64,000 bases of DNA, taken from contig JANWWS010000013.1 in assembly GCA_025055765.1 (NCBI GenBank), positions 124,001 to 188,000 of the forward strand. The letters are read 5' to 3'. This stretch comes from Leptospiraceae bacterium (GTDB lineage: Bacteria; Spirochaetota; Leptospiria; Turneriellales; Turneriellaceae). Both the position numbers and the translations under genes were made by a program. The notes under the pieces were generated by a model. That model did not search any database, had not been told where the DNA came from, and was given only the letters and a program-made list of their open reading frames with translations. Positions 1 to 64,000 of this stretch are shown piece after piece (positions within the stretch are counted from its first letter, which is position 1; every line of letters begins with the position of its first letter).

Positions 1-1315
1 TTAGGCGAGTTGATTTTCTTCCACGGGCCGACTTTAAGTGGAGCATCATACGGTATTTGGCTACTGTTCGCCTTTTTACATCAAAACCCATTTCCTGCAA
101 CCGCTCAGTAATTTTTTCATCAGAAAGAGGCTTTTGCGGATTTTCCTCGGCAATAAGGCGCAAAATGGCTAAGCGTAGATCTTCGGGGACATAATTTTCC
201 CCATTACGGCCTTTAATTTTACTGACGAAAAAGTAACGGAGCGGAAAAATCCCCCAGCGACACTGACAATATTTATTGGCTACCAGGCGGCTTATCGTGG
301 AAATGTTTAGGTTCATTTCTCGTGCTACCTGTCTCATGGTGAGAGGTTTTAGAAAATATGGCCCTTTTTGAAAAAAATGATTTTGGTATGTCAAAAGCCT
401 CGTGGCAAAATCAAGTAAGGTTTTTTGGCGAAAGGAGATAGCACTTAAAAAACTCCGCGCCTCGGCTAGGTAGCGCTGCCATTCTTGGCTTACATCTTTT
501 ACGCCTTCCACAAGCTCTTTATTAAGCCCTATTTCGGGTAATAGCTCGCCACAGACGTGAACATGTAAGCTACCCTCCTTTTCCAAATATAAGACATCAG
601 GGTAGATCATATTTTCTTGCCGCCGCCAAAAACGGCGTGCCGGGTATGGATCCATCCTCTTTAGCTTCGATACGAGTCGCACCACTTGCTCAACCGGCCA
701 GTGCAATAGCTCAGCAAGCTCCTTTCTTTTTTCAAAATTGAGTTGGCCAAGATCCTGGCTCCTTTGAGCTAAAACCAAGAGAAAATCCTGGAGCATCACA
801 TCTTGGGGATAAAGCTGCTCTGCCTGCCATTCCAAAGCTTGCCATTCGTCTTGAGCGCCGATACCACTAGGCTCAAGTTCCTGGATGTAACGTAGGCATT
901 TCTTGAGCTCACTTTCTCTATACCCCATGCTCTTCGCAAGTTCCGCATGAGGAATGGTTACAAAACCCCTATTATCTATAGAAGAGATTATGGCCTTTGC
1001 CAAGGGCAAAAGGTTAGGTGGGCAAGCTAAGGCTTTAAGCTGAGTTTCAAGATAGTCTTGAAGAGAGATTTCTGAACCGATAACAGCTTCCCAAGAGAAA
1101 TCTGAGCCAATACCTTGGCGCCCAAGCGGCATGGCAAACCGACCGGTGAGCGCGGCAGGTTTCCTTTCCTCAAGAAAAGGATTTTCTTCTAAAACCTTCT
1201 TGATTTCTTGCTGAAGCTCAAGTTGGTTCAACCGCAAGACCGTAAGAGATCGGCGCAGGGTTGGAAAAAGTTTGAGGGTTGGCTTTTGTTGGAGAGATAG
1301 CTTAACAGAACTCAT
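1..1315 (-). CDS. rpoN: RNA polymerase sigma-54 factor RpoN (last few codons beyond the window)
   Basis: This is the alternative sigma factor that directs RNA polymerase to -24/-12 promoters and needs an AAA+ activator. The protein starts MSSVKLSLQQKPTLKLFPTL, and its glutamine- and leucine-rich N-terminal region fits the activator-interacting region I. Close to the window edge (about bases 44-76) the translation reads RRTVAKYRMM, which is the RpoN box that contacts the -24 element. The frame is open to base 2, so about 438 residues are visible and only a short tail is missing; the family is usually 430-500 residues. The ATG at 1313-1315 directly follows the lptB stop codon, so the two are almost certainly co-transcribed, as in many didermic bacteria. 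No sigma-54 activator with an AAA+ domain is visible in this window. Confidence 0.95.
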   Translation of the reverse strand, partial: MSSVKLSLQQKPTLKLFPTLRRSLTVLRLNQLELQQEIKKVLEENPFLEERKPAALTGRFAMPLGRQGIGSDFSWEAVIGSEISLQDYLETQLKALACPPNLLPLAKAIISSIDNRGFVTIPHAELAKSMGYRESELKKCLRYIQELEPSGIGAQDEWQALEWQAEQLYPQDVMLQDFLLVLAQRSQDLGQLNFEKRKELAELLHWPVEQVVRLVSKLKRMDPYPARRFWRRQENMIYPDVLYLEKEGSLHVHVCGELLPEIGLNKELVEGVKDVSQEWQRYLAEARSFLSAISFRQKTLLDFATRLLTYQNHFFQKGPYFLKPLTMRQVAREMNLNISTISRLVANKYCQCRWGIFPLRYFFVSKIKGRNGENYVPEDLRLAILRLIAEENPQKPLSDEKITERLQEMGFDVKRRTVAKYRMMLHLKSARGRKSTRL

Positions 1316-2080
1316 TTATATACGAAAATCTTCTCCCAAATAAATTTCACGGGCTTTTTTGTCTCTAATCAGTCTATTGGCACTTCCTTCCACAAGGACC
1401 TCTCCTTGGTACATAATATAAGCCCTATCGGTAATCTTTAATGTCTCCCGAACATTGTGATCGGTTATGAGAATACCTAGGCCGCGTTCTTTAAGGTGCA
1501 TAACCACAGTTTGTATGTCTTTAACGGCTATGGGATCGACACCAGCAAAAGGCTCATCCAGTAAAAGAAACTTTGGCTCAGAGGCAAGAGCCCTTGCAAT
1601 TTCAGCACGCCGCCTCTCCCCTCCCGACAGAGTCACACCCTTTTGCTGCTGCACATGCTCAATTTCAAGCTCCTTTAGCAAATTTTCTGTAATTTCCTTT
1701 CTGCGTTCTTTAGAGATATTGCGCAACTCCAAGATAGCTTCTATGTTTTCTCGCACAGTAAGCCCTCGAAAAATCGATGCTTCTTGGGCTAGATAGCCAA
1801 TGCCCAGCCTTGCTCTTTGGTACATAGGAAAATGAGTGATTTCTTTATCGCCTAAAAAAATTTGACCTTGGGTGGGACGCACAAGCCCCACTACCATATA
1901 AAAAGAAGTGGTTTTACCTGCTCCATTAGGACCCAAAAGACCAACAATCTCCCCCTGCCCAACGGTAAAGGAGACCTGGCGCACCACCATGCGCCGTCCA
2001 TAAATTTTTTGTAAGTTTAGAGCTCGCAGTGTTAAGCCCTCGTCTTGGGGCATGAGCGCGGGTTTTCTTTTTTTTCTCAC
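1316..2080 (-). CDS. lptB: LPS export ABC transporter ATPase LptB
   Basis: This is the cytoplasmic ATPase that powers LptB2FGC to pull lipopolysaccharide from the inner membrane and push it along the Lpt bridge. The 254 residues contain a Walker A motif GPNGAGKT (50-57), the signature LSGGE (151-155), Walker B LLLDEP (172-177) and the H-loop histidine (208, in TDHN). The FAGVDP segment after Walker B is typical of LptB. The length is about 10-14 residues above the usual 240, from a basic N-terminal stretch; Met10 is an alternative start. It abuts rpoN downstream. Upstream lies a glycosyltransferase rather than the usual lptA/lptC, so those must be elsewhere. Confidence 0.95.
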   Translation of the reverse strand: MRKKRKPALMPQDEGLTLRALNLQKIYGRRMVVRQVSFTVGQGEIVGLLGPNGAGKTTSFYMVVGLVRPTQGQIFLGDKEITHFPMYQRARLGIGYLAQEASIFRGLTVRENIEAILELRNISKERRKEITENLLKELEIEHVQQQKGVTLSGGERRRAEIARALASEPKFLLLDEPFAGVDPIAVKDIQTVVMHLKERGLGILITDHNVRETLKITDRAYIMYQGEVLVEGSANRLIRDKKAREIYLGEDFRI

Positions 2081-2123
2081 CCAACTTCAAGAAGGATGGA
2101 CCTGAATTCGTTGTCAAGATTTT

Positions 2124-3041
2124 TTATGTCTTGCTGCGCCTAGGAAAAATTTTCCAAAGACTTTCTCCTAAACGAGATAAGTTGCTTTGCAGTTTCTCCA
2201 TAATCTCAACGGGTATTTTACCCTCTTGTGTAAGGGACAAGAAAAGTTTTTCCCATTCTCCATATAGCCTTTCAAGTTCCTGGAGACGTGCTTCTAATTC
2301 ATCCAAATTTCTCTTTGTTTTTTCGTTATTCTCATCGAAATGACCAAATTCATATTCAATAATGTTATCGCGAATGGGCCCTCGAAAAAGTAGATTCCAT
2401 TCCACCTGAGCATATTTTTGTATGAGAGCTAGACGACCCTCTTTCTCTAGACGCCGCACACTTACCATTATATGGCAGTTCTCTAAAAAGCCAAGAGGCC
2501 TAAATTTTGAGGCTCTTTGTACGAGGTCGTGATCCTCGGCTAATTTTAAAGTCTCATCAAACCCCCCAATGCGACGAAAAAGGCGGCGCAAAATAAATAT
2601 ACAAAACCCTGCCGCACGAGGGTTGAGGCGTAAATTTAGTTTTACAATGAGATTAGTAAGACTAAATAAAATTTGGTCAACTCTTAACTCAGAAATAGGC
2701 TTAAACTCACAAGTAGCAAGATCATAAAATCTATCTTCTAGTTCCTGTGTGGCTTTTTCGAGAAACCCATCAGGTAATACGACATCCGCATCGAAGAAAA
2801 AAAGCCACTCGCCAAAAGATGCAGCAGCACCTCGGTTTCGTCCCACCGCCGGCATACCACCATCGACTACACGAGCTCCAAATCTGTGAGCAATCTCTCT
2901 GGTTTTATCTTGAGAAAAAGCATCAGCGACAATAATCTCGTAGTCACGAAAACTTTGTTTTTGTATGCTCTCTAAAAGCAAAGGGAGATAGCGCTCTTCA
3001 TTTAAGGTAGGGATGACGATGCTCACAAGGGGCTGGCCCAT
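2124..3041 (-). CDS. Family 2 glycosyltransferase
   Basis: This is a GT-A fold transferase that probably adds a sugar to a lipid-linked or cell-surface glycan at the cytoplasmic face of the membrane. The N-terminus (VSIVIPTLNEERYL, 6-19) is the nucleotide-sugar binding start of GT2. FFDADVVLP (82-90) carries the DxD metal-binding motif, and LAEDHDL near 168 carries the acidic ED pair. Residues about 240-290 are charged and probably helical or coiled coil, which is an extra C-terminal part. There is no transmembrane segment that would mark a processive synthase. It lies 43 bp upstream of lptB on the same strand, so a role in LPS or glycolipid assembly is a reasonable inference, but the donor and acceptor cannot be read from sequence. 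Confidence 0.85.
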   Translation of the reverse strand: MGQPLVSIVIPTLNEERYLPLLLESIQKQSFRDYEIIVADAFSQDKTREIAHRFGARVVDGGMPAVGRNRGAAASFGEWLFFFDADVVLPDGFLEKATQELEDRFYDLATCEFKPISELRVDQILFSLTNLIVKLNLRLNPRAAGFCIFILRRLFRRIGGFDETLKLAEDHDLVQRASKFRPLGFLENCHIMVSVRRLEKEGRLALIQKYAQVEWNLLFRGPIRDNIIEYEFGHFDENNEKTKRNLDELEARLQELERLYGEWEKLFLSLTQEGKIPVEIMEKLQSNLSRLGESLWKIFPRRSKT

Positions 3042-3620
3042 AATTGGGAAACTTACCGAAGTTTTATCCTATGGCAAGGATTTTTCACGGGCATTTTAAG
3101 ACACAGCCCGGTATAGGGTAATATCTTTTTCCAGGGCTTGGTCATTCTCCATCGCTCTCCTCAAGCTATTTTTGGAGAGCATCAATATTGCTAAAACCCT
3201 ACTCTTCTATTGAAGATGCCCTTCCCTCCCCACGGACATTTTGAAAATCGCTTCTGTCTCAACACGAGCGCACACCCCTCGTATCTTATGTGGCAATAAT
3301 TTTCTCACTTAAAAGTTATGGGGGCAAGCTTGGCTCTTTGTACCCTATGGTAAGCCTCTCTAAGTGGCTTTTGGGGACTAGCCTTCTATGAAAACTTCCC
3401 CCTAGCTTAGGCAGATTCTTATTTTGCTCGCGTAGAAAAGATAACTTGAGCTATCTTTCATACCTTTTTCTATTCCTTTTCCCATAACGGGTAAAAAAAT
3501 CCACAAGCATTTTTGCTCTTGCTTACTTGGATAAGATGGTCCTTGCTCGTGTTTGTCCTTTCTGGGAAAGCTTATTTAAAATTTATGGAGGAAGTAAACA
3601 AAGAATTTGGTCCTATTTTA
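3042..3620. other. Intergenic stretch without a recognisable gene
   Basis: About 580 bases lie between the start of the glycosyltransferase and the end of the HD-GYP gene, both on the minus strand. I find no long open frame with a start and ribosome site, no tRNA-like fold and no clear factor-independent terminator. The promoter of the glycosyltransferase-lptB-rpoN unit should lie near 3042-3150. The rest could be a regulatory RNA or decayed sequence; nothing in it decides this. Confidence 0.5.
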
Positions 3621-5585
3621 CTATGAGACTTGACCAAAATCTCGGATTTCCTCAAATTTACGATAAATGCCTGCCTCAATAAAAACCTGCAGCAATTGGC
3701 GATCAATATGACCTTGGTTTGCTTCCATTTGTAAAATGTCGAGAGCTCTTTCTGGTGGAACCGCTCTTTTATAGGGACGGTCCCATGCTGTCAAGGCATC
3801 GAAGATATCGGCAATGGTCATCATGCGCGTCTGTATGGGAATTCTCTCTGCCGTCAGTCTCTGGGGGTAGCCGGAGCCATCTAATTTTTCGTGGTGACCA
3901 TAGGCAATTTCTGGTACACGCTTAAGATCCTTTGTCCACGGAATTTGACTTAAAAACTTATAGGTATGGGTCACATGGGACTCAATTTCCTTCCTTTCTT
4001 CTTCTTGTAGATTGCCTTTTCTTACCGAAAGCGCCAAAAATTCTTTTGGTGTTAAAAGGGGGATTTCCTCGCCGCCATGCAGTTTTATACGCTTTTGGGC
4101 AATTCGCTTCAAAAATTCAAAACTGCCCTCTTCGAGTATAGTTGGCTCATTAGCCTCCACTATAGCAGCGAACATTTCGTCTATTTCACGATAATGCTCC
4201 TCGAGTTCTGCTTGAAACTCATGCTCAAGTTTATCCCAGCTAGCAAGGGGGCTTTTCTTTAGCTTTTCAATTAGGCGTCTTGAAAGTTCAGCCTCTATTG
4301 ATTTGCGCAGATACTCGAGACGCATGCTAATTAAATCAAGTTCGTGGGGATAAAGCTTTTTGGCCTTAACCAAGACATGTTCTCTCACCCCCACTTTTCC
4401 AAAATCATGGAGCAAGGAAGCATAGCGCAACTCCCTTAACTCCTCACGGCTAAAACGCACCGTTGAGAAAATACCCTCGCGCAAGCGATCTACCACCTCC
4501 GCTAAGGCTACGGTATACTCGGCAACCCGAAAGGAGTGCCCACTTGTGGTGGGATCCCTCTGCTCGATGGCTGTCACAGAGGCTTTCACAAAACCCTCAA
4601 AGAGCCCCTGTATTTCCTGAATGAGATTGTTGTTTTCAATAGCAATAGCTGCCTGCCCCGCTAGAGCTTCTAGAATCTGATAGTCTTTTCGGCTAAAGGC
4701 AATTACGAGATCTGATTTAAGCTCCTCATAGCTTAGCTTTTGCTTAAAATTTACTTTTTTGTTAATAAGCTGCAAGACCCCAATAACCTCACCTCGATGG
4801 TTTTTCATGGGAACGACAATCATGGATTTGGTATAATAGTTATGTTGGCGATCATACTCTGCATTAAAGGAATACTCCGCATCAGGTGGGATTTGGTGCA
4901 CATCGTCTATAATGAGAGGTTCGCCTGTAAGGGCTACATATCCAGCTATAGATTTTTTATCAACAGGCATGGAAAACTCGTGATCCTCTAAATTTAGGGC
5001 TGATCGCACAAAACGCAGTTGTTTTAGGTGACCCTCATTGTCGTATTCCGTTATGTAAAGCGAACCACCATCTGCACTGACAAGCTGGCGTGCTTTTTCT
5101 AGAATAAGGTCAATGAGGCGATGGAAATCCCTCTCATGGGCAAGAGCCTGACCAACCTGTGTCAGTTGATGCATTTCACGGTAAGATAGGGCAAGTTTTG
5201 AATTAAGAAGGAAAATCTGTCTTTCTTTTTCCATTATTTCCTTAAGCGTTCTTAAAACTTGATTTAAGAGATGGGGCGGGGGATTTTTGCTTAGGCGGAA
5301 ATACAAAAGTTTTTCTAAAAAAGAGCTCAAGGTAAGTTCGCTGTCCGAAAAAATAATAAGGCGTACCCACGCTTCCGGGTGTTCACGCACTGTTTGCTCT
5401 ATGCTGTCCTGATGTTGGCACAATTCTTCTGATGATAAAAGCCAAATTACCATTGGTAGATGCCCATTACTGGCCTCCTGCATTTGAGACCAACTTGCGA
5501 AAAGGGGTAACTCGTTTTCACCCTTCAATAATGGCAGGAGGCTTGCGTTAGCTAAAAGGCAAGGGTAATAGTCTATTCTTTCCAC
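3621..5585 (-). CDS. GAF domain / HD-GYP domain protein, probable cyclic-di-GMP phosphodiesterase
   Basis: The protein probably hydrolyses cyclic di-GMP in the cytoplasm in response to a ligand or redox signal. Residues 1-120 are an N-terminal region I do not recognise. Residues about 140-320 form a GAF domain (FHRLIDLILEKARQLVSADG, then YTKSMIVVPM and GVLQLIN). The HD-GYP part starts at about 330: DPTTSGHS (344-351), the HD pair LLHDFGKVGV (H393, D394), ESHV near 535, then HHEKLDGSGYP (564-574) with the GYP motif intact. Between the HD pair and ESHV there are about 115 extra residues, rich in charged helix, where canonical HD-GYP domains have about 20. The catalytic residues are kept, so activity is plausible. 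There is no membrane segment. The gene stands alone; the upstream 184 bp are shared with divergent thiG. Confidence 0.9.
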   Translation of the reverse strand: MERIDYYPCLLANASLLPLLKGENELPLFASWSQMQEASNGHLPMVIWLLSSEELCQHQDSIEQTVREHPEAWVRLIIFSDSELTLSSFLEKLLYFRLSKNPPPHLLNQVLRTLKEIMEKERQIFLLNSKLALSYREMHQLTQVGQALAHERDFHRLIDLILEKARQLVSADGGSLYITEYDNEGHLKQLRFVRSALNLEDHEFSMPVDKKSIAGYVALTGEPLIIDDVHQIPPDAEYSFNAEYDRQHNYYTKSMIVVPMKNHRGEVIGVLQLINKKVNFKQKLSYEELKSDLVIAFSRKDYQILEALAGQAAIAIENNNLIQEIQGLFEGFVKASVTAIEQRDPTTSGHSFRVAEYTVALAEVVDRLREGIFSTVRFSREELRELRYASLLHDFGKVGVREHVLVKAKKLYPHELDLISMRLEYLRKSIEAELSRRLIEKLKKSPLASWDKLEHEFQAELEEHYREIDEMFAAIVEANEPTILEEGSFEFLKRIAQKRIKLHGGEEIPLLTPKEFLALSVRKGNLQEEERKEIESHVTHTYKFLSQIPWTKDLKRVPEIAYGHHEKLDGSGYPQRLTAERIPIQTRMMTIADIFDALTAWDRPYKRAVPPERALDILQMEANQGHIDRQLLQVFIEAGIYRKFEEIRDFGQVS

Positions 5586-5769
5586 CTAGTCCCCTATCCC
5601 TAGCCTTCCATATAAGTCAATACAAATTCGAGCGTGACAAACTCGCCTGCGCTTACTATATTTATCTTCGTGATGGTTGATTGGAAGGGAAAATTTGCGC
5701 TTCCCCATTCACATATGAGGAAATCAATTCCGGTTTACAGCCTGCTCTAAGCCACTAATCAAAACCCCT

Positions 5770-6543
5770 ATGGAAGACACCCCTCTGAAAATTGGCAAAT
5801 ATGAATTTCGCTCAAGGCTCATTTTAGGCACGGGCCGCTATGCGAGCCTAGAACTTATGAAAAAGTGCCACGAGGCCGCTGGGGTGGAGATCGTCACGGT
5901 AGCTCTGCGCCGGGTACCCCTTGGGCAAGGGGGGCCCTCCCTACTGGATTACATAGATACAAACAAAATTAAAATCATGCCTAATACCTCAGGAGCATAC
6001 AGTGCTCGAGAAGCTCTACGACTAGCGGAGCTTGCCCTTGCTCTGGGTATGGATTTCCTGAAAATCGAGGTTTTGGGGGATATCCACACCCTTCTCCCGG
6101 ACCCCGTGGAAACCTATGAGGCCGTACGGCTTATTCGACAAAAGTACGACCAAAGCCGGCTGCATCTTCTGGTCTACACAAATGATGATCCTGTTTTGGC
6201 TCTTAAATTACGGGATGCCGGTGCCGATGCTATTATGCCCGCAGGATCCCCTATTGGTAGCGGTAGGGGTATTGCCAATGAGGCTAATCTTATTATCATG
6301 AGGGAACAACTGGGTGAGGCCGTCCCCCTGATTGTGGATGCAGGGCTTGGCTGTGCTTCTGATGCCTCGCGGGCTATGGAGCTAGGAGCCGATGGAGTAC
6401 TCCTCAATTCGGCGGTGGCTTTAGCTAAGGACCCCATGAGCATGGCAATAGCCATGAAACATGCGGTTATCGCAGGCAGGCTCTCATACCTGGCGGGGCG
6501 TATCCCCAAGAAACTTTACGGGACTGCCTCAAGTCCCCTCTGA
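5770..6543 (+). CDS. thiG: Thiazole synthase ThiG
   Basis: The enzyme builds the thiazole phosphate of thiamine from deoxyxylulose phosphate, dehydroglycine (or glycine imine) and the ThiS thiocarboxylate. The 257-residue TIM barrel shows family motifs in order: GTGRYAS (20-26), the MPNTSGAYSA segment, FLKIEVLGD with the Schiff-base lysine K98, LLPDPVETYEA, YTNDDP, MPAGSPIGSGRGI for phosphate binding, and VDAGLG. Its usual partners thiS, thiF, thiH or thiO are not next to it, and the 184 bp upstream show no TPP-riboswitch-like pattern. It ends exactly where the minus-strand flavoprotein gene ends (adjacent stop codons at 6541-6546). Confidence 0.95.
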   Translation: MEDTPLKIGKYEFRSRLILGTGRYASLELMKKCHEAAGVEIVTVALRRVPLGQGGPSLLDYIDTNKIKIMPNTSGAYSAREALRLAELALALGMDFLKIEVLGDIHTLLPDPVETYEAVRLIRQKYDQSRLHLLVYTNDDPVLALKLRDAGADAIMPAGSPIGSGRGIANEANLIIMREQLGEAVPLIVDAGLGCASDASRAMELGADGVLLNSAVALAKDPMSMAIAMKHAVIAGRLSYLAGRIPKKLYGTASSPL

Positions 6544-8151
6544 CTACAGCCCCCAAACACCAGGATTCAAAATCCCAGCAGGATCAAGGGTTCGCTTTAC
6601 CCCTTTATAGATAGACATCCCCACCTTGCCAACCGCGGCTGCCAAATAGGGGGCGAAGAGCCGTCCGATGCCATGATGGTGAGATAGAGCTCCTCCATTT
6701 CGCAAGATCACCTCAACCAAACCTTTATGAAAACGTTCGAATTCTCTCTCTTCCTCTACATGCATGGGGGATACAAACACAAAGTATAAATTGGCCCCTG
6801 TTTCATAGGCATGAGAGATATGGCTTAAACAAAAACTTTGGTGTTCTTTTTTTACATATTCCCTAACTTTCGCATGGAGCTCCTCAAGCCCATCCCACGC
6901 AATCGCTGTTTCCAGGGTGTCAATACGTATTCCAGCATCCATGAGTGGATCGCGCACATAGGCACTAGAAAAGCGCTGTCTAAGCCATTTTTTTGTCGCA
7001 TAACCCCCCGCAAAGAGTCCACCGTGGCGGCGAGCAATATCTCGCATGAGCTTAGCCAAGGTGATATTCGCCTTGCGCTGGCCCTCTAAAGTTGCGTACA
7101 TGAGCGAACGCATGCCCATCTTATAGCCCAAGATATGTAGTAGCTTTCCCACGAGGTTGCGTTCGTAGCCTTTTATTTCCATAGCTATTTTGGTCTCCTC
7201 TGCGTCTGAAAGACGAAAAAGGTGCGGAAAGCCAATTTGGGACTGCATAGTTTCGCGCATGGCCTGTACACCTTGTGAAAAAGATTTAAAGAAAAAAGAA
7301 AGATATACATGATCTCTTGGACGGAATGGAAAAATCTTTAAAGTTGCCTGCGTGATTATTCCTAAAGTACCTTCGCTTCCTATAAAAAGCTGTTTTAAGT
7401 CAAAACCCATAGCATGGCGCGGGAGGTTGTTGGTTTCCAATATACCTATCGGAGTGACTACCCTGAGGCCGACTAATAAATCCTCGATGCCACCATAGCC
7501 AGTTGAGGCCTGACCTGCGCCCTTGGCCGCAATCCATCCCCCCACGGTTGAAAATTCAAAAGACTGGGGGAAGTGACCACAGGTAAAACCCGCTTTGTTA
7601 AGTACTTGCTCTAAATGAGGACCTAAAATCCCCGCTTGGACAGTTACCGTATGGTTTAGCATATGGATTTCCACAACCCGGTTGAGATAAAAACCAAGAT
7701 CAAGCACCACCCCCCCTTTTGGAGTTCCGACTGCCCTTGTCACCGAGGAGCCCCCACCAAAGGCTAGGACAGCAATATTTTTTTCAGAGCAGTATTCTAA
7801 GATTTTCGCGATTTCTTTTTCATGGCGCACGCGCACAACAGCATCGGCTATGCGGCTTGGCTTTTGAGCCCTTAGTTGTAAGAGCTCTCCATAAAATTTT
7901 CCATAAGAATAGCGTAGACGGGAAAAACTATCTGTTAAAACGTTTTCCTTGCCAGAAATTTTTTCAAGAAAAGCAATGTCTTTTGATGACAGGCCGCTTT
8001 TTTGTTTTAACAGTACTTCTGTTAGGCCTGGTGGGGAGGAAGGTAAGTTTTTCTTATAATAGTTTAGAAAATAGCGGATATGTCCTTCTATTTCTTTATC
8101 TACACTTCTTCGCGAATTTCCCCAGGCAAAGACATCGCGGTAGCTGCCCAT
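6544..8151 (-). CDS. FAD-binding oxidase/dehydrogenase of the alkylglycerone-phosphate synthase type
   Basis: This is a 535-residue VAO/PCMH-fold flavoprotein. The FAD pyrophosphate loop is AFGGGSSVTRAVG (about residues 130-142), followed by FPQSFEFSTVGGWIAAKGAGQ and GSEGTLGIIT. The C-terminus has SHHHGIGRLFAPYL and ends TLDPAGILNPGVWGL. The HHHGIG segment and the overall length match alkyldihydroxyacetonephosphate synthase, which swaps the acyl chain of acyl-DHAP for a fatty alcohol to start ether-lipid synthesis. Glycolate or D-lactate dehydrogenase GlcD-type enzymes share the fold and are the main alternative. No signal or membrane segment is present. It is transcribed alone, converging on thiG. 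Confidence 0.8.
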   Translation of the reverse strand: MGSYRDVFAWGNSRRSVDKEIEGHIRYFLNYYKKNLPSSPPGLTEVLLKQKSGLSSKDIAFLEKISGKENVLTDSFSRLRYSYGKFYGELLQLRAQKPSRIADAVVRVRHEKEIAKILEYCSEKNIAVLAFGGGSSVTRAVGTPKGGVVLDLGFYLNRVVEIHMLNHTVTVQAGILGPHLEQVLNKAGFTCGHFPQSFEFSTVGGWIAAKGAGQASTGYGGIEDLLVGLRVVTPIGILETNNLPRHAMGFDLKQLFIGSEGTLGIITQATLKIFPFRPRDHVYLSFFFKSFSQGVQAMRETMQSQIGFPHLFRLSDAEETKIAMEIKGYERNLVGKLLHILGYKMGMRSLMYATLEGQRKANITLAKLMRDIARRHGGLFAGGYATKKWLRQRFSSAYVRDPLMDAGIRIDTLETAIAWDGLEELHAKVREYVKKEHQSFCLSHISHAYETGANLYFVFVSPMHVEEEREFERFHKGLVEVILRNGGALSHHHGIGRLFAPYLAAAVGKVGMSIYKGVKRTLDPAGILNPGVWGL

Positions 8152-8243
8152 AAACCAAAGAGCTATCCCTTACGCCAGGGTCAATATTCTTTTCTATCCT
8201 TCTTTCAGTTTACAAGTTGCATCAAAACTCAGAGCTGTCAGTG

Positions 8244-8675
8244 ATGCTATGGGATTTTAAGACCAAAATACCTGACTTCCCCTTTACGATCATCCAACCC
8301 ATTGCCTGGGGTGACATGGATGCCTTGGGTCATGTAAACAATGTGGTTTATGCACGCTATTTTGAAACTGCCCGCGCCCGCTTTTTCACGGATCAAGCTC
8401 TTTGGGATGAGCCCAACAGACCCCAAGGCGAAGGGGTGATTTTGGTACGCCAGGAGTTAATCTACCGAGCACAGGTGCGCTTCCCCGCAACCCTGAGGAT
8501 ACATGTGGGCATTCTTGAGATTTTTTCGCGCGCTTTTCGCATGGGATGCAAGATGTATAAGGAAAACGAGCTTTGTTGTGAAGGAGTTGCCGATTTATTA
8601 TGGATTGATTTTACCACACAAAAGACCTTGCGAATCCCCGACCATATCCGGCGGCTCGCGTTTAAAAAAACATGA
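8244..8675 (+). CDS. Acyl-CoA thioesterase-like protein (4HBT hotdog fold)
   Basis: This is a small cytoplasmic hotdog-fold protein that probably hydrolyses acyl-CoA or acyl-ACP thioesters. The motif WGDMDALGHVNNVVYARYFE is the classic 4-hydroxybenzoyl-CoA thioesterase signature, with the aspartate of GDMD as the catalytic residue. I chose the ATG at 8244 (MLWDFKTK); a TTG at 8217 would add nine residues and neither has a clear ribosome site. The stop overlaps the ATG of the next gene (ATGA), so translation is coupled to the M23 peptidase. The real substrate cannot be told. Confidence 0.85.
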   Translation: MLWDFKTKIPDFPFTIIQPIAWGDMDALGHVNNVVYARYFETARARFFTDQALWDEPNRPQGEGVILVRQELIYRAQVRFPATLRIHVGILEIFSRAFRMGCKMYKENELCCEGVADLLWIDFTTQKTLRIPDHIRRLAFKKT

Positions 8676-9541
8676 CACGTCTTTTTCTGTGGCTTATTAG
8701 TATTCCCCTCTGGGCACAAGAGTACCCCCTTAACTGGCCAGTGCGCAGCTCAAAAGAGTTGCAGATATCCTCTACTTTTGGAGAATCTCGTTTCGATCAC
8801 TTTCATAATGGTCTTGATATACCTGGAGAAAACCTAAAGGTCTATCCCGTTAAAGAAGGTGAGATTTGCTGGCATCATACAGCTTTCACCTACCCAAACG
8901 AGTTGCCCTTTGGTGGGGGAAAAACGGTTATCATTTGTCATGGTCGCTATCTAAGCGGCTATATGCACTTACAGTCTCTATCTATCTCTGCTTTAAAGAA
9001 AAAAAAACTAAGCAGTGAGGAAAGCTTTGCTCTTTCTGGCAACACAGGTCATTCTCGCTCTGCCCATCTCCATTTTTTTATTTTTGATCGCTACGAGAGT
9101 AAGTTGATTAACCCCCTTTTAATTCTACCACCACAGCATTATCAAGATACCTTACCTCCTCGTCGAGGTCGGCTTGCCGTTATCTTAGACGACCAAGCTG
9201 TTTTTGTGAAGCCTGACAGAGAATTTCGTATGACGAAGGATTATCCATTGGCTTTGGAAATTGTGGATTCCGGCAAGAAAACGGAAAAGTGGGGAGTTTA
9301 TCAATTGGCTGTCCGGGGGCCAGGTGGTGAGCTTTTGCGAAAAATCGAATTTGACCTGCTTTACTTTCGCAACAACCGCTGGCGGACAAAAAACAATTTG
9401 GACTTTCAAGAAGTCTACTATGAGAATCTATATATTTTAGGAAACCGGCTGCGCCATTACAACGGATTTACGGTCGAGGCACAGGGTTTTAAAGGACCTA
9501 AATATGAGGAAAAATTCACGCTTAAAATTTTACTGCAATAG
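8672..9541 (+). CDS. Secreted M23-family metallopeptidase (LytM domain)
   Basis: The protein is probably a zinc peptidoglycan endopeptidase, or an activator of amidases, in the periplasm. It has an N-terminal signal peptide (MTRLFLWLISIPLWAQ). FDHFHNGLDIP gives the HxxxD zinc ligands, GYMHLQSLS the active-site region and SAHLHFFIFD the HxH motif, so the catalytic set looks complete. Residues after about 165 form a beta-rich C-terminal domain I do not recognise. It overlaps the thioesterase by 4 bp and is followed 27 bp later by a membrane protein, so the three form an operon. Confidence 0.88.
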   Translation: MTRLFLWLISIPLWAQEYPLNWPVRSSKELQISSTFGESRFDHFHNGLDIPGENLKVYPVKEGEICWHHTAFTYPNELPFGGGKTVIICHGRYLSGYMHLQSLSISALKKKKLSSEESFALSGNTGHSRSAHLHFFIFDRYESKLINPLLILPPQHYQDTLPPRRGRLAVILDDQAVFVKPDREFRMTKDYPLALEIVDSGKKTEKWGVYQLAVRGPGGELLRKIEFDLLYFRNNRWRTKNNLDFQEVYYENLYILGNRLRHYNGFTVEAQGFKGPKYEEKFTLKILLQ

Positions 9542-9568
9542 CACAAAAGCCCATCCGAAAAAAAAGCA

Positions 9569-10261
9569 ATGCTGTACCAATGGGGTTACCTCAAGGAACC
9601 AAATAAGGACTATAGCGAATCATACCACTTGCGTACCATCCAGGGTGATACTCTTAGAGTAGAAGTGAATCGCCCCGCAGGCCTCGTCCGCATTACCCTC
9701 ACTACTTATGATGGCCAGCGATTCCAGAGCACGATGAGCCATGGTGTCATTTTGCGCGAGATGAACCTTTCCCAAAACCTGCCCCAAGATCTTGAGGAAA
9801 TTTTCTCACGGTACCGCTTTGAGCTTAGTTCTCTTCCCGACAACCAAGTCTTGCGCCTAATTGGTGGCAACTACGGAGTACTAAGCCAATTTCTAGGCAA
9901 AAGAAGGGATGTCTATGAAATCCTTCCATCTGGGCCTGTGACATGGCAGGAATGGTTAAAAAGCCTCAAAGAGAAATTCCGTGGCTATATCAAAGAAAAA
10001 CTTCGGCTTGCCCGCGCCCTCTTCTTTTATCCCCCACAAACCTCTGATGTATGGGATGCCCTACTCCTAACTTTAGCAGGTGGTTATGCATACCAAATCA
10101 ACTATTCTTATTTAGATGGAGGTTTTTTCCTTGCGGCTGCCTCTCTTTTGAATGGACTCGTAGACTACTTCTTAAAAAAACGCTCCCCTTATCTCCCTAA
10201 GGTCATCCTCTTTTTTTTAGCAGGTTTTGGAGCTATTGCATGGGGGTGGTATTACGAGTAA
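9569..10261 (+). CDS. Hypothetical protein with C-terminal membrane segments
   Basis: I do not recognise this 230-residue protein. Residues 1-120 look like a soluble beta-rich domain (GDTLRVEVNRPAGLVRITLTT). Residues 130-160 are basic and helical (SLKEKFRGYIKEKLRLARA). From about 165 there are two or three hydrophobic segments (DALLLTLAGGYAYQI, GFFLAAASLLNGLVDYFL, VILFFLAGFGAIAWGWYY), so the C-terminus sits in the membrane. It follows the M23 peptidase gene at 27 bp and probably shares its promoter. Its last 29 bp overlap the end of the holB-like gene on the other strand. There is no signal peptide, so the soluble part is likely cytoplasmic. Confidence 0.75.
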   Translation: MLYQWGYLKEPNKDYSESYHLRTIQGDTLRVEVNRPAGLVRITLTTYDGQRFQSTMSHGVILREMNLSQNLPQDLEEIFSRYRFELSSLPDNQVLRLIGGNYGVLSQFLGKRRDVYEILPSGPVTWQEWLKSLKEKFRGYIKEKLRLARALFFYPPQTSDVWDALLLTLAGGYAYQINYSYLDGGFFLAAASLLNGLVDYFLKKRSPYLPKVILFFLAGFGAIAWGWYYE

Positions 10262-11240
10262 AGCTATCCCCCCACAGCTGACCTAGATGCCATAAAAAGT
10301 AACCCACGATCATGTTGAGATTACGAGGTATTCTGCCATAGATTCTTTGGCGCAAAAGATAAACAGTATCCCGCAACAGGCGGTAAAGTTTCATGGCATG
10401 GTCGCTATCACGAAGGCGTAACCGAACTGGTGCTAACTCGGGGATGGGACCTGCTACCAGATGATCCCTTATGGCATAAAACAGAGGCAAGAGACTAAGC
10501 TCAAAAATCTGCATTTGCAGACCTAGTTCTTCCTTTGCAAAAGCTTCACGAAATTCTTGTACCAACATACGATCTAAAATAAGAAAATCATGATCGCTAA
10601 AGTTTAGTGCGTCATAGAATTTTTCTATTTTCTTAAGCCATCCCTTCCTCTCTGCTACGAGAAAGGCATCATGGTAATCGTATTTTAAAAAAAACCAAAA
10701 GCGAGCCCACCCATCCACGGGGCTTTCTTGATAATCAGGCCTAAAAACAAGATTTAAGACAACACATCGCGAGATAATTGTCTCTCTTAGTTGATCTTCT
10801 TCCTCACATGAGAGGACAAAATGGGTTCCCCGCGGTGGCTCCTCGAGAGATTTAAGTAGCGCGGACTCCGCTTCTTCTTGTATGAGATTTGCTTCTGGTA
10901 TAAAAACAAAGCGTAGCTCTGACCAATAAGGAGGATAGAGGAGAAAGGTGCGCTGCAGGTGTCTTACCGTGTAGGGCTCTGGTGCGTCGGGATTGCCAAT
11001 ATAGACACGCCCCGTGGGAAAAAAATAAAGGTCGGGGTGCTCCCCTTTTTCCGCAAAGAGTAGACAAGATTTTTCTTCCAGTTTCTTGTTTCTGTTTCGC
11101 CGGCATAGTTCTAAGATTATTTTTTCTTTAATGTAGGCTAATTTTTGTGGAGTGTTTTGGCCCAAAAACAAAATAGCAGGAGGAAAACCTCTTTTGGCAA
11201 AGTATTCCCAGCTCTTGTCAGCCACTTCGTGGGCTAGCAT
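10233..11240 (-). CDS. holB: DNA polymerase III delta'-like clamp-loader subunit
   Basis: This is a clamp-loader subunit related to delta'. The region AESALLKSLEEPPRGTHFVLS followed by LRETIISRC is the hallmark of delta' and gamma/tau subunits (the SRC motif carries the arginine finger). The N-terminus (PPAILFLGQNTPQKLAYIKE) lacks a proper P-loop GKT, as expected for delta', which does not bind ATP. The C-terminal half (about 190-335) is divergent and helical. It follows ilvE by one base on the same strand and probably shares its promoter. The pairing with ilvE looks accidental in function. The identification rests on the SRC region; the rest is weakly conserved. Confidence 0.8.
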   Translation of the reverse strand: MLAHEVADKSWEYFAKRGFPPAILFLGQNTPQKLAYIKEKIILELCRRNRNKKLEEKSCLLFAEKGEHPDLYFFPTGRVYIGNPDAPEPYTVRHLQRTFLLYPPYWSELRFVFIPEANLIQEEAESALLKSLEEPPRGTHFVLSCEEEDQLRETIISRCVVLNLVFRPDYQESPVDGWARFWFFLKYDYHDAFLVAERKGWLKKIEKFYDALNFSDHDFLILDRMLVQEFREAFAKEELGLQMQIFELSLLPLFYAIRDHLVAGPIPELAPVRLRLRDSDHAMKLYRLLRDTVYLLRQRIYGRIPRNLNMIVGYFLWHLGQLWGDSFTRNTTPMQ

Positions 11241-11241
11241 A

Positions 11242-12165
11242 TTAGTAGACGCGGGTAAGCCAGTTTTGGTGGCGATCTTCCTTGCCTGTTACAACACGAA
11301 AATATGCCTCTTGGATTTTTTGGGTCACCGGCCCTATTTTTCCATTACCAATGATACGATGGTCAATTTCCCTTAGCCAAGCTACTTGCACCCCCGTACC
11401 TGAGAAAAAAATCTCCTCACTCGTATAAAGTTCGGTTCGAGAGATAGGTCTTTCATGCACGGCAATGCCAAGCTCGTGAGCAAGGGTAATAACCGTTTTA
11501 CGGGTAATCCCCTCTAAAATGGAGGAGGAGATAGGAGGGGTGTGTAGCTCTCCTTTTTGCACAAAAAATATATTTTCTGCTGAGCCCTCACAGACATTAC
11601 CATGAATGTCTAAAAAAATGGCCTCATCGAAGCCATTTTGTAAGGCCTCTGATTTAGCAAGCGCTGAGTTGGTATAGGCTCCCGTGACCTTAGCACGGCT
11701 GGGGATTTGGGTATCATGGATGCGCACCCACGAAGAAACACAGGCTCGTAGCCCTCTTTGGGTATCTAAGTAATCATCAAGGGGGATAGCGTAAATAGCA
11801 AGCCCATCTTCGACATTGTGGAATCTTGGGGAAAGATCCAAGCTCTTTTTGTATAAAAAGGGTCTAATATAAACATTTTGGCGCCAATTTCCCTCGCGCA
11901 GCATGCTGACAAGTACCTGGCGGAATTCGCTCAGAGACAAAGGCATACGCATCTGCAAAATCTTGCCAGAATTCACAAGTCTTTCGTAGTGATCATCTAC
12001 ACGAAAGATAAAAAGATTCTTTTTTTCTTCGTTATAGTAGGCCCGCATACCACCAAAGGCAGCCGTGGCGTATTGGAGAGCATGGGTACGAATATTGATG
12101 TTGGCTTCGCGAAGAGGAACAAACTTGCCGTTAAAATAGCATGGCTTTTCCTCAAAATCCTCCAT
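11242..12165 (-). CDS. ilvE: Branched-chain amino acid aminotransferase
   Basis: This PLP enzyme catalyses the last step of valine, leucine and isoleucine synthesis, and also their first breakdown step. It has a class IV aminotransferase fold in 307 residues. HALQYATAAFGGMRAY lies at the N-terminus. The segment SRAKVTGAYTNSALAKSEAL holds the PLP lysine and is followed by GFDEAIFLDIHGNVCEGSAENIFFV, the strongest family signature. SSSILEGITRKTVI and FFSGTGVQV complete the active site. It opens a short minus-strand operon with the holB-like gene and diverges from the signal peptidase gene with 64 bp between them. D-amino-acid transaminase and aminodeoxychorismate lyase are shorter and fit less well. 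Confidence 0.93.
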   Translation of the reverse strand: MEDFEEKPCYFNGKFVPLREANINIRTHALQYATAAFGGMRAYYNEEKKNLFIFRVDDHYERLVNSGKILQMRMPLSLSEFRQVLVSMLREGNWRQNVYIRPFLYKKSLDLSPRFHNVEDGLAIYAIPLDDYLDTQRGLRACVSSWVRIHDTQIPSRAKVTGAYTNSALAKSEALQNGFDEAIFLDIHGNVCEGSAENIFFVQKGELHTPPISSSILEGITRKTVITLAHELGIAVHERPISRTELYTSEEIFFSGTGVQVAWLREIDHRIIGNGKIGPVTQKIQEAYFRVVTGKEDRHQNWLTRVY

Positions 12166-12229
12166 TGGGCAAAAAAATGGCTCAGCCTATACGCCGTCAA
12201 AAAGTTTTACATCTCAACTATCTTTCTCT

Positions 12230-12802
12230 ATGGGAAAATTTCCTGTGCGCCTTTTTGTGAAAATCACAATAAAGATCTATGAGATTCTCTTTTTCTTGGG
12301 GAGCCAAAGCTTACTATTAGCCTTAGGCTATCTTGTTCTCCTTATACCCATACCTGAGAGACTTTTAGCAAAAAGATTTTGGTATATCTGGGAACATATG
12401 GCTTTAGCTTTAAGGAGGGGGCTTTTTGTGGTAAGCCACATTTCTTTTTATTTAATTCGCGTCCATGTTATCGCAAGCGACAGTATGTCACCTACCCTCG
12501 AGGCCGGAGATGTGGTGGTTTTTGAATGCCTTTCCCCTGGATTGCTTTTGCCTATCAGTAACTTTACCGGTGGGCGTTTTTACCGTATATTTCCTTTACG
12601 GGATTTTCAAGAGCAAGATGTGGTGTTATTTCGCCTTCCCAAGACACCCCACTATTTCGTCAAAAGAATTCAAGCAGTCCTTAATGAAAAAAGCTTTCTC
12701 GTTATGGGAGATAACTGGCGCAATTCGCTGGACTCGCGCACTTTTGGCCCCGTGGAAAAAACCGCTATGCTGGGCAAGATGCTTTTTCGCATTCGCAAGT
12801 AA
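12230..12802 (+). CDS. lepB: Signal peptidase I
   Basis: The enzyme cleaves signal peptides on the outer face of the inner membrane. The serine-lysine dyad is visible: SDSMSPTLEAGDVV with catalytic Ser85, and FVKRIQA with Lys145. The third box, MGDNWRNSLDSRTFGPV (159-175), has Trp where the consensus has Arg (MGDNR). Residues about 15-80 carry two hydrophobic segments that anchor it. At 190 residues it is a short form. Its stop codon overlaps the ATG of the penicillin-binding protein gene by one base. Confidence 0.92.
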   Translation: MGKFPVRLFVKITIKIYEILFFLGSQSLLLALGYLVLLIPIPERLLAKRFWYIWEHMALALRRGLFVVSHISFYLIRVHVIASDSMSPTLEAGDVVVFECLSPGLLLPISNFTGGRFYRIFPLRDFQEQDVVLFRLPKTPHYFVKRIQAVLNEKSFLVMGDNWRNSLDSRTFGPVEKTAMLGKMLFRIRK

Positions 12803-14631
12803 TGGCTGGCCCTAACGCTCCTTGGCGCTATAAGTTACTCATAGCAAAAGTTTTTTTATTGGCCCTTATCTTTTTTATGCGAGCCTATCAACTTACCTTC
12901 GACTCCCCCCTGCCTCCCGCCGTGCAAGAAAGCCGTCCCCCTATTAGGAGGGGTATCATTTTTGATGCTCTCAACCGTGAACTTGCTATCTCGCGAGATA
13001 CTGCTTCTATTGGTATTCGCCCAGAGGAGATAGATAATCCAGAGCAGACATCCCGGCTACTCTCGCGTATCTTGAAAATCCCCAAAAGCGAAATTCTACA
13101 GAAAATCCAAGATAAGGAAAAAAAATTTATTTACCTTACCCGTAAAACCCCCATGGAAGATGTCGAAGAAATACGCTCTTTAAACTTGCCAGGACTTGTC
13201 TTTCATGAAGAACCAGATCGCTTTTATCCAAATGGTAGACTTGCCTCGACAGTGCTTGGTTTTACTGGACTTGACAATGAAGGGTTAGCAGGGATAGAAT
13301 TCCAATATGACAGTGAGTTGCGCCATGCTGGAAAAAATTCCTATGTGGGCCGAAACATCCACCTAACTATCAATGGCTATGTACAATATCACTTAGAAAA
13401 AGCGCTGCACAGCCAATTTGAGAAGGTCAAGGCTGTGGGGGCAGTGGGGATTATTAGTGAGACAAAAACGGGAAAAATCCTGGCTTTAGCTTCATTACCA
13501 GACTTTAATCCAAACGAAGCTCGAAGCTTTAGCGCAGATGAACAGCGAAACCGGGCTCTTACCGATGTCTCTGAGCCAGGTTCTACCTTTAAGGTTTTCG
13601 TCTTAGCAGCTCTCTTTCGAGAAAAGCTCCTCGACGAGACAAGAACCTATTATTGCCCCGGCTACTTTCAATACAAAAATCACCGAATTCGCTGCACCGG
13701 TAAACATGGTGAACAAAATTTAGCTCAGGTCATGGCAAATTCTTGCAATACAGGCATTATTGAAGCCTCATGGCAGATGCCTGTGCTAAAACTCTACGAG
13801 AACCTACGCCGCTTTGGCTTTGGCTCGCAGACAGAAATTGACTTACCTGCTGAGGCAAAAGGATATCTCCCCCTACCCAAAGATTGGGATATTTACTTAA
13901 AGATGACCATCCCCATTGGGCATGGGGTGAGCGTCACCCCTATCCAACTCATAGCAGCAGCTAACGCACTTGCCAATGGGGGCGAATATGTGCGCCCTTT
14001 TATCGTTGAGAAAATCACCACACCTGACGGTAAAGTAGTGGAAAGCTTTGGCCCTAAGAATAAAGTCAAGATCAGTGATGATATAGTAAAACGCAAAGTA
14101 CTCTTTTACTTACAAAAAGTGGTAGAAGAAGGAACTGGTCTTGCGGCTCGGCTTGAAGGAATGCCTTATAAAGTCTGCGGCAAAACAGGAACAGCCATAA
14201 AATCAGATCGCTTTGGCTACAAACAAAAAAAATACCAAGCCTCTTTCTTGGGTTTTTTCCCTTGTGAGGAACCTGAGGTCAGTATTTTTATAATGTTTGA
14301 TGAACCCCGAGGAGAGCTCTACCAAGGGGGTCAGATTGCCGCTCCAGTTTTTCGCGAGGTACTGCGCCAAATTATCCCCCACATCCATCAGGGGGAAATA
14401 CAGAGGGTGCAAAATCTCGCGCCTATAAATTACAATAAGCTAGAATTTAACCCAGAATTTGTTCCCGATCTAAGGGGCAAAAGTAAAAAAGAAGTCTTGC
14501 AGATACTTTGGCGCTATTATCCAGGAGAACACGAACTCTTTGGCGCGGGCTATGTGGAAAGCCAGGAACCACCACCCAAGACAAAAATTAACGGCATGCC
14601 TAAATTTAAAATACGCTTTAGCTTTCCTTAA
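12802..14631 (+). CDS. Penicillin-binding protein transpeptidase (FtsI/PBP2-like) with C-terminal PASTA-like domain
   Basis: This enzyme cross-links peptidoglycan in the periplasm. Residues about 11-30 are the single membrane anchor. PIRRGIIFDALNRELA (47-62) starts the dimerisation domain. The transpeptidase motifs are complete: S261-TF-K264, S314-C-N316 and K461-T-G. RFYPNGRLASTVLGFTG is the usual class B linker. Residues about 546-609 (VPDLRGKSKKEVLQIL) look like one PASTA repeat, which is known from Spo VD-type and FtsI-type proteins. It is a class B PBP; whether it is the septal (FtsI) or elongation form cannot be decided, though an FtsW-type gene lies at 19755-20846. It is coupled to the signal peptidase gene upstream and is followed 3 bp later by the photolyase. 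Confidence 0.9.
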   Translation: MAGPNAPWRYKLLIAKVFLLALIFFMRAYQLTFDSPLPPAVQESRPPIRRGIIFDALNRELAISRDTASIGIRPEEIDNPEQTSRLLSRILKIPKSEILQKIQDKEKKFIYLTRKTPMEDVEEIRSLNLPGLVFHEEPDRFYPNGRLASTVLGFTGLDNEGLAGIEFQYDSELRHAGKNSYVGRNIHLTINGYVQYHLEKALHSQFEKVKAVGAVGIISETKTGKILALASLPDFNPNEARSFSADEQRNRALTDVSEPGSTFKVFVLAALFREKLLDETRTYYCPGYFQYKNHRIRCTGKHGEQNLAQVMANSCNTGIIEASWQMPVLKLYENLRRFGFGSQTEIDLPAEAKGYLPLPKDWDIYLKMTIPIGHGVSVTPIQLIAAANALANGGEYVRPFIVEKITTPDGKVVESFGPKNKVKISDDIVKRKVLFYLQKVVEEGTGLAARLEGMPYKVCGKTGTAIKSDRFGYKQKKYQASFLGFFPCEEPEVSIFIMFDEPRGELYQGGQIAAPVFREVLRQIIPHIHQGEIQRVQNLAPINYNKLEFNPEFVPDLRGKSKKEVLQILWRYYPGEHELFGAGYVESQEPPPKTKINGMPKFKIRFSFP

Positions 14632-14634
14632 CAT

Positions 14635-15978
14635 ATGCTTTTACCTAAAAAAGAAGATTTTGAAGAATCTCCCCCGTTTGTTATCATGTGGCATCGCCGG
14701 GATCTGCGTATTAGTGACAACACGGCCCTAGCCCATGCCGTAAAATCGCATCTTGCCATACTCCCCATCTTTATTTTCGATAAAAATATTTTAGATAAAC
14801 TTGAAGACAAAGATGATAGCCGAGTAAGCTTTATTTACGAGGCTCTTGGGGAGCTTTCTCATGCTTATGAGAGACTGGGAGGCTTTCTCCAAGTTTATCA
14901 TGGCAAGCCCTTGGATGTATTTTCCATCTTTGCTTCTCTCGAGCCATGTAAGGGACTTTATACCAACGAAGACTACGAACCCTATGCCCGGGAAAGAGAC
15001 AAAAATATTGAAAAAATTTTTTTGCAGGCGGGTAAATGTTTTTATTCCTTTAAAGATCAGGTAATTTTCTCACCGGGAGAAATTTTAACCGAAGAGGGTC
15101 GTCCCTACACCGTTTTTACTCCTTTCTCAAAAAAATGGCTCAAGAAGTTAGCTGCGATTCGTCTAACACAATACTCACTGCCAAACAAAATCTCCTCACC
15201 TATAAACAAAAGCTACTTACCTAGGCTTGAGGAAATTGGCTTTGTTAAAAATAATAAAATATCTTTTCCCGAACGCAAAATTCCCCTTCAGGTGCTAAGC
15301 CATTATAAAGAGCGGAGAGATTTCCCCTACTTAAAGGGGACAACACGGCTGGGAGTACACCTACGCTTTGGTACTCTTTCCATCCGACAACTTGTGTTTG
15401 TGGCCATTTCAAAAAGCACTGCGTTTCTCCATGAGCTGATCTGGCGTGAATTTTTCATGATGCTTTTATGGTACTTTCCTCATACCACCGAAAAGCCCTT
15501 TCGCACTGCCTTTGAAGCCTTTCCCTATCGCAAAAGCGAAGAAGACTTTGAAGCTTGGTGTAATGGCAAAACGGGTTACCCTTTGGTGGATGCCGGAATG
15601 AGAGAGCTCAATGAGACAGGTTTTATGCACAATCGAGTAAGGATGGTTGTTGCATCCTTTCTAACCAAGCATTTACTCCTGCCTTGGCAATGGGGAGAGC
15701 GCTATTTTGCAAGAAAACTTTTAGATTTTGAACTTGCCTCTAACGTGGGAAATTGGCAATGGGCTGCCGGTTGTGGTGCCGACGCTGCACCTTATTTTCG
15801 TATTTTTAATCCAGAGCTTCAGCAAAAAAAATTTGATCCAGAGGGAAAGTATGTGCGTCAATTTTGTTCCGATTATATGCAGCGAAGACCACCTTTGATT
15901 ATTTCTCACGAAGAGGGACGCAAAAGAGCTCTGCTTGCTTTTGAATCAATAAAAGAAAGAATGAAAAACCTCTCCTAG
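14635..15978 (+). CDS. phr: DNA photolyase (cryptochrome/photolyase family)
   Basis: This flavoenzyme repairs ultraviolet-induced pyrimidine dimers with blue light. The N-terminal antenna domain starts MWHRRDLRISDNTAL (residues 18-32). The C-terminal FAD domain has LIWREFFMMLLW, TGYPLVDAGMRELNETGFMHNRVRMVVASFLTKHLL, and ELASNVGNWQWAAGCGADAAPYFRIFNP; the latter holds the conserved NxxxxQW stretch that lines the flavin and DNA pocket. At 447 residues it has the standard class I CPD photolyase length. It lies 3 bp after the PBP gene, so it is probably the last gene of that operon. It may be functionally tied to the CarH-like cluster at 59632, because photolyases often sit in such regulons; that is an inference. 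Confidence 0.93.
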   Translation: MLLPKKEDFEESPPFVIMWHRRDLRISDNTALAHAVKSHLAILPIFIFDKNILDKLEDKDDSRVSFIYEALGELSHAYERLGGFLQVYHGKPLDVFSIFASLEPCKGLYTNEDYEPYARERDKNIEKIFLQAGKCFYSFKDQVIFSPGEILTEEGRPYTVFTPFSKKWLKKLAAIRLTQYSLPNKISSPINKSYLPRLEEIGFVKNNKISFPERKIPLQVLSHYKERRDFPYLKGTTRLGVHLRFGTLSIRQLVFVAISKSTAFLHELIWREFFMMLLWYFPHTTEKPFRTAFEAFPYRKSEEDFEAWCNGKTGYPLVDAGMRELNETGFMHNRVRMVVASFLTKHLLLPWQWGERYFARKLLDFELASNVGNWQWAAGCGADAAPYFRIFNPELQQKKFDPEGKYVRQFCSDYMQRRPPLIISHEEGRKRALLAFESIKERMKNLS

Positions 15979-15981
15979 CTT

Positions 15982-16021
15982 AAGCTCAGGGTGAGCTTCT
16001 TGGCAAGCCAAAACTTTTTTT
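15982..16021 (+). terminator. Probable factor-independent terminator after the photolyase gene
   Basis: A perfect 7 bp hairpin AAGCTCA-GGG-TGAGCTT (15982-15998) is followed by a second small hairpin TTGGC-AA-GCCAA and then a run of T at 16014-16021. The stem next to the T-run is short, so termination may be partial. Confidence 0.5.
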
Positions 16022-16074
16022 CCCTTGGCGGATATATCTATGTAATCTCAAGTGGCAAAAGCGACTTTCCGAAT

Positions 16075-16093
16075 GTTGAAAAGCATTTTCAAC
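16075..16093. promoter_or_regulatory. Palindrome in the ychF leader
   Basis: GTTGAAAA-GCA-TTTTCAAC is a perfect 8 bp inverted repeat ending 26 bp before the ychF ATG. It has no T-run, so it is not a terminator. It could be an operator or a leader hairpin. The ribosome site GAGGAAGG lies between it and the ATG. Confidence 0.4.
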
Positions 16094-16119
16094 TTACCAA
16101 GCCGTAAGAGGAAGGTTCT

Positions 16120-17223
16120 ATGGGACTAAAATGTGGTATTGTGGGCCTACCCAACGTAGGTAAATCCACGATTTTTAATGCTCTAACCAAATCTCATGCC
16201 GCAGAGGCCGCCAACTATCCCTTTTGTACCATCGATCCCAACGTAGGGGTGGTTGAGGTACCCGACGAGCGTTTTGACAAAATCTGTGAGCTTGTAAAAC
16301 CACAGCGGCGGGTGCCTGCCGTTGTCGAATTTGTCGATATTGCCGGTTTAGTCAAAGGAGCCTCAAAAGGTGAGGGTCTAGGTAATGCTTTTTTGAGCCA
16401 CATACGACAGGTCGACGCTCTTTTACATATCGTCCGCTGCTTTCATGATGATAAAATAAGCCATGTCTCTGGTCAGCTTAGCCCAAAGGAAGATGTAGAA
16501 ACCATTGAGCTAGAGCTTATATTAGCCGATCTCGAGGTAGTCCAGAGAAAGCTAGAAAATCTCGCTAAAAAAAGAAAAGGTGGGGACAAAAAGGCCCTTG
16601 AACAAACTCTCGTTCTAGAAAAAATCCATCACACTTTAGAGCAAGGAAAGCCCGCTAGGAATATTAACTTAGCAGATGAGGAAAAAGAATCTATAAAAGA
16701 GCTTTCTCTCTTAAGCCTAAAACCCGTGCTCTTTGTGGGCAATGTGGATGAAGCATATGTCACAAGAGCCGAGGAAAGCCCCCTATACCAAGAGCTTTTG
16801 ACCCAAGCCAAGACAAGAGGTTCACCATGTCTTGCTATTTGCGGCAAACTAGAGGCAGAACTTGCTGTCATGCCAAAAGAAGAAATGGAAAGCTTTCTTC
16901 AAGAATATGGTTTAAAAGAAGCAGGCCTAAACCAAGTGATCCGAGAGGCATACCGTCTTCTTGGTTATATTACCTTCTTTACAGCGGGCGAAAATGAGGT
17001 ACGAGCTTGGAACATCCTCAAAAATACAAAAGCCCCCCAAGCAGCAGGCGAAATCCATTCTGATATGGAAAGAGGCTTTATTCGCGCCGAGGTTACTTCT
17101 TATGATGATTTTATAGCTTGCGGCAGCTTAAAGAAAGCACAAGAAATGGGCAAGATGAGGCTTGAGGGGAAGGACTATATTATGGCAGATGGAGACATCG
17201 TTTATTTTCGTTTCGCTGTTTAG
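16120..17223 (+). CDS. ychF: Redox-regulated ATPase YchF (OLA1 family)
   Basis: This Obg-related P-loop protein binds ribosomes and prefers ATP over GTP. The P-loop is GLPNVGKST at residues 8-16. [26 protein letters not shown] is the switch II and family stretch. The usual NKxD specificity motif is replaced here by GNVDE, in line with the relaxed base specificity of the family. The C-terminal TGS domain is present ([20 protein letters not shown] and the ending [12 protein letters not shown]). At 367 residues it has the standard length. A clear ribosome site (GAGGAAGG) sits 7 bp before the ATG. It appears to be transcribed alone. Confidence 0.95.
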
Positions 17224-17239
17224 GGCAAAAAACTTGACA

Positions 17240-17287
17240 TTTTCTAAACCATTAGAAAAACAGGCGCACCCTTAGAAAAAATTCTAA
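17240..17287. promoter_or_regulatory. Tandem palindromic operator-like sites upstream of the OmpA-like lipoprotein
   Basis: Four copies of the hexamer TTCTAA/TTAGAA lie at 17242, 17252, 17272 and 17282, so the offsets are 10, 20 and 10 bp, all on one face of the helix. They form two palindromes: TTTTCTAA-ACCA-TTAGAAAA (17240-17259) and TTAGAA-AAAA-TTCTAA (17272-17287). A TTGACA (17234-17239) directly precedes the first. This is the layout of a dimer-binding operator; the regulator is unknown. Confidence 0.5.
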
Positions 17288-17324
17288 TTTGGTAATGAAA
17301 AATTGATAGTGTAAGGAGTTTGCG

Positions 17325-17909
17325 ATGATACAAAAAATAAACAAAATTAGCGCCTTGCTCATAGCAGGACTTGTTCTTTCCCTCTATTGCGGCACCGCCA
17401 AAGAGCAAGTACGCCAAGAGCCTCCCCCCCAAACCGTAGCTAAAGCAGAGCCCACTAAAGTGGAGCCCCAAAAGGTAGAAAAACCGGTCCTTACGGTAAA
17501 CGAAAAGCTTGTTTCTGAGTTGAACCAAAAGTTAGAAAAAGCTACCATGACGGGTTTTGCCAATGGAAAAACTACTCTTTCCCCAAAGCAGGAGAAAAAC
17601 TGGCTTTCGAAAAATCTCTCTCTTATAAAATCCGTGGTAGAGTCCCTCAAAGACCAACCAGAAACAGTTAAGGTAGAGGTGGCGGGCCATGCCTCCTCAA
17701 GGCTTGCGCCAAAAGCTAAGTACATTGTGATTACCCGTGAAGAAGCTGCGCTTAAAAGAGCCGAATATGCCGTTGATCTCTTGAGAAGAAATGGGGTAGA
17801 TACCAGTCGCTTTGTTGCCATTAGCAAATCAGATAGAAATCCCCTACCCAAAATTGACCCAAAAGATGGGCGCAACCGACGCGTTAGCTTTTCTGTGGTA
17901 GCTAACTAA
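17325..17909 (+). CDS. OmpA-family outer-membrane lipoprotein (Pal-like)
   Basis: This is a lipoprotein with a peptidoglycan-binding OmpA domain, likely tethering the outer membrane to the wall. The signal ends with LSLYCGT, so Cys22 is the probable lipidated residue; a tyrosine before the cysteine would be unusual in a proteobacterial lipobox. Residues 28-60 are a proline-, lysine- and glutamate-rich linker. The domain (about 100-194) shows VEVAGHASS, AALKRAEYAVDLLRRNGVD and the ending DGRNRRVSFSVV; the NRRV motif marks the diaminopimelate-binding site. The ribosome site AAGGAG lies 7 bp before the ATG. The gene has its own long upstream region with palindromes and ends in a 4 bp overlap with the convergent substrate-binding lipoprotein gene. 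Confidence 0.88.
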   Translation: MIQKINKISALLIAGLVLSLYCGTAKEQVRQEPPPQTVAKAEPTKVEPQKVEKPVLTVNEKLVSELNQKLEKATMTGFANGKTTLSPKQEKNWLSKNLSLIKSVVESLKDQPETVKVEVAGHASSRLAPKAKYIVITREEAALKRAEYAVDLLRRNGVDTSRFVAISKSDRNPLPKIDPKDGRNRRVSFSVVAN

Positions 17910-19477
17910 AATTCCCACTGATACAAAATCTTCCACCGGTCGGGGTCCAGCCCGGCCGGATAGGCTTCCACCTCAGTAAAGCGGCGATGTAAGGCAATTA
18001 GATTGTAGGATGTATAAAGAAATGTGTATGGCTGCTCTTCGTAGATAATCCTTTGTATCTTATGGTACAGCGCATTGCGCCGCTTTTCATTGAAATCAAC
18101 CCTGGCTTTTTCAATAAGGGCATCTAGATCCTGCCTGGAAAAACCTGTAAAGTTATGCCCCCGCTCAATTTGACTCGAATGCCAGACTTGATAAGGATCT
18201 GATTCCAAAGGCACAGACCAGCCCATCATTAGCGCATAAAAGTCCCGCTTATTAGCCTTCTCCACCAAAACTTGAAACTCAAGCTTGCGGATTTCCATAA
18301 CAATCCCTGCCTTAAGAAGCTCTTCCCGAGCCACTGAGGCAAATTGCTCATAAAAAGGAGCTGCAGCGGGAATCAACAGTTCAAAAATGAATTTCTGCCC
18401 CTCTTTTTCTAAGATACCGTCTTTTCCTAGTTGAAAACCAGCCTCTGCTAGCAATTTTTTCGCTGCCACCGGATCGTACGGCAAAGGTTTAAGATTCTTG
18501 TCATATTGATTTCCGGCCATGTGAAAGGGACCAGTTACTTCAAAACCTAAATTATCCATGAGTGAGGCTAAAATTTTCTCTCGATCTAGGAGCATAGTAA
18601 TCGCACGGCGCACTCTCTTATCTGTGAAAGGAAAACGACGTGTATTGTAACCAATGTAACGATAGCCTCCTGAAATATATTTTATTTTTTGAAAATATCG
18701 GTTGAAATTTTGAGAATTGGTTTGTCTTGTCCATTGGAAGGGTTTTAGATTTAGCATATCAATTTCCCTTTTTTTTAAAGCCTGCAGGGCCACAGCTTCA
18801 TTTTTAATAATGCGATAATAATATTGCCGGATCTCGGGTTTGGGACCATGATAATCCTCGTTGCGAACTAAAACAATTCTCTGACCTGTTTTCCACTCCT
18901 TTAGTTTATAGGGACCTGCTCCAATGGGGTGGCGCAAACTATAGGGATTAGAAACAAAATCAGCTTGCTTGGAAAAAATATGCTTTGGCAAAATCTCGAA
19001 ACCCCCCAGAAATTCCAATGATTTAAAATACGGTTTTTTGAGGCGAAAAATCACCGTATGCGATCCCCTTTTTTCGACACTTTGAACATCTTGGTAGTAA
19101 ACCTTCATAAAGGGATTGGGGGTTTGGGGATCCATAATCTTTTGAAAGGTATAGATAACATCATCAGCGGTAACGGGATGGCCATCGTGAAAGCGCGCAT
19201 TTTTCTTTAAGAAAAAGGTGTAGACTAGGTGATCTCGGGATATTTCATATCTTTGCGCTAAAGCTGGCTTCCATTTTAATGTCTTAACATCTCTTTTTAA
19301 GAGACTCTCATGAATTTTGGAATTAATGAGATTGGAATAGGCATCTTCAGCCACAATTGGGTTAAAGGTAATAGGATCGTTTTCTAGGTTTAGATAAAGC
19401 GTAGTATAGTCTTTGGTCTTTTCTTGCAAGCGGCAGCTAGCTAGAAGAATAAGACTTAAAAGAAAAAAAACCCTCAT
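17906..19477 (-). CDS. Peptide/nickel-type ABC transporter substrate-binding lipoprotein (SBP family 5)
   Basis: The protein binds an oligopeptide or similar ligand in the periplasm and delivers it to an ABC importer. The lipobox is LLASC with Cys15. NLENDPITFNPIVAEDAYS begins the family 5 fold, followed by FFLKKNARFHDGHPVTADDVIYTFQ, the signature of DppA/OppA. The rest, such as RIVLVRNEDYHGPKP and VRRAITMLLDREKI, is typical. At 523 residues it has normal length. No permease or ATPase genes are nearby, so this is an orphan binding protein. It overlaps hisE by 4 bp and is the last gene of the prfA-ftsW-hisE run. Confidence 0.92.
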   Translation of the reverse strand: MRVFFLLSLILLASCRLQEKTKDYTTLYLNLENDPITFNPIVAEDAYSNLINSKIHESLLKRDVKTLKWKPALAQRYEISRDHLVYTFFLKKNARFHDGHPVTADDVIYTFQKIMDPQTPNPFMKVYYQDVQSVEKRGSHTVIFRLKKPYFKSLEFLGGFEILPKHIFSKQADFVSNPYSLRHPIGAGPYKLKEWKTGQRIVLVRNEDYHGPKPEIRQYYYRIIKNEAVALQALKKREIDMLNLKPFQWTRQTNSQNFNRYFQKIKYISGGYRYIGYNTRRFPFTDKRVRRAITMLLDREKILASLMDNLGFEVTGPFHMAGNQYDKNLKPLPYDPVAAKKLLAEAGFQLGKDGILEKEGQKFIFELLIPAAAPFYEQFASVAREELLKAGIVMEIRKLEFQVLVEKANKRDFYALMMGWSVPLESDPYQVWHSSQIERGHNFTGFSRQDLDALIEKARVDFNEKRRNALYHKIQRIIYEEQPYTFLYTSYNLIALHRRFTEVEAYPAGLDPDRWKILYQWEF

Positions 19478-19755
19478 GGTCGGTGCCGTCTTTGAAGCTC
19501 CTCTTCAATTTCACCAAGGGATATACCGCTGTAGTTAAGGGAAACCAGAAAATGATAGATGAGGTCTGCTGCCTCACTAATGGCTCTTTCCTTATTGCCA
19601 TTTTTTGCCTCAATAAGGTATTCCACAGCCTCTTCACCTATTTTTTGTAAGATTTTGTCTATACCTTGGGAAAAAAGTTTTGCTGTATACGAACAGTGGG
19701 GCTCGTAATTTTTTCTTTCGTTAATAATTTTTTCTAATTCGTAAATAAATCCCAT
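19474..19755 (-). CDS. hisE: Phosphoribosyl-ATP pyrophosphohydrolase HisE
   Basis: The enzyme removes pyrophosphate from phosphoribosyl-ATP, the second step of histidine synthesis. The 93 residues carry the all-alpha MazG-like fold: KIGEEAVEYLIEAKNGN has the metal-binding glutamates, and EAADLIYHFLVSLNYSGISL followed by EEELQRRHRP is the family ending. HisI is not fused to it and no other his genes are present. The ATG overlaps the ftsW stop by one base and its end overlaps the next lipoprotein gene, so it is translated as part of a tight operon. Confidence 0.93.
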   Translation of the reverse strand: MGFIYELEKIINERKNYEPHCSYTAKLFSQGIDKILQKIGEEAVEYLIEAKNGNKERAISEAADLIYHFLVSLNYSGISLGEIEEELQRRHRP

Positions 19756-20846
19756 TAGTGCTCCAAACGAGTGATATTTAATAATATGCCAAACATAGAC
19801 ATGTACATGACAAGTGAAGTGCCACCATAACTTAAAAGAGGTAAACTAATTCCCGTAGTAGGCAAAAGTCCCATGGTCACCGCCACGTGCATGGAAAACT
19901 GAGTAAAAAAAATAATTAAAACACCACTACCTAAAAGCCTGGCAAAGGGTTTCTCGATTTTTGACATGAGATACAAACCATAAGTCGCAAGACCAAAGTA
20001 AATAATGAGCAAAAGTACAATACCTAAAAATCCCATATCTTCTGCCACTATCGATAAGATAAAATCGGTATGTCGTGCCTGTAGGTTGTGGCGGCGCAAA
20101 CCTTCGCCCAATCCCTTGCCCCAAAAACCTCCTGCCGCGAAAGATTTAAAAGAAGCCACAAGTTGGTAGGCACCCTCATAGCGGTAGGTCCAGGGATCAA
20201 GAAAGGCCTTAAGTCTTTCTAGGCGAAAAGGGGTGTAGAAAATAAAATAGTAAACTACGGGCAAGGAAAGCAGTAAAAAAAGAAGATGCATGTACCAGGG
20301 GAAAGAAGTCAAGAAAAGCAAGAGACCAGCACACAACAATAGATGCAAAGCTGTAGAAAGATCTGGCTCAAGAGCAATGAGCAATACAGGAAAAAAAACT
20401 AAGGTAACGGTAAGAGCTACATGGGCAAGCCCAGGTCTTTCCCAACGGGCGTAAAGTCGGGCTATGAGCAAGATAAGGCAAAAGCGCGCGATGTCCGAAG
20501 GTTGGATAGAAAAAAAACCAAAATTTAACCAGCGATGGGCCCCCCCTGCTTTCTTACCCAAAGGTGGTACAAAAACCAAAAGAAGGAGCACCAGCGAAAG
20601 TCCATAAAAAGGCCAGGCCCACTTTTCCCAAAAAGTATAAGGCAGCTGACTGCAAAAAAGTAAGCTTAAGAATCCCAAAAAGGCATACAAAGCCTGGCGT
20701 TTAATAAAAAAATACGGGTCCCCATATTCTTGGCGGGCCAAGAAATTACTGGCTGCCAATAAGACATTTAAACCAAAAAGAGTTAGAAAAATTACGAGAG
20801 AAAATATCAATAAATTACTGCGATAGCGCTCTTGACTGCGAAGCAT
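19755..20846 (-). CDS. ftsW: FtsW/RodA/SpoVE-family peptidoglycan glycosyltransferase
   Basis: This is a SEDS polymerase that builds glycan strands from lipid II, with about ten membrane helices. Typical motifs are AHRWLNFGFFSIQPSDIARF, LEPDLSTAL, GKGLGEGLRRHNLQARHTDFILSIVAEDMGF and LPTTGISLPLLSYGGTSL. The HTDFI and TGISLP pieces match FtsW slightly better than RodA, but the gene could be rodA. I start it at the ATG 20844-20846, one base after the prfA stop; an upstream in-frame start at 20924 would overlap prfA by 77 bp and add an unconserved basic stretch. The length is 363 residues, normal for the family. A class B PBP, the usual partner, lies at 12802. Confidence 0.9.
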   Translation of the reverse strand: MLRSQERYRSNLLIFSLVIFLTLFGLNVLLAASNFLARQEYGDPYFFIKRQALYAFLGFLSLLFCSQLPYTFWEKWAWPFYGLSLVLLLLVFVPPLGKKAGGAHRWLNFGFFSIQPSDIARFCLILLIARLYARWERPGLAHVALTVTLVFFPVLLIALEPDLSTALHLLLCAGLLLFLTSFPWYMHLLFLLLSLPVVYYFIFYTPFRLERLKAFLDPWTYRYEGAYQLVASFKSFAAGGFWGKGLGEGLRRHNLQARHTDFILSIVAEDMGFLGIVLLLIIYFGLATYGLYLMSKIEKPFARLLGSGVLIIFFTQFSMHVAVTMGLLPTTGISLPLLSYGGTSLVMYMSMFGILLNITRLEH

Positions 20847-20847
20847 G

Positions 20848-21927
20848 TCAATGGATTGTCTGCAAAAGCTCCTCCTGCCGGTGGGTCTCAAGAGCCGAGA
20901 TAAGATCGTCAAGTTCTCCCTCAAGAACCTGATCTAGGTTGTATGCCGTATACCCTATGCGATGATCCGTAATGCGGTTTTGTGGAAAATTGTAGGTGCG
21001 GATTTTCTCACTGCGATCCCCCGAGCCTACCTGCGCTCTTTTTTCCATGGCCAGCTTTTCATGCCTTTCTCTTCGCATTTTTTCATATAACCTTGCTCTT
21101 AAAATGCGCAGGGCTTTTTCTTTATTTTTCGACTGGGATCTTTCTTCTTGCATGTATACCACAATACCTGTTGGAATATGGGTAATGCGTACCGCCGATT
21201 CTGTTTTGTTCACATATTGGCCACCTGCACCACTGGCCCGCATGACATCAATTCGTAGATCCTGGCTTTGGATATCTACCTCTTCTTCTTCCGCTTCGGG
21301 TAAGACAGCCACGGTCACTGCCGAGGTATGGATTCTCCCATTGGCCTCCGTAGCGGGGATGCGCTGTACCCTATGAGCACCTGCCTCAAAATGTAGCAAA
21401 TCATAAGCCAGCTCTCCTCTGGCAGCAAAAATAGCCTCTTTTACCCCCCCTGCGGAACTGGGAGAGAGATCTAAAATCTCGGTTGGCACACCCTTTTTGT
21501 CCAAGAACTTTAAATACATCCGCAAAAGATCACGCGCAAACAGGGCTGCCTCCTCACCACCGGTACCGGCACGGATTTCCACAATAACATCTTTACCGCT
21601 GTCAGGATCTTTTGGCAAAAGAGCAAGTTTAAGCTCTCTTTCTATTTTAGCTAAATTTTCTTCTAGTCTCTGTTTTTCCTCTGCCAAATAATGAAGCATT
21701 TCCGCATCGCTTTCCTGCCCAAGCTGTTCTCTTAAAGAAGAAAGCTCGGTTAACAAAGCTCTGCGCTTTTGGATAAGCTCGACAATGCGAAATAAGCGGG
21801 CACGCTCTCTTGTAAGCTCACGCAGCTTCGTTACATCTTTCTGAACCGAAGGGTCAAGAAGGCGCTCCTCAAGTGTATGAAATTCCTGCTCAATTTCGCG
21901 CAGCACCGTCTCATTGAGCTCAGCCAT
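20848..21927 (-). CDS. prfA: Peptide chain release factor 1
   Basis: RF1 ends translation at UAA and UAG. The tripeptide anticodon PAT is at residues 191-193 (VQRIPATEANGRIHTS), which separates it from RF2 (SPF). GGQ is at 235-237 in ASGAGGQYVNKTESAVRITH. Length 359 is standard. The usual prmC (hemK) methyltransferase gene for the GGQ glutamine is not adjacent. It heads the minus-strand operon with ftsW, hisE and the substrate-binding lipoprotein, and diverges from the small membrane protein gene at 22013. Confidence 0.96.
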   Translation of the reverse strand: MAELNETVLREIEQEFHTLEERLLDPSVQKDVTKLRELTRERARLFRIVELIQKRRALLTELSSLREQLGQESDAEMLHYLAEEKQRLEENLAKIERELKLALLPKDPDSGKDVIVEIRAGTGGEEAALFARDLLRMYLKFLDKKGVPTEILDLSPSSAGGVKEAIFAARGELAYDLLHFEAGAHRVQRIPATEANGRIHTSAVTVAVLPEAEEEEVDIQSQDLRIDVMRASGAGGQYVNKTESAVRITHIPTGIVVYMQEERSQSKNKEKALRILRARLYEKMRRERHEKLAMEKRAQVGSGDRSEKIRTYNFPQNRITDHRIGYTAYNLDQVLEGELDDLISALETHRQEELLQTIH

Positions 21928-22012
21928 AACACAGAAAAAACTTTACACTTGTCCTGTACACAAATTTTGCAACCTTATTTTTTTATTATACTCTAAAAAA
22001 AGAAAATTGTCT

Positions 22013-22375
22013 ATGCCACAAACAACACAAACCCTAGAGTGCACCTCGTCAGCCGCCCAAATTATCTTGAGCCTCGTACCTATCGTTGGGATTGTATTTG
22101 GCTCCGCCCTCTTTTTCTTTTTCCTATTCTGGCAATATAAGCTGCGTCGGGAACTTGTCTTGCGTGGGCAATACCAGAGCCGAATTTGGGAGCATTTACG
22201 AATCCTTAGTTTACTAGTTGGCAGTGTTTCTTCCTTAGTGGGATTAACCTTATCCCTTCTCTTTTTTGGGGTAAACGGGATTTCGTACCTACTGCTGGGG
22301 GGACTTATTCCCTTAAGTGCGGGCATAGGACTAATCTTATTTTATTACCTTGCCCCCTGGGGGAAAAGCAAGTGA
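22013..22375 (+). CDS. Small membrane protein heading the ECF sigma operon
   Basis: I do not recognise a function for this 120-residue protein. It has three hydrophobic segments: IILSLVPIVGIVFGSALFFFFLFW (near 16-39), LLVGSVSSLVGLTLSLLFFG and GISYLLLGGLIPLSAGIGLILFYYL. Between the first two is a short basic loop (YKLRRELVLRGQYQSRIWEHLR). I use the ATG at 22013; an open frame back to 21914 overlaps prfA and lacks hydrophobic or ribosome-site support. It ends 6 bp before the sigma factor gene, so the two are translated together. By position it may sense a membrane signal for the sigma system. Confidence 0.7.
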   Translation: MPQTTQTLECTSSAAQIILSLVPIVGIVFGSALFFFFLFWQYKLRRELVLRGQYQSRIWEHLRILSLLVGSVSSLVGLTLSLLFFGVNGISYLLLGGLIPLSAGIGLILFYYLAPWGKSK

Positions 22376-22381
22376 GCTAAA

Positions 22382-22915
22382 ATGGCCTCACACCCTCCAC
22401 TTGGCCGGGATGAGTTTAATAAACTTTTTTTAAGCGCCCTACCCATGCTTTACAACCTAGCCATGAGAATTTTTCGCAGCGAAGAGGAAGCAAGTGATTT
22501 CTTGCAAGATTTCTACATTTTCGCAGAAAAAAAACGCCACAATTTTGCGGGCTTATCGCGCTTTTCGACCTGGCTCTACCGTCTGGCTATCCATGAAGCT
22601 TTGGCTGCTTTGCGACGAAAACGAAAAATCAGCTGGGAAATACTTGATGAAACCCAAATCGAAAGTCACCACCTGGGTCCTGAAGAACTTGAACATAGAC
22701 AGGATCTAGAAAAGAAAGTACAAGAAGAATTTCTTAAGCTACCCGACACCTACCGCATTCCTCTCTATCTCCGCTATTATGAAAATATGAGCTATGAAGA
22801 AATTGCACAGACCTTAAACTTAAAAGAAGGTACTTTAAAATCTCTAATCTTTAGGGGCAAGCAGATCTTAAAAGAAAAGCTTATAAAAGGGGGGATCTAT
22901 GAACCGGTTAAATGA
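22382..22915 (+). CDS. ECF-type RNA polymerase sigma factor
   Basis: The factor probably directs RNA polymerase to a small envelope-related regulon. Region 2 is at about 12-75: LPMLYNLAMRIFRSEEEASDFLQDFYIFAEKK, then FAGLSRFSTWLYRLAIHEALAALRRKRK. Region 4 is at about 115-170: FLKLPDTYRIPLYLRYYENMSYEEIAQTLNLKEGTLKSLIFRGKQIL, with the helix-turn-helix. Regions 1 and 3 are missing, as usual for ECF factors. It overlaps the next gene by 17 bp, which is the typical place for an anti-sigma factor. Confidence 0.9.
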   Translation: MASHPPLGRDEFNKLFLSALPMLYNLAMRIFRSEEEASDFLQDFYIFAEKKRHNFAGLSRFSTWLYRLAIHEALAALRRKRKISWEILDETQIESHHLGPEELEHRQDLEKKVQEEFLKLPDTYRIPLYLRYYENMSYEEIAQTLNLKEGTLKSLIFRGKQILKEKLIKGGIYEPVK

Positions 22916-23243
22916 AAGATTTATCGAAGATGCCATCCGCAATTTGCCTACGGTGGAGCTGCCAGACGAGCTACGACAGAGAATCTTGCGCCTGATGCTA
23001 CGGCCACGATACTCTCTTAGCCATCTTTTCGCAGGACTTTTGCTCTTGGTGGCCGGCGAGCTTATCTGGGCCAAGAATTCCCGACAAATTGGGGACGGCG
23101 TACTAGTCTACCTTATATTTGGCATACTTGCCCTCTTGTGGGGGACACAACTCGTTTATTGGTTTATCTCCCAAAGACAGCTCTCCCAGCGTAATTTTGG
23201 TAAAAAAATTAACGAAATCCTCGACGACCTAAAGGCCCTCTAA
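22899..23243 (+). CDS. Putative membrane-bound anti-sigma factor
   Basis: The 114-residue protein has a short cytoplasmic N-terminus (about 40 residues, ERFIEDAIRNLPTVELPDELRQRIL), two hydrophobic segments (SHLFAGLLLLVAGELIW and GVLVYLIFGILALLWGTQLVYWFI) and a charged C-terminus. It lacks the HxxxCxxC zinc motif of ZAS anti-sigma factors. The order sigma then overlapping small membrane protein is what suggests the role; the LPTVELPDELRQRIL segment resembles the start of the anti-sigma family in which a short helix docks on the sigma factor. A strong ribosome site (AAAGGGGGGA) precedes the ATG. Confidence 0.6.
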   Translation: MNRLNERFIEDAIRNLPTVELPDELRQRILRLMLRPRYSLSHLFAGLLLLVAGELIWAKNSRQIGDGVLVYLIFGILALLWGTQLVYWFISQRQLSQRNFGKKINEILDDLKAL

Positions 23244-23578
23244 AGCTTCTGGGCATCATCCAAGCTTTCCGCCGTCAAGAGAAGGGCATCTGCACGAGTA
23301 AGGCGAAAGACCATGCGTATGGTTTGATTTAGGTTGATAAGCACAAACTTTCCCCCATAGCTTTGGATTTCCTTGTGAATGGCAAAAATAGCCCCTAGAG
23401 CTGAGGAGTCGAGGTAGTTCACATTGGCTAGGTCCAAGATGACCTTCTCTGGGCGGTTATGGATTTCCTTCCCCATGATCTCCCGAAACTCGGGAATGTG
23501 GTACATGTGAAGATGAGCTGTTTGGAGAATGACAAGCACCCCGTTTGGGAGATTTTGTATCTCCACAATGGGCTCCAT
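23240..23578 (-). CDS. STAS-domain protein (anti-sigma factor antagonist-like)
   Basis: The protein is a small cytoplasmic STAS domain, as in SpoIIAA and RsbV. The phosphorylatable serine lies in LANVNYLDSSALGAIFAIHKEIQ, with PEKVILDLANV before it and GGKFVLINLNQTIRMVFRLT after it. Such proteins bind a partner-switching anti-sigma kinase and are reset by a PP2C phosphatase; a SpoIIE-type phosphatase is coded at 46239-48302. It converges on the ECF operon with a 4 bp overlap of stop codons. A second STAS gene lies at 56585. Confidence 0.88.
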   Translation of the reverse strand: MEPIVEIQNLPNGVLVILQTAHLHMYHIPEFREIMGKEIHNRPEKVILDLANVNYLDSSALGAIFAIHKEIQSYGGKFVLINLNQTIRMVFRLTRADALLLTAESLDDAQKL

Positions 23579-23713
23579 AGCCCCACCTATTAGGGAAATC
23601 CATAGCTGTCAATTGTTTTAGGCTCAAAAACAAAGGCAAGGATAAGCTCATATCCTGTGTGCTAGATCCCTCCCACAGAGGCCAGCTATGGAAATCCATA
23701 CCCAAAATAGCTC

Positions 23714-23741
23714 TTGACACGGGCCACTATATTTTTATATT
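23714..23741 (+). promoter_or_regulatory. Probable sigma-70 promoter of the TonB receptor operon
   Basis: TTGACA (23714-23719), a 16 bp spacer and TATATT (23736-23741) lie about 86 bp upstream of the receptor ATG. The leader holds a ribosome site (AAGGAG, 8 bp before the ATG). Upstream, CCATAGCTG (23600-23608) and CAGCTATGG (23683-23691) form an inverted repeat, and GGAAATCCATA is repeated directly at 23594 and 23690. Confidence 0.6.
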
Positions 23742-23826
23742 TGCCAAATTAACGAAGTTTCTATATTATGCCAAGGGACGAAACAAAAATAAGTAAGGTA
23801 CATCGCATGGCAAGGAGAATTCGCCT

Positions 23827-26607
23827 ATGAGTGTTTGTGTGGAGTCTCTTCGTAGTACCTATAGCACATCTCTTCGGTTTATATTCCTAGTTCTATCTTT
23901 TTCAGTAGTCCCTCATCCTCTTTGGGGGCAGGGGGTCGGCACCATCACGGGTACGGTACTCGATGCCGCTGATGGGCAACCGATAATTGGGGCTCAGGTG
24001 GTTGTTGAGGGACGGCCCGACCTTTATGGTGTTAGCGACATCGATGGTAACTATACGATCCGCAATGTGCCCGAGGGAACTGTCAAGCTGATCTACCGCA
24101 TGCCAGGCTATCAAACAGCTGTGGATACGGTTAAGGTTAGCCCCGGCAAAACCACCCGCAATAATGTAGCGCTTTCCTTTAAGGTTCAGGAAGAGATGGT
24201 GGTGACAGCCAAAAGAATTTCCAACACAGCAGCTGCTCTCTTAACTCGCCAAAAGAAAGCAGCCGCAGCTCAAGATGCTATTTCCGCAGAGCAAATTGCC
24301 AAAAGCCCTGACAACGACGCTGCCGATGCCGCGAAGAGGGTTACCGGTGTTAGCATAGTTGGCAATGGTAACATTTACATTAGGGGGATGGCCGATCGCT
24401 ATTCCGTGGTACAGGTAAATAAAAGCCTGGTCCCTTCCCCTATCCAAACCCGGCGGACAGTTCCATTAGACATCTTCCCGGTAGCCTTGCTTGATAATCT
24501 CACAATAATTAAGACCTATCTGCCCGAATACCAGGGTGAATTTGGTGCGGGTATTATTGAAATTGAAACCCGAGACTACCCGGAGGAGGGAGAGCTTAAG
24601 GTGGGACTTGGCATGGGCATGAATACGATTACCACAGGTCGCCCCTTTGGTACCTACCGTGGTGGAAAGCTCGACTACCTGGGCTTTGACGATGGGACAC
24701 GCCGCTTACCAGAAAGAGTAGAAGGCCGTAAAATTGTTCCTTATAGTGCAGTTACAGGAACAGGATATAGTAACCCGCAACTCTTTGGTATTGCACAAAA
24801 TTTTCAAAATGTTTGGACTAGGCAGGATGTTCAGGCCACCCCGGCCGCGAAATTTCAAGCATCGTATGCAAGGTCCTACAATCTTGGGGAAAGCCAAAAA
24901 CTTGGTTTTCTCGGCTCCATTTTTTGGCAAAATAATCTCCAGACTGTAAATGGTGTCTTTCGGCGCTATCTTGCCGATCGCTCGATTGCCACTGATTACA
25001 CCTATCATGACTTTACTTATTCGACGATTAAGAGTGCCCAGCTAGGTCTTACCTTTGCACCGAGTAACAACACGAAATATCGTTACAATGGGTTTTACAC
25101 TCACAAGTCTTCAGACACAACTCGGCAAAATATAGGCCAGTACGATTATTCCAAAGTGGGGACGAAAACTATCCTGGCTTTTTGGGAAACTCACCTTCTA
25201 TTTAACCAACTTTCTGCGGAGCATAAATTGGGATTTTTGGATGCGGAGTGGAAATACTTTGCTTCTTTTTCTTTGGCTTCTCGCAACCAACCAGATACTC
25301 GAGTGACGCGATACACCGAATTCGGTGTATTTGATCAATCTCGCAATTTCACAAGGTATTTTTTTTCCCATGGCGAACAGATTTACCAGGCGGGTACAGG
25401 TTTGGACATTCCTTTTGCTCAATGGAGTGGTCTTAAGTCAAAGTTTAGCGTAGGTTTAGATGGTTCCGCCCGACTACGGGAAACTACTAGTAGGCGTTTT
25501 CAGCATGATTTATTCAATGTGGGTGACCTGACTCAAAGAGCCGAGGTCATCTTCGTTACACAACAGCCACGCATTATAGAGACAACAGGCACTTCGGCAG
25601 CCGAGGGCTTTGATGCCTATAATGCTTCCCTGTTCATTGGCGCAGGGTATGCTCAAGTTGATATGCCCCTCGTTCCCAAGGTCCGTCTTATTGGTGGTAG
25701 CAGGGTAGAGATTTGGCAACAAAAAGCCGACTCCTTTAACCTCTTTGACAAGGACCTAAGGGTTAGCAACAAAATAGAAGCCGTAAGCTTCATGCCTGCG
25801 CTAAGTCTTGTTTTTTCGCCGTTAGAGGACCTCAACATAAGATTGGCTGGTAGTCAAACTATTAATAGGCCAGACTTTATAGAGGCTTCTAACTTTCGAG
25901 TTTTCGATGACCTTGTCACCGGGGCTATCCTGAAAGGTAATCCGGAGCTTACCTACGCTCGGATCACCTCAGCCGATGCCAGATTTGAGTTTTTCCCAAC
26001 TCCGGGTGAGGTTATAGCCATAAGTGGATTTTATAAAGAGATAAGGAATCCCATCGAAGCGTCTGTTGGTGCCTTAGCCGATGATTTACAATTCACTTAT
26101 GTAAATCAGGAAAAAGCTATTCTTTATGGCTCAGAATTTGAAATACGCAAGAATTTTAGCTTTCTAAGTGAGAGTTTACGATACCTATCTTTCTTAACGA
26201 ACTTCACCTTACTTTATTCGGAAATTTCTCTTAACCCAAATACCTTCACAGCAGAAACCAATAGGCGCCGCCCCCTGCAGGGCCAATCCCCTTGGCTTTT
26301 TAATGCGGGGCTTTATTGGGATTATGATCCTTGGGGCACAAGTTTAGCTCTGCTCTACAACATCTTTGGGCGGCGCATTGTTTTCGTGGGAGTAAATGGT
26401 CTGCCCAATACCTATGAAGAGCCATATCCAACCTTGGATGTGGTAGGGCGCCAAAGACTCACCCGCCAGCTTGAGATGAAGCTCACCGTTTCTAATATCC
26501 TAGATCCCCAAATTACCCAGAACCAGGGAACAGGGGCTGAGGCTATGCTCATAGAAAGATACCGTCGGGGTATAAATGTCGCCGGGAGCTTACAGTATGC
26601 GTTCTGA
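23827..26607 (+). CDS. TonB-dependent outer-membrane receptor with N-terminal carboxypeptidase-regulatory-like domain
   Basis: This is an energised outer-membrane importer for a large or scarce nutrient. The signal peptide ends near residue 36 (PLWGQ). Residues about 37-125 form a beta-sandwich of the CarboxypepD_reg-like type (GTITGTVLDAADGQPIIGA, YGVSDIDGNYTIRNVPEG). The plug follows: AISAEQIAKSPDNDAADAAKRVTGVSIVGNGNIYIRGMADRYS. The rest is a 22-strand type barrel ending with an aromatic residue (LQYAF). At 926 residues it is long but normal. The N-terminal domain is typical of SusC-type and related receptors. It is followed after 39 bp by a secreted lipoprotein, and the two are probably one uptake unit. 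The substrate is unknown; no iron-type operator is recognised. Confidence 0.93.
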   Translation: MSVCVESLRSTYSTSLRFIFLVLSFSVVPHPLWGQGVGTITGTVLDAADGQPIIGAQVVVEGRPDLYGVSDIDGNYTIRNVPEGTVKLIYRMPGYQTAVDTVKVSPGKTTRNNVALSFKVQEEMVVTAKRISNTAAALLTRQKKAAAAQDAISAEQIAKSPDNDAADAAKRVTGVSIVGNGNIYIRGMADRYSVVQVNKSLVPSPIQTRRTVPLDIFPVALLDNLTIIKTYLPEYQGEFGAGIIEIETRDYPEEGELKVGLGMGMNTITTGRPFGTYRGGKLDYLGFDDGTRRLPERVEGRKIVPYSAVTGTGYSNPQLFGIAQNFQNVWTRQDVQATPAAKFQASYARSYNLGESQKLGFLGSIFWQNNLQTVNGVFRRYLADRSIATDYTYHDFTYSTIKSAQLGLTFAPSNNTKYRYNGFYTHKSSDTTRQNIGQYDYSKVGTKTILAFWETHLLFNQLSAEHKLGFLDAEWKYFASFSLASRNQPDTRVTRYTEFGVFDQSRNFTRYFFSHGEQIYQAGTGLDIPFAQWSGLKSKFSVGLDGSARLRETTSRRFQHDLFNVGDLTQRAEVIFVTQQPRIIETTGTSAAEGFDAYNASLFIGAGYAQVDMPLVPKVRLIGGSRVEIWQQKADSFNLFDKDLRVSNKIEAVSFMPALSLVFSPLEDLNIRLAGSQTINRPDFIEASNFRVFDDLVTGAILKGNPELTYARITSADARFEFFPTPGEVIAISGFYKEIRNPIEASVGALADDLQFTYVNQEKAILYGSEFEIRKNFSFLSESLRYLSFLTNFTLLYSEISLNPNTFTAETNRRRPLQGQSPWLFNAGLYWDYDPWGTSLALLYNIFGRRIVFVGVNGLPNTYEEPYPTLDVVGRQRLTRQLEMKLTVSNILDPQITQNQGTGAEAMLIERYRRGINVAGSLQYAF

Positions 26608-26623
26608 TAATTTTTTATCAGAA
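26602..26623 (+). promoter_or_regulatory. Intercistronic hairpin overlapping the receptor stop codon
   Basis: TTCTGATAA-TTTT-TTATCAGAA is a perfect 9 bp inverted repeat that includes the receptor stop codon. It lies 24 bp before the lipoprotein ATG, with the ribosome site AAAGGAGG in between. It has no T-run, so it more likely stabilises, processes or times the message than terminates it. It could also be a protein operator. Confidence 0.5.
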
Positions 26624-26646
26624 AATACTTTAAAAAGGAGGACAAC

Positions 26647-28236
26647 ATGAAAAAGCAAAAAATTTTGCTAACAAGCTTGCTCACCCTGGGCTTTTTGGCC
26701 ATGGGCTGTGCAAGCGATGATAAAGAGAAAAAAGAGACGACGGGAGCAGGTGCACCTTTATGTAACCCAACCGAGGTCATTGAGGGGTTTATCTCGGTTA
26801 ATCGAACTATAGGGGCCAACTCTTGCGTGGCAATTAAGGGTGCGGTCACCGTTCTTCAGGGTGCGACTCTCAGGATTGAAGAAGGCGCCAAGGTTCTTGC
26901 CGATACGAGTACCTTAAGTTACATTAAGGTAAATCGTGGGGCCAAAATCGAAGCAGTGGGCACAGCTTCTAATCCTGTAATATTCACAAGTGGCGCTGCT
27001 GTGGGTTCTCGCTCTCCCTCTGATTGGGGTGGCATTGTTATCCATGGAGCTTCCGCGACAAATCAGACAGCAGGCTCCAATTACGCAGCGGATACGGAAA
27101 TCTTCACAGGACCTTATGGATGTGGTGATAGTAACTTTACTTGCCAAGGAACCCCCGCTCTTAGCAATAATGACAACAGTGGTGAGCTACGTTATGTACG
27201 CGTGGAGTTTGCCGGTCGGGAAATCGCATCTGGCAAGGAATTCAATGGCATTTTCCTTGCGGGAGTTGGCAAAGGGACAAAAATAGAGTATGTGCAGGTA
27301 CATCGCGGTTCTGATGATGGTATAGAGATTTTTGGCGGTGCGGTCGATATACGCTATGCCATTATTACGAACAACCAAGATGACCAGTTTGATGTTGACG
27401 AAGGCTGGCGGGGTATCGCTCAGTATGTCGTAGCAGCCGTACCTAAAGATGGGGACCAGGCTATCGAGTACGATGGAATAGGTGCGGACCGGTCCAGAGC
27501 TAGCAACACCATCATGTCAAATTTCACTATGCTCGGTAGTCTCAACAAAACCATACCCGGGGCTATATCTATCCGTGCATCAGGCACAGCAAGGATATAC
27601 AATTCTTACATCGCCCATTTCTGGGGGGCAAACGGGATCATTGCAGTGGCAAACGAATCCGTTTGCCTGGCGAAAGATGGAAATATGGTTCATCCAGGTC
27701 CAACTCCCGCCGAAACCGATGATCATTGTAACGGGGACCCGGTAACCCCCAACCCCGGATTTGTGGGTTCAGGCAGCGGAGCAGATGCCTTTGTTCTTCG
27801 TTTTGAAAGCAACTTTATCGAATGCGCCTTTACTGATGCGATGTTTTCTAACCCACGATCTGACCTAAATGCCCTCTTCGCCCGAGGTAACCAACCACAA
27901 GGCGCTCTGCCAAGCAAATTTAATGACAACCGTACTGCATCCGCCAGTCATCCAGTCTCTGATGTTGGCCGCTTTCCTGATAGTTCTGGTAATGGCGACA
28001 ATGTATATACTGGCTCTTGCAACTCCCCCAAGCTCTCGCGACCTGGGGAAAACATTCTTTGGGGTGTAACAAACGGTGTGGCTGAGTTTATCCCCGCTGC
28101 CAACATCACCGTCAGCAATTTCGCTGACCCACAGGCGGCACCCAATGGTACGGACCTACCTCAACCTACCTATATAGGTGCCTTTGCAGCTGGTGATACC
28201 TGGGCCAATGGCTGGACAGCCTTCCCCGTCAACTAA
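26647..28236 (+). CDS. Secreted lipoprotein with right-handed beta-helix-like repeats, paired with the TonB receptor
   Basis: The lipobox is LAMGC, with Cys21. A mature acidic linker (ASDDKEKKETTGAG) leads to a beta-helix-like region, where short strands repeat with patterns such as VLQGATLRIEEGAKV, YIKVNRGAKIEAVGT and LRYVRVEFAGRE, IEYVQVHRGSDDGIEIFGG. The TWANGWTAFPV segment closes the protein. The long NPVIFTSG and DWGGIVIHG stretches are known from large surface proteins in Bacteroidota and proteobacteria that lie beside TonB receptors. The position directly after the receptor suggests a ligand-binding surface partner, in analogy to SusD-type pairs, but it is not a SusD homologue. It has many Cys residues (at least six after the lipobox), which may form disulfides. 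Confidence 0.8.
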   Translation: MKKQKILLTSLLTLGFLAMGCASDDKEKKETTGAGAPLCNPTEVIEGFISVNRTIGANSCVAIKGAVTVLQGATLRIEEGAKVLADTSTLSYIKVNRGAKIEAVGTASNPVIFTSGAAVGSRSPSDWGGIVIHGASATNQTAGSNYAADTEIFTGPYGCGDSNFTCQGTPALSNNDNSGELRYVRVEFAGREIASGKEFNGIFLAGVGKGTKIEYVQVHRGSDDGIEIFGGAVDIRYAIITNNQDDQFDVDEGWRGIAQYVVAAVPKDGDQAIEYDGIGADRSRASNTIMSNFTMLGSLNKTIPGAISIRASGTARIYNSYIAHFWGANGIIAVANESVCLAKDGNMVHPGPTPAETDDHCNGDPVTPNPGFVGSGSGADAFVLRFESNFIECAFTDAMFSNPRSDLNALFARGNQPQGALPSKFNDNRTASASHPVSDVGRFPDSSGNGDNVYTGSCNSPKLSRPGENILWGVTNGVAEFIPAANITVSNFADPQAAPNGTDLPQPTYIGAFAAGDTWANGWTAFPVN

Positions 28237-28240
28237 AGCT

Positions 28241-28264
28241 AGGGCAGCTTAGGCTGCCCTTTTA
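28241..28264 (+). terminator. Terminator-like hairpin after the beta-helix lipoprotein
   Basis: AGGGCAGC-TTAG-GCTGCCCT (28241-28260) is a perfect 8 bp stem followed by TTTA. The right arm of this stem can pair instead with a second copy of the left-arm sequence 25 bp further on (see the neighbouring regulatory feature). Confidence 0.7.
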
Positions 28265-28294
28265 TAGACGCATAGGGCCTCTATAAAAGGGCAG
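28254..28294 (+). promoter_or_regulatory. Alternative hairpin that covers the ribosome site of the next gene
   Basis: CTGCCCTTTTATAGA (28254-28268) and TCTATAAAAGGGCAG (28280-28294) are a perfect 15 bp inverted repeat with an 11-base loop. It shares CTGCCCT with the terminator stem at 28241, so the two structures exclude each other. The right arm holds the purine-rich AAAAGGG that would be the ribosome site for the ATG at 28297. Confidence 0.6.
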
Positions 28295-28296
28295 TT

Positions 28297-28833
28297 ATGA
28301 TAAAAAAAGTTATAAAGATGGGCCATCTCAAGTGGGCAATCTTCTCGAGCCTGGCTCTAGGGATAATACTCTCTTGCCGCCATGAAATCCTTCTCACAAA
28401 CCCCTACCCCTCACTTAAGGAGCTAAGCGCAGCCCTTCTTGAGGCAGCTCAGGAAAACTCGCTAGAAAAGTGGCAAAAACTCCTCATTAGCCGAGAAGAG
28501 TTTCGGGAACATATTTACCCCTATTTACCTGAAGCAAAAGGCCCCGGCAAAGTGAGTGAGGAAGACTATTGGGAATGGGTTTCCATCGACACAGATAAGG
28601 CTCGTAAAAAACTCTTTGCCCTCTTGAAGGGGCGGGAGATAATATCTTTTGAAGTAAAAAACCCAACAAAAGTTTTGCGTCAAGGCCGGTATAAGATTCT
28701 GCGAGACATCCCTCTTGTGGTGCGGCTAAAAACGGAAAGTGGTGAAGAAAGCCTCGAGTCTCGGGAAATTCTTAAGGCCGTCATTGAAGCCCGTGGGGGT
28801 TACAAACTATGGAATTCCCTCTTTGAAGGCTAG
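28297..28833 (+). CDS. Putative lipoprotein of unknown function
   Basis: I do not recognise this 178-residue protein. The N-terminus is a lipoprotein signal with the box LGIILSC, so Cys27 is the likely anchor; starting at Met8 would give a better-placed signal. The mature part is helical and charged at first (LKELSAALLEAAQENSLEKWQKLL), then beta-rich with RYKILRDIPLVVRLKTESGEE. It lies 60 bp after the beta-helix lipoprotein and is preceded by the competing hairpins, so it could be expressed by read-through. A clear terminator follows. Confidence 0.75.
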   Translation: MIKKVIKMGHLKWAIFSSLALGIILSCRHEILLTNPYPSLKELSAALLEAAQENSLEKWQKLLISREEFREHIYPYLPEAKGPGKVSEEDYWEWVSIDTDKARKKLFALLKGREIISFEVKNPTKVLRQGRYKILRDIPLVVRLKTESGEESLESREILKAVIEARGGYKLWNSLFEG

Positions 28834-28859
28834 CCCTCATAGCTCCACACACTCCCCTT

Positions 28860-28886
28860 AAGCCCGCCACTGGCGGGCTTTTTTTT
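28860..28886 (+). terminator. Factor-independent terminator
   Basis: AAGCCCGC-CACTG-GCGGGCTT is a strong GC-rich stem followed by a run of six T. It closes the receptor and lipoprotein operon. Confidence 0.9.
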
Positions 28887-28928
28887 GGTATGGAAATCCT
28901 CGTCTTAAGCTTTTTACGGCTAAAAAAA

Positions 28929-28959
28929 TTGACAAGTTAAACTGATTTATGCCGATAAT
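28929..28959 (+). promoter_or_regulatory. Candidate promoter of the coiled-coil protein gene
   Basis: TTGACA (28929-28934) and GATAAT (28954-28959) are separated by 19 bp, slightly long for sigma-70. The ATG at 28999 has a good ribosome site (AGGAG). Confidence 0.45.
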
Positions 28960-28998
28960 CTAAGGGAAGAAGTATCCGTTAGACACAGGAGTAGCTTT

Positions 28999-29532
28999 AT
29001 GAATGTTAAAAAAAGCGATATGATTTCGGTATCAGCCGACATAAGTCTCACCCAAAAAGAAGCCATGCAGCGCCAACTACAGGCTGCCGATCTATCCAAG
29101 TCAGCTAGCGCACCTGTGAGTATTGATGTGGATTCTCTGCGAGCCCAAGTGCTTACCTTGCAAAATGAAGCCAAAGAACTCCAAACTAAAATATCTTTCC
29201 ATCAAGTACAGCTTGCTTTTCTCTCAGAGCTCAAAGACAAAACAAACTGGAAAAATGAACTCATGCGCTTTATGCAAAACCATTTCCCAACATTTCAAGA
29301 TGAGGGTAGCCCAGAAGAATCACTTGAAGACTTTATGGCAAGAACAGAAAATCGTTTGGGGGAGCTAAGCAATAATCTTATTAAAAAAGAAGTTCAGTTA
29401 CAAAATATACTCTCCTCGGGCATGCTCCCCGAGGAATCACTTACCATAAAGCTCTTTCGCGATCTTGCGCAAGATGCAGAGGTTTTTCGTAAGCTCAAGC
29501 CTGAGCTTGTCTCAAACTTGCTAAAATCGTAG
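28999..29532 (+). CDS. Hypothetical coiled-coil protein
   Basis: I do not recognise this 177-residue cytoplasmic protein. It has no signal peptide. Residues about 20-75 look like coiled coil (SLRAQVLTLQNEAKELQTKISFHQVQLAFLSEL), and the rest is mixed helix with charged heptads (LEDFMARTENRLGELSNNLIKKEVQLQNIL). It has its own promoter and lies between two terminated units, and its end overlaps the end of the minus-strand 7TM protein gene by 12 bp. Confidence 0.7.
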   Translation: MNVKKSDMISVSADISLTQKEAMQRQLQAADLSKSASAPVSIDVDSLRAQVLTLQNEAKELQTKISFHQVQLAFLSELKDKTNWKNELMRFMQNHFPTFQDEGSPEESLEDFMARTENRLGELSNNLIKKEVQLQNILSSGMLPEESLTIKLFRDLAQDAEVFRKLKPELVSNLLKS

Positions 29533-30699
29533 TGAATCACTTCGCATATAGATCTTCGCTACCAGAGCTGCCTGAAAAAGAACAAAAACACACAAAGCTA
29601 TGGGAAAAATATATTCCCCTACATGGAAGCGATTTGAGAAAACATCGTAGAGGACTCCTCCCACTAGAATAAAAAAACTAAGGGCAAAACCCGTGCTGGC
29701 AAGTCTTTTTCGTTTAATAATTCTCACTAAAAGAAGTACTAAAAAACTAACCGCAATCAAAAGAAAAAGTTGAAAAATAGGCAAAAAGCGGGTATAGAGA
29801 ATCGTGGGTAAGGCCAAGAGAAAACCCACAAAGAGAAGGCTTACGGCCGCGACCGCCCAAAAATAAGGTCTCCTCATATCGTTTGGGTAGAGATGGTGGA
29901 TGTACCATGAGAATAAAAGGGGGCCTAGGTAGAGAGTTAAATACTCCAAAGCTATTTCTTGTTCAAAAGTAAGCCAGCCGGGCAAAGCCAAAATACGCTC
30001 ACCTGTCATTGCGGAGCGCAGGGCAATCAAGAAGCAAAAAAAGGCAAAGCTTAAGGCAAAACGGTGGGTAGGCTTGTAGAAATAAAGTATTAGGTGATAT
30101 AGCCCCACCGCTAAGAGAAAACCTACGGTGAGACTATCTTTTAGGAGCACTTTTTGGTATCTCTTGCTTACCTCTTCATAGCGGCCTAAAGTAATTCTCT
30201 GCCAAAGTCCACCTACATTGCCTTCGGCAAAATTCGATACGTGGAAGGTCAGTTTAATTTCCTCAGTATCGAGCCGAAAGGGCAGTATAAAGCGGCGGTA
30301 TTGGGGCTCTGCTTGGGCAGCACTCTCAGCGATTTTTCCTAGTTCATAGAGCTTTTCTTCGTTTAAATATAGCCGATAGGCACTCGCAATTTGAGGTAGA
30401 TGCAAGGCATAGATCTTGCCCTTTTCTTCTACAGGCAATAAGATCCTAATTCGATAGGTGGCGAAACCCTCGTTTGTGGGAAAAAGGTCGGGGCGCCCAT
30501 CATGCCAACCACTAGGTACTTTGATGAGCTCACCCTGCCTTTTCTCGCTTGGCATAACCCAGGCAAAAGGGAAAATCTCCCATTGGCCATCGAGAAAGTA
30601 GAGGGGTTCTTGCTTTTGCCGGAAATCAAAGACCGCCTGCTGGGCCATTGCCGGGGCTATGACAAGCCACACAAGCAAGCGGCCAAGCCCTGACATCAT
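29521..30699 (-). CDS. 7TM-DISM receptor without an output domain
   Basis: The protein has a signal peptide (LVWLVIAPAMAQ), a periplasmic beta-sandwich of the 7TMR-DISMED2 kind (about 25-180: WEIFPFAWVMP, LPQIASAYRLYLNEEKL, FHVSNFAEGNVGGLWQRI) and seven hydrophobic segments (about 185-380). Families of this type usually carry a kinase, cyclase or phosphatase after the last helix; here the protein ends 10 residues after it (KIYMRSDSLRF). It is divergent from a hybrid histidine kinase of the same family with only 27 bp between the starts. A partner role with that kinase is a reasonable guess. Confidence 0.85.
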   Translation of the reverse strand: MMSGLGRLLVWLVIAPAMAQQAVFDFRQKQEPLYFLDGQWEIFPFAWVMPSEKRQGELIKVPSGWHDGRPDLFPTNEGFATYRIRILLPVEEKGKIYALHLPQIASAYRLYLNEEKLYELGKIAESAAQAEPQYRRFILPFRLDTEEIKLTFHVSNFAEGNVGGLWQRITLGRYEEVSKRYQKVLLKDSLTVGFLLAVGLYHLILYFYKPTHRFALSFAFFCFLIALRSAMTGERILALPGWLTFEQEIALEYLTLYLGPLLFSWYIHHLYPNDMRRPYFWAVAAVSLLFVGFLLALPTILYTRFLPIFQLFLLIAVSFLVLLLVRIIKRKRLASTGFALSFFILVGGVLYDVFSNRFHVGEYIFPIALCVFVLFQAALVAKIYMRSDSLRF

Positions 30700-30726
30700 G
30701 ACATGAGGGGGTTGGCTCAGCTATAG

Positions 30727-33051
30727 ATGTCAAGTTTTTTGTTTACTCTATGTTTTCTGCTTTGCTCATGCAAAAAGGAAATGCGCCTGCCCCTTCTCGT
30801 TCTATGGATAGTTATTTTCCCACCTACCCTAGCTTTTGAGAGAGTCCTGGTCACAGCGGGCAGCAGGATAAACATCGTGGGCAATCTTTACATATGGCAA
30901 GGCACGATGGCAGATTCGCCGGAGCCCCCTCTTTCTCACGGCCATTGGCAAAAGGTAGATTCTGATGTAAAAAAGGAGTATTTCCCTTTGCTTTACCCTA
31001 AAAACCCCGCATGGCTTTTTTTTGAGCTTGAGGGGCGAGACAGAGTTATAAAAGACTACATCCTGGAGGTTCCATACCCTAACATTTATGATATACGTAT
31101 TTTTGTCTTTGATGAAAAGGGGCTCGTATTCTCCAACTACTCAGGTAGTCGCTATGCCTTTCACCAAAGACCGATTTCGGACCGCCATTTTGTCTATCCC
31201 ATAGATTTGCCATACAAGAAAAGATTAAGGGTTTATCTCTACATACATAGTCTTGCCTCCCTACGCCTTGCGCTTTATATTTGCGATTCCAAATTATTTT
31301 ACGAGGGTAAAATAAAAGAAAATATCTTTTATTTTACACTATTTGGTCTCGCCTTAAGTCTTATCCTCTACAACACTATCTTTTTTGTTCGCTTTTGGGA
31401 CAAGAACTACCTCATATATGTGCTCTATGCTATTTCTTTTGTTTTGGTGCTTTTTCGTATCTCGGGTTTCGGATACCAATATCTTTGGCCAAGCTACCCA
31501 CTGATACAAATCTATAGTTTTCCCTTTCTGGCAATTCTGGTTTCCCTTCTCCTAAATATCTTCCTCCAATCTTTTTTGGGTCTTTTTAAAGGACCTCTCT
31601 TTACTCGCCTAAGCTCTTATCTTGTCTACTACCTGGCTCTGCCCGTATTCTCGGTAATCTTCTTTTTATCGATAGCCACAGCGTACAGGATAATTCTTCT
31701 CTACTCTGGTCTCGTACTCGTCAATGGCCTAATTCTTGCCTTAACAGGGCTGGCTCTGGGGCGCCGTGGTTCTATTATGATCTTGACCGCTTTTTCCTTT
31801 CCTCTCATGGGGGGGATTCTCAACATTTTACGATTCTTCGACATTTTACCCCCTGTTTTTGCCTACGAATATCTCTTTTATGGGAGTTCTCTGTGGGAGC
31901 TCTTTTTCTTTTCTATGGCTCTTTCCGACCGCTTTGCCCGACTTGAGGCTGAAAAAAGGGAAATAGAGAGTCGGGCACGGGAACGCAGTTTATTTTTTTC
32001 TGCCATTGGCCATGACTTACGCCAGCCACTAAACATTTTGTTAGGCTACTCACAAGAATTACAGCAAAACAAAGATATTACGTTATGGCAGGAACTCCTA
32101 CCCAAAATAACTTCCTCGGCCAGTACTTTAGCAGCGCTGGCTGAGGATGTCTTGGAATACGACCGCCTAGAAAGAGGGGAGCTAGCCCTCGAATTTTCTC
32201 TAACGAAAATTGACGAGGACTTATTTTTGCCCTTACGAGAGATGTTTTACAACAAAGCCCAATCAAAAGGACTCACTCTTTTATTTGAAAGCGAGGCCAC
32301 AAGACCTTACTTGGCTGATAAAGGTCGTATCTTGCGCATTTTAATAAATCTTGTCTCAAACGCGGTTAAATATACCGAAAAGGGGGGCATTCTTGTTTCC
32401 TTTCGGGAAAAAACCGTAAGGGACCAAATTCTTGGTGAATTTTCGATTAAAGATACGGGGATTGGCATGAGCGAGGAAGAACTAAAACTCATCTTTAAAC
32501 CCTATGTTCGTGTTGGCAAATACAAAGATGACCCCTCATACGGGGCTGGATTAGGCCTTGTTATTGTGAAAAAACTTGTGGAGCTTATGCGGGGCGAACT
32601 AAGCGTTGAAAGCGAGCGAGGGATTGGCAGTGTCTTTGTTTTTCGGCTTCCCTTGAAACCCTTCCCAGAGGCAGAGGGAAGAGAAGGCCAAACCAAGAGC
32701 CTAAAGCTAAGAAAGATACTCATTGTTGACGACGATCCAGATCAAATCGAGCTCCTTACCCGCCGACTTGGCGGATGGGGTCTCACTTGCTATAGTATTC
32801 GTTCCCTCGAGGAGGTAGCAAGCATACCCCCTGATGTGGAGTTAGCCTTGATTGACCTTCATCTTGGTCGCCATGATGGTCGCATGGTTGCGCAAAAACT
32901 TCGGGAGAAACTCCCCCATCTTTTCGTGATTTTTATTACAGGAAGTGAAGAGATCCTCCAAGAGAAAGCAGAGGGGCCCACCCTTGCTATTTTACAAAAA
33001 CCTCTTTCTTTTGGGAAGCTCTTTGAAATCTTACAAAAACATTTTAGCTAG
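30727..33051 (+). CDS. 7TM-DISM hybrid histidine kinase
   Basis: The protein has a periplasmic 7TMR-DISMED2-like domain (about 40-195), seven membrane helices (about 198-400), a short coil and a complete kinase and receiver set. HisKA: SAIGHDLRQPL with His429. HATPase: ILINLVSNAVKYTEKGG (N box), KDTGIGMS (G1) and GAGLGLVIVKKLVELMRG (G2). Receiver (about 663-774): ILIVDDDPDQ, phosphoacceptor Asp710 in LALIDLHLG, and Lys758 in QKP. So it autophosphorylates and can pass phosphate to its own receiver. The ATG 30781 (MRLPLLVLWIVI) gives a cleaner signal peptide than 30727, so the start is uncertain. No separate phosphotransfer protein or regulator lies close by. Confidence 0.9.
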   Translation: MSSFLFTLCFLLCSCKKEMRLPLLVLWIVIFPPTLAFERVLVTAGSRINIVGNLYIWQGTMADSPEPPLSHGHWQKVDSDVKKEYFPLLYPKNPAWLFFELEGRDRVIKDYILEVPYPNIYDIRIFVFDEKGLVFSNYSGSRYAFHQRPISDRHFVYPIDLPYKKRLRVYLYIHSLASLRLALYICDSKLFYEGKIKENIFYFTLFGLALSLILYNTIFFVRFWDKNYLIYVLYAISFVLVLFRISGFGYQYLWPSYPLIQIYSFPFLAILVSLLLNIFLQSFLGLFKGPLFTRLSSYLVYYLALPVFSVIFFLSIATAYRIILLYSGLVLVNGLILALTGLALGRRGSIMILTAFSFPLMGGILNILRFFDILPPVFAYEYLFYGSSLWELFFFSMALSDRFARLEAEKREIESRARERSLFFSAIGHDLRQPLNILLGYSQELQQNKDITLWQELLPKITSSASTLAALAEDVLEYDRLERGELALEFSLTKIDEDLFLPLREMFYNKAQSKGLTLLFESEATRPYLADKGRILRILINLVSNAVKYTEKGGILVSFREKTVRDQILGEFSIKDTGIGMSEEELKLIFKPYVRVGKYKDDPSYGAGLGLVIVKKLVELMRGELSVESERGIGSVFVFRLPLKPFPEAEGREGQTKSLKLRKILIVDDDPDQIELLTRRLGGWGLTCYSIRSLEEVASIPPDVELALIDLHLGRHDGRMVAQKLREKLPHLFVIFITGSEEILQEKAEGPTLAILQKPLSFGKLFEILQKHFS

Positions 33052-34225
33052 AAGCTTTGGTGTTTGCTAAAGACCGTGCTTTTTTCAAGTACCCTAGTGC
33101 GAGATAAACGCCAAGGCCCACGATAAGAACCGCAAGCGAAAGTAGAGGTCGGTAAAAGAGCCAGGCCAAAGCCACAGTGAGACTTGCTAAAACTATAGAC
33201 ACAGCCAAAGCTGCCACGGAAAGGCCGAGTCCCACAAGAGAACCCAGTAGCGGGATGAAATCCACAAGCTTTTGCAAGGGATTAATTATGAGACTCAAAC
33301 CAATAAAGAGAAGAAGCCACCCCAGGAAACGCAAAAGCCAGGTTGTCAAGCGGTTTTGTCGTTTGGCCTCGGCAAAGAGATTTTCTGGTGGCAATATCCC
33401 GGCTGATGCCAAAGAAAGACTTGCTCCCGAAGAAGCTACATAAGGGACGAGGTTATCCCCTTGCAATACGGCTATCACACTTGCTTCTTTGGGATAAGCC
33501 ACCTCAAGGCTTATGCGATAATCACCTATCTTGGGATTTTGAGGATCCTCGCCTACGTAGAGCTTTCCCCCCTCAATGGAGGTTTTTGTTTTTATCTTTA
33601 TGTTCGAGATAAGATTTTCCTCCAAGTGATAGCTTTCCCACTGGGCAATTTTCATGATTTGCTCTTGATTAAGCCGGTAGACCCCTAATCTTGCTTCTGG
33701 AGAATAAAAAATTTCCTGCGAATAAATTTTCTGCGGGTTTTCATGACCTTGTTTTTTCTTAAAATTCGACGAATCAATTGCCGAAGAAGACCATACCTTC
33801 TCGTAGGTGCATTCCGTAATTACCTCTTCTCCCCCACCTAGTTTTTGTTCTCTTTTTGTGGTGCATTTCTCGGCCCACTGGTACATTTCCACAAGTCGCC
33901 TAAGGGCGAGCACTCCGTTGACAACCACACCAAGTAGGGGATCACGTACATCACCTACGACACTTACCTTTCCCGAAACATAGACAAGCTTACCTTCGAG
34001 CGCAGAGTCAATTTTCTCAAGAGGGGCTCGTACATACTCCTTTTGGGCCTCCTTTAGAGTTTTATACTCATCGACAGAGCGGCCCTCATTGCACCACAAG
34101 AGAAGAAGCGAGATAGGTATGAGAATAAGTCCGGTAAGAACCCCCCCTAACGAGCTCTGTAATTTCTGAAAATAAGATATGCTCTCTTTTTCTCGGTATA
34201 TCTCCTCTTGACTCTGCTCTGCCAT
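33044..34225 (-). CDS. TMEM43-like membrane protein
   Basis: This is a bacterial member of the TMEM43/LUMA family. Residues about 30-50 are one membrane helix, a large loop follows (about 50-275, with a GKLVYVSGKVSVVGDVRDPLLGV segment and a WAEKCTTKREQKLGG segment), and four helices close it (about 285-380). The long loop between the first helix and the C-terminal helix bundle is the family layout; the function in bacteria is unknown. I use the ATG at 34223-34225 (MAEQSQEEIYREKES); the longer frame to 34372 runs into the divergent SDR gene. The end overlaps the end of the hybrid kinase gene by 8 bp. Confidence 0.8.
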   Translation of the reverse strand: MAEQSQEEIYREKESISYFQKLQSSLGGVLTGLILIPISLLLLWCNEGRSVDEYKTLKEAQKEYVRAPLEKIDSALEGKLVYVSGKVSVVGDVRDPLLGVVVNGVLALRRLVEMYQWAEKCTTKREQKLGGGEEVITECTYEKVWSSSAIDSSNFKKKQGHENPQKIYSQEIFYSPEARLGVYRLNQEQIMKIAQWESYHLEENLISNIKIKTKTSIEGGKLYVGEDPQNPKIGDYRISLEVAYPKEASVIAVLQGDNLVPYVASSGASLSLASAGILPPENLFAEAKRQNRLTTWLLRFLGWLLLFIGLSLIINPLQKLVDFIPLLGSLVGLGLSVAALAVSIVLASLTVALAWLFYRPLLSLAVLIVGLGVYLALGYLKKARSLANTKASS

Positions 34226-34307
34226 ATCGAAAACTACCAATATATCCGTTGGTGCCCTTGGCAAGCAAAAATATTCGACAATTTGTCCTAGTATACAAAA
34301 ACCTCCT

Positions 34308-35114
34308 ATGCGGCAGGGCTGGGCTCTCATTACAGGAGCTTCGTCAGGCATAGGGCGGGAACTAGCGTACATTTTAGCAAAGGAGCGTTACGATTTAGTT
34401 CTCGTAGCCCGGCGCAAAGCACTACTTGAGGGGTTAAAAAATGAATTAAAGAAATTACATCCACCTCTTAGTGTGGAAATCCTGCCTTACGATTTAGCTA
34501 AACCAGAAACCCCCGCAAGAATTTTCAAAGAACTTAAGCGAAAGAAAATCCGCATTCAGTTTTTAGTAAACAACGCTGGTTTTGGCACAAGCGGTCCCTT
34601 TGCAGAAGCCAACCTGCAACGCGAACTAGAACTTATTGATGTAAATATCCGTTCCTTAGTTGAGTTAACCCACCTTTTAATCCCCGATATGCTGCGCTAT
34701 AAAGAAGGTATCATCCTCAATGTGGCATCAACAGCTGCCTTTTTACCGGGCAGCTTTATGGCCAATTATTATGCCTCGAAAGCCTATGTGTTACATTTTA
34801 GTGAAGCCTTGGCAGAGGAACTACGGCCCTACGGTGTGAAAGTCTCGGCCCTGTGTCCTGGCCCCACAGCTACCGAGTTTTTTGAGGTAGCTGGTAGTGC
34901 CCAAAGCCTTATTGCCAAGGGTAAACTAGCCCCCCTTATGTCTGCCAAAGAGGTCGCTGAGATAGGTTACCGCTCTGCCGTAAAAGGTAAGGTCGTGGTG
35001 ATTGCTGGTTTTACCAATAAAGTGCTTATACAATTAGTGCGCCTCTCACCCCGTTTTTTGCTGCGCAAAATAACAGCTCTTCTAAATAAACCAAGAGAGA
35101 GAACTAGACCATAG
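34308..35114 (+). CDS. Short-chain dehydrogenase/reductase (SDR)
   Basis: This is a classical NAD(P)-dependent SDR in 268 residues. The cofactor loop is TGASSGIG (9-16), then NNAG (88-91) and the catalytic set Ser141 and YASK (155-158). RRK after the first beta strand suggests NADPH. The C-terminus has a weakly hydrophobic tail. The substrate cannot be told; members like this act on fatty or sugar alcohols. It lies 4 bp before the DksA-like gene. Confidence 0.9.
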   Translation: MRQGWALITGASSGIGRELAYILAKERYDLVLVARRKALLEGLKNELKKLHPPLSVEILPYDLAKPETPARIFKELKRKKIRIQFLVNNAGFGTSGPFAEANLQRELELIDVNIRSLVELTHLLIPDMLRYKEGIILNVASTAAFLPGSFMANYYASKAYVLHFSEALAEELRPYGVKVSALCPGPTATEFFEVAGSAQSLIAKGKLAPLMSAKEVAEIGYRSAVKGKVVVIAGFTNKVLIQLVRLSPRFLLRKITALLNKPRERTRP

Positions 35115-35118
35115 CTTC

Positions 35119-35460
35119 ATGCACCACCTTATGGACACAGAAGAGATACGAAGAATGCTACAAACAAAAAAAGAAGAGCTTGAAAAAAGGCTCCTTGCCA
35201 TTGAAGAAGACAAAGAGAGAAAAAAGGACCCTCTCGTAAGTGATTTAGACGACCAAGCTATTCAAAGGGAAAATGATCCGGTGATCGATGCCTTAGATGA
35301 GACCTTGCGCCAAGAGCTACGGCAAATTGAACATGCCCTTTATCGGCTAGATATGGGGAATTATCATATCTGCAGCCACTGCGGGGAAATTATCGGGGAG
35401 GAGAGACGAAAGGCCCTTCCCTATACTACTTTATGTATAAGGTGTGCCCATGAAACTTAA
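35119..35460 (+). CDS. DksA/TraR-family zinc-finger protein
   Basis: The protein binds RNA polymerase through its secondary channel and modulates transcription with ppGpp in the better-known members. The four zinc ligands are Cys85, Cys88, Cys106 and Cys109 (CSHCGEII and CIRCA), and a helical hairpin precedes them (residues about 10-78). At 113 residues it is the short form, and the DxxDA tip residues of E. coli DksA are only partly matched (LDDQAIQREND). ATG 35131 is an alternative start. It is coupled to GH31 (11 bp overlap). Confidence 0.85.
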   Translation: MHHLMDTEEIRRMLQTKKEELEKRLLAIEEDKERKKDPLVSDLDDQAIQRENDPVIDALDETLRQELRQIEHALYRLDMGNYHICSHCGEIIGEERRKALPYTTLCIRCAHET

Positions 35461-37744
35461 AAAAGAGAACTTGCTTTTATCATTTTATGGAGAAAATTGT
35501 TGCCGACTTTCCCTTGGACCCTCAAAGACTTTCCCTTCCTCTATTGCACTTGTGCCAAAGCTTTCAGAAAAACCCCAACACGTAGCTCAGGTCCTTAAAT
35601 CCCACAAGTGGCAAAAACAGCCACTTAAAGTAAGTTTTCAAAAAGAAAATTTTTCCTTTGAGATAAGCTATTCAAAAAACAAGCAAAACAACCAAATCAC
35701 AGGCCGTATTTTCGACCAGGTTGGTGGCTATCCGGCGTTGGCTATAGACTTTGAAAAAAACGATCGACTCATGGGACTAGGTGCCGCTGCCTCTGGTCTT
35801 TGGCGCAATGATACTAAGGCACGTCTCTTAAATATAGATACCGTCTTTTACCGTCGAGAGGGAGAAGCCTACTCTACCTTCCCTTTTTTATGGAAATTCA
35901 ACTCGAAGAGCAGCGCAGCTATATTTCTCCACACACCCCTCCCTCTGCGCTATGAAGGAGGTACCAGTGAGGCTGTCTTTTACTTTGAAAGATTTGATGA
36001 AAACGACTGCCTTGATATTTTCTTTTTCTTTGGCAATCCGGCGGAAATACTTGCTTCTTATGCCAAAATCACGGGTCTACCCTACCTGCCTCCCCTGTGG
36101 GCCCTTGGTTTTCACCAATCGCGTTGGTCATATAAAAGTGAGAAAAAGGTTCTCGAAATTGCCAAAAAAATGCGCGAGCATTCGATACCCTGCGATGCTA
36201 TTTACCTCGACATCCACTATATGCAAGACTACAAGGTTTTCACCTTTCATCCAAAGAACTTTTCCGACCCCAAGAAAATGACTAGCCAATTAGAAGAGAT
36301 GGGAATAAAAACCGTAGCCATCGTTGACCCTGGCGTCAAAGTGGAACATGGCTACCCCGTTTATGAGGAGGGACTAAAACACGATGTCTTTTGCAAGAAA
36401 AAAAATGGAGATGTCTACGTAGGTAAGGTTTGGCCTGGAAATAGCGTTTTTCCTGATTTTAGCCGAGAGGAAGTGCGCCACTTTTGGGCATCTTGGCATG
36501 ATGTGCTTTTTCGAAAAGGGATAAGAGGTATCTGGAACGACATGAACGACCCCGTGCTACAAATTGGTAAAGATTACGACCCCCTTGAGGAAGACATATG
36601 GCATAATGGGCAGGCCCATTATCGGGTACGTAATCTCTACGCCAATTACGAGGCGCTATCTAGTTGGGAGGGCTTTGAGCGCTATCTTCCAGGAGAAAGA
36701 CCCTTTATTTTAACCCGATCTGCCTTTTCGGGCATCCAACGCTATGCTGCCCTGTGGACGGGAGACAATCATTCGAGCTGGGAGCACCTACGGCTTAACC
36801 TTGAGCATGTGTTAAACCTCTCCCTCTCTGGCGTGCCTTTTTGTGGAGCCGACATAGGAGGTTTTGGGGGAGGTCCTGGCATAAGGGGGATTTTTAAATT
36901 CCGTAAAGACCGAGAACTTATGGCTCGCTGGCTTGAGCTTGGCTACCTTATGCCCTTCTTCCGCATGCATACAGTTCTCTATTCCTATGACCAGGAACCC
37001 TGGAGTTTTGGCGAAGAAATCTTACAAATTGCACGCAAGTACATCCGCCGCCGCTATCGCTTTTTACCCTACCTATACCTCCTTTTTCTGCAGGCCTCTA
37101 AGACTGGCGAGCCCATCGTAAGACCACTTCTATACGAATACCCCCACTTACAGGACGTAACAGAAAATCTCTTTTTGGTGGGGAAAAATCTCCTAGCGGC
37201 GGCGGTCCTCGAGAAGGGTCAAAGAGAAATGGAACTTACCCTGCCCGAGGGTCTCTGGTATCACTACGAAACAGGAGAACTTCTTGAAGGAAATAAAACC
37301 TACCGTATCTCCACACCCATAAATTCCCATCCTTTATTTGTGAGGGCAGGTACAGCTCTGCCAACAGCTGAACCTATGCGGAACACCTACGACACCTTGT
37401 CCTCCGGTCTTATTTGGGATGTCTTTCCTTCACAAAACATTTCTGGAGAATACTATTTAGATGATGGTAAATCTCCCTCGCCTAACCAATACTACCGTAT
37501 GGTTTTTTATGGCAAAGAAAAAAAAGGAGAGCTAGAAGTTACTTTAAAAGAAGAGAAAAAAGGATACGAGCCGAGTTTCGATAAAATCTTTGTGCGGTTA
37601 CCCCAAGGCTACAACACAGCCATATTCCAGGGTAAAGAAATCACCCCTCGCCTGGTTAGCCTACAAAGCGATGGCCGAGATATTCGTATTAGTGAATTCT
37701 TATTGCCTCGGCGCAGTGGCAAGATCACCTTTAAGAAAACCTAG
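35450..37744 (+). CDS. GH31 family glycoside hydrolase (alpha-glucosidase-like)
   Basis: The enzyme probably cleaves alpha-glucosides such as maltose or isomaltose oligomers in the cytoplasm; no signal peptide is visible. From the ATG at 35450 the protein is 764 residues, normal for GH31. PLWALGFHQSRWSYKSEKKVLEIA starts the catalytic barrel; the nucleophile Asp364 lies in GIWNDMNDP, where the acidic last residue is D instead of the usual E. ILTRSAFSGIQRYAALWTGDNHSSWEHL holds the acid/base region, and GADIGGFGG follows. A GTG six bases earlier is an alternative start. It shares an operon with SDR and the DksA-like gene. Confidence 0.92.
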   Translation: MKLKKENLLLSFYGENCCRLSLGPSKTFPSSIALVPKLSEKPQHVAQVLKSHKWQKQPLKVSFQKENFSFEISYSKNKQNNQITGRIFDQVGGYPALAIDFEKNDRLMGLGAAASGLWRNDTKARLLNIDTVFYRREGEAYSTFPFLWKFNSKSSAAIFLHTPLPLRYEGGTSEAVFYFERFDENDCLDIFFFFGNPAEILASYAKITGLPYLPPLWALGFHQSRWSYKSEKKVLEIAKKMREHSIPCDAIYLDIHYMQDYKVFTFHPKNFSDPKKMTSQLEEMGIKTVAIVDPGVKVEHGYPVYEEGLKHDVFCKKKNGDVYVGKVWPGNSVFPDFSREEVRHFWASWHDVLFRKGIRGIWNDMNDPVLQIGKDYDPLEEDIWHNGQAHYRVRNLYANYEALSSWEGFERYLPGERPFILTRSAFSGIQRYAALWTGDNHSSWEHLRLNLEHVLNLSLSGVPFCGADIGGFGGGPGIRGIFKFRKDRELMARWLELGYLMPFFRMHTVLYSYDQEPWSFGEEILQIARKYIRRRYRFLPYLYLLFLQASKTGEPIVRPLLYEYPHLQDVTENLFLVGKNLLAAAVLEKGQREMELTLPEGLWYHYETGELLEGNKTYRISTPINSHPLFVRAGTALPTAEPMRNTYDTLSSGLIWDVFPSQNISGEYYLDDGKSPSPNQYYRMVFYGKEKKGELEVTLKEEKKGYEPSFDKIFVRLPQGYNTAIFQGKEITPRLVSLQSDGRDIRISEFLLPRRSGKITFKKT

Positions 37745-38055
37745 GGATCATGGGCATAGGCACAGCCATAGCGCTCCCCTGTGTATTTCACTGTCGTCGT
37801 TCGCCCAAGTCCACCTACGGTTACCGTCTTTTCATCCTTGTTTAAGGTAAAGGAACTTATGGGAACCCATTGACGAGCATAGTTGTGACAAGCTTCTTCA
37901 CTTAAACCCTCTACAAAAAAGCACGAGCAAAACTCTTTAGCATAAAAAGCCGAAATAATTCCCGGAAATGACTTTATGTGCACCCAGTTTAGGGCGACAA
38001 AGCCTCCCACGAAAAGCACAAGCAGCACCACGAGCCATTTTACTACTTTCTTCAT
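37741..38055 (-). CDS. Hypothetical membrane-anchored protein after the serine hydrolase gene
   Basis: This 104-residue protein has one N-terminal hydrophobic segment (VVKWLVVLLVLFVGGFVALNW) and a soluble part with four cysteines (FCSCFF, EEACHNY, RYGCAY), which could form disulfides outside the membrane. I do not recognise it. It follows the serine hydrolase gene at 2 bp on the same strand, so it is likely its partner. It overlaps the GH31 stop by 4 bp. Confidence 0.7.
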   Translation of the reverse strand: MKKVVKWLVVLLVLFVGGFVALNWVHIKSFPGIISAFYAKEFCSCFFVEGLSEEACHNYARQWVPISSFTLNKDEKTVTVGGLGRTTTVKYTGERYGCAYAHDP

Positions 38056-38057
38056 AG

Positions 38058-39260
38058 TTACTTCCCTTCCTTTACACTTTCGCTAATAAGCCCAAGAAAA
38101 GTATTTACATCAAAACTACCATCACGGTCATCACCAGTGCGCACAATGACAAGATCCAGCGAGGGAATAACAAACAAGAACTGCCCCCAATGCCCTTCGG
38201 CCGCAAAGGTATCACGAGGGGCTCGAGGCCAAGGAGGTGCAACCCCACGCTCCGGAATCCCTAAGTTTAACCACCAATGAGCCCCAGGATTATCTTTGGC
38301 CAAGGTGGGAGTCAAAGGAGTGGTATAGTAAGCAGAGGCCATGGTCACTGTATATTTCACCCACCCTTCGGGTAAAACTCGTTTTTTGTCCCATACCCCG
38401 TCGTTTAAGTACAGAAAGCCAAACTTGGCTAGCTCCCTTGGGGGGAGATACATATACGAAGATGCCACAAAGGTACCTGACATATCACGCTCCATGGTGA
38501 CATGGCGCATACCCAAGATGTTGTAAAGCTCATCCCAAAAATAAGTCTGGTAACGCTCATCACCCAAGGCATGGCGAAGGGCAAGCGAGAGCAAGTTGGA
38601 TGTACCACTACTGTAATAAAAACGCTGGCCCGGTGGGTGCACCACCTCCTGCTCGGCTGCAAAGCGGCCCATATCTCTTCGACCACGAGTATAAAGCATG
38701 GCTATTACTAAGGACTTTAGCGGAGAGCTCTCATAGCCCTCATCCCAAAAAAGCCCCGAGCTCATCTCCAAAAGGTGCTTTATCTTAATATCTTTTTTTT
38801 CCGGAGTATTCATCTCCTGGACATACTTCCCAACGGAATCCTCAAGGCTTATTTTGCCATCCCGCACAGCAATACCAATCGCCGCATTAAGCACACTTTT
38901 GGTGTCTGACCAAATATGATGTTTGCGGTTTCTATCATAACCTCGGGCATATTCTTCATACACCAAATATCCATTTCGGATAATGACAACCCCATCGGTA
39001 CGAATCCCCGCACGGTTTTGCTCATCTCCCGTACGGGTAAAAGCATATTTTCTCACCTCAGCTAGCTTCGCCTCATCCATACCCAATTCGGCTGGCTTTT
39101 TTACCTTCCAATCTTGGGTGGGCCAATAATCTCTCTTTCGTGTGAAATATTCCTTTTTATAGGCCGTCTCGGGCTCAACGGGTTTCTGCTCTTTTGGTGC
39201 ACCGCAAAAAAAAGAAAGGGTAAGAAGACACCCCCCGATCACAACTTTCCTTTTCTTCAT
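38058..39260 (-). CDS. Beta-lactamase-family serine hydrolase, probable lipoprotein
   Basis: The protein has the class C beta-lactamase/D-Ala-D-Ala peptidase fold. IWSDTKSVL carries the SxxK motif, FYYSSGTSNLL the YxN-type motif, and AEGHWGQFLFV the KTG-like third box (HWG). The signal is MKKRKVVIGGCLLTLSFFCG, with the likely lipobox LSFFC at Cys19; an in-frame ATG at 39320 would place 20 charged residues before it, so I use 39260. The family includes esterases and peptidases; resistance to beta-lactams should not be assumed. It is the first gene of a two-gene unit. Confidence 0.85.
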   Translation of the reverse strand: MKKRKVVIGGCLLTLSFFCGAPKEQKPVEPETAYKKEYFTRKRDYWPTQDWKVKKPAELGMDEAKLAEVRKYAFTRTGDEQNRAGIRTDGVVIIRNGYLVYEEYARGYDRNRKHHIWSDTKSVLNAAIGIAVRDGKISLEDSVGKYVQEMNTPEKKDIKIKHLLEMSSGLFWDEGYESSPLKSLVIAMLYTRGRRDMGRFAAEQEVVHPPGQRFYYSSGTSNLLSLALRHALGDERYQTYFWDELYNILGMRHVTMERDMSGTFVASSYMYLPPRELAKFGFLYLNDGVWDKKRVLPEGWVKYTVTMASAYYTTPLTPTLAKDNPGAHWWLNLGIPERGVAPPWPRAPRDTFAAEGHWGQFLFVIPSLDLVIVRTGDDRDGSFDVNTFLGLISESVKEGK

Positions 39261-39337
39261 AAGAGGGTGCTTAACCTTGTCACTCCTTTTGTCAAACCTT
39301 TTTGTCCTTTTTTGCTTCATGAAGACATATTAAGGGC

Positions 39338-40576
39338 ATGGAGCCTAATCTCATTAATTTCGCCATACCCTTCTTTTTTATCTTAATTTTTGCCGAAATT
39401 ATCATCGGCCGGGTACGCAAACTAAAGATCTATCGGCTCTCCGACAGTATCAGTGACCTTTCCTCTGGGATTGTCTCCCAAATTGTAGGGGTATTTATTA
39501 AATTCTTGGGACTTATGGGCTATGCCTATATTTATGAAAAAGCCCGGCTCTTTTCCTGGGATCCAAGCAGCTGGCTAACCTGGACTATTGCCCTCATTGG
39601 CCAGGACTTTTTCTACTATTGGGCCCACCGCCTAAGCCATGAGGTGAACCTATTGTGGGCTGCCCACGTCGTACACCACCAAAGTGAAGAATATAACCTA
39701 ACCGTAGCTCTTCGTCAAAGTGCCTTTCAAGGACTTTTTACCCAATTTGTTTACTTTCCCCTCGCCATCTTGGGCATTCCTCCTCTACACTTCCTCGTCG
39801 CTGGACAAATTTCCCTCATTTACCAGTTTTGGATACATACCCAGGTCATAGGCAAGATGGGTTTTTTAGAGTATTTCCTAAATACCCCCTCCCACCACCG
39901 TGTACATCATGCGATTAACCCTCAATATATTGATAAAAACCATGGGGGCACCCTTATCATATGGGATAAGCTTTTCGGCACCTTTGCTCCCGAAGAGGAA
40001 AGCTGCGTTTACGGCACCGTCAAACCTTTAAAAAGCTATAATGTGCTCTGGGCAAACTTTCACTACTATAAAGACATTTGGGAACTCGCCAAGAAAGCCG
40101 ATCGTCTCATCGATAAAATAAAGGTGTGGTTTGCCATGCCTGGTTGGGTACCCGCAAGCAAGGGCACAGAGGCCTACCAGAAAGAGGTACCCAAGGTGAC
40201 CCCGGAGAGCTTTGTTAAGTACAACCCAATCATGAGTAAATCTCTGACAATATACGTCGTATTTTGGTTCGTCTTTTTGGCCCTTATAACCTTTGCCTTC
40301 CTATTTTTTTGGCAGAAACTCCTATCCTGGCAGATGTGGGCATTGGGCTTTTACATTATTTTCTCCCTCTTATCTCTTGGTGGTATAACAGAAGGTAAGA
40401 ATTGGTCACTCTTCACCGAGGCCCTTCGCTTTGTTATTCTTATGATTATAGGATGGGTTTACTTCATGGGGTTTTCCTCTATTCTCGTTCACCTTGTTAA
40501 TGTGCTGAGCCTCATCTCTCTCTTATTTTTAACCCACCACAGGCCTGAGCGTGAGGTAATCGTAGAGGGAGGATAA
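39338..40576 (+). CDS. Sterol desaturase / fatty acid hydroxylase family membrane protein
   Basis: This di-iron membrane enzyme oxidises a lipid C-H or C-O group. Three histidine boxes are present: FYYWAHRLSHE, AAHVVHHQSEEYN and TPSHHRVHHAIN, plus a downstream HGGT. Multiple hydrophobic helices flank them, with three extra ones at the C-terminus (about 305-405). The box pattern HR-HE, HVVHHQSE resembles alkylglycerol monooxygenase (AGMO/TMEM195), which cleaves ether lipids, as well as sterol and carotenoid enzymes. The 6544-8151 flavoprotein, if AGPS-like, would make the ether bond; the link is an inference. It is coupled to the NIL-domain gene with no gap. Confidence 0.88.
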   Translation: MEPNLINFAIPFFFILIFAEIIIGRVRKLKIYRLSDSISDLSSGIVSQIVGVFIKFLGLMGYAYIYEKARLFSWDPSSWLTWTIALIGQDFFYYWAHRLSHEVNLLWAAHVVHHQSEEYNLTVALRQSAFQGLFTQFVYFPLAILGIPPLHFLVAGQISLIYQFWIHTQVIGKMGFLEYFLNTPSHHRVHHAINPQYIDKNHGGTLIIWDKLFGTFAPEEESCVYGTVKPLKSYNVLWANFHYYKDIWELAKKADRLIDKIKVWFAMPGWVPASKGTEAYQKEVPKVTPESFVKYNPIMSKSLTIYVVFWFVFLALITFAFLFFWQKLLSWQMWALGFYIIFSLLSLGGITEGKNWSLFTEALRFVILMIIGWVYFMGFSSILVHLVNVLSLISLLFLTHHRPEREVIVEGG

Positions 40577-40810
40577 ATGCGCAAACTTCTTCGGCTAACC
40601 ATACCCCCCAATCTGGTTAACGAACCTATCATTTATAAAATGATCACCCAGTATAACCTTATCCCCAATATTCTGGAAGCCCGGCTGGATGGAGACGCCT
40701 TGGGGGAAGTGGTAATCCGCCTAGAAGGTACCCCCCTCGACTTAGAACGAGGCATACTTTACCTCAAGGAACTTCAAATAGAAGTGGAGACCCTCGAAAG
40801 CCAAAGTTAA
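40577..40810 (+). CDS. NIL-domain protein
   Basis: The 77 residues form a single NIL domain, the small ligand-binding domain found at the end of methionine ABC transporter ATPases and ferredoxins. RLTIPPNLVNEPIIYKMITQYN followed by NILEARL is the usual start. As a free-standing protein the role is unknown. It follows the desaturase-like gene with no gap. Confidence 0.85.
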   Translation: MRKLLRLTIPPNLVNEPIIYKMITQYNLIPNILEARLDGDALGEVVIRLEGTPLDLERGILYLKELQIEVETLESQS

Positions 40811-40944
40811 CCGGTTAACACCCTGCCTCAAGGGTAAGGAATTCCATAACTCCTGCCGAAGGAATATGCTCATACCTACCCAAAACCCCAACCAGGGTGA
40901 CATCACGCTCAATCCCTTGCCTCGACTTTACCCCCCAGTTTAGA

Positions 40945-40971
40945 AAAAACCCTAGTTTCACTAGGATTTTT
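40945..40971. terminator. Terminator-like hairpin between the NIL and DUF2905 genes
   Basis: CCTAG-TTTCA-CTAGG flanked by AAAAA and TTTTT (with one mismatched pair) could end transcription from either side. It lies about 135 bp after the NIL gene stop. The remaining 297 bp spacer holds no gene that I can support. Confidence 0.4.
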
Positions 40972-41073
40972 CCTTCCCCATCATGGCTTCTCGGCATAAA
41001 AATACCCGAGAGCCCTGGCTCCAGAAGGAAAGAAGGATTTCCATACCACGTGTAGCAGGATAGAAAAAAGTCC

Positions 41074-41101
41074 TTGACATGCTTTCCTGGATTACTATTT
41101 T
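41074..41101 (+). promoter_or_regulatory. Candidate promoter of the DUF2905 gene
   Basis: TTGACA (41074-41079) is followed 16 bp later by TATTTT (41096-41101), a weak -10. The ATG is at 41108, so the leader would be very short or absent. Confidence 0.35.
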
Positions 41102-41107
41102 CTCTGC

Positions 41108-41314
41108 GTGCAGCGTATCTTGTTTTTTCTGGGGCTTTTTTTCCTTATCGCGGCCCTTTTATGGCCTTACATAAGCCGCCTCCCCCTTGGCAGATTACCA
41201 GGGGATATAGTTATTGAAAAAGGGCGCTTTGCCTTTTACTTCCCTATTATAACTAGTCTTTTACTATCCCTCCTACTCACTCTTCTACTTAACCTCTTTT
41301 GGCGCCGCTTTTAG
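41108..41314 (+). CDS. DUF2905-family small membrane protein
   Basis: The 68-residue protein has two hydrophobic segments separated by the family signature LGRLPGDIVIEKGRFAFYFP. Its function is unknown. It overlaps the end of the convergent rluD-like gene by 30 bp. Confidence 0.85.
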   Translation: MQRILFFLGLFFLIAALLWPYISRLPLGRLPGDIVIEKGRFAFYFPIITSLLLSLLLTLLLNLFWRRF

Positions 41315-42289
41315 CTCAAGATAAGCCTCCCATTCCTGAGGAAGCCCAAGAGAAAAATCCATAACTTCATGGGTGAAGGGATGCTCAAAGACTAGCCTGC
41401 TAGCCTGTAGGCATAAGGGAATGCTTAGCCCGCAAGAGCCCTTTTTCTCTTTTATACCGAAACGCCTTTTCAGTTTGACCTCATCGCTGTAGAGAGGATC
41501 TCCTAATATAGGAAAACCAAGAGCTGAAAAGGTGGCGCGAATCTGATGGGTCCTCCCTGTATGGAGGGTTACCTCTATTAAGGAAAAAAGGGGGCCCTCT
41601 CTCACCTTTTCGTACTCTAAACTAGCATAACGACTGCGAATTGCCTGATCTTTTATGAATTGCATTTTCTTTCTATCATGCGGATGGCGCCGTATAAATC
41701 CCTCCACCCGTCCCTGTTTTGGAGGATTTCCCCAAACAAGGGCATGGTAGATCTTTTTTATCTCCCGTCGTGCAAAAAGCAGGCTTAAAGCGCGATGGGC
41801 AACAGAGGTCTTTGCTACCAAAAGTAGTCCTCTTGTGTCCCGATCAAGGCGGTGTACAAGCCCAGGTCTGTCCGGGCCATGTCCTTGCGGTAGGTGAGGG
41901 AAATGAGCTAGCAGAGCATGAACTAGGGTGTCATTTTGGGTTCCCGAACCAGGGTGAACCGTCATGCCGGCCGCCTTGTCAACGACGAGAAAGTAGGGAT
42001 CCTCAAAGACTATGTTTAGCTTTAAGCTGTAGTTGGGCAAAAGCTCCGCTGGTTCCCCTACAGGTAATACGAGGTAGCCAGTCTGGGACTTTTTGGCAAC
42101 ATACCCGCATTTTAATACTGCTGTATTTTCGATGAAGACATTTCCCCGCTCTATGAGCTTTTGGAGCTGGCTACGGGAAAGACGGGGAGTAAGGATTTCC
42201 GCAAGGTATTTATCCAGCCTTACCCCAGGGGGTAATTCAAAGAAAAAATTCTCAGCTTCCCCCTCCTGACCTTTTCTTTCGGCGTTCAT
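41285..42289 (-). CDS. rluD: RluD-like 23S rRNA pseudouridine synthase
   Basis: The enzyme converts uridines of large-subunit rRNA (or tRNA, in RluA relatives) to pseudouridine. It has an N-terminal S4 domain (VRLDKYLAEILTPRLSRSQLQKLIERGNVFI) and the catalytic motif HRLDRDTRGLLLVAKT. HTGRTHQIRATFSALGFPILGDPLY is a further signature. I start at ATG 42289 (MNAERKGQEGE); an in-frame start at 42349 would lie inside lspA with no gain. It overlaps the lspA end by 38 bp, and the pairing lspA then rluD is common in bacteria. RluC would be an alternative. Confidence 0.9.
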   Translation of the reverse strand: MNAERKGQEGEAENFFFELPPGVRLDKYLAEILTPRLSRSQLQKLIERGNVFIENTAVLKCGYVAKKSQTGYLVLPVGEPAELLPNYSLKLNIVFEDPYFLVVDKAAGMTVHPGSGTQNDTLVHALLAHFPHLPQGHGPDRPGLVHRLDRDTRGLLLVAKTSVAHRALSLLFARREIKKIYHALVWGNPPKQGRVEGFIRRHPHDRKKMQFIKDQAIRSRYASLEYEKVREGPLFSLIEVTLHTGRTHQIRATFSALGFPILGDPLYSDEVKLKRRFGIKEKKGSCGLSIPLCLQASRLVFEHPFTHEVMDFSLGLPQEWEAYLELKAAPKEVK

Positions 42290-42752
42290 ATTGAATAAAA
42301 GATAACACAAAGAAAAGAGCTCCCGTAGAGATAAAGGCATCGGCAACATTGTAAGTAGGCCATCGGTAGGGGCCTATCCCCATATTGATGAAATCCACAA
42401 CCCCCTCTTGGTAAAAACGGTCGGTAAAATTGCCCAAGGCACCCCCCAATACCATGGCCATGGCCACTTGAAATAACCTGGTATTCTCCTCGGCACTTAC
42501 CCCCCTAGCATAGTAAACAAGCAAAAATAGGATAGCCACTCCCGTCATGATATGGAAAAACATAGCATTGCCCTGAAAAATACCAAAGATCCCCCCTGTA
42601 TTAAAGGTTAATTCAAGACCAAGATACTCGCCCAAGATTGGCTGATAGGGTTGCCCCGCAAGTTTCGAAAGAGCCCATTGCTTTGAGAGAAAATCTAGAA
42701 GCCATACCACACCCACAATAGAAAAAAAAAGCAGGTTAAATTTTTTTTGCAT
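42252..42752 (-). CDS. lspA: Lipoprotein signal peptidase (signal peptidase II)
   Basis: This enzyme cuts lipoprotein signals before the lipidated cysteine, in the inner membrane. The catalytic aspartates are D111 (GGALGNFTDR) and D138 (YNVADAFIS). Four membrane segments are present. At 166 residues it has the standard length. A ribosome site (AAGGTGGG) precedes the ATG at 42752, which supports this start over the longer frame to 42818. Its substrates include the lipoproteins at 17325, 17906, 26647, 28297, 38058 and 43630. Confidence 0.94.
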   Translation of the reverse strand: MQKKFNLLFFSIVGVVWLLDFLSKQWALSKLAGQPYQPILGEYLGLELTFNTGGIFGIFQGNAMFFHIMTGVAILFLLVYYARGVSAEENTRLFQVAMAMVLGGALGNFTDRFYQEGVVDFINMGIGPYRWPTYNVADAFISTGALFFVLSFIQYERRKKRSGGGS

Positions 42753-42883
42753 AAACCCACCTTGTCCCTGGAAATGCCTTGAAAAGCATTTTGATGTCAT
42801 ATTTTGCTCCACAAGCAAACAAAAGACGTCTTAAGCATAGAAAAAGCTTGACAAGTCTTTGCGGAAATGCCTTGGGCAAGCAG

Positions 42884-43633
42884 ATGAAGTTTATGAGCCA
42901 GCTGGCACAGCCAAGTTTTTTATTTTTTGCTCTTTTCATGGCTTCTCTTGGCTTGAGTGAGGCGAAACAACGGAAAAAGAATGTGGTTGATGTGCAGGGA
43001 GCCTGCGCCATTGTGAAACAGCTTGGTCCCCATGAGGTAGATCTCTTGCAGATGGTTCTCGAAGATGAAGAAATTATCCCAGAGATAAAAAGCTGCGCTG
43101 TCTACCAAGTGGGGAAGATACTTGGCGAAAATCCGAACTCAAAGAACATCCTACCATCCCTACGGAAGCTATATGAGAGATATCGCAATGACACAGTGCA
43201 AGCCCAATATTTTCGTGTTCGCGAATCCATTTGCTATACCCTTGGAAAGCTTGAAAACACGGGTCAGGCTGATGAGGCTGTCGAATTCATGGGTCATATT
43301 GCATCTTCGGACAACCACCCCGCTGTGAGCCATGCCTGCATTACCATGTTGGGGGCCACCACCACCCAACGTCAAAAAGCCGCGCAACGTTTAATACAAA
43401 TTTTGAATTCCAAGCTTTCTCGTAAGGATATGGAACAAGGGGATATTACTCTAGTTCACCTCATTGTATCGGCATTAGGTACCCTTGAGCAAAGCGAAGC
43501 CTTCCTGCCTTTAATTCAGGTTTTACAATCGGGCTACCCAGCCTATGTAAAGAAGGCCACAGAAAGGGCCCTCCAAAACATTGAGCGCAGCCAAGCACAG
43601 AAGTTTACAAAAGAAAAAGGAACCTCCCCATGA
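42884..43633 (+). CDS. Secreted HEAT-repeat-like protein
   Basis: A signal peptide is predicted (MKFMSQLAQPSFLFFALFMASLGLSEA). The mature part is all-helical with HEAT-like units, for example EIKSCAVYQVGKILGENPNSKNILPSLRKLYERY, FRVRESICYTLGKLENTGQADEAVEFMGHIA and LVHLIVSALGTLEQSEAFLPLIQVLQ. Such repeats bind partners; the function is unknown. I use the ATG at 42884, since an in-frame start at 42779 would precede the signal with an odd basic stretch. The ATG of the haem lipoprotein overlaps its stop (ATGATG), so they are coupled. Confidence 0.72.
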   Translation: MKFMSQLAQPSFLFFALFMASLGLSEAKQRKKNVVDVQGACAIVKQLGPHEVDLLQMVLEDEEIIPEIKSCAVYQVGKILGENPNSKNILPSLRKLYERYRNDTVQAQYFRVRESICYTLGKLENTGQADEAVEFMGHIASSDNHPAVSHACITMLGATTTQRQKAAQRLIQILNSKLSRKDMEQGDITLVHLIVSALGTLEQSEAFLPLIQVLQSGYPAYVKKATERALQNIERSQAQKFTKEKGTSP

Positions 43634-44220
43634 TGAAGTTTTTCATTTTAATTTCCCTACTTATGTTTCTGTCATGCCAAAAAAAGCTCACCAAACAAGA
43701 AGAAGCCACTATTTTTGCTGGCAAAGCCATGCAGGATATTGCTTCGGGGATGATGGCAGAGGTGCAAAAAGCCGTAGATACCATGGGGGCAAAGAAGGCC
43801 GTGCTATATTGCCGGGATTTTGTTCCCGGATATACCCAAGAAAAATTAGCCACCTGGTCACAAAAAGCCCGTGAAGAGCTGGGGGCAAATTCATTTCGCT
43901 TTCGCCGGATTTCTCTACGCAACCGCAATCCGGCAAATACCCCAAATGAGCTAGAAAAAGCTATTCTTGAAGATTGGGAGAAAACAGGCAGAGCACAACC
44001 AACAGGCTACGAGAGGGATGGAAAGATCATTACCTTACACCCAATTAAGATCGCCTCACCTCTGTGCCTCAACTGCCATGGGAAGATAGAGCAAATGAAC
44101 CCAGACATAGTTAAGGAAATCCGCCGCTTGTACCCTAATGATCTGGCTGTGGGTTATTCTTTGGGAGAGCTAAGAGGAGCTTTTCTCAGTGAGTTCACCT
44201 TCCCCAATGAGCCAAAATAG
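43630..44220 (+). CDS. Haem-binding lipoprotein of the DUF3365/Tll0287-like family
   Basis: Lipobox FLSC gives Cys16. The CxxCH haem motif is CLNCHG with Cys146, Cys149 and His150. The preceding region (VDTMGAKKAVLYCRDFVPGYTQEKLATWS and FRFRRISLRNRNPANTPNE) is typical of DUF3365, a PAS-like cytochrome that can sense redox state or bind small ligands. The location outside the membrane fits c-type haem. It is coupled to the HEAT-like gene upstream. Its last 67 bp overlap the end of the adenosine deaminase gene on the other strand. Confidence 0.87.
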   Translation: MMKFFILISLLMFLSCQKKLTKQEEATIFAGKAMQDIASGMMAEVQKAVDTMGAKKAVLYCRDFVPGYTQEKLATWSQKAREELGANSFRFRRISLRNRNPANTPNELEKAILEDWEKTGRAQPTGYERDGKIITLHPIKIASPLCLNCHGKIEQMNPDIVKEIRRLYPNDLAVGYSLGELRGAFLSEFTFPNEPK

Positions 44221-45221
44221 TCTTTGATCTTGGCTTCAAGCTGACATTTCTCCTCTTGAGAACAAAAGGCCGCGTATACAGAATTCAGGAGAAGTTTTTC
44301 CATTTGAACCAAAGATAGTCCATAAGTTTCATGGGCGATTTGCCATTCATGGCTTAGGGTAATTCCCGAGACCGAGGGATCATCGGTATTTAGGGTAACA
44401 CAGAGCCCCCGGTTCAGGAAATCCATAATAGGATGCTCCTTGAGGGACTCCACAGTTCCTGTTTGGATGTTACTTGTAAGGCATATTTCCAGGGGGATCT
44501 GCCTTTCCTGTAATATATGCATGACTTCTTCGCTCTCCTTACTGCGGATACCATGACCTATGCGCTGGGCCTTTAGTTGCTTTATCGCAAAATCGACAGA
44601 TACAGCACCTGCCCCTTCACCAGCATGCACCGTTATGGAAATCCCTTGAGCTGCTGCCTCCTGAAATACTCGAATATACTCATCTCCTCTATAGCGGCTT
44701 TCATCGCCAGCAAGGTCGATACCGACCACACCATGGCCGCGATACTTTTGGACTAGTTTTAAAACCTCCCATCCTTGTTCCACGGGGACCCCCCTCATAA
44801 TGCATAGTATAAGATTTACCGTAAAGTTCTCATGAGCACAGCCTTCCCTGAGACCCGTAAGAACAGCCTCTACCGTCTCTTCCAAATGACAGCCAGGGGG
44901 CACAAGTAAGTGAGGTGCAAAACGGGTTTCTGCATAAACAAGACCATCTTCCTTAAGTCTGCGCACCAGAGACTCAGCAGCTTGTCTCTGGAATTTCAAG
45001 TCTTGGGCTATTTCATAAAAAAAGGAAAAAACTGCCAAAAAATCAGTTAGCGTGCGGCAATTGGCTTGGACCCGGCAGCGACGGGAAAACTCCTCAAAAG
45101 TCAGATCGCCCTGTGGAAGCTTTCGTCTTTGCGCCTCAGCGTAGAGTTCCTCAGCAGTAAAACTCCCATCAAAATGATGGTGCAAGTCTATTTTCGGGAT
45201 TTCGCGGTAATTAAACGACAT
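44154..45221 (-). CDS. add: Adenosine deaminase
   Basis: This zinc enzyme deaminates adenosine to inosine. Motifs are IDLHHHFDGS (11-20), the Gly-rich DLAGDES region, VHAGEGAGA, RIGHGI and NTDDPSVSG, all in order. At 355 residues it has standard length; the last 25 residues are basic and not conserved, so the gene extends over the convergent lipoprotein gene. It overlaps the patatin gene by 11 bp and is the last of a three-gene minus-strand operon. An aminodeoxyfutalosine deaminase would be a close alternative. Confidence 0.92.
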   Translation of the reverse strand: MSFNYREIPKIDLHHHFDGSFTAEELYAEAQRRKLPQGDLTFEEFSRRCRVQANCRTLTDFLAVFSFFYEIAQDLKFQRQAAESLVRRLKEDGLVYAETRFAPHLLVPPGCHLEETVEAVLTGLREGCAHENFTVNLILCIMRGVPVEQGWEVLKLVQKYRGHGVVGIDLAGDESRYRGDEYIRVFQEAAAQGISITVHAGEGAGAVSVDFAIKQLKAQRIGHGIRSKESEEVMHILQERQIPLEICLTSNIQTGTVESLKEHPIMDFLNRGLCVTLNTDDPSVSGITLSHEWQIAHETYGLSLVQMEKLLLNSVYAAFCSQEEKCQLEAKIKDYFGSLGKVNSLRKAPLSSPKE

Positions 45222-46242
45222 TTTGGTAACCTATTTTCCCCACAGAAAAGAGCCCTCGGTTTTTTGCAAGGAATTTTTGGCCATCCAGGTAACCTAATTC
45301 AAAGGTATAGGGGATCTTCTTAGAGTCAAAGTCATATTGTTGGATGATAAGATTACCCTGGGGACGAACAAAGTGGAGCCTCGCTACCTCCTTTTGTAAA
45401 TAAGGCATTTCTTTTTTTAAGATAGAAAAAATCTCTTTTTTAGCTTTCTCATAAAATAGAGAATGAATCTTGCTTTTGCCTTTTTTCTTAAAATAATCCT
45501 CTAACTTTTTCCCCACAAGGCTTTCTTTTTTAGCTCGCTGCCATTGTGCTTCAGATCTCTCTACCTGGGCTTTAAAGAAAATGCTCGTGGAACGCAGGGC
45601 AATTTCCGCAACAGTTTTGAGCTGGTCTTGACCAAAAGATTTTGGCTCCATGCTTATTACTACTATGTGGTTTAATTTGCGCTTAAGTAAAACCTCCACC
45701 GGGGTGTTATTGAGAAGCCCACCATCGATAAACTGTTCTTTTTCTATTTCCACAGGGGGGAATATCCCCGGAATAGCACAGGATGCCAGGAGCATTTTCT
45801 TAAGCAAATCCTTGTTCTTTACTTTCTTAGTTGAAAAATAGGTAACCCTACCTGTCTGGAGCGAGACTGCCGAAGTAATAAGCTCCGTCCCTTTGGATTG
45901 TAAATAATCAATATCAATAAATTTTTCTATTAGATCCCGCTGGAGTTGATCTCCCAGTAGCGAAATTCCACGGGAAAATAAAAGACCAGGGATGGTATTC
46001 ACCCCAATAAGTTGCATACGACTCAATGTCATCCATGTATGCTCCATTTCCTTTATCATCCCTTGCGCTACCATTAAGCCATTTAAGGCCCCAATAGACA
46101 CACCAGAAATCACCTCAAAGCGCAGACCTGCTTCCACAAGGGCTTTAATAGCCCCCGCCTGGTAGGCTCCTTGGGCACCACCTCCGCTTAAGACTAGCCC
46201 CAAAAGCGGAGGCTTGGTGGCATCATGGCTTTTCTTTTTCAT
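45211..46242 (-). CDS. Patatin-like phospholipase
   Basis: The protein has the catalytic Ser-Asp dyad of the patatin family: GGGAQGAYQAG (20-30) for the oxyanion hole, GVSIG with Ser49, and IDGGLLNNTPVEV with Asp173. So it probably hydrolyses membrane lipid acyl chains. There is no signal peptide; a C-terminal part of about 110 residues (charged helix, then beta) is unassigned. It overlaps the SpoIIE gene by 4 bp and the deaminase gene by 11 bp. Confidence 0.9.
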   Translation of the reverse strand: MKKKSHDATKPPLLGLVLSGGGAQGAYQAGAIKALVEAGLRFEVISGVSIGALNGLMVAQGMIKEMEHTWMTLSRMQLIGVNTIPGLLFSRGISLLGDQLQRDLIEKFIDIDYLQSKGTELITSAVSLQTGRVTYFSTKKVKNKDLLKKMLLASCAIPGIFPPVEIEKEQFIDGGLLNNTPVEVLLKRKLNHIVVISMEPKSFGQDQLKTVAEIALRSTSIFFKAQVERSEAQWQRAKKESLVGKKLEDYFKKKGKSKIHSLFYEKAKKEIFSILKKEMPYLQKEVARLHFVRPQGNLIIQQYDFDSKKIPYTFELGYLDGQKFLAKNRGLFSVGKIGYQNVV

Positions 46243-48302
46243 ACCCCCCTGGATTTTCCCCTGGAAGGGCTTGCGCTGGCGAGTAGTTTTCTCAATCTTA
46301 TGCGTAAATCTTGAGCATGGCGATTCTCTGGATTTTGAGTAAGGATTTCCTCAACAAATTTCAAAGACTGCTCATAATTGCCTAAATGATAGTAAATCTC
46401 AGCTAAATTAAAGAGATTTTTTATATGATAAGGATCTCGAATGCGAAGGCGCTCTGCCAATTCCTTCGCTATTTCATATTTGCGATGCTTCTTAAAAGCT
46501 AGGGACGAGAGAAAGATGTAATTGTTATCTTGCGGTAAGATCTCAAGATACTTATCGGTAAAGTAAGCAGCACTTTCATAATCCTTGCTGCGATAGGCAA
46601 GATGTGTGAGGGCCTTCAGAAGTTGGACATCATCGAAATCATGACTTCTTAATTGAAGGAGATGCATGCGAGCTGTTGCCAAGTCATTTTTTTGGAGGGC
46701 TGCCCTCACAGCCTGGATCTCGTAATACACATCTACCCCTGTGATTTTTGGGGCCGGTCTTGGTAAGTCTCGATACTCTATGCGCATTAAAGACAGGTCA
46801 TCCGTAAGTTCACCTGTTTCCTTTAGTAATTGACAAAGTTTTTCGAGATCCCCCCGAGATTTTTCCACTAAAGAGAGGAAGAGCGTTTCGTCTTCATTTA
46901 GAATACGCCCCCCTGGGTGGGGCAATAGCAAATCATCACGGCCATCCGAACCTAAAATAAATATGTCGCCCGCCTGGAGCGGAAAAGTTACCACCATGAT
47001 GGGACCTTCTAGGCCGGGTGTGCCAAGCTTCCGGTAATAAGGGGACTCTCCCACAAAGGATGCCTTGCCGTCCCTAAGTAAAACAGCAAAAGGATGCTCC
47101 GCATTGATTAGGTATAGCAAACCAGTTTCATTTTGCACGAGGCCAAGGATCGATGAGACCAACATAGAGCCATCGAAGCTCTCAAAAACTTTCTGCAACT
47201 CGATAAAGGCATTTTTTAACCACCGCTCCGGATACATCTGAGAGTACTCTTCTTTCATGCGAGTACGCTCGATGATGGATTGGAAAACGGCTCCCAAGAC
47301 AAGTGCCCCACTAGCACCTTGTATGGATTTCCCCATGGCATCGGCATTGAGAAAAACGGTATAATCCTGGTTCCGCAGCCTTATAGTATGGGCTATACAA
47401 ATATCACCACCAATTTCGTTTTTTCTCTTGCGAAATTCAAACTTTTTCTTTTGTTCGATGTGGAAATCCACAACTACCTGGCTTGGCTTTGTGGTATTGA
47501 CAGTCAGAGGCTTTAGCAAAAGGGCTGTTAGGTAATAATCCCCATCCTGTTGCTGCTTAAGCTGATTCACCACTTCAAATGTCTCCTGCAGTTTTTTGGA
47601 ACTGGCCACAACAAGATCCCTTTCCTCCTGCAAGGATAATTCGGTTAAAATAAGTGCACGGCGTCGCTCATAGTCACGGCTTGATAGAAAATACAACACG
47701 GCTACATAGATAACCAGCATGGCAGATAAAATCTGATATGCAAAATTACCTGATTCTATGGCTAAATAATAAAACATAGGTAGTGACCAACCGGCGGCAA
47801 ATATAAGAAAGGTGTATTTGCTGGCTGTAAAAGTAAAGGAGGCAGCACCTAAAACGCCTGCAATCAGGGTATAGGAAACAATTAAAGTCGAAAAATCCTT
47901 AATCCGAGGTAAAAGATCGTAAAAGCCAAGACCACATGCCGTTATGGAAAGCCCTATAATAACATTCATAAATCGCATCTTAAAGCGATTACTGGAAAAA
48001 CGATTCTCAAAAAAGAATAATATAATGCCTACGCAAAAAACTAAGAATAATTGTCCATAAAACCAGGGCAAGATGATTTCCTTGGGTAATTCCCGACTAA
48101 TCATATAGAAAAAAAGAATCTGGGCCCCAGTAAGACCAAAAATGGCTAATTTTACATTACTAAAAAAGGCGCGAGCTAATCTCTCCTCTAAGATACGCTC
48201 ATGACTTTCTAAAGGTGAAACCCCTCTCTCGTCTTGTGCTTCTCTTGCTCCTAAATGTGGCGCAGGCAAAGGGGCCGATCCATTAGTTTGGCGCTTGCGC
48301 AT
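46239..48302 (-). CDS. Membrane-bound SpoIIE/PP2C-family serine phosphatase with TPR repeats
   Basis: Residues about 50-235 hold six or more hydrophobic segments, followed by a coiled-coil linker (LQEERDLVVASSKKLQETFEVVNQLKQQ). The PP2C/SpoIIE domain (about 285-520) shows NEIGGDICIAH, VFLNADAMGKSIQGASGALV, LYLINAEHPFAVLLRDG, FILGSDGRDDL and LTDDLSLMRIEY. The metal-binding aspartates are present (GGD, NAD, GSDGRDD, TDD). Residues 530-680 form TPR-like repeats (EIQAVRAALQKNDLATARMHLLQL, YESAAYFTDKYLEILPQDN). Proteins of this build dephosphorylate STAS proteins; two lie at 23240 and 56585. It is first in the operon with patatin and add. Confidence 0.88.
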   Translation of the reverse strand: MRKRQTNGSAPLPAPHLGAREAQDERGVSPLESHERILEERLARAFFSNVKLAIFGLTGAQILFFYMISRELPKEIILPWFYGQLFLVFCVGIILFFFENRFSSNRFKMRFMNVIIGLSITACGLGFYDLLPRIKDFSTLIVSYTLIAGVLGAASFTFTASKYTFLIFAAGWSLPMFYYLAIESGNFAYQILSAMLVIYVAVLYFLSSRDYERRRALILTELSLQEERDLVVASSKKLQETFEVVNQLKQQQDGDYYLTALLLKPLTVNTTKPSQVVVDFHIEQKKKFEFRKRKNEIGGDICIAHTIRLRNQDYTVFLNADAMGKSIQGASGALVLGAVFQSIIERTRMKEEYSQMYPERWLKNAFIELQKVFESFDGSMLVSSILGLVQNETGLLYLINAEHPFAVLLRDGKASFVGESPYYRKLGTPGLEGPIMVVTFPLQAGDIFILGSDGRDDLLLPHPGGRILNEDETLFLSLVEKSRGDLEKLCQLLKETGELTDDLSLMRIEYRDLPRPAPKITGVDVYYEIQAVRAALQKNDLATARMHLLQLRSHDFDDVQLLKALTHLAYRSKDYESAAYFTDKYLEILPQDNNYIFLSSLAFKKHRKYEIAKELAERLRIRDPYHIKNLFNLAEIYYHLGNYEQSLKFVEEILTQNPENRHAQDLRIRLRKLLASASPSRGKSRGV

Positions 48303-48439
48303 AAGACAATTCCAATCACGAAGGCAAAATTAGCAACCAAAATTTAACGGTCGTTACATTGGAACCAGCTATGGAATGCTTTAAGACTTGGCTACGGTGG
48401 GCGAGCAAACCCATGGGGATTCGAGTCGATGAGTCTTGA

Positions 48440-48657
48440 GTCCCGGAGCGAGAGCAAACAAAACTTTATATCGACCGTGTCTTCGTAGGAAGGAGAGCGG
48501 GCGGCTCTGTAGGGCTAAAAGGACTCCCTGCCTATACAGTGCTGACCAGGGCCAGAGATAAGCGGGCTTTGGCCCAAACGGCGGAAGCTATGCCCCATTC
48601 ATGTGGGGCAACTGCCCCATTATGTGAACACGCAGAGAGAAATACTTGGAGTGCCTA
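48440..48657 (+). pseudogene. Possible gene remnant (unidentified)
   Basis: The plus-strand frame is open from just after a stop at 48437 to a stop at 48657, about 72 codons, without a convincing start. It reads LYIDRVFVGRRAGG, then LPAYTVLTRARDKRALAQT. The IDxVFVG and VLTRARDK pieces are faintly like a DDE transposase of the IS1595 type, but they are too few to call. A short open piece in another frame just upstream (from an ATG near 48372, reading FKTWLRWASKPMGIRVDES) could be the same decayed gene after a frameshift. Confidence 0.25.
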
Positions 48658-48889
48658 AACATTGGGTGGTTACGTAGGTTTTCTTACAAAACAGCCTAAA
48701 TTTTTGTTTTTGGGCAAAACGAAATGTCCTCATAATTTCTGAAATAAGCCATGAGAACTTAGTGCCCAATCGGTTCATGCTTTCGAAGTAAGGACTAAGC
48801 TCTCTTCAGTAGTAGCACAAAAACCTCTTATGGACCAAAGACAAGGCAAAGGCATGAGGCCAGTGTTGAAATAAATCTTACAAATTTTC

Positions 48890-48918
48890 TTGACACTTGC
48901 TTTTGCTATAGCTAAGAC
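48890..48918 (+). promoter_or_regulatory. Candidate promoter of the glycosidase-like gene
   Basis: TTGACA (48890-48895) and TAAGAC (48913-48918) are 17 bp apart. The ATG at 48925 lies 6 bp past the -10, so the message would be leaderless if this is used. The -10 matches the consensus only in part. Confidence 0.35.
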
Positions 48919-48924
48919 ACGAGA

Positions 48925-49905
48925 ATGGAAATTCGGGATTTCCTCGCACTCAAATGGCAGGACGATGGCTGTCCTCTGATCCATCCACCATTCCTTTCGC
49001 CGATCGTGGCAGATCCCACGTGGCTGCCACCGGAATTGGTGCCGGATGGCTCATGGCGGCTCTTTGCGCACGATGTCTTCGGACTGCGCCAATACCGCTC
49101 CGACGACGGGCTCCATTGGCAAAAAACGTCTTTTTTTGTTCCTGGTGCGATGCGCGCTTTCTTATATCACGAATCGGGAACTTATTTTCTTTACTACGAA
49201 AAATACACGCCTTTGCGCCTTGTCTTCGCCTGGTCGCGCTATCCGCTCTGGCGCTCGGCAATAGCACTGAGGACATCTTCTGATTTCAAGCGTTGGAGCG
49301 CAGAAAAAATTGTGCTGAAGCCAGAATTACCCTGGCACCATGAACCCAAGCGCGGATACGCCGTGGGCAATCCCTGCCTCGTCCGTTTGCAACAAGGCTA
49401 TGCCCTTTACTACAGCGCTGGACTGGTCTATGTCCCCGACTGCGGCTTCACTGAACCCCGCCATATTGGCCGTGCCCTTGCGCCGTCACCGGAAGGGCCT
49501 TTTTCGCCCCAGACACAGCCTATCCTTTCTCCGCAAGCAGACGATCCACAGCGCAATCTAGGTGCAGGCGCGATCAAGGTACTAGCGCTGGCCGATGGGT
49601 TCATTGGCCTGCAGAACGGCATTGGCTACAACGCTGGCCGATCGTCGTCCACATTACTACTGCTCCGCAGTAGTGATGGCCAGCAATTTGAAAGAGCAAA
49701 AGCAGAGCCGCTTTTAGCGCCTTCACAGGGCTGGCGCAAGTCACACATCTATGCCTGTGACATAAAATATGCCGAGCCGCTACGCGCCTTTGTCTTATAC
49801 TATAACGCACGTGATGACTGGCATTGGAGGCGTGGCCGGGAAAGGATTGGCAGGATTGTGGCTTATACCACACATAGTGATATTGATCCACCAAAGACAG
49901 CCTAA
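48925..49905 (+). CDS. Beta-propeller glycosidase-like protein (GH43/GH32-type fold)
   Basis: The 326 residues have the repeated pattern of a five-bladed propeller glycosidase: blades begin with VADPTWLPPEL, WRLFAHDVFGLRQYRSDDGLHWQK, LRTSSDFKRWSAEKIVL, GNPCLVRLQQGYALYYSAGL and LLRSSDGQQFERA. The aspartate in VADP and the glutamate in HEPKRGYAVGNP could be the catalytic pair, but the family cannot be fixed. There is no signal peptide. The gene looks more GC-rich than its neighbours and lies between two long non-coding stretches, which suggests transfer from elsewhere. It stands alone. Confidence 0.7.
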   Translation: MEIRDFLALKWQDDGCPLIHPPFLSPIVADPTWLPPELVPDGSWRLFAHDVFGLRQYRSDDGLHWQKTSFFVPGAMRAFLYHESGTYFLYYEKYTPLRLVFAWSRYPLWRSAIALRTSSDFKRWSAEKIVLKPELPWHHEPKRGYAVGNPCLVRLQQGYALYYSAGLVYVPDCGFTEPRHIGRALAPSPEGPFSPQTQPILSPQADDPQRNLGAGAIKVLALADGFIGLQNGIGYNAGRSSSTLLLLRSSDGQQFERAKAEPLLAPSQGWRKSHIYACDIKYAEPLRAFVLYYNARDDWHWRRGRERIGRIVAYTTHSDIDPPKTA

Positions 49906-50593
49906 TTTTTATGGGGGCTAGAAAGAAAAAAAGGCTGGGGTGTGGGAACTACCCAAACTATGGTTGTCGGGAGAACATGAAACAAAGTAGTAGTTTTCAT
50001 CTTTTCTGTGCAGTTCTTATCTACACGAAATTTTCGGCGTTTCTTTTTATCGTTTTCGCCCCCTAGGCCAAGAAGAGCGATGCTTGAGAAAAGTCCTGAA
50101 ATTTTGTGTAGCTATAGCGCAGAGCAACCACTATTTGGAATCTGAAATGGAAATTCTCTTACGCCTACCATAGCCTGGCTAAGCAGTACTTACGATTTGA
50201 TGAAATCTCAGAAGTACAGAAAATCCCATTACTGATCTTTGGATTCCTCACGCACATGGACCTATGTGTTAGACTATAGCCCTAGGCAATTTCAACCAAC
50301 TCACCGTGATATCGAACTCGCCTCGAAGTTTGGTCTCAAAGCTTGATGGGCACAGGCTATGTTTCTTATGGGAATACTTTCAAGAATTTTGAGAGCTTGG
50401 GTAGATCTTTGGCAAATAAGCATTTACGAGGTAAAATTTTACGCCAGGACCTGCCCCAACGATACCATCATAACCAGGATTTAAAAAAAGAAGGTCAAGG
50501 CCAACAAAAAATGGCTTTCACAGGCTTTGAGTTTACACACGAAGCAAGCAGGTCAAGATAAGTAGAAAAGGAAAACAGCTCTTCGATTAGGCT
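49906..50593. other. Long spacer with no intact gene
   Basis: Nearly 690 bp between the glycosidase-like gene and the end of purL. An open stretch without a start (50236-50346) reads TWTYVLDYSPRQFQPTHRD and ends ELASKFGLKA, which looks like the end of a decayed gene; I do not recognise it. A 72-codon frame at 50343-50561 has no ribosome site and no familiar motif, and I do not call it a gene. Confidence 0.45.
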
Positions 50594-52867
50594 CTAGCGC
50601 AGATATACGCGCAAGCTTTCCTCGTAGATCTCCTGTAGCAAGCGCAGGGAGATATGCAGCTTTCCGAACGAAAAGCTATCGCTTGCCTCTGTCTCTCCCA
50701 GGTAGCGGAAAGGTACTTGTTCCCTTTGGGCAAGCTCAGCAATTTTGTCTCGATGTTCTCTCTCATAGCAAACTAAGTACGTAGAAGCTGTTTCGCCTAA
50801 AAAAAGCGTGTCATAATTACGAAATTCTTCTCTCAAAAGGGATAGACTCTTAAACGCAAAACCAAGATGTTTTTGCCCCAGCCGCCTACCTGCAAAAAGA
50901 AAACGCAACAGACCCAGTATAAGTCCGCCAGAAGATAGGTCTATTGCTGAGCGCAGCAGCTTTTTCTTGTTCAATTGGAGCAAGAGCCCTGCTGTTTTTT
51001 TTTCTTCTTTTAGACTCAAGGGAGGCAGTCTATCGCTCAATATGCCTGTCTTAAGATAGTGAAAGAGGGAACCCTCCAAGCGGGGATTAAAGAACCCCAA
51101 AAGAGCTATCTCACAATCAAGGAAGGCATGAGAGGTTAGTGCCTCCTTTTCGTCTTCTAGTAAGCCCACCATGCCAATAGTGGGGGTGGGTAAGACAGGC
51201 CCTTCTTCAGATTCATTATAGAACGACACATTGCCACCGGTTATGGGAACATTGAGTTCCTTAGCTGCCTGTGACATCCCCAAAACGGCTTGTCGGAAGT
51301 AATAATAGTTATCTGGCTTATAGGGATTGCCAAAATTCAAGCAGTTGGTTATTCCAAGGGCATAAGCTCCCGCGGCGGATATGTTGCGGTAGGCTTCTGC
51401 TACCGTGTGCCTAGTTCCCTCAAAAGGGTCCTGGGCTACATAGAGGGAGTTACCGTCCACCGTTACAGCAAGGGCAAGGCTCCCCTCCCCTACTCGGTAC
51501 ACTCCTGCGTTTTCCCCTGGGCCTATAATACGGCCAAGACCAACCTCGCAGTCATATTGTTCGTAGATGGGGGCCTTCGAGGCAAAATTGGGTTCACTTA
51601 GTAATTTAGAGAAAAATTCCAGAGCTTTGCTAAGAAGGGGGATTTCCATAATGGTTTCAAGATCTTCCCCCTCAAAGATTGGGCGGGGGGCCTTCGATTG
51701 CCAAAGATCTCGTCTTGTTGGACTAAATTCCCTTTCATAAAGCGGGGCCTCTTTGACGAGGAAATCCGGAGAAAGTCGGGCGTATTCTTTCCCTTGGTAG
51801 CGAATTACGAGTTCCTTTGCAGCTGTGGTGACCCCAATAACTTGGGCCTCTAGCTCCCACTTAGCGAAGATGTTATGGATTTCCTGGACCTTCTCCCTTT
51901 CTACTAAGAGTAACATTCTTTCCTGGCTTTCAGAAAGAAGATATTCATATGGCTCCATGTCTTTTTCTCTAGTCGGGATTTTCTCCAGGTCAAGTATCAT
52001 GCCAAAGCCTCCAGAAGACGCCATCTCGCTTGTCGAGCTTACAAGACCTGCTGCCCCCATATCTTGGATGGCCACGACGAGTCCCTTGTGGAGGCATTCT
52101 AAAGTTGCTTCCATGAGTAGTTTTTCCAAAAAAGGGTCCCCCACTTGTACGGCACTGCGCTCTTCAAAAGAATCTTCGGAAATCTCTTTGGAAGCAAAGC
52201 TTGCCCCATGAATCCCATCTCTTCCGGTGCGTGCTCCTGCGTACATGACATACTGCCCAGCTTGGCCCCGTCTTGCCGAGGCCAGTTTGTCTATGGGGGC
52301 AATCCCCACGGTCATCGCATTAACTAGGGGATTCTTGCTATAGCTGTCATGGAAAAAAACTTCCCCCCCCGCGCAAGCAATGCCTAAGGAATTGCCGTAA
52401 TCGGCTATTCCTCTGACCACATTTTTCAAAAGATAGCGGTTGCGTTTATCGGTCGGATAACCAAAGCGTAGCGAGTTTAACGACACAAGGGGACGAGCTC
52501 CCATGGTAAAGACATCCCTCATAATTCCCCCAACCCCTGTCGCTGCGCCTTGATAAGGTTCAATTGCTGACGGGTGATTATGAGATTCTATTTTAAATAC
52601 GACAGCGAGATTATCGCTTATTTTTAAAACTCCTGCGTTTTCCTCCCCTGGGCGCGCGAGAAGGCGGGGAGATTCGCAGTAAAGGTTGCGCAAGAGCAAC
52701 TTAGAATTCTTGTAGGAACAGTGTTCCGACCACATGCCTGAGAACATCGCAAGCTCTGTGAAGGTAGGTGTGCGCCCTAGAAGCATGCAGATTTTTTCGT
52801 ATTCCTTCTCTAGTAGACCCAAGTTTAGAGCATCTTCCTTTGTACCCGCCCGATCCGATGGGAACAT
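50594..52867 (-). CDS. purL: Phosphoribosylformylglycinamidine synthase, PurL subunit
   Basis: The synthetase subunit of FGAM synthase, the fourth step of purine synthesis; it takes ammonia from PurQ. The short PurL type (757 residues) is shown by FSGMWSEHCSYKNSKLLL, SHNHPSAIEPYQGAATGVGGI, AGGEVFFHDSYSKNP, IQDMGAAGLVSSTSEMA and LNFGNPYKPDNYYYFRQAVLG. The glutaminase domain of the large form is missing, so separate PurQ and PurS are needed; neither is next to it. I use the ATG 52865-52867 (MFPSDRAGTKEDA); a TTG at 52933 would overlap sufS by 20 bp and add 22 residues. Confidence 0.94.
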   Translation of the reverse strand: MFPSDRAGTKEDALNLGLLEKEYEKICMLLGRTPTFTELAMFSGMWSEHCSYKNSKLLLRNLYCESPRLLARPGEENAGVLKISDNLAVVFKIESHNHPSAIEPYQGAATGVGGIMRDVFTMGARPLVSLNSLRFGYPTDKRNRYLLKNVVRGIADYGNSLGIACAGGEVFFHDSYSKNPLVNAMTVGIAPIDKLASARRGQAGQYVMYAGARTGRDGIHGASFASKEISEDSFEERSAVQVGDPFLEKLLMEATLECLHKGLVVAIQDMGAAGLVSSTSEMASSGGFGMILDLEKIPTREKDMEPYEYLLSESQERMLLLVEREKVQEIHNIFAKWELEAQVIGVTTAAKELVIRYQGKEYARLSPDFLVKEAPLYEREFSPTRRDLWQSKAPRPIFEGEDLETIMEIPLLSKALEFFSKLLSEPNFASKAPIYEQYDCEVGLGRIIGPGENAGVYRVGEGSLALAVTVDGNSLYVAQDPFEGTRHTVAEAYRNISAAGAYALGITNCLNFGNPYKPDNYYYFRQAVLGMSQAAKELNVPITGGNVSFYNESEEGPVLPTPTIGMVGLLEDEKEALTSHAFLDCEIALLGFFNPRLEGSLFHYLKTGILSDRLPPLSLKEEKKTAGLLLQLNKKKLLRSAIDLSSGGLILGLLRFLFAGRRLGQKHLGFAFKSLSLLREEFRNYDTLFLGETASTYLVCYEREHRDKIAELAQREQVPFRYLGETEASDSFSFGKLHISLRLLQEIYEESLRVYLR

Positions 52868-52913
52868 GGGGGCAAAAAGGACTTTTGATACTAGGGGTAA
52901 AGGATTTCCGACT

Positions 52914-54230
52914 CTATTGAATTTTCTTTCCAAAAAGACGTAAGATTTGTCTTAGGGCTTCCTTAAGCAGCAGGAGCTCCTCTTTCGTGTTGTACAAGAA
53001 GAGGCTGACCCTGGCCGTAGCGGAAATCTGCCAAGCTTGCATCAGCAGTTGGCAACAGTGGTGACCAGTGCGTATGCAGATATTCTGTTCGTCGAGCAGT
53101 GTACCTACATCATTTGGATGGATCTTGCCCAAGTTAAACGCAATAATTCCGGCTTTTTTTACTTTTGCGCTGTTCACTTCATCAAGAGAAGGACCATAGA
53201 GGGTACCCCCTAGTTCCTGTATGATTTCCATAGCCATGGTGGTGAGTTCACTTTCCTGGGCCATAATCTCACGACAGAGAGGAAGGGTTAAAAACTCAAC
53301 AGCTGCACGTAGACCAAAAACTTCTCCAATAGGAGGTGTTCCCGCTTCAAAGCGGTGGGGAGGTTCGTTATAAGTGGTTTTTTCTTTGGTTACTTGCAAA
53401 ATCATATCCCCCCCTCCTTCAAAGGGAGGCAGCACCGAGAGAACATCTTTTCTCCCTGCTAAAATACCAATCGCTGTTGGTCCTCCTATTTTGTGACCGC
53501 TAAAAGCAACAAAATCAGCTGGGTTATCCCTCAGGGAAAATCCACCATGGCAAACTGCCTGAGCTGCATCGACAATAAAAATAGCTCCTTTATTTTTTGC
53601 AAACTCTATAAAATTCTTTAGATCATGGACCACCCCGCTTACATTAGACACAGCGGCTAAAGATATGATTTTTACGGGAAGGTTCTTAAGTTCCCCGGCC
53701 AGAGGGGAGTCATCCAGGGTACCATTCTTTCTCACCGGCAAGAAATAAATATGAGATTGGGTTAGTTCAGTGATAATCTGCCAGGGCACAATGTTTGAGT
53801 GGTGCTCCGATTCCGAAAGAACTATTATGTCTCCCTTACCTAGGGGAGTATGCCATGCTGAAAAAAAGGGAGCCAGTTCTTTTTTTACGCGCAGCAGGGA
53901 GTAAGCCAGTAGATTTATCGAAGTCGTGGTTCCGCGTGTGTAGATAATTTCCCAGTTTTCTGGCGCATGGAGAAAATTGCGTATGACTTGCCTTGTAGAT
54001 TCATAGATTTCCGTGGCCTGAGCAGACAGAGAGTAGACCCCCCTATGAATGTTTACGCTTTTTGTTTCGTAGTAATCAAGTATGGCATCTAGCACTGGTT
54101 TGGGCTTTAGAGCCGTTGCTGCAGAGTCTAGGTAGATAGTATTAGGGTTGTGCGAAAAGAAAGGGTAATAGCTGCGCAGATGCTGCACTCGAGAGGCGCT
54201 ATGCGTTTTTTCCTGAGTGGTGGTGAGCAC
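52914..54230 (-). CDS. sufS: Cysteine desulfurase SufS
   Basis: A group II cysteine desulfurase supplying sulfur for iron-sulfur clusters. YLDSAATALKPKPVLDAILDYY, SESEHHSNIVPWQ, VDAAQAVCHGG and SGHKIGGPTAIG (PLP lysine in HK) are in order. The catalytic cysteine lies in ICIRTGHHCCQ, with two cysteines in a row. At 438 residues it is slightly longer than usual (405), through about 12 N-terminal residues and a few small insertions. No other suf gene is adjacent, which is unusual. It lies upstream of purL on the same strand. Confidence 0.93.
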   Translation of the reverse strand: MLTTTQEKTHSASRVQHLRSYYPFFSHNPNTIYLDSAATALKPKPVLDAILDYYETKSVNIHRGVYSLSAQATEIYESTRQVIRNFLHAPENWEIIYTRGTTTSINLLAYSLLRVKKELAPFFSAWHTPLGKGDIIVLSESEHHSNIVPWQIITELTQSHIYFLPVRKNGTLDDSPLAGELKNLPVKIISLAAVSNVSGVVHDLKNFIEFAKNKGAIFIVDAAQAVCHGGFSLRDNPADFVAFSGHKIGGPTAIGILAGRKDVLSVLPPFEGGGDMILQVTKEKTTYNEPPHRFEAGTPPIGEVFGLRAAVEFLTLPLCREIMAQESELTTMAMEIIQELGGTLYGPSLDEVNSAKVKKAGIIAFNLGKIHPNDVGTLLDEQNICIRTGHHCCQLLMQAWQISATARVSLFLYNTKEELLLLKEALRQILRLFGKKIQ

Positions 54231-54316
54231 ATCTAAAAGCTACAAAAAAAAGGATGATCTGTCGAATTTCCGTTTGTTTTTAATCGACGTCGCATGATAG
54301 GTCATTTGTTTCTGCC

Positions 54317-55873
54317 ATGCTCACAAAAGTATTCAACTTTGCCTTGCTCTTTTTTTTCTTTATATTTACCCTTGGAGCAGAAGTTTTTTCGACCCAAGAG
54401 CTCAAAGAGCGTTTTGAAAAAAATATACGCAAATACCGTCTTCAAAATGGCTTGCGCATTATTTTAATGAGAAACGGCATATCTCCCTCTCTTGCGCTTT
54501 ATCTTAAAATAGGTGTGGGCTCTGCCGATGAGCCTTTGGAAGCCATGGGTGTGGCCCACTTTTTGGAGCATCTTCTTTTTAAAGGTACCACCAAGATCGG
54601 TACTCTGGATTATCGTCAAGAAGAGCCTTATTTACAGCAAATCTTTACAGAAGGAGAAAGGCTTGATGAGCTCTCTCTCCAGCTTTTAAATCCGCTTCTC
54701 ACCCAAGAGCAAAAAAGCCTGCTCGAGAAAGAGAAAAAGAAAGCGGAGGAAAGGCTTCATTTGTGGGAGAAACTAGCGAGCCGCTTTGTCATAAGTGAAG
54801 AAGATTCTCAAATCTACAATTTAGCGGGTCAGGTAGGCTATAATGCCTATACCACCACAGATGTTACAAATTATCAAATTAAATTGCCGTCAAACCGACT
54901 AGAGCTGTGGGCAGCAATGGAAAGTGACCGCTTTCTCGAACCTGTCTTTCGGGAATTTTATGCCGAGCGCAGAGTTATTTTAGAAGAGCGCAGACTACGC
55001 TATGATACAAAACCCTTCGGCTTGCTTTATGAGCTTTATCTCTCTACAGCTTTTGGCTTAAGTGCCTATGGAAAGCCCGTTATCGGATATCCCCAGAACA
55101 TCCCCTACCTTACCTATTCGCAAACCAGAAGGTTCTTCGAGGAGCATTACCATCCCTCTCAGATGGTAATTGCCGTGGTGGGCAACCTTGATTTTGAGGA
55201 AACATATAAAATATTAGAAAAATATTTCTCTCGTCTGCCTGCCGGAAAACCCCCTTCCTTTGTGCCTATAAGCTCGCTACCCCAAAAAGGGCGTCGCCTC
55301 GCTTGGCTTGAGCAAGACAGCACCCCTCAGTTTATTACAGGATTTAAAAGGCCCAGCGTACACCATCCCGATGCTATAGCCTTTGAAGTCTTAGCAAGAC
55401 TTTTAGGGGAGGGCCAGACGTCAAGGCTCAAGAAGCGCCTTGTCTTAGATGAGAAAATTGCCTCTCAGGTCATTGTCTATTCCTCGGTCCCTGGTGATAA
55501 GCTAGAAACCACTTTTGCTATATTTTGTTCTCTTTATTCAGAAAAACACTATGAACTTGCCGAGAAAGCCATATGGGATGAATTAGAGAAGGTTGCCAAT
55601 GGAACCATAGATCCTAGGGAACTTGAGAAAATAAAAAATGGTTATATAGTCGATCTTTTGGAAACTCTTCAAACCAATGCTGGACTTGCTGACAACTTAA
55701 GCTACTACGAGCTCATGTTTGGAGATTACCGAGTCTTTTATCGTTTTTTAGATGAGCTAAATAAACTCCATGTGGATGATTTAGCTAGGGTAGCCCGAGA
55801 ATATTTTGTTATGGAAAAAAACACCACTGTTTATGTAAAGCCCATTAATCGAGACAGTCGGGGTGTACGTTAA
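54317..55873 (+). CDS. Secreted M16-family zinc metallopeptidase
   Basis: The protein has a signal peptide (FALLFFFFIFTLGAE) and the inverted zinc motif HFLEH (81-85), with the third ligand in ILEERRLRYD (Glu223 or Glu224). Between the HxxEH and the NAYTTTDVTNY segment about 80 residues are inserted, mostly charged coiled coil (LLTQEQKSLLEKEKKKAEERLHLWEKL). The C-terminal domain (about 300-510) is the inactive M16 half. At 518 residues it has a single pair of domains. It may degrade peptides in the periplasm. It overlaps the convergent M15 gene by 29 bp. Confidence 0.92.
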   Translation: MLTKVFNFALLFFFFIFTLGAEVFSTQELKERFEKNIRKYRLQNGLRIILMRNGISPSLALYLKIGVGSADEPLEAMGVAHFLEHLLFKGTTKIGTLDYRQEEPYLQQIFTEGERLDELSLQLLNPLLTQEQKSLLEKEKKKAEERLHLWEKLASRFVISEEDSQIYNLAGQVGYNAYTTTDVTNYQIKLPSNRLELWAAMESDRFLEPVFREFYAERRVILEERRLRYDTKPFGLLYELYLSTAFGLSAYGKPVIGYPQNIPYLTYSQTRRFFEEHYHPSQMVIAVVGNLDFEETYKILEKYFSRLPAGKPPSFVPISSLPQKGRRLAWLEQDSTPQFITGFKRPSVHHPDAIAFEVLARLLGEGQTSRLKKRLVLDEKIASQVIVYSSVPGDKLETTFAIFCSLYSEKHYELAEKAIWDELEKVANGTIDPRELEKIKNGYIVDLLETLQTNAGLADNLSYYELMFGDYRVFYRFLDELNKLHVDDLARVAREYFVMEKNTTVYVKPINRDSRGVR

Positions 55874-56588
55874 AGAAATACTCTCTTACGTATTTTTGGA
55901 CATGTTTTTTCCCAGAAAAATCCCCCCTTATGGGAAATTTTGTTTCAAAAAGCCTCATAAAAGAAAGGGCGCGGGCCTTATATGACCAGTGCCAACTCTC
56001 CTCTTCGTGACCTTCGCTATATCCAGGCCGCCGATTTTGAGGGCTTCCCCGATAAGGTTGGCAAAAGCCAAAGCGCGGGGCATTTTGGTTGAGCCACTCA
56101 TAAACCCTTTTTCCCTCCCCCTTTTTCCAACTCTCATTTTCGAGGGCATTTTGTGGTAATATGTTACCAAAAGTGATATCTATGTCACTACCCCAGTGGT
56201 GTCGGCTAGCTCCAGGAGGAGCCGAGTAGCGCAGGATTTTTTTGACTATTTCCTCCTCTTCCAGATGTGGGCTATTTTGTTTTAGTTTAGTATACTTACT
56301 TTCCCAGATCTTGCGCTGCTGCTCAAAACTCCTTGTAGCTGAAATTATGCGTAGTTGAATACCCTTTTTTTTGGCCTCTAGCCTCATTGCCTCGAAAGCG
56401 CTCTCCGTGTCTTGATGCAGATATAGAGGATAAGATACCGCCTGCTCCTTTTTTAGTAGCGTGTAACCTTGTTGACGAGAGGGGTCATAAAACCCCTGTG
56501 CTAAGAGCAAGTCGTCGTTTTCGCTCTGCGAGCTAGACGAGGCGAGGGACAAAAAAAAGAAAATCCCCCCTCTAAGAAAAACCCTCAT
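55845..56588 (-). CDS. D-alanyl-D-alanine carboxypeptidase of the VanY type (M15B)
   Basis: The protein has a signal peptide (FLRGGIFFFLSLASSSSQ), then SATRSFEQQRKIWESKY, SRHHWGSDIDITFGN (zinc ligands His and Asp) and EESWHWSYKARAL (His ligand). So it trims peptidoglycan stem peptides in the periplasm. At 247 residues it is normal. It overlaps the STAS gene by 4 bp. Confidence 0.9.
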   Translation of the reverse strand: MRVFLRGGIFFFLSLASSSSQSENDDLLLAQGFYDPSRQQGYTLLKKEQAVSYPLYLHQDTESAFEAMRLEAKKKGIQLRIISATRSFEQQRKIWESKYTKLKQNSPHLEEEEIVKKILRYSAPPGASRHHWGSDIDITFGNILPQNALENESWKKGEGKRVYEWLNQNAPRFGFCQPYRGSPQNRRPGYSEGHEEESWHWSYKARALSFMRLFETKFPIRGDFSGKKHVQKYVREYFFNVHPDCLD

Positions 56589-56932
56589 GTGGGGAGGGTC
56601 TTTACCGCCTCCTCTTCTGAATTGTAAATTTCAAAAAGTGAGGTAAGCTCAATGACATCAAAAATTCTTTTCACAGCCGGGCGCACACAGCAAATTTTAA
56701 GGCTTCCATTTTTATCTTTTAGCCGACGTAAGAGAGCTATCGCTACACGAAAACCCGAAGATGACATGTATTCGACATTTTCCATGTTTAAAATGAGGTG
56801 AGATATATTTTCTTTTTCAATAGCATCCATGAGTTTCTCTTCTACTTCTCCTGAAACGCTAACATCAAGTCTTCCCGATAAGGCTGCAACAGCTTTACCG
56901 GCAGAGAGATTCTTTAGTTTCACATGCTCCAT
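56585..56932 (-). CDS. STAS-domain anti-sigma factor antagonist
   Basis: The 115-residue protein has the fold and phosphorylation site of SpoIIAA/RsbV: LSGRLDVSVSGEVEEKL, HLILNMENVEYMSSSGFRVAIALLRRLK, with the target serine in the SSS run. I start it at ATG 56932, where a GAGG ribosome site lies 5 bp upstream; a GTG at 56998 would add 22 unconserved residues. It lies between the carboxypeptidase gene and the cyclic-nucleotide-domain gene, on the same strand. Confidence 0.88.
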   Translation of the reverse strand: MEHVKLKNLSAGKAVAALSGRLDVSVSGEVEEKLMDAIEKENISHLILNMENVEYMSSSGFRVAIALLRRLKDKNGSLKICCVRPAVKRIFDVIELTSLFEIYNSEEEAVKTLPT

Positions 56933-57010
56933 ATCATCCTCAGGAGAGGTAGCATAATTCAGCAAAAACAGTTTGTCAATCGTTTTGGCTTTGGCCACGT
57001 TCTGTTTTGT

Positions 57011-59503
57011 TTAAAACTCCATATTGTAAAAGCGGAAGGTATATTCAATTTCTGGTGGGACTTTTTCTTTTAGTTCACGCCGGTATTTCTCAAGGCGCGG
57101 CCGCATTTCCTGCGCCTTATGCCTTCTGATATTGGTGGATTTATTGATAAGATCCGCAAAAACGGGAGAAGTGGCAAGCTTCTCCCGAATGGCTTTGCTA
57201 AAGGGTATATGGCGGGTGAGGATACGCCTTACTACCCGATTTAATCTTTGCGTTCCCTCCGACTCGTATTTTATGTACAGGACATAATCATGGGCAAAGC
57301 GTTCTGCATCTTCCCGGTAGCGCTTATGCTCTAGTGCAATTTGTTCTTTCATTTCAGGAGACAATTCTTTATTTTTGTGCAGAAACTGAACATAGTCAGT
57401 ATAATCCGCTGTGAGAGAGGATTTACTGATATTATTCCAGTCCGGACCCATTTGGGTTTTAATGCTCTCCCAGCGATACCGCGCTACTACATTTAACAAC
57501 ATGGTGTACAGCTCACCAACGGCAAAAATGGGCCCAACAAGTCGACCCCTTGAGTAGCGGTCATTTCCCTCCCTGTCTTGCCAAAATTGAAAACGGCTCC
57601 CCGAGATGGGTGTAAGGATAAAATTGGGTATCACTTCGATTTGCACAAATTCACGGGTTATACCTAATTGGGGGTTTTCATAGAGAATTTCCCTATGAAA
57701 AGCACTAAAATCTATGGACAATAGTTTGTCCAAGAGTTCACCTAGCTTATCTACAGAAACAAAGGCCTGCTCTAGACTTTGAGCGAGCATGTAGCGGTTT
57801 AAGGGATTAAAATAGCTCAAGAGTTGGCCAGAGGTTAACTTAGTTTGAGTTAAAAATACCTTTTGGATTTCATACTTTACTCGGACCTCCCCAGTGTTTA
57901 GCTCGGGCGGTAAATCCGATTCTCGTCGCCAGGGCTTGTCGCGATACTTATCTTCTTGGCGCAGTAGCTCTACATAGCTCACACCTAAATCATTGATACT
58001 CAAAGGCACTTTCTTGTCATAAATAGCCTCAAGCCAACGAAGCGGTGTGTAAATGGGATATTTGGGGTGGGTTTTGCGCAAATGCGGGATTATCTTTTTC
58101 AAAAAGTTCAAATGTTCCTCATCGAGATAGCGCTCATCAAAAAAACCTGTATTGAGAAATAACTCTACAAGAAAAGGTAACTCTTTACGGTTTCGTAGGT
58201 ATTTTAAAACAGCTGCCTCATAGACCTCCCAAAAAAGAGCATTGATTTGCCTTCTCAGAGGCCTTGTCACATCATCTTGTTCCAGGGGTGTCGGCGATTG
58301 GATAATCTTTCGATAAAGTTCCTGGTAGAGCCGGTTTTTTTCTTCACCAAGTTCCGACCATTGAATGATTTTGTGCGCCGAGTTCTCAAACTCAACAAGC
58401 CCTGCTTCTCCTACGCTGACCCGACCTGTCTCTGAGAGAGACTCTGCCCCTCGTTCCACGGCGGCTTTTTTCTGTTGAGATATAAAGCTTTCGAGTTTAC
58501 TGTATCCTTTGGGACACGGTATTTCCACTCCCCACTGGCGAAAATATTGCTTACGCACCTCACCCGCTTGTTCTATAAAAAACTCGACTACGGCCGTTAG
58601 CTCCTGGGCAGACAACGGAGCCATTTTTTGTTCATATAGTTCGCATTGCACCACAAGTCGCTCAGCCCAATTATTCTCGGCCACAAGGGAATAATTAATA
58701 TGCTCTTTAGCTCTTTCTTCAAGTCGGGCTTGCTCTAAAAAAAGCTCCTCGTATTGGGCAGCTAACTTTTTACCAGCGAGGTAAAATATCTGCGCATCTT
58801 TTTGGGAAATAGCCGCTAGGATCTCTGCCGGTAGATTGACTAGACGGTTCACGAGATCAAAATCCATACTTGGCTCACCATTTTCATCTTCCATAACAAA
58901 GCGTGGGTAAATGGCTTTTAGACTAGCCTGGCTCAGCGATTCTGGTAAAACTCCCCCTTCATCTTGGAATTCCTGTACGATCTCTTTCGCTTTTTGCACC
59001 ATTTCTTCTTGAACCAAATTTTCTCTTCCAGAAAAAAGCTGTGGGGTAATACGGGTAAAGGCTACGGCCATCGTGGCATGAAGAGCATAAGCACGCTGAG
59101 AAATCATTTTGGCTGTGCTCTTTTTTTGTCTTAAAGACTCTATTTCCCGAAGCAATGTTTTAAGAAAAATCACCCCGAGACTGGGCTTTGAGGCAAATAC
59201 TTTCAAGAGATGGTTGTTATTGGTAGGATAGACGGAGACCAAGCATTCACTATCACTAATCACATAGGAAGCTGCCCGCTTAGCGCCCAAAAGCCTTCCC
59301 CCTCCTAAGACAGCGGGAGCTTGCAAACTATAGAAAAAGCGAGAATCCTCTAGGAACTCAGGCTCCTCTGGGGCCAAATAACGCACACTTACCTGTCCCT
59401 TTTGCAAAATAACCAAAGTATTTATGTCTTGCGAACCTGATATTAAAAGAGTGCCAGGAGCAACGGTCGCATTTTGCAGCGGTTTTTCCGCAAGAGCCTC
59501 CAT
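57011..59503 (-). CDS. Large protein with N-terminal cyclic-nucleotide-binding domain, otherwise unknown
   Basis: Residues about 5-120 form a cyclic-nucleotide-binding (cNMP) fold: VAPGTLLISGSQDINTLVILQKGQVSVRYL, then LLGAKRAASYVISDSECLVSVYP. The glycine and arginine pattern of the phosphate-binding cassette is weak, so it may not bind cAMP or cGMP. The remaining about 700 residues are mostly helical with no recognised domain; one stretch is tyrosine- and arginine-rich (WQDREGNDRYSRGRLVG). There is no signal peptide. I start it at ATG 59503 because the promoter signals lie directly before it; the longer frame would begin with TTG inside the -10 element. It precedes the STAS gene by 78 bp, so they may be one operon. 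Confidence 0.72.
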   Translation of the reverse strand: MEALAEKPLQNATVAPGTLLISGSQDINTLVILQKGQVSVRYLAPEEPEFLEDSRFFYSLQAPAVLGGGRLLGAKRAASYVISDSECLVSVYPTNNNHLLKVFASKPSLGVIFLKTLLREIESLRQKKSTAKMISQRAYALHATMAVAFTRITPQLFSGRENLVQEEMVQKAKEIVQEFQDEGGVLPESLSQASLKAIYPRFVMEDENGEPSMDFDLVNRLVNLPAEILAAISQKDAQIFYLAGKKLAAQYEELFLEQARLEERAKEHINYSLVAENNWAERLVVQCELYEQKMAPLSAQELTAVVEFFIEQAGEVRKQYFRQWGVEIPCPKGYSKLESFISQQKKAAVERGAESLSETGRVSVGEAGLVEFENSAHKIIQWSELGEEKNRLYQELYRKIIQSPTPLEQDDVTRPLRRQINALFWEVYEAAVLKYLRNRKELPFLVELFLNTGFFDERYLDEEHLNFLKKIIPHLRKTHPKYPIYTPLRWLEAIYDKKVPLSINDLGVSYVELLRQEDKYRDKPWRRESDLPPELNTGEVRVKYEIQKVFLTQTKLTSGQLLSYFNPLNRYMLAQSLEQAFVSVDKLGELLDKLLSIDFSAFHREILYENPQLGITREFVQIEVIPNFILTPISGSRFQFWQDREGNDRYSRGRLVGPIFAVGELYTMLLNVVARYRWESIKTQMGPDWNNISKSSLTADYTDYVQFLHKNKELSPEMKEQIALEHKRYREDAERFAHDYVLYIKYESEGTQRLNRVVRRILTRHIPFSKAIREKLATSPVFADLINKSTNIRRHKAQEMRPRLEKYRRELKEKVPPEIEYTFRFYNMEF

Positions 59504-59513
59504 GGCAAGCGAA

Positions 59514-59543
59514 CTTATACGCAAAGGCCATGCGTATTGTCAA
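59514..59543 (-). promoter_or_regulatory. Promoter of the cyclic-nucleotide-domain gene (minus strand)
   Basis: Read on the minus strand: TTGACA (59543-59538), an 18 bp spacer and TATAAG (59519-59514). The ATG (59503) lies 10 bp past the -10, so the message would have a leader of about 4 bases at most. Confidence 0.6.
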
Positions 59544-59594
59544 GGCCGAAAACTGGGCTCAGCCCCCCATATGTCAAAGGATTATGAAAAAGAT

Positions 59595-59623
59595 TTGACA
59601 ATAGGGTCTATGTTTTTTATCTT
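59595..59623 (+). promoter_or_regulatory. Promoter of the CarH-like operon
   Basis: TTGACA (59595-59600), a 17 bp spacer and TATCTT (59618-59623) lie directly before the regulator ATG at 59632. Transcription would start at the ATG, so the message may be leaderless. The extended -35, TTGACAAT, is the inverted copy of ATTGTCAA at 59536-59543 in the divergent promoter. Confidence 0.65.
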
Positions 59624-59631
59624 GTGGCTTA

Positions 59632-60414
59632 ATGAAGTACCTGGTAAAAGATCTAAGCCGCCTCACAGGTATCTCAGCTGCCCGGATTCGGAAATGGCAA
59701 GAGCGCTATGGCCTTTTGCATCCGGAAAAGGGAGAAAACGGCTATTGGTATTACTCAGAGGAGGATTATCTAATCTTAAAAACGCTAAAAGAGCGACTCG
59801 CAAAGGGGGAAAAACTACGTTTCTTAGCGGGGCAAGATCGCACAAAGCTACTCTCCTCAAGCCGAGATCAATTATTCCATCATGAGGAGTTAGAAATTGT
59901 ACGTCTCGTGGAGCAGGGTCAATTGGGAGCTTTGCGCGAGTACTTGGACCGCCAAAAGCAAAACCATACCTTTGCCTCCTACATAAGAAAGGTAGTGAAA
60001 CCTCTGCTTGAGATGCTTGCGTCAGCCTCCCAGCACCAATGGCTCTCTTTGGGCGCTGAGCATACCTTCTGCCGATACCTTGTGGGGTATCTACTAACTT
60101 CTTTTGAGGAAGCACTCCAAAAGGAGAGGCCTATTTGGCTTGTAACTATTTTTCCAGGGGAGGTCCACGAGTTACGGGCGACGCTTCACTACCTTCTCCT
60201 CTTGTGTGGTAAAGTTTCCGCAAGAATGGTCGGATCACTAAGTGAAAAAGACCTTATTCAGGAAATCAAACAAAACAACTACCACTTTGCCAGCATTGTT
60301 ATGGTACTCCCCCAGAGCTTAGAAAATGCGGAAAGACTTCGCCGCCTGCTTTTAGAAAAAACCACTCTAAAGCGTATTTATCTTGGAGGAGAGGGGCTTG
60401 TGAGGTCACCATGA
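59632..60414 (+). CDS. MerR/CarH-like transcriptional regulator with putative B12-binding domain
   Basis: The N-terminal MerR helix-turn-helix (DLSRLTGISAARIRKWQERYGLLHPEKGENGYWYYSEEDYLILK, residues 7-50) is followed by a helical bundle (about 85-160) and a Rossmann-like domain (about 165-258), which is the layout of CarA, CarH and LitR. The lower axial cobalamin ligand is plausible as His179 in PGEVHELRATL. The upper-face Trp and EH pair are Trp137 and E143-H144; in CarH nine residues lie between them (Wx9EH), here five. So B12 binding is possible but not certain. CarH is a tetrameric repressor that falls apart in light. The gene overlaps the amine oxidase by 4 bp and leads the cluster. Confidence 0.85.
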   Translation: MKYLVKDLSRLTGISAARIRKWQERYGLLHPEKGENGYWYYSEEDYLILKTLKERLAKGEKLRFLAGQDRTKLLSSSRDQLFHHEELEIVRLVEQGQLGALREYLDRQKQNHTFASYIRKVVKPLLEMLASASQHQWLSLGAEHTFCRYLVGYLLTSFEEALQKERPIWLVTIFPGEVHELRATLHYLLLLCGKVSARMVGSLSEKDLIQEIKQNNYHFASIVMVLPQSLENAERLRRLLLEKTTLKRIYLGGEGLVRSP

Positions 60415-61652
60415 AGCCAAGCCTCGCCATAGTCGGAAGTGGCATTTCTGGTCTTGGGTGTGCCTACTACCTGAAGGACAAATATAATATTAAAATCTAC
60501 GAAAAGGAGGACTATGCTGGTGGGCACAGCAATACCGTAGATGTCAGGGAAAAGGAAAAAACTCTGCCTATTGATACGGGGTTTATTGTCTTTAACAAAA
60601 TTACTTACCCCTTACTCGTACAACTTTTTGAGGAACTTGGGGTATCCTACCAAGAAAGCGACATGTCTTTTTCGTTTTATCACGAAGACAGCCAACTTCA
60701 ATATCATGGTTCAAGTTTAAACGGTCTTTTTGCGCAACGTATTAATCTTTTAAGACCAGCTTATTACCGCTTCTTACTTGAAATCCATCGGTTCAATCAG
60801 CAAGCACCCAAACATCTTCCCGAGCTATCTCCAGAAATAACCCTAGGTGATTATCTCAAAAGGGAGCGCTATTCTTCTGATTTTATTGAGTATTTCCTTA
60901 TACCCATGGGCTCTGCGGTTTGGTCTACTCCAGCTGAGCTCATGTTTTCTTTTCCTGCAAGCACTCTCATCCGTTTTTTCCATAACCATGGCTTTCTAGG
61001 ACTCAATACCCAATACCAGTGGTATACCATACAAGGGGGATCTCGAGAATACGTGAGGCTTTTGCGCGAAGCCATTGCCAAAAAGCAGGGTCGAGATGTT
61101 TTTCTAAAAACACCTGTAAGGCATATAGAGTCCGATGGGAAGAAAATTAAACTTTATATTAAAAACAAGAGTGAGCTTTTTGATAAAGTGATCCTAGCAT
61201 GCCACGCTCCCGATGCTTTAAAAATCATAAAAAAACCCTCCCCCTTACAACAAGAACTTCTCTCTGCCTTCCGGTACCACAAGAATTTAGCTGTTTTACA
61301 CCATGATGAAAGTGTTATGCCTCCTTTAAAGCGCATCTGGTGCTCTTGGAACTACCGCCGCAAAGGAAATCTTACCAGTACGGTCTATTACATGAATCGA
61401 TTACAAAAATTAAAAACCCAAATTAATTACTTTGTCTCTATTAATGACTATCGCAAAATTTCTCCCGCAAAAATCATTAAAACTATAGAATATGAACATC
61501 CCCTCTTTGATAGCAAAGCCATTTTATACCAAAATCGCTTACATGAACTTAATAAAAAGGGGCCTATATTTTTTTGTGGTGCTTATTTTCGCTATGGCTT
61601 TCATGAAGATGGCCTATGGTCTGCCAAGGTTTTAAGTGAGAGGCTCTTATGA
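60411..61652 (+). CDS. FAD-dependent amine oxidase-like protein
   Basis: A flavoprotein with a dinucleotide-binding start (LAIVGSGISGLGCAYYLKDKYNIKIYEKEDYAGGHSNTV, about 5-43) and an ending typical of the amine oxidase and desaturase-like group (GPIFFCGAYFRYGFHEDGLWSAK). It is the short NAD(P)-binding form found beside DUF1365 and cyclopropane synthase genes in many bacteria. It may oxidise or desaturate the acyl chains modified downstream; the substrate is not established. It overlaps the DUF1365 gene by 4 bp. Confidence 0.88.
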   Translation: MKPSLAIVGSGISGLGCAYYLKDKYNIKIYEKEDYAGGHSNTVDVREKEKTLPIDTGFIVFNKITYPLLVQLFEELGVSYQESDMSFSFYHEDSQLQYHGSSLNGLFAQRINLLRPAYYRFLLEIHRFNQQAPKHLPELSPEITLGDYLKRERYSSDFIEYFLIPMGSAVWSTPAELMFSFPASTLIRFFHNHGFLGLNTQYQWYTIQGGSREYVRLLREAIAKKQGRDVFLKTPVRHIESDGKKIKLYIKNKSELFDKVILACHAPDALKIIKKPSPLQQELLSAFRYHKNLAVLHHDESVMPPLKRIWCSWNYRRKGNLTSTVYYMNRLQKLKTQINYFVSINDYRKISPAKIIKTIEYEHPLFDSKAILYQNRLHELNKKGPIFFCGAYFRYGFHEDGLWSAKVLSERLL

Positions 61653-62467
61653 AAAAGCGCTACCCAAATAGCTGTCTTTATCTTGCCCGCCTTTACCATT
61701 ATCGAGAGCGTACTTGCAAACATTATTTTTCTTATCCTGTTTATTTTTGGTATCTTGACCTTGAGGAAATAGAAAAATGGGGACGCCGTAGCCGAATCCT
61801 AGGTTATGAAAGATTTGCTCTCTTTTCCTTTTACGAAAAAGACCATGGACTCTTTTTAGCGCAAGGCACCCTTCGAGAAAAGCTATATAATTTAATTTTA
61901 TATGAAAACTGGCCATTGCCCCAGCGCATTCGACTATTAACTAACCTGCGAGTATTGGGCTATGTATTTAATCCTGTGAGTTTTTATTTTCTCTTTGACA
62001 AAGAGGACCGTGCCTATGGCGTAGTGGTTGAAGTAAACAACACCTTTGGAGAACAAAAAGCCTATCTTTTAAAGATCAAAAATGATTTTGCACAGGGAGA
62101 AGAGACAAAATGGTTTTATGTCTCTCCCTTTATACGCCATGACAGTCGATTTTGTTTTTCTTTGCATTTACCTAATGAGACCTTGAGACTGCGCATTGAT
62201 ACCCGTGATGACCAAGGTATAGAATTAAAAGCTGCTGTATGGGGAAAAAAAATACCAATAACTTGGGCCAACATTTTTTATGTATTTTGCCGCTACCCGC
62301 TTTACACCCTTTTTGTTATTGGGCGCATCCATTATCATGCACTTCTCTTATATTTAAAGCGAATTCCTTTTTACCGCAAGAAAGAAACCGATATAGCCAT
62401 TTTAAAAGCTAAAGGAGGATATAATGAAACACCCAGTAACAACAGCATCGTACACGGACAAAGTTAA
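61649..62467 (+). CDS. DUF1365-family protein
   Basis: The 272-residue protein begins LYLARLYHYRERTCKHYFSYPVYFWYLDLEEIEKW, continues LGYVFNPVSFYFLFDKEDRAYGVVVEVNNTFGE and YVSPFIRHDSRFCFS, which are the family's conserved parts. The function is unknown; genes of this family lie with those of the amine oxidase and cyclopropane-synthase families, so a part in lipid modification is inferred. The end overlaps the next gene by 44 bp. Confidence 0.88.
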   Translation: MKKRYPNSCLYLARLYHYRERTCKHYFSYPVYFWYLDLEEIEKWGRRSRILGYERFALFSFYEKDHGLFLAQGTLREKLYNLILYENWPLPQRIRLLTNLRVLGYVFNPVSFYFLFDKEDRAYGVVVEVNNTFGEQKAYLLKIKNDFAQGEETKWFYVSPFIRHDSRFCFSLHLPNETLRLRIDTRDDQGIELKAAVWGKKIPITWANIFYVFCRYPLYTLFVIGRIHYHALLLYLKRIPFYRKKETDIAILKAKGGYNETPSNNSIVHGQS

Positions 62468-63707
62468 AACCAAAGCAAAGGGACTTCCGTTTTATGAACG
62501 AATTTTTTACAAGGCACTTGCCTCAGCCAAAAAAGGTCAGCTTAGAGTTATAAAAGAAAACGGCGAATGCTTCATCTTAGGCGAGGGTCTGCTAAGGGCC
62601 GAGATTTGGATAAAAGACAAAGCTTTTTTTAAAAAAGCCGTGCTTTTTGGTGATGTTGGTTTTGGTGAAGCCTATGTAGATGGTATGTGGGATTCACCAG
62701 ATGTACTTGCTGTACTAAAATGGTTTGCCGAAAATGCGGCAACGACCCCTACATTCGCCCAAAGTGCGGCGCACTCGCTCCTCGTAAACTCTCTTGGCTT
62801 TCTAAACTACCTTCAACACCTAAGGCGTCCTAATTCCATAAGAAAAGCTCGTGAGAACATCCAACATCATTACGATTTATCCAATGAACTTTATCAACTC
62901 ATGCTTGACAAGTCCATGGCGTATTCCTGCGCCCTTTTTCTTTCAGAAAAAGACTCCTTAGAAAAAGCCCAAAAGAGAAAATACGAAATTATTTGTCAAA
63001 AACTCAATTTGCAAAAAGGACATCATATCCTAGAAATTGGCAGTGGCTGGGGAGGTTTTGCTCTCTATGCTGCTAAAAACTACGGAGTAAAGGTCACCAC
63101 CATAACCATATCCAAAGAGCAATTCCGTTATGTAGCGGATCTCATAAAAAAAGAAAATATTGAACATCTCATAGAGGTTCGCTTTGAAGATTACCGAAAA
63201 ACCAAAGGAAAGTTTGATAGAATTGTTTCTATTGAAATGATGGAGGCACTTGGCTATCGATACTACGACATCTTTTTTTCGCAAATCAACAACCTCTTAA
63301 AACCAGAGGGCTTGGTCTTATTGCAATGTATAACCTACCCCGATGCTAGCTTCCACAAATACCGCAGGCGTAGTGATTGGATTCAAAAATACATCTTTCC
63401 AGGTTCCCTCCTCCTCTCCCTTCATGAAATGAGAAGATCTCTATTGCGCACAAGTGATTTAGAAATTTACGATATAGAAAGTATGGGACAAAGTTATGTA
63501 AAAACCCTCAAGGCCTGGCAAGACAATTTTAATAGAAAACGAAACAAAGTTCTCTCCCTGGGTTTTGACGAGCGCTTTCTGCGTATGTGGAATTATTACC
63601 TGTGGTATTGTCAGGCTGGCTTTGAATCCCGTTACATTAATGTAATACAAATTCTGCTATCACGACCTCAAAATCCGGCATTAAAGGACTTCCATGCACT
63701 GGGTTAA
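62424..63707 (+). CDS. Cyclopropane-fatty-acyl-phospholipid synthase family methyltransferase
   Basis: This SAM-dependent enzyme adds a methylene or methyl group to unsaturated phospholipid acyl chains. NIQHHYDLSNELYQLMLDKSMAYSCALF begins the domain, then HILEIGSGWGGFALYAAKNYG for SAM binding, ITISKEQFRY, VSIEMMEALGYRYY and the end LWYCQAGFESRYINVIQILLSRP. At 427 residues it has the typical long form. A strong ribosome site (AGGAGG) lies 5 bp before the ATG, inside DUF1365. Gene context could also fit a furan-fatty-acid type enzyme; the product cannot be fixed from sequence. Confidence 0.92.
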   Translation: MKHPVTTASYTDKVKTKAKGLPFYERIFYKALASAKKGQLRVIKENGECFILGEGLLRAEIWIKDKAFFKKAVLFGDVGFGEAYVDGMWDSPDVLAVLKWFAENAATTPTFAQSAAHSLLVNSLGFLNYLQHLRRPNSIRKARENIQHHYDLSNELYQLMLDKSMAYSCALFLSEKDSLEKAQKRKYEIICQKLNLQKGHHILEIGSGWGGFALYAAKNYGVKVTTITISKEQFRYVADLIKKENIEHLIEVRFEDYRKTKGKFDRIVSIEMMEALGYRYYDIFFSQINNLLKPEGLVLLQCITYPDASFHKYRRRSDWIQKYIFPGSLLLSLHEMRRSLLRTSDLEIYDIESMGQSYVKTLKAWQDNFNRKRNKVLSLGFDERFLRMWNYYLWYCQAGFESRYINVIQILLSRPQNPALKDFHALG

Positions 63708-64000
63708 GCATACTCTTTTTTGGGCAGCTGCGTTTTTCGTGGAAGAAATGAGAGCCTTCTCCAGTAGCTATAGAGCTCAGGCCAAAGATTTAAAAAGTGG
63801 AAGGGTGATCTACTACGAGAACCATGAGGAAATCTGGCAGGAAGGACGCCACCTTCATTCCGAGGTTACCTACACCACACCTGAGGGAAAAACCATTGCA
63901 AGAAAAAAGATCATCTTTGAAAAAAGCAAGACGGCCCCTGACTTCGTCACCGAAGACCTCCGTACAGGTTATTTAGAAGGAGCGCAATACCTCGGTCCTC
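63694..64000 (+). CDS. Secreted protein of unknown function, cut by the window edge
   Basis: An ATG inside the end of the synthase gene opens a frame that runs to the edge, about 102 codons. The start is short and hydrophobic (HTLFWAAAFFVEEMRAFS), a possible signal peptide. The visible part includes AKDLKSGRVIYYENHEEIWQEGRH, TTPEGKTIARKKIIFE and EDLRTGYLEGAQYLG, a beta-rich pattern that I cannot assign to a family. By position it belongs to the CarH-like cluster. Confidence 0.75.
   Translation, partial: MHWVKHTLFWAAAFFVEEMRAFSSSYRAQAKDLKSGRVIYYENHEEIWQEGRHLHSEVTYTTPEGKTIARKKIIFEKSKTAPDFVTEDLRTGYLEGAQYLGP

Follow-up and report, generated by a model that had tools for sequence, protein, structure and literature searches.

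A stem-loop position apparently kept between two lipoprotein genes in two distant bacterial groups: a candidate partial terminator with a second stem over the next ribosome site in one genome

The window, i.e. the whole stretch of 64,000 nucleotides that was analysed, belongs to a contig of a 2.5-Mb genome of a Leptospiraceae bacterium and contains a unit of three genes which all lie on the forward strand. A TonB-dependent receptor gene is followed by two genes, here called gene 2 and gene 3, the products of which are predicted to be lipoproteins from their signal-like N-termini with an early cysteine. The unit probably ends at the terminator-like site behind gene 3. The genes and the elements of the junction between gene 2 and gene 3 are as follows.

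23827-26607, forward strand: TonB-dependent receptor gene, first of the unit (926 aa; Pfam Plug and CarboxypepD_reg)
26635-26641, forward strand: AAGGAGG, ribosome site of gene 2, strong as judged from its sequence
26647-28236, forward strand: gene 2, predicted lipoprotein (529 aa; no Pfam or NCBIfam family for this member)
28234-28236, forward strand: TAA, stop of gene 2; arm 1 starts 4 nt later
28241-28248, forward strand: arm 1 of the terminator-like hairpin, AGGGCAGC; the loop TTAG follows
28253-28260, forward strand: arm 2 of the terminator-like hairpin, GCTGCCCT; in both stems from 28254
28254-28268, forward strand: 5' arm of the 15-bp stem, CTGCCCTTTTATAGA
28260-28263, forward strand: short U-tract UUUU (TTTT), with ATAG next; pairing of its first U with A28241 is possible
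28280-28294, forward strand: 3' arm of the 15-bp stem (arm 3), TCTATAAAAGGGCAG; the ribosome site of gene 3 lies inside
28285-28291, forward strand: AAAAGGG, ribosome site of gene 3, 5 nt upstream of the ATG at 28297-28299
28297-28833, forward strand: gene 3, predicted lipoprotein (178 aa; NTF2-like fold predicted)
28860-28886, forward strand: strong terminator-like site 3' of gene 3, with a 9-bp stem and a run of T

The structural model of gene 2 has a mean pLDDT of 57.9, with higher values in residues 40-340. A fold search with Foldseek yielded weak matches only, none of them at E <= 0.001, and the top rows were pectate lyases and tailspikes, which we take to be parallel beta-helix proteins. 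On this low-confidence model and these weak matches, gene 2 probably encodes a protein of this type. A search of PDB sequences gave nothing at E <= 0.1, and among 21 members of the gene 2 family there was no Pfam match and a single weak NCBIfam match, in one member. For gene 3 the model reached a mean pLDDT of 84.7 and consists of helices followed by a curved sheet. Foldseek gave no match at E <= 0.001; a second structural look yielded a cystatin-like protein (Z 9.9, rmsd 3.8, 137 aligned) and an NTF2-like protein (Z 8.9, rmsd 3.7, 107 aligned), with just 6 of 1000 chains at Z >= 8. Pfam returned one sub-threshold match, in one of six members of the gene 3 family. From their neighbourhood both lipoproteins would be expected to act beside the receptor. 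The ribosome site of gene 3 (AAAAGGG) is weaker than that of gene 2 (AAGGAGG). Further downstream, the open reading frame 28999-29532 matches the NCBIfam family LIC10415 below its cut-off (34.1 bits as compared to 180), and the large open reading frame 30727-33051, which on sequence resembles a sensor kinase that carries a receiver domain, contains a near-perfect 16-nt AT-rich inverted repeat at 31304-31340.

An earlier sequence-only reading had described two hairpins with one common arm at this junction which could not form together, the larger one hiding AAAAGGG, and had likened them to an attenuator which could respond to translation or a ligand. Its coordinates for both stems (28241-28248 with 28253-28260, and 28254-28268 with 28280-28294) and for the ribosome site are correct, and both structural claims were borne out. 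The small stem comprises 8 bp and the large stem 15 of 15 pairs, CTGCCCTTTTATAGA being fully complementary to TCTATAAAAGGGCAG. Positions 28254-28260 are common to both stems, which are therefore mutually exclusive there. The large stem can keep its outer 8 bp (28261-28268 with 28280-28287) when the small stem is formed, and for this reason the two folds lie only 5.1 kcal/mol apart (-30.4 as compared to -35.5 kcal/mol). The calculated probability of an unpaired ribosome site is 0.0 in the large-stem state and 0.45 with the small stem enforced; by calculation, the site is accessible in the small fold and closed off in the large one.

Both hairpins are stronger than expected by chance. The 45-nt large hairpin folds with -27.8 kcal/mol (shuffle mean -11.3, z -5.97, none of 200 shuffles as good), and the small one with -16.2 kcal/mol (z -3.26, one of 200 shuffles as good). 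Pairing of arm 2 with the downstream sequence reaches -26.2 (shuffle mean -12.4), which was equalled by none of 2000 shuffles. As is typical of an intrinsic terminator, the small hairpin is a GC-rich stem right after the stop of gene 2 and between co-directional genes. Its U-tract at 28260 passes the rule of five T in eight positions only with the stem counted to 28259, and a consensus terminator scan listed 28241-28260 on the reverse strand only, not among the terminators of the forward strand. The 15-bp repeat was listed first among the 11 inverted repeats of the window and is the longest of the seven perfect inverted repeats (stem of 12 bp or more, loop not above 40) found over 448 kb of this contig (C49:1-448000), where the 7-nt succession of arm, anti-arm, and arm is found once on the forward strand, at the 28241 junction, and once on the reverse strand. 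Two more perfect inverted repeats of 13 bp are located on the same contig at C49:203712-203741 and C49:429611-429645. A DNA search of the genome with the hairpin found the hairpin itself only. The 15-mer occurs in its own two arms and at one site with one mismatch; two mismatches were seen at 14 further sites as compared to 7 for the reversed control pattern. A dispersed repeat of the REP-like or mobile palindrome type was rejected, as no further copy was found in the genome.

The likeness to an attenuator did not hold once the order of synthesis was considered. In an attenuator the antiterminator forms earlier than the terminator. Here arm 3 starts 17 nt past the end of the U-tract and lies 20-34 nt beyond the 3' arm of the terminator-like hairpin. 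Because the U-tract has already been made when synthesis of this second arm begins, the large stem cannot act as an antiterminator, and a transcription attenuator was rejected on the order of the arms, the alternative stem being complete only after the termination decision. When folding of the growing transcript was calculated, the large stem won once the 3' end had reached 28292 (transcript start at 28237) or 28293 (start at 28205). Since the hairpin and its UUUU precede arm 3, the large stem would act solely on RNA which has already been read through. The small fold would be expected to cut gene 3 by termination and the large fold by masking, and because either fold would thus reduce gene 3 the two are not an on/off pair. 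As to the proposed response to a ligand, the window has no Rfam match at gathering thresholds, which speaks against a known riboswitch or RNA family, and no described sensor was found. Shared arms do not make an attenuator if the order of synthesis is wrong, and an attractive but unlikely reading is corrected here.

The small hairpin was then considered in relatives. Homologues of gene 2 occurred in 23 of the 41 class genomes searched for it, from 48 in total; gene 3 was detected by profile search in 10 of the 48, the own genome counted, while a first scan of genome contigs with gene 3 had found no relative. Leaving out G002, G007, and G008, which had weak or partial gene 2 matches, and adding G047, which entered via a gene 3 match, 21 junctions were available. 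A hairpin was called terminator-like when it had a dG <= -10, at least five T in the next eight positions, and a location up to 100 nt past the stop of gene 2; the hairpin tests cover these 100 nt even if the next gene has already started. Such a hairpin follows gene 2 in 18 of the 21 class genomes (own genome counted) and is present in 30 of 356 co-directional control gaps, 17 of 218 from the own genome and 13 of 138 from 15 relatives (Fisher p 3e-15). Restriction of the controls to gaps of 30-120 nt left 9 of 86 (p 4e-11). The exceptions are G034 and G030, which lack a terminator-like hairpin, and G005, where a hairpin of -17.3 is followed by three T only; in G040 a hairpin other than the T-tailed one (-10.1) is the strongest. 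By eye the stems of the class share no sequence, so it seems to be the position of the hairpin rather than its sequence that is kept, each lineage retaining one there. How far the hairpin lies from the stop of gene 2 differs widely from genome to genome. This widely conserved position of the small hairpin had been missed by the sequence-only reading.

Gene 3 is poorly conserved yet forms one family in the class, as suggested by hhalign E values of 6.5e-18, 1.8e-11, and 1.6e-22, such values being pairwise between three alignments and not database-calibrated; the gene 3 alignments (A5-A7) were made without G011 and G034. A receptor directly upstream of gene 2 is established in six class genomes, and in G011 a receptor-like end is seen by eye at the contig edge upstream of gene 2. 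For the other 14 class genomes the available stretch does not establish a receptor at this place, and the conserved unit may therefore be the gene 2-gene 3 pair only. In G019 (locus L064) the hairpin is retained after gene 2 and gene 3 follows about 1,060 nt further downstream; something may have been inserted between the two genes. In G011 (locus L032) the frame of gene 3 is open, with no ATG, GTG, or TTG start yielding at least 120 aa after the hairpin, which may reflect an unusual start or a sequence error.

Another finding was that four gene 2 proteins, when used as queries in the scan, also brought up nine loci from Gemmatimonadota. Three of these (L091-L093) have no gene 2 stop within the stretch; in all six loci with a stop a TonB-dependent receptor precedes gene 2 on the same strand, one of the receptors being partial. 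In all five readable loci gene 2 is followed by a lipoprotein of about 200 aa which is homologous to gene 3 (hhalign E 2.4e-13 and 2e-13). In the order to which one such locus belongs, here called the Gemmatimonadales group, 201 genomes were searched and 74 had a match to gene 3. From this group 52 loci were used (L122-L153 and L154-L173); with L128 set aside and with L130, L135, L146, L163, and L170 lacking a gene 2 stop, 46 junctions from 45 genomes remained. A hairpin with a dG <= -25 is present no more than 100 nt past the stop of gene 2 at 36 of the 46 junctions and at 13 of 101 control gaps from 18 genomes (p 1e-14), or 6 of 47 with the controls limited to gaps of 40-250 nt (p 1e-10). 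Thirty-two of the 36 strong hairpins end upstream of the start of the gene 3 match; four do not. T-tailed terminators were counted at 16 of 46 junctions as compared to 11 of 101 controls (p 0.001), and many hairpins of this group may not be terminators. By eye, a core GCCGGYGCC...GGCGCCGGC recurs in many of the hairpins that follow gene 2 at loci L122-L173 and is possibly a 3'-end motif common to the Gemmatimonadales group. One Gemmatimonadota genome carries two gene 2-gene 3 units (G052:C769, locus L122, and G052:C806, locus L129).

The strength of these comparisons depends on the controls, the gene ends of which came from a simple ORF caller. Convergent gene pairs had a T-tailed hairpin with dG <= -10 in 12 of 80 cases in the class controls (3 of 19 and 9 of 61); in the Gemmatimonadales controls 1 of 57 was T-tailed and 7 of 57 reached dG <= -25. 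Because of the crude ORF caller and these low-scoring convergent pairs the hairpin background may be underestimated. The cleanest control is provided by the receptor-gene 2 junctions of the same operons, twelve in number, from six class genomes and six Gemmatimonadota loci. None of these twelve has a terminator and none a hairpin with dG <= -25, the junction of L088 being nearest to the threshold with -24.5. At the gene 2-gene 3 junction of the same twelve, a terminator is found in five of the six class genomes and a hairpin with dG <= -25 in all six Gemmatimonadota loci.

The large stem behaves differently from the small one. Its conservation was assessed, as far as this could be run with relatives from outside the genus, by pairing the 3' half of the hairpin with the next 50 nt and comparing the result to shuffles. 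At 18 other class junctions the alternative pairing was near shuffle level, with three at p < 0.05; the shuffles in this run could return the original sequence, and the window itself had p 0.004. The 33 testable junctions of the Gemmatimonadales group were likewise near shuffle level, with one at p <= 0.01. A pairing of CCTTTTCTG with CAGAAAAAGG in G033 looked promising by eye; its duplex proved no better than shuffles and it was discarded. The conservation of paired positions that a switch would lead one to look for was thus not found, and as far as can be seen the large stem is specific to this genome among the relatives examined, none of which is congeneric.

For the expression of gene 3, a search for sigma70-like promoters, which leaves other promoter types uncovered, found none beating shuffles before gene 3 in 17 genomes, and the distance from the hairpin to the start of gene 3 is often short (12 nt in G005, 9 in G023, 8 in G028, and 5 in G020). 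Read-through is therefore the simplest source of the gene 3 transcript. Taken together, we favour, with a probability of roughly 0.6, the reading of 28241-28260 as a partial terminator or 3'-end stem-loop between two cistrons, which holds gene 3 below gene 2. It is based on the sequence, the calculated structure, and a position kept in two distant groups, as well as on the absence of the hairpin from the receptor-gene 2 junctions tested and of a sigma70-like promoter before gene 3. The majority of receptor-gene 2 transcripts would end or gain protection at 28241-28260, and the smaller part would continue into gene 3, yielding less gene 3 protein than gene 2 protein. After read-through, arm 2 would re-pair via the 15-bp extension with the ribosome site of gene 3, and the large stem could lower translation of gene 3 further, a possibility raised by calculation for this genome only. 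Both the partial termination and the resulting expression ratio of the two genes are what we infer from these observations.

Several other explanations have to be weighed against this reading. One of them, which we regard as rather unlikely, takes the stem-loop mainly as an element of mRNA stability, i.e. an exonuclease-resistant 3' end or processing site by which the message of receptor and gene 2 is guarded and the gene 3 portion is left to decay, with the 15-bp stem offering a longer duplex for cleavage or protection. Most hairpins of the Gemmatimonadales group have no U-tract (a T-tail in just 16 of 46), which leaves room for such a role, and with a median best dG of -33.3 kcal/mol they are very strong; according to the available part of a study on importer operons, the folding energy of stem-loops also affects the stability of the upstream transcript (PMC9045158). 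Stability alone would not need the T-tail that is found in 18 of 21 class genomes. The hairpin could also be a plain operon end, with gene 3 transcribed from its own non-consensus promoter which overlaps the hairpin region and is possibly leaderless. An atypical promoter before gene 3 is possible: TATAAA at 28282-28287 ends 9 nt upstream of the ATG, and leaderless transcripts are described as common in Leptospira interrogans in the part of the source that was available (PMC5243855). We consider this explanation improbable, given that no sigma70-like pair rose above shuffles in the 17 genomes, that hairpin-to-start gaps are below 20 nt in several genomes, and that gene 2 and gene 3 stay adjacent in two distant groups.

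Two further explanations concern the large stem. That the 15-bp repeat is a recent replication accident, in which a template switch copied the terminator arm in reverse, and that it has no selected function, comes close to an even chance. Template switching generates such inverted repeats, 15 of 15 pairs are perfect, the repeat is exceptional in this genome alone among those examined, and at the DNA level it has no second copy in the genome. Its position right on the ribosome site of gene 3 speaks against an accident, and the relatives searched include no congeneric genome by which its origin could be dated. Such an accident would account for the extension only and is compatible with the partial-terminator reading. 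A regulated switch, in which the ribosome finishing gene 2 covers arm 1, no terminator forms, the large stem folds, and translation of gene 2 thereby controls gene 3, is in our view very improbable. Judged from the distance of 4 nt, arm 1 would lie inside the footprint of the terminating ribosome, and with states merely 5.1 kcal/mol apart exchange by branch migration is plausible. The event which prevents termination would also close the ribosome site, however, so that the two effects oppose each other; the alternative pairing was not found in the relatives tested, the variable offset from stop to hairpin is at odds with a conserved ribosome-coupled design, and Rfam offers no match. As a wider and more speculative view, which is doubtful, an old cis-acting stem-loop may fix how much gene 2 is made relative to gene 3 in an outer-membrane import unit of three parts, kept in two distant groups, and may here have grown into a bistable three-way element, the 3' arm of the terminator doubling as an anti-ribosome-site arm, and RNA which has been read through being silenced again unless the first fold is held.

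If the partial-terminator reading is true, an RNA stem-loop without obvious sequence conservation is kept at one spot of an operon across very distant bacteria, which would point to a transport unit, as yet uncharacterised, whose two partner lipoproteins are required in a certain ratio. Two families of genes that have no Pfam name gain a shared context, and the product of gene 2 is predicted to be in excess over that of gene 3. No description of this conserved stem-loop was found in titles and abstract openings of open-licence papers, among the matches listed.

Related arrangements are known from other systems. In Leptospira interrogans the operon LIMLP_04285 - lipL48 - LIMLP_04275 - LIMLP_04270 likewise combines, in a spirochaete, a lipoprotein gene with a TonB-dependent receptor gene and may be related to the present unit, but its gene order appears to be otherwise and the likeness noted is one of gene content; the word 'terminator' is absent from the main text of the source as far as it was available (PMC7567364). 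In the archaeon Methanococcus maripaludis termination inside operons has been measured to lower the expression of downstream genes, according to the part of the source at hand (PMC10450193); the same effect would apply here, where it is deduced from the sequence and concerns other genes. Attenuators share with this junction mutually exclusive stems with a common arm, one of them terminator-like, but the order of the arms is reversed here and the alternative stem is finished after the terminator. A close parallel is found in the ABC-importer operons of cellulolytic Clostridia, where, in the accessible part of the study, stem-loops just after the genes of binding proteins terminate partially and set the ratio of the products, tails are often U-poor, and promoters were predicted in 20.8% of those gaps (PMC9045158). 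As in the unit described here, the stem-loop lies inside the operon, there between the gene of a binding protein and later genes. The present unit differs in that it belongs to other phyla and combines a TonB-dependent receptor with two lipoproteins, one probably a beta-helix protein and one NTF2-like, in that termination would here be deduced rather than measured, and in that, in this genome, the 3' arm of the stem-loop has the next ribosome site as a second possible partner.

Follow-up and report, generated by a model that had tools for sequence, protein, structure and literature searches.

A predicted furan-fatty-acid operon and the putative light-responsive CarH/LitR-family regulon to which it would belong in a leptospiral genome

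The operon and its neighbourhood

The window, by which we mean the whole 64,000-nucleotide stretch of DNA that was analysed (G000:C49:124001-188000, from a genome of 2.5 Mb that is 99% complete), carries between position 59632 and its end at 64000 a series of five genes that lie on one strand and of which each overlaps its successor, with a sixth gene situated just past the window end. The first gene (59632..60414, + strand) encodes a 260-aa regulator of the MerR/CarH fold, in which the MerR domain is recognised by PF13411 with an E value of 2e-11. It is followed on the same strand by genes for a UfaD-like FAD oxidoreductase, a predicted methyl-acyl desaturase by its family and gene order (60411..61652; PF01593, E 4e-22, and PF13450), a UfaO-like DUF1365 protein that is predicted to be an O2-dependent furan-forming enzyme (61649..62467; PF07103, E 2e-65, 221 bits) and a UfaM-like SAM methyltransferase of the CFA family that does not appear to be a canonical cyclopropane synthase (62424..63707; PF02353, E 6e-90). 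The fifth gene (+ strand) occupies 63694..64000 in the window and continues to G000:C49:188419 (L002:7694-8419). Its product is a 241-aa exported protein with a LolA/RseB/DUF1849-like predicted fold (AlphaFold2 pLDDT of 90), for which the best fold match, 6ntr, is a weak one with a TM score of about 0.5. The sixth gene (L002:8419-9132) encodes a lipoprotein of 237 aa. The ORFs and Pfam matches bear out the composition and the overlapping arrangement of the cluster that a first-pass annotation of this DNA had described.

Next after the lipoprotein gene come convergently oriented chemotaxis genes, and the other flank of the operon is formed by STAS/VanY genes and a gene for an 837-aa protein; no sigmaE/ChrR pair was found among the flanking genes on either side. 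The homologues of the regulator in named database records come from MAGs of Leptospiraceae or Leptospirales, in agreement with the earlier guess that the DNA derives from a spirochaete. The search for the same gene order among relatives that had been proposed at that stage found it to recur in most of those that carry the regulator. Among 61 genomes, the DUF1365 gene is present in 26 of the 28 that have the regulator and in 6 of the 33 that lack it, counts that are not corrected for kinship. Together, the recurring gene order and the co-occurrence of the regulator with DUF1365 argue that the cluster is not an assemblage of chance.

The regulator and its degenerate B12 site

According to Pfam, the structural model and Foldseek, the regulator has retained the MerR DNA-binding domain, the helix bundle and the Rossmann domain. 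It matches 3whp/5c8d (phmmer, E 1e-9 over residues 3-204), which places it among the LitR/CarH homologues in the broad sense, and the structure prediction that had been suggested for it (AlphaFold2 with 27 homologues, pLDDT of 88.5) yielded a CarH fold whose best hits in Foldseek are without exception CarH structures of T. thermophilus (5c8d/5c8e/5c8f). The architecture of MerR domain, four-helix bundle and Rossmann domain is that of the CarH proteins of T. thermophilus and M. xanthus, and the equivalent of CarH His177 is kept as well.

Two motifs serve to define CarH, namely ExHx2G...S...GG and Wx9EH, the latter of which is critical; its absence from CarA largely explains why that protein acts independently of B12 (PMC8156234). 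In the window regulator both are altered. The Trp of Wx9EH, a residue of CarH, is replaced by Ser (Sx9EH) with the Glu-His pair kept, and the sequence GEVHELR retains His179 and has Arg for the Gly of HxxG (HxxR). Wx9EH is found in 27 of 28 other homologues from the class, the ExHx2G motif in 24 of the 28 and the two together in 23 of the 28. The first-pass annotation had described a CarH/LitR-like regulator with His179, in the sequence PGEVHEL, as a plausible B12 ligand. The family assignment is supported by the fold. The ligand argument is not supported for this protein, in which the histidine is present but both CarH motifs are broken, and the proposal of a B12 photoreceptor built around His179 is weak for the window protein and good for its relatives.

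A working AdoCbl photoreceptor of the CarH type, with His179 as the lower ligand in spite of the changed residues around it, therefore seems to us unlikely here. The conserved His179 and Glu-His pair, the CarH fold and the full CarH signature in most relatives speak for it, as does a cobalamin adenosyltransferase (ATR) gene elsewhere in the genome, through which AdoCbl may be available; on the other side, each of the two defining motifs has a changed residue (Ser for Trp, Arg for Gly), one of them being the motif whose loss largely accounts for the B12 independence of CarA. With such a degenerate site the window regulator may not sense light itself. No paralogue of it was found in the same genome. 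The intact reading frame, the remaining fold and the regulon sites described below suggest that the gene is not dead and that it looks like one whose product has lost its B12 input, which would make it an example from nature of a sensor of the CarH type whose B12 site was lost and whose regulon was retained. CarA of M. xanthus, a CarH paralogue that lacks Wx9EH and represses independently of B12, is alike in these respects, but its B12-binding motif is still canonical and CarS acts against it, and no CarS is known for the window system. In most of the relatives, the regulators can probably sense light themselves by means of B12, and photoactive yellow protein (PYP) and the BLUF-cyclases (photoactivated adenylyl cyclases, PAC) would be outputs of the system.

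A putative operator and its genomic targets

In front of the operon lies a 29-bp inverted repeat, TGTCAAA-N15-TTTGACA (59572..59600), that is a putative operator and has no other exact match in the 64-kb window. A putative promoter, TTGACA-N17-TATCTT (59595..59623, + strand), can be read from the sequence, and its -35 box, TTGACA, falls within the right arm of the repeat; the operon transcript that would start from it would be nearly leaderless. The operator, a new finding of the current analysis, covers the -35 region as that of CarH does, and differs from the CarH operator in being an inverted repeat with a 15-bp spacer and not a set of 11-bp direct repeats. Its arm TNGACA agrees with the T-n-n-A-C-A core of known LitR/CarH half-sites, and the Pseudomonas LitR site, TGTACA-N12-TGTACA, which was tried as an alternative operator, shows no excess in the window.

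Comparison of the regulator promoters gave the consensus TGTCNAW-N15-WTNGACA, which occurs in 16 exact copies in 346 kb of related loci, where first-order shuffles would give 0.1. Since part of the same 346 kb had served to derive the pattern, more weight belongs to an independent test with a matrix built solely from the regulator promoters of relatives and never from this genome, for which the 99.9% level of shuffled and random sequences is 13 bits. This matrix gives more than 17 bits to 9 of the 21 PAC promoters, and two further ones, those of G032 and G044, have the same operator arms with a 14-bp spacer. The exact sites in the related loci lie at regulator/ufa, PAC, PYP, cyclase and CFA2 promoters; sites are also found upstream of DUF1295, DUF5939-cyclase and CFA2 genes in relatives, and in four loci (L036, L038, L040 and L043) the operator is placed between the regulator gene and a divergent photolyase gene.

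A search of the whole genome with the pattern, allowing up to two mismatches, followed by ranking with the matrix, found four exact sites, three of which are intergenic. The first is that of the regulator/ufa operon itself (window 59572-59600, 30.5 bits, over the -35 box). The second (C37:38478-38506, 28.4 bits) is located 27 bp upstream of a gene for a small coiled-coil protein, which heads an operon that continues with PYP, an AMP-ligase (p-coumarate:CoA ligase) and an aromatic ammonia lyase. The third and highest-scoring (C3:35244-35272, 32.0 bits) lies upstream of a fatty-acid desaturase gene that is divergent to the gene of a Bfd-like protein. The fourth exact match (C26:3248) is inside a cas7-like coding sequence, has a low matrix score and was taken as a chance occurrence.

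The window contains a second gene that had been drawn into the proposed regulon, the photolyase/cryptochrome gene at 14635..15978 (+ strand; PF03441/PF00875), which starts 3 bp after the end of an upstream PBP gene. No operator was found near it, the best operator-like site in its vicinity (15243) reaching 5.9 bits, and this photolyase is therefore probably outside the regulon in this genome.

PYP as a candidate light input

The PYP of the operon at the second site (L099:4769-5185) matches that of H. halophila with an E value of 7e-32 and has kept Tyr42, Glu46 and Cys69. It scores below the curated cut-off of TIGR02373, as do all the PYPs found in the class, and on its sequence we regard it as genuine. 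The order of PYP, p-coumarate:CoA ligase and ammonia lyase is that of the PYP-pCL-TAL operon of Halorhodospira halophila, from which the operon described here differs in having the coiled-coil gene and a CarH-type operator in front. Besides photolyase, PYP is the only photoreceptor that was found in this genome, in which searches for BLUF and phytochrome (PHY) found none. The only match to a LOV motif in the genome, at C7:1448, is inside a Cas9 gene, and the rhodopsin search, which had no match in any control genome, was uninformative.

PYP or PAC occurs in 25 of the 28 genomes with the regulator and in 6 of the 33 without it (relatedness not corrected); when PYP is taken by itself, its co-occurrence with the regulator does not reach significance within the class (P 0.36). 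PYP with an operator is found also in G024, and in five g18 genomes the PYP genes come immediately after ufaM; PYP genes that lack an operator in G003, G004, G040 and five f5 genomes indicate that not every member of the class has the PYP link. The BLUF proteins of the relatives, which were considered as simple anti-repressors, carry a cyclase domain and are thus more likely to be outputs of the regulon; known examples of PACs are TpPAC from Turneriella parva and LiPAC from Leptonema illini, both cited in PMC9043183.

In Pseudomonas, regulators of the LitR family put phrB and ufaM under light control, by way of a repressor that is thought to be B12-independent and that a blue-light protein sets free (PMC9758184). 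That system, in which a Class II LitR (PplR/PmlR) acts with a short LOV protein on a light-induced cluster of phrB and ufaM, is among the closest known parallels to the one considered here, and the simplest reading is that the present circuit may be of the same kind, with a CarH-like protein in the place of the repressor. The two differ in that Class II LitR consists of the helix bundle only whereas the window regulator keeps the Rossmann domain, and in that the Pseudomonas system uses a LOV partner and an operator unlike that of the window.

For the sensor input in this genome, PYP is the best candidate. A specific form of the proposal would have a B12-independent, CarA-like regulator released by light-activated PYP, in the manner of PmSB-LOV for PmlR2 in Pseudomonas. 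The Pseudomonas precedent (PMC9758184), the status of PYP as the sole photoreceptor found here apart from photolyase, the operators at PYP here and in G024 and the position of PYP behind ufaM in the g18 genomes all lend themselves to such a scheme. We nevertheless think that it probably does not apply, as PYP could be a mere output of the regulon, as the PACs appear to be in the relatives, the adjoining coiled-coil gene would provide an equally good partner for PYP, and contact between regulator and PYP is purely hypothetical. It is likewise doubtful that light-activated PYP, be it alone or with a coiled-coil partner, lifts the repression of the furan-lipid genes and of its own operon. If it did, a single-domain PYP would have a defined transcriptional output. 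PYP is a textbook photoreceptor, and the lack of signalling partners for it is an acknowledged gap (PMC12826048); the main texts of two recent surveys of PYP neighbourhoods mention neither MerR nor furan/CFA genes (PMC12826048, PMC9664959).

The predicted lipid product

The three Rhodobacter enzymes of the pathway are a SAM-dependent acyl methylase (UfaM), a desaturase with an NAD/FAD domain (UfaD) and a DUF1365 protein (UfaO); RPA2569-2571 of R. palustris are the adjacent genes ufaM, ufaO and ufaD, and the furan-fatty-acid operon of Rhodobacter that is homologous to that of the window is controlled by ChrR (PMC7380195). In the window, neighbouring genes for an FAD oxidoreductase, a DUF1365 protein and a methyltransferase of the CFA family represent the combination that marks the Ufa pathway. 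They belong to the same three families as UfaM, UfaD and UfaO of R. sphaeroides (RSP2144/RSP1091/RSP1090) and are adjacent in an order identical to that of RPA2571-2570-2569. They are named UfaD, UfaO and UfaM here by family, order and residues rather than by aligning them to the R. sphaeroides sequences themselves. The window operon differs from the known Ufa systems in its spirochaete host, in the predicted control by a MerR/CarH-family protein rather than ChrR-sigmaE, in the additional LolA/RseB-like protein and lipoprotein, and in the recurrence of its operator at a desaturase and at PYP; from CarH systems it differs in having no carotenoid genes.

The residues of the methyltransferase are informative in this respect. 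Compared with E. coli Cfa (6bqc), it has kept C139, E239, I268 and Y317 and carries the replacements H266Q and H240A. Positions 139, 239, 266, 268 and 317 of the E. coli enzyme are what we take to be its bicarbonate ligands, and the set expected of a cyclopropane fatty acid synthase (C139, E239, H266, I268, Y317) is broken here by the Gln at 266. A240 and Q266 are common to all of the UfaM-type orthologues compared, from the class as well as from proteobacteria, whereas both histidines are retained in CFA2, another CFA-like family of this clade. The triad of FAD, DUF1365 and CFA genes, with A240/Q266, is also present in Rhizobium daejeonense, Azoarcus KH32C and Burkholderia anthina; the Rhizobium copy adjoins ChrR-sigmaE and that of Azoarcus a divergent MerR gene of the CarH type with Wx9EH and ExHxxG. 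The earlier suggestion of an acyl-chain modification cluster akin to the ChrR-sigmaE set can accordingly be narrowed to ufaD-ufaO-ufaM genes.

On these grounds the window operon very probably makes furan fatty acids. A cyclopropane or a simple methyl-branched acid would be a distinctly improbable product: the methyltransferase is of the CMAS family, whose members elsewhere are annotated as cyclopropane synthases, but the exchange of His266 for Gln throughout the UfaM type, next to a CFA2 with both histidines, and the presence of DUF1365 next door point away from it.

The proposed circuit

The explanation that we favor, and hold to be fairly probable, is that a furan-fatty-acid operon is under the control of a light-responsive repressor of the CarH/LitR family, in a regulon for photoprotection by furan lipids that would include the PYP operon and the desaturase. 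In the dark or in the uninduced state, the regulator would be bound to the inverted repeat of 29 bp that covers the -35 box, so that the operon stays blocked; a signal, most likely light, would free the repressor and allow expression. UfaM would then methylate an unsaturated phospholipid chain, UfaD would introduce a second double bond and UfaO would close the furan ring with O2. The resulting membrane lipid is of a kind thought to protect against membrane-damaging oxidants and the oxygen damage that light generates, and the exported protein and the lipoprotein would probably aid in the handling of lipid or envelope cargo. The PYP operon and the desaturase would answer to this repressor too, the latter as the supplier of the unsaturated substrate. 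The six genomes that have DUF1365 without the regulator, the PYP genes that lack the operator and the degenerate B12 site count against this explanation.

From the outset, control of the cluster by light or by oxidation had been suspected; light control is made likely by an operator that recurs at PYP in this genome and, among relatives, at photolyase and the cyclases that respond to blue light. An oxidative signal such as singlet oxygen or redox state, and not light as such, appears improbable; the homologous Rhodobacter operon is under ChrR and the Rhizobium copy adjoins ChrR-sigmaE, yet if light played no part, it would be difficult to account for an operator common to the photoreceptor genes PYP and PAC. 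The linkage of PYP, photoactivated cyclases, photolyase and furan-lipid genes through one operator offers a concrete and testable circuit in spirochaetes, and extends the probable synthesis of furan fatty acids and its predicted light control beyond the Proteobacteria. One more intergenic site, of 23.7 bits at C11:234194, is a weaker candidate for membership in the regulon and precedes a transaldolase-like gene.

Genetic surroundings of the regulator and of PYP

At loci L033, L051 and L147 the regulator gene is preceded by genes for a protein with DUF5939 and nucleotide-cyclase domains and for an MFS_2 transporter, and the stretch that runs from these genes and the regulator through ufaD-ufaO-ufaM to the gene for photoactive yellow protein (PYP) looks like a single long operon. 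A small coiled-coil gene (L099:5194-5451 on contig C37 of the source genome, G000; also loci L129-L138) immediately precedes PYP in nearly all PYP-bearing genomes of the class, and its product is likely to be a direct partner of PYP. The same pairing occurs in f5 genomes that have no regulator.

Regulator genes without the ufa operon, either adjoining a BLUF-cyclase gene or standing alone, are found at L042 and L046, where operator-like repeats are retained. In G000, an operator-like site of 23.7 bits (L096:1501-1529; G000:C11:234194) lies upstream of a transaldolase/fructose-6-phosphate-aldolase-like gene, a possible additional member of the regulon.

On a plasmid of Azoarcus KH32C (L183:4648-9436), the ufaD-ufaO-ufaM operon is divergent from a gene for a MerR regulator that carries both CarH motifs, and the MerR/ufa intergenic region contains TTTGTC...GGACAAA-type repeats.

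Small as it is, the G000 genome encodes Cas9 and also has a set of cas genes resembling type I-C (L101 and L180; contigs C26 and C7).
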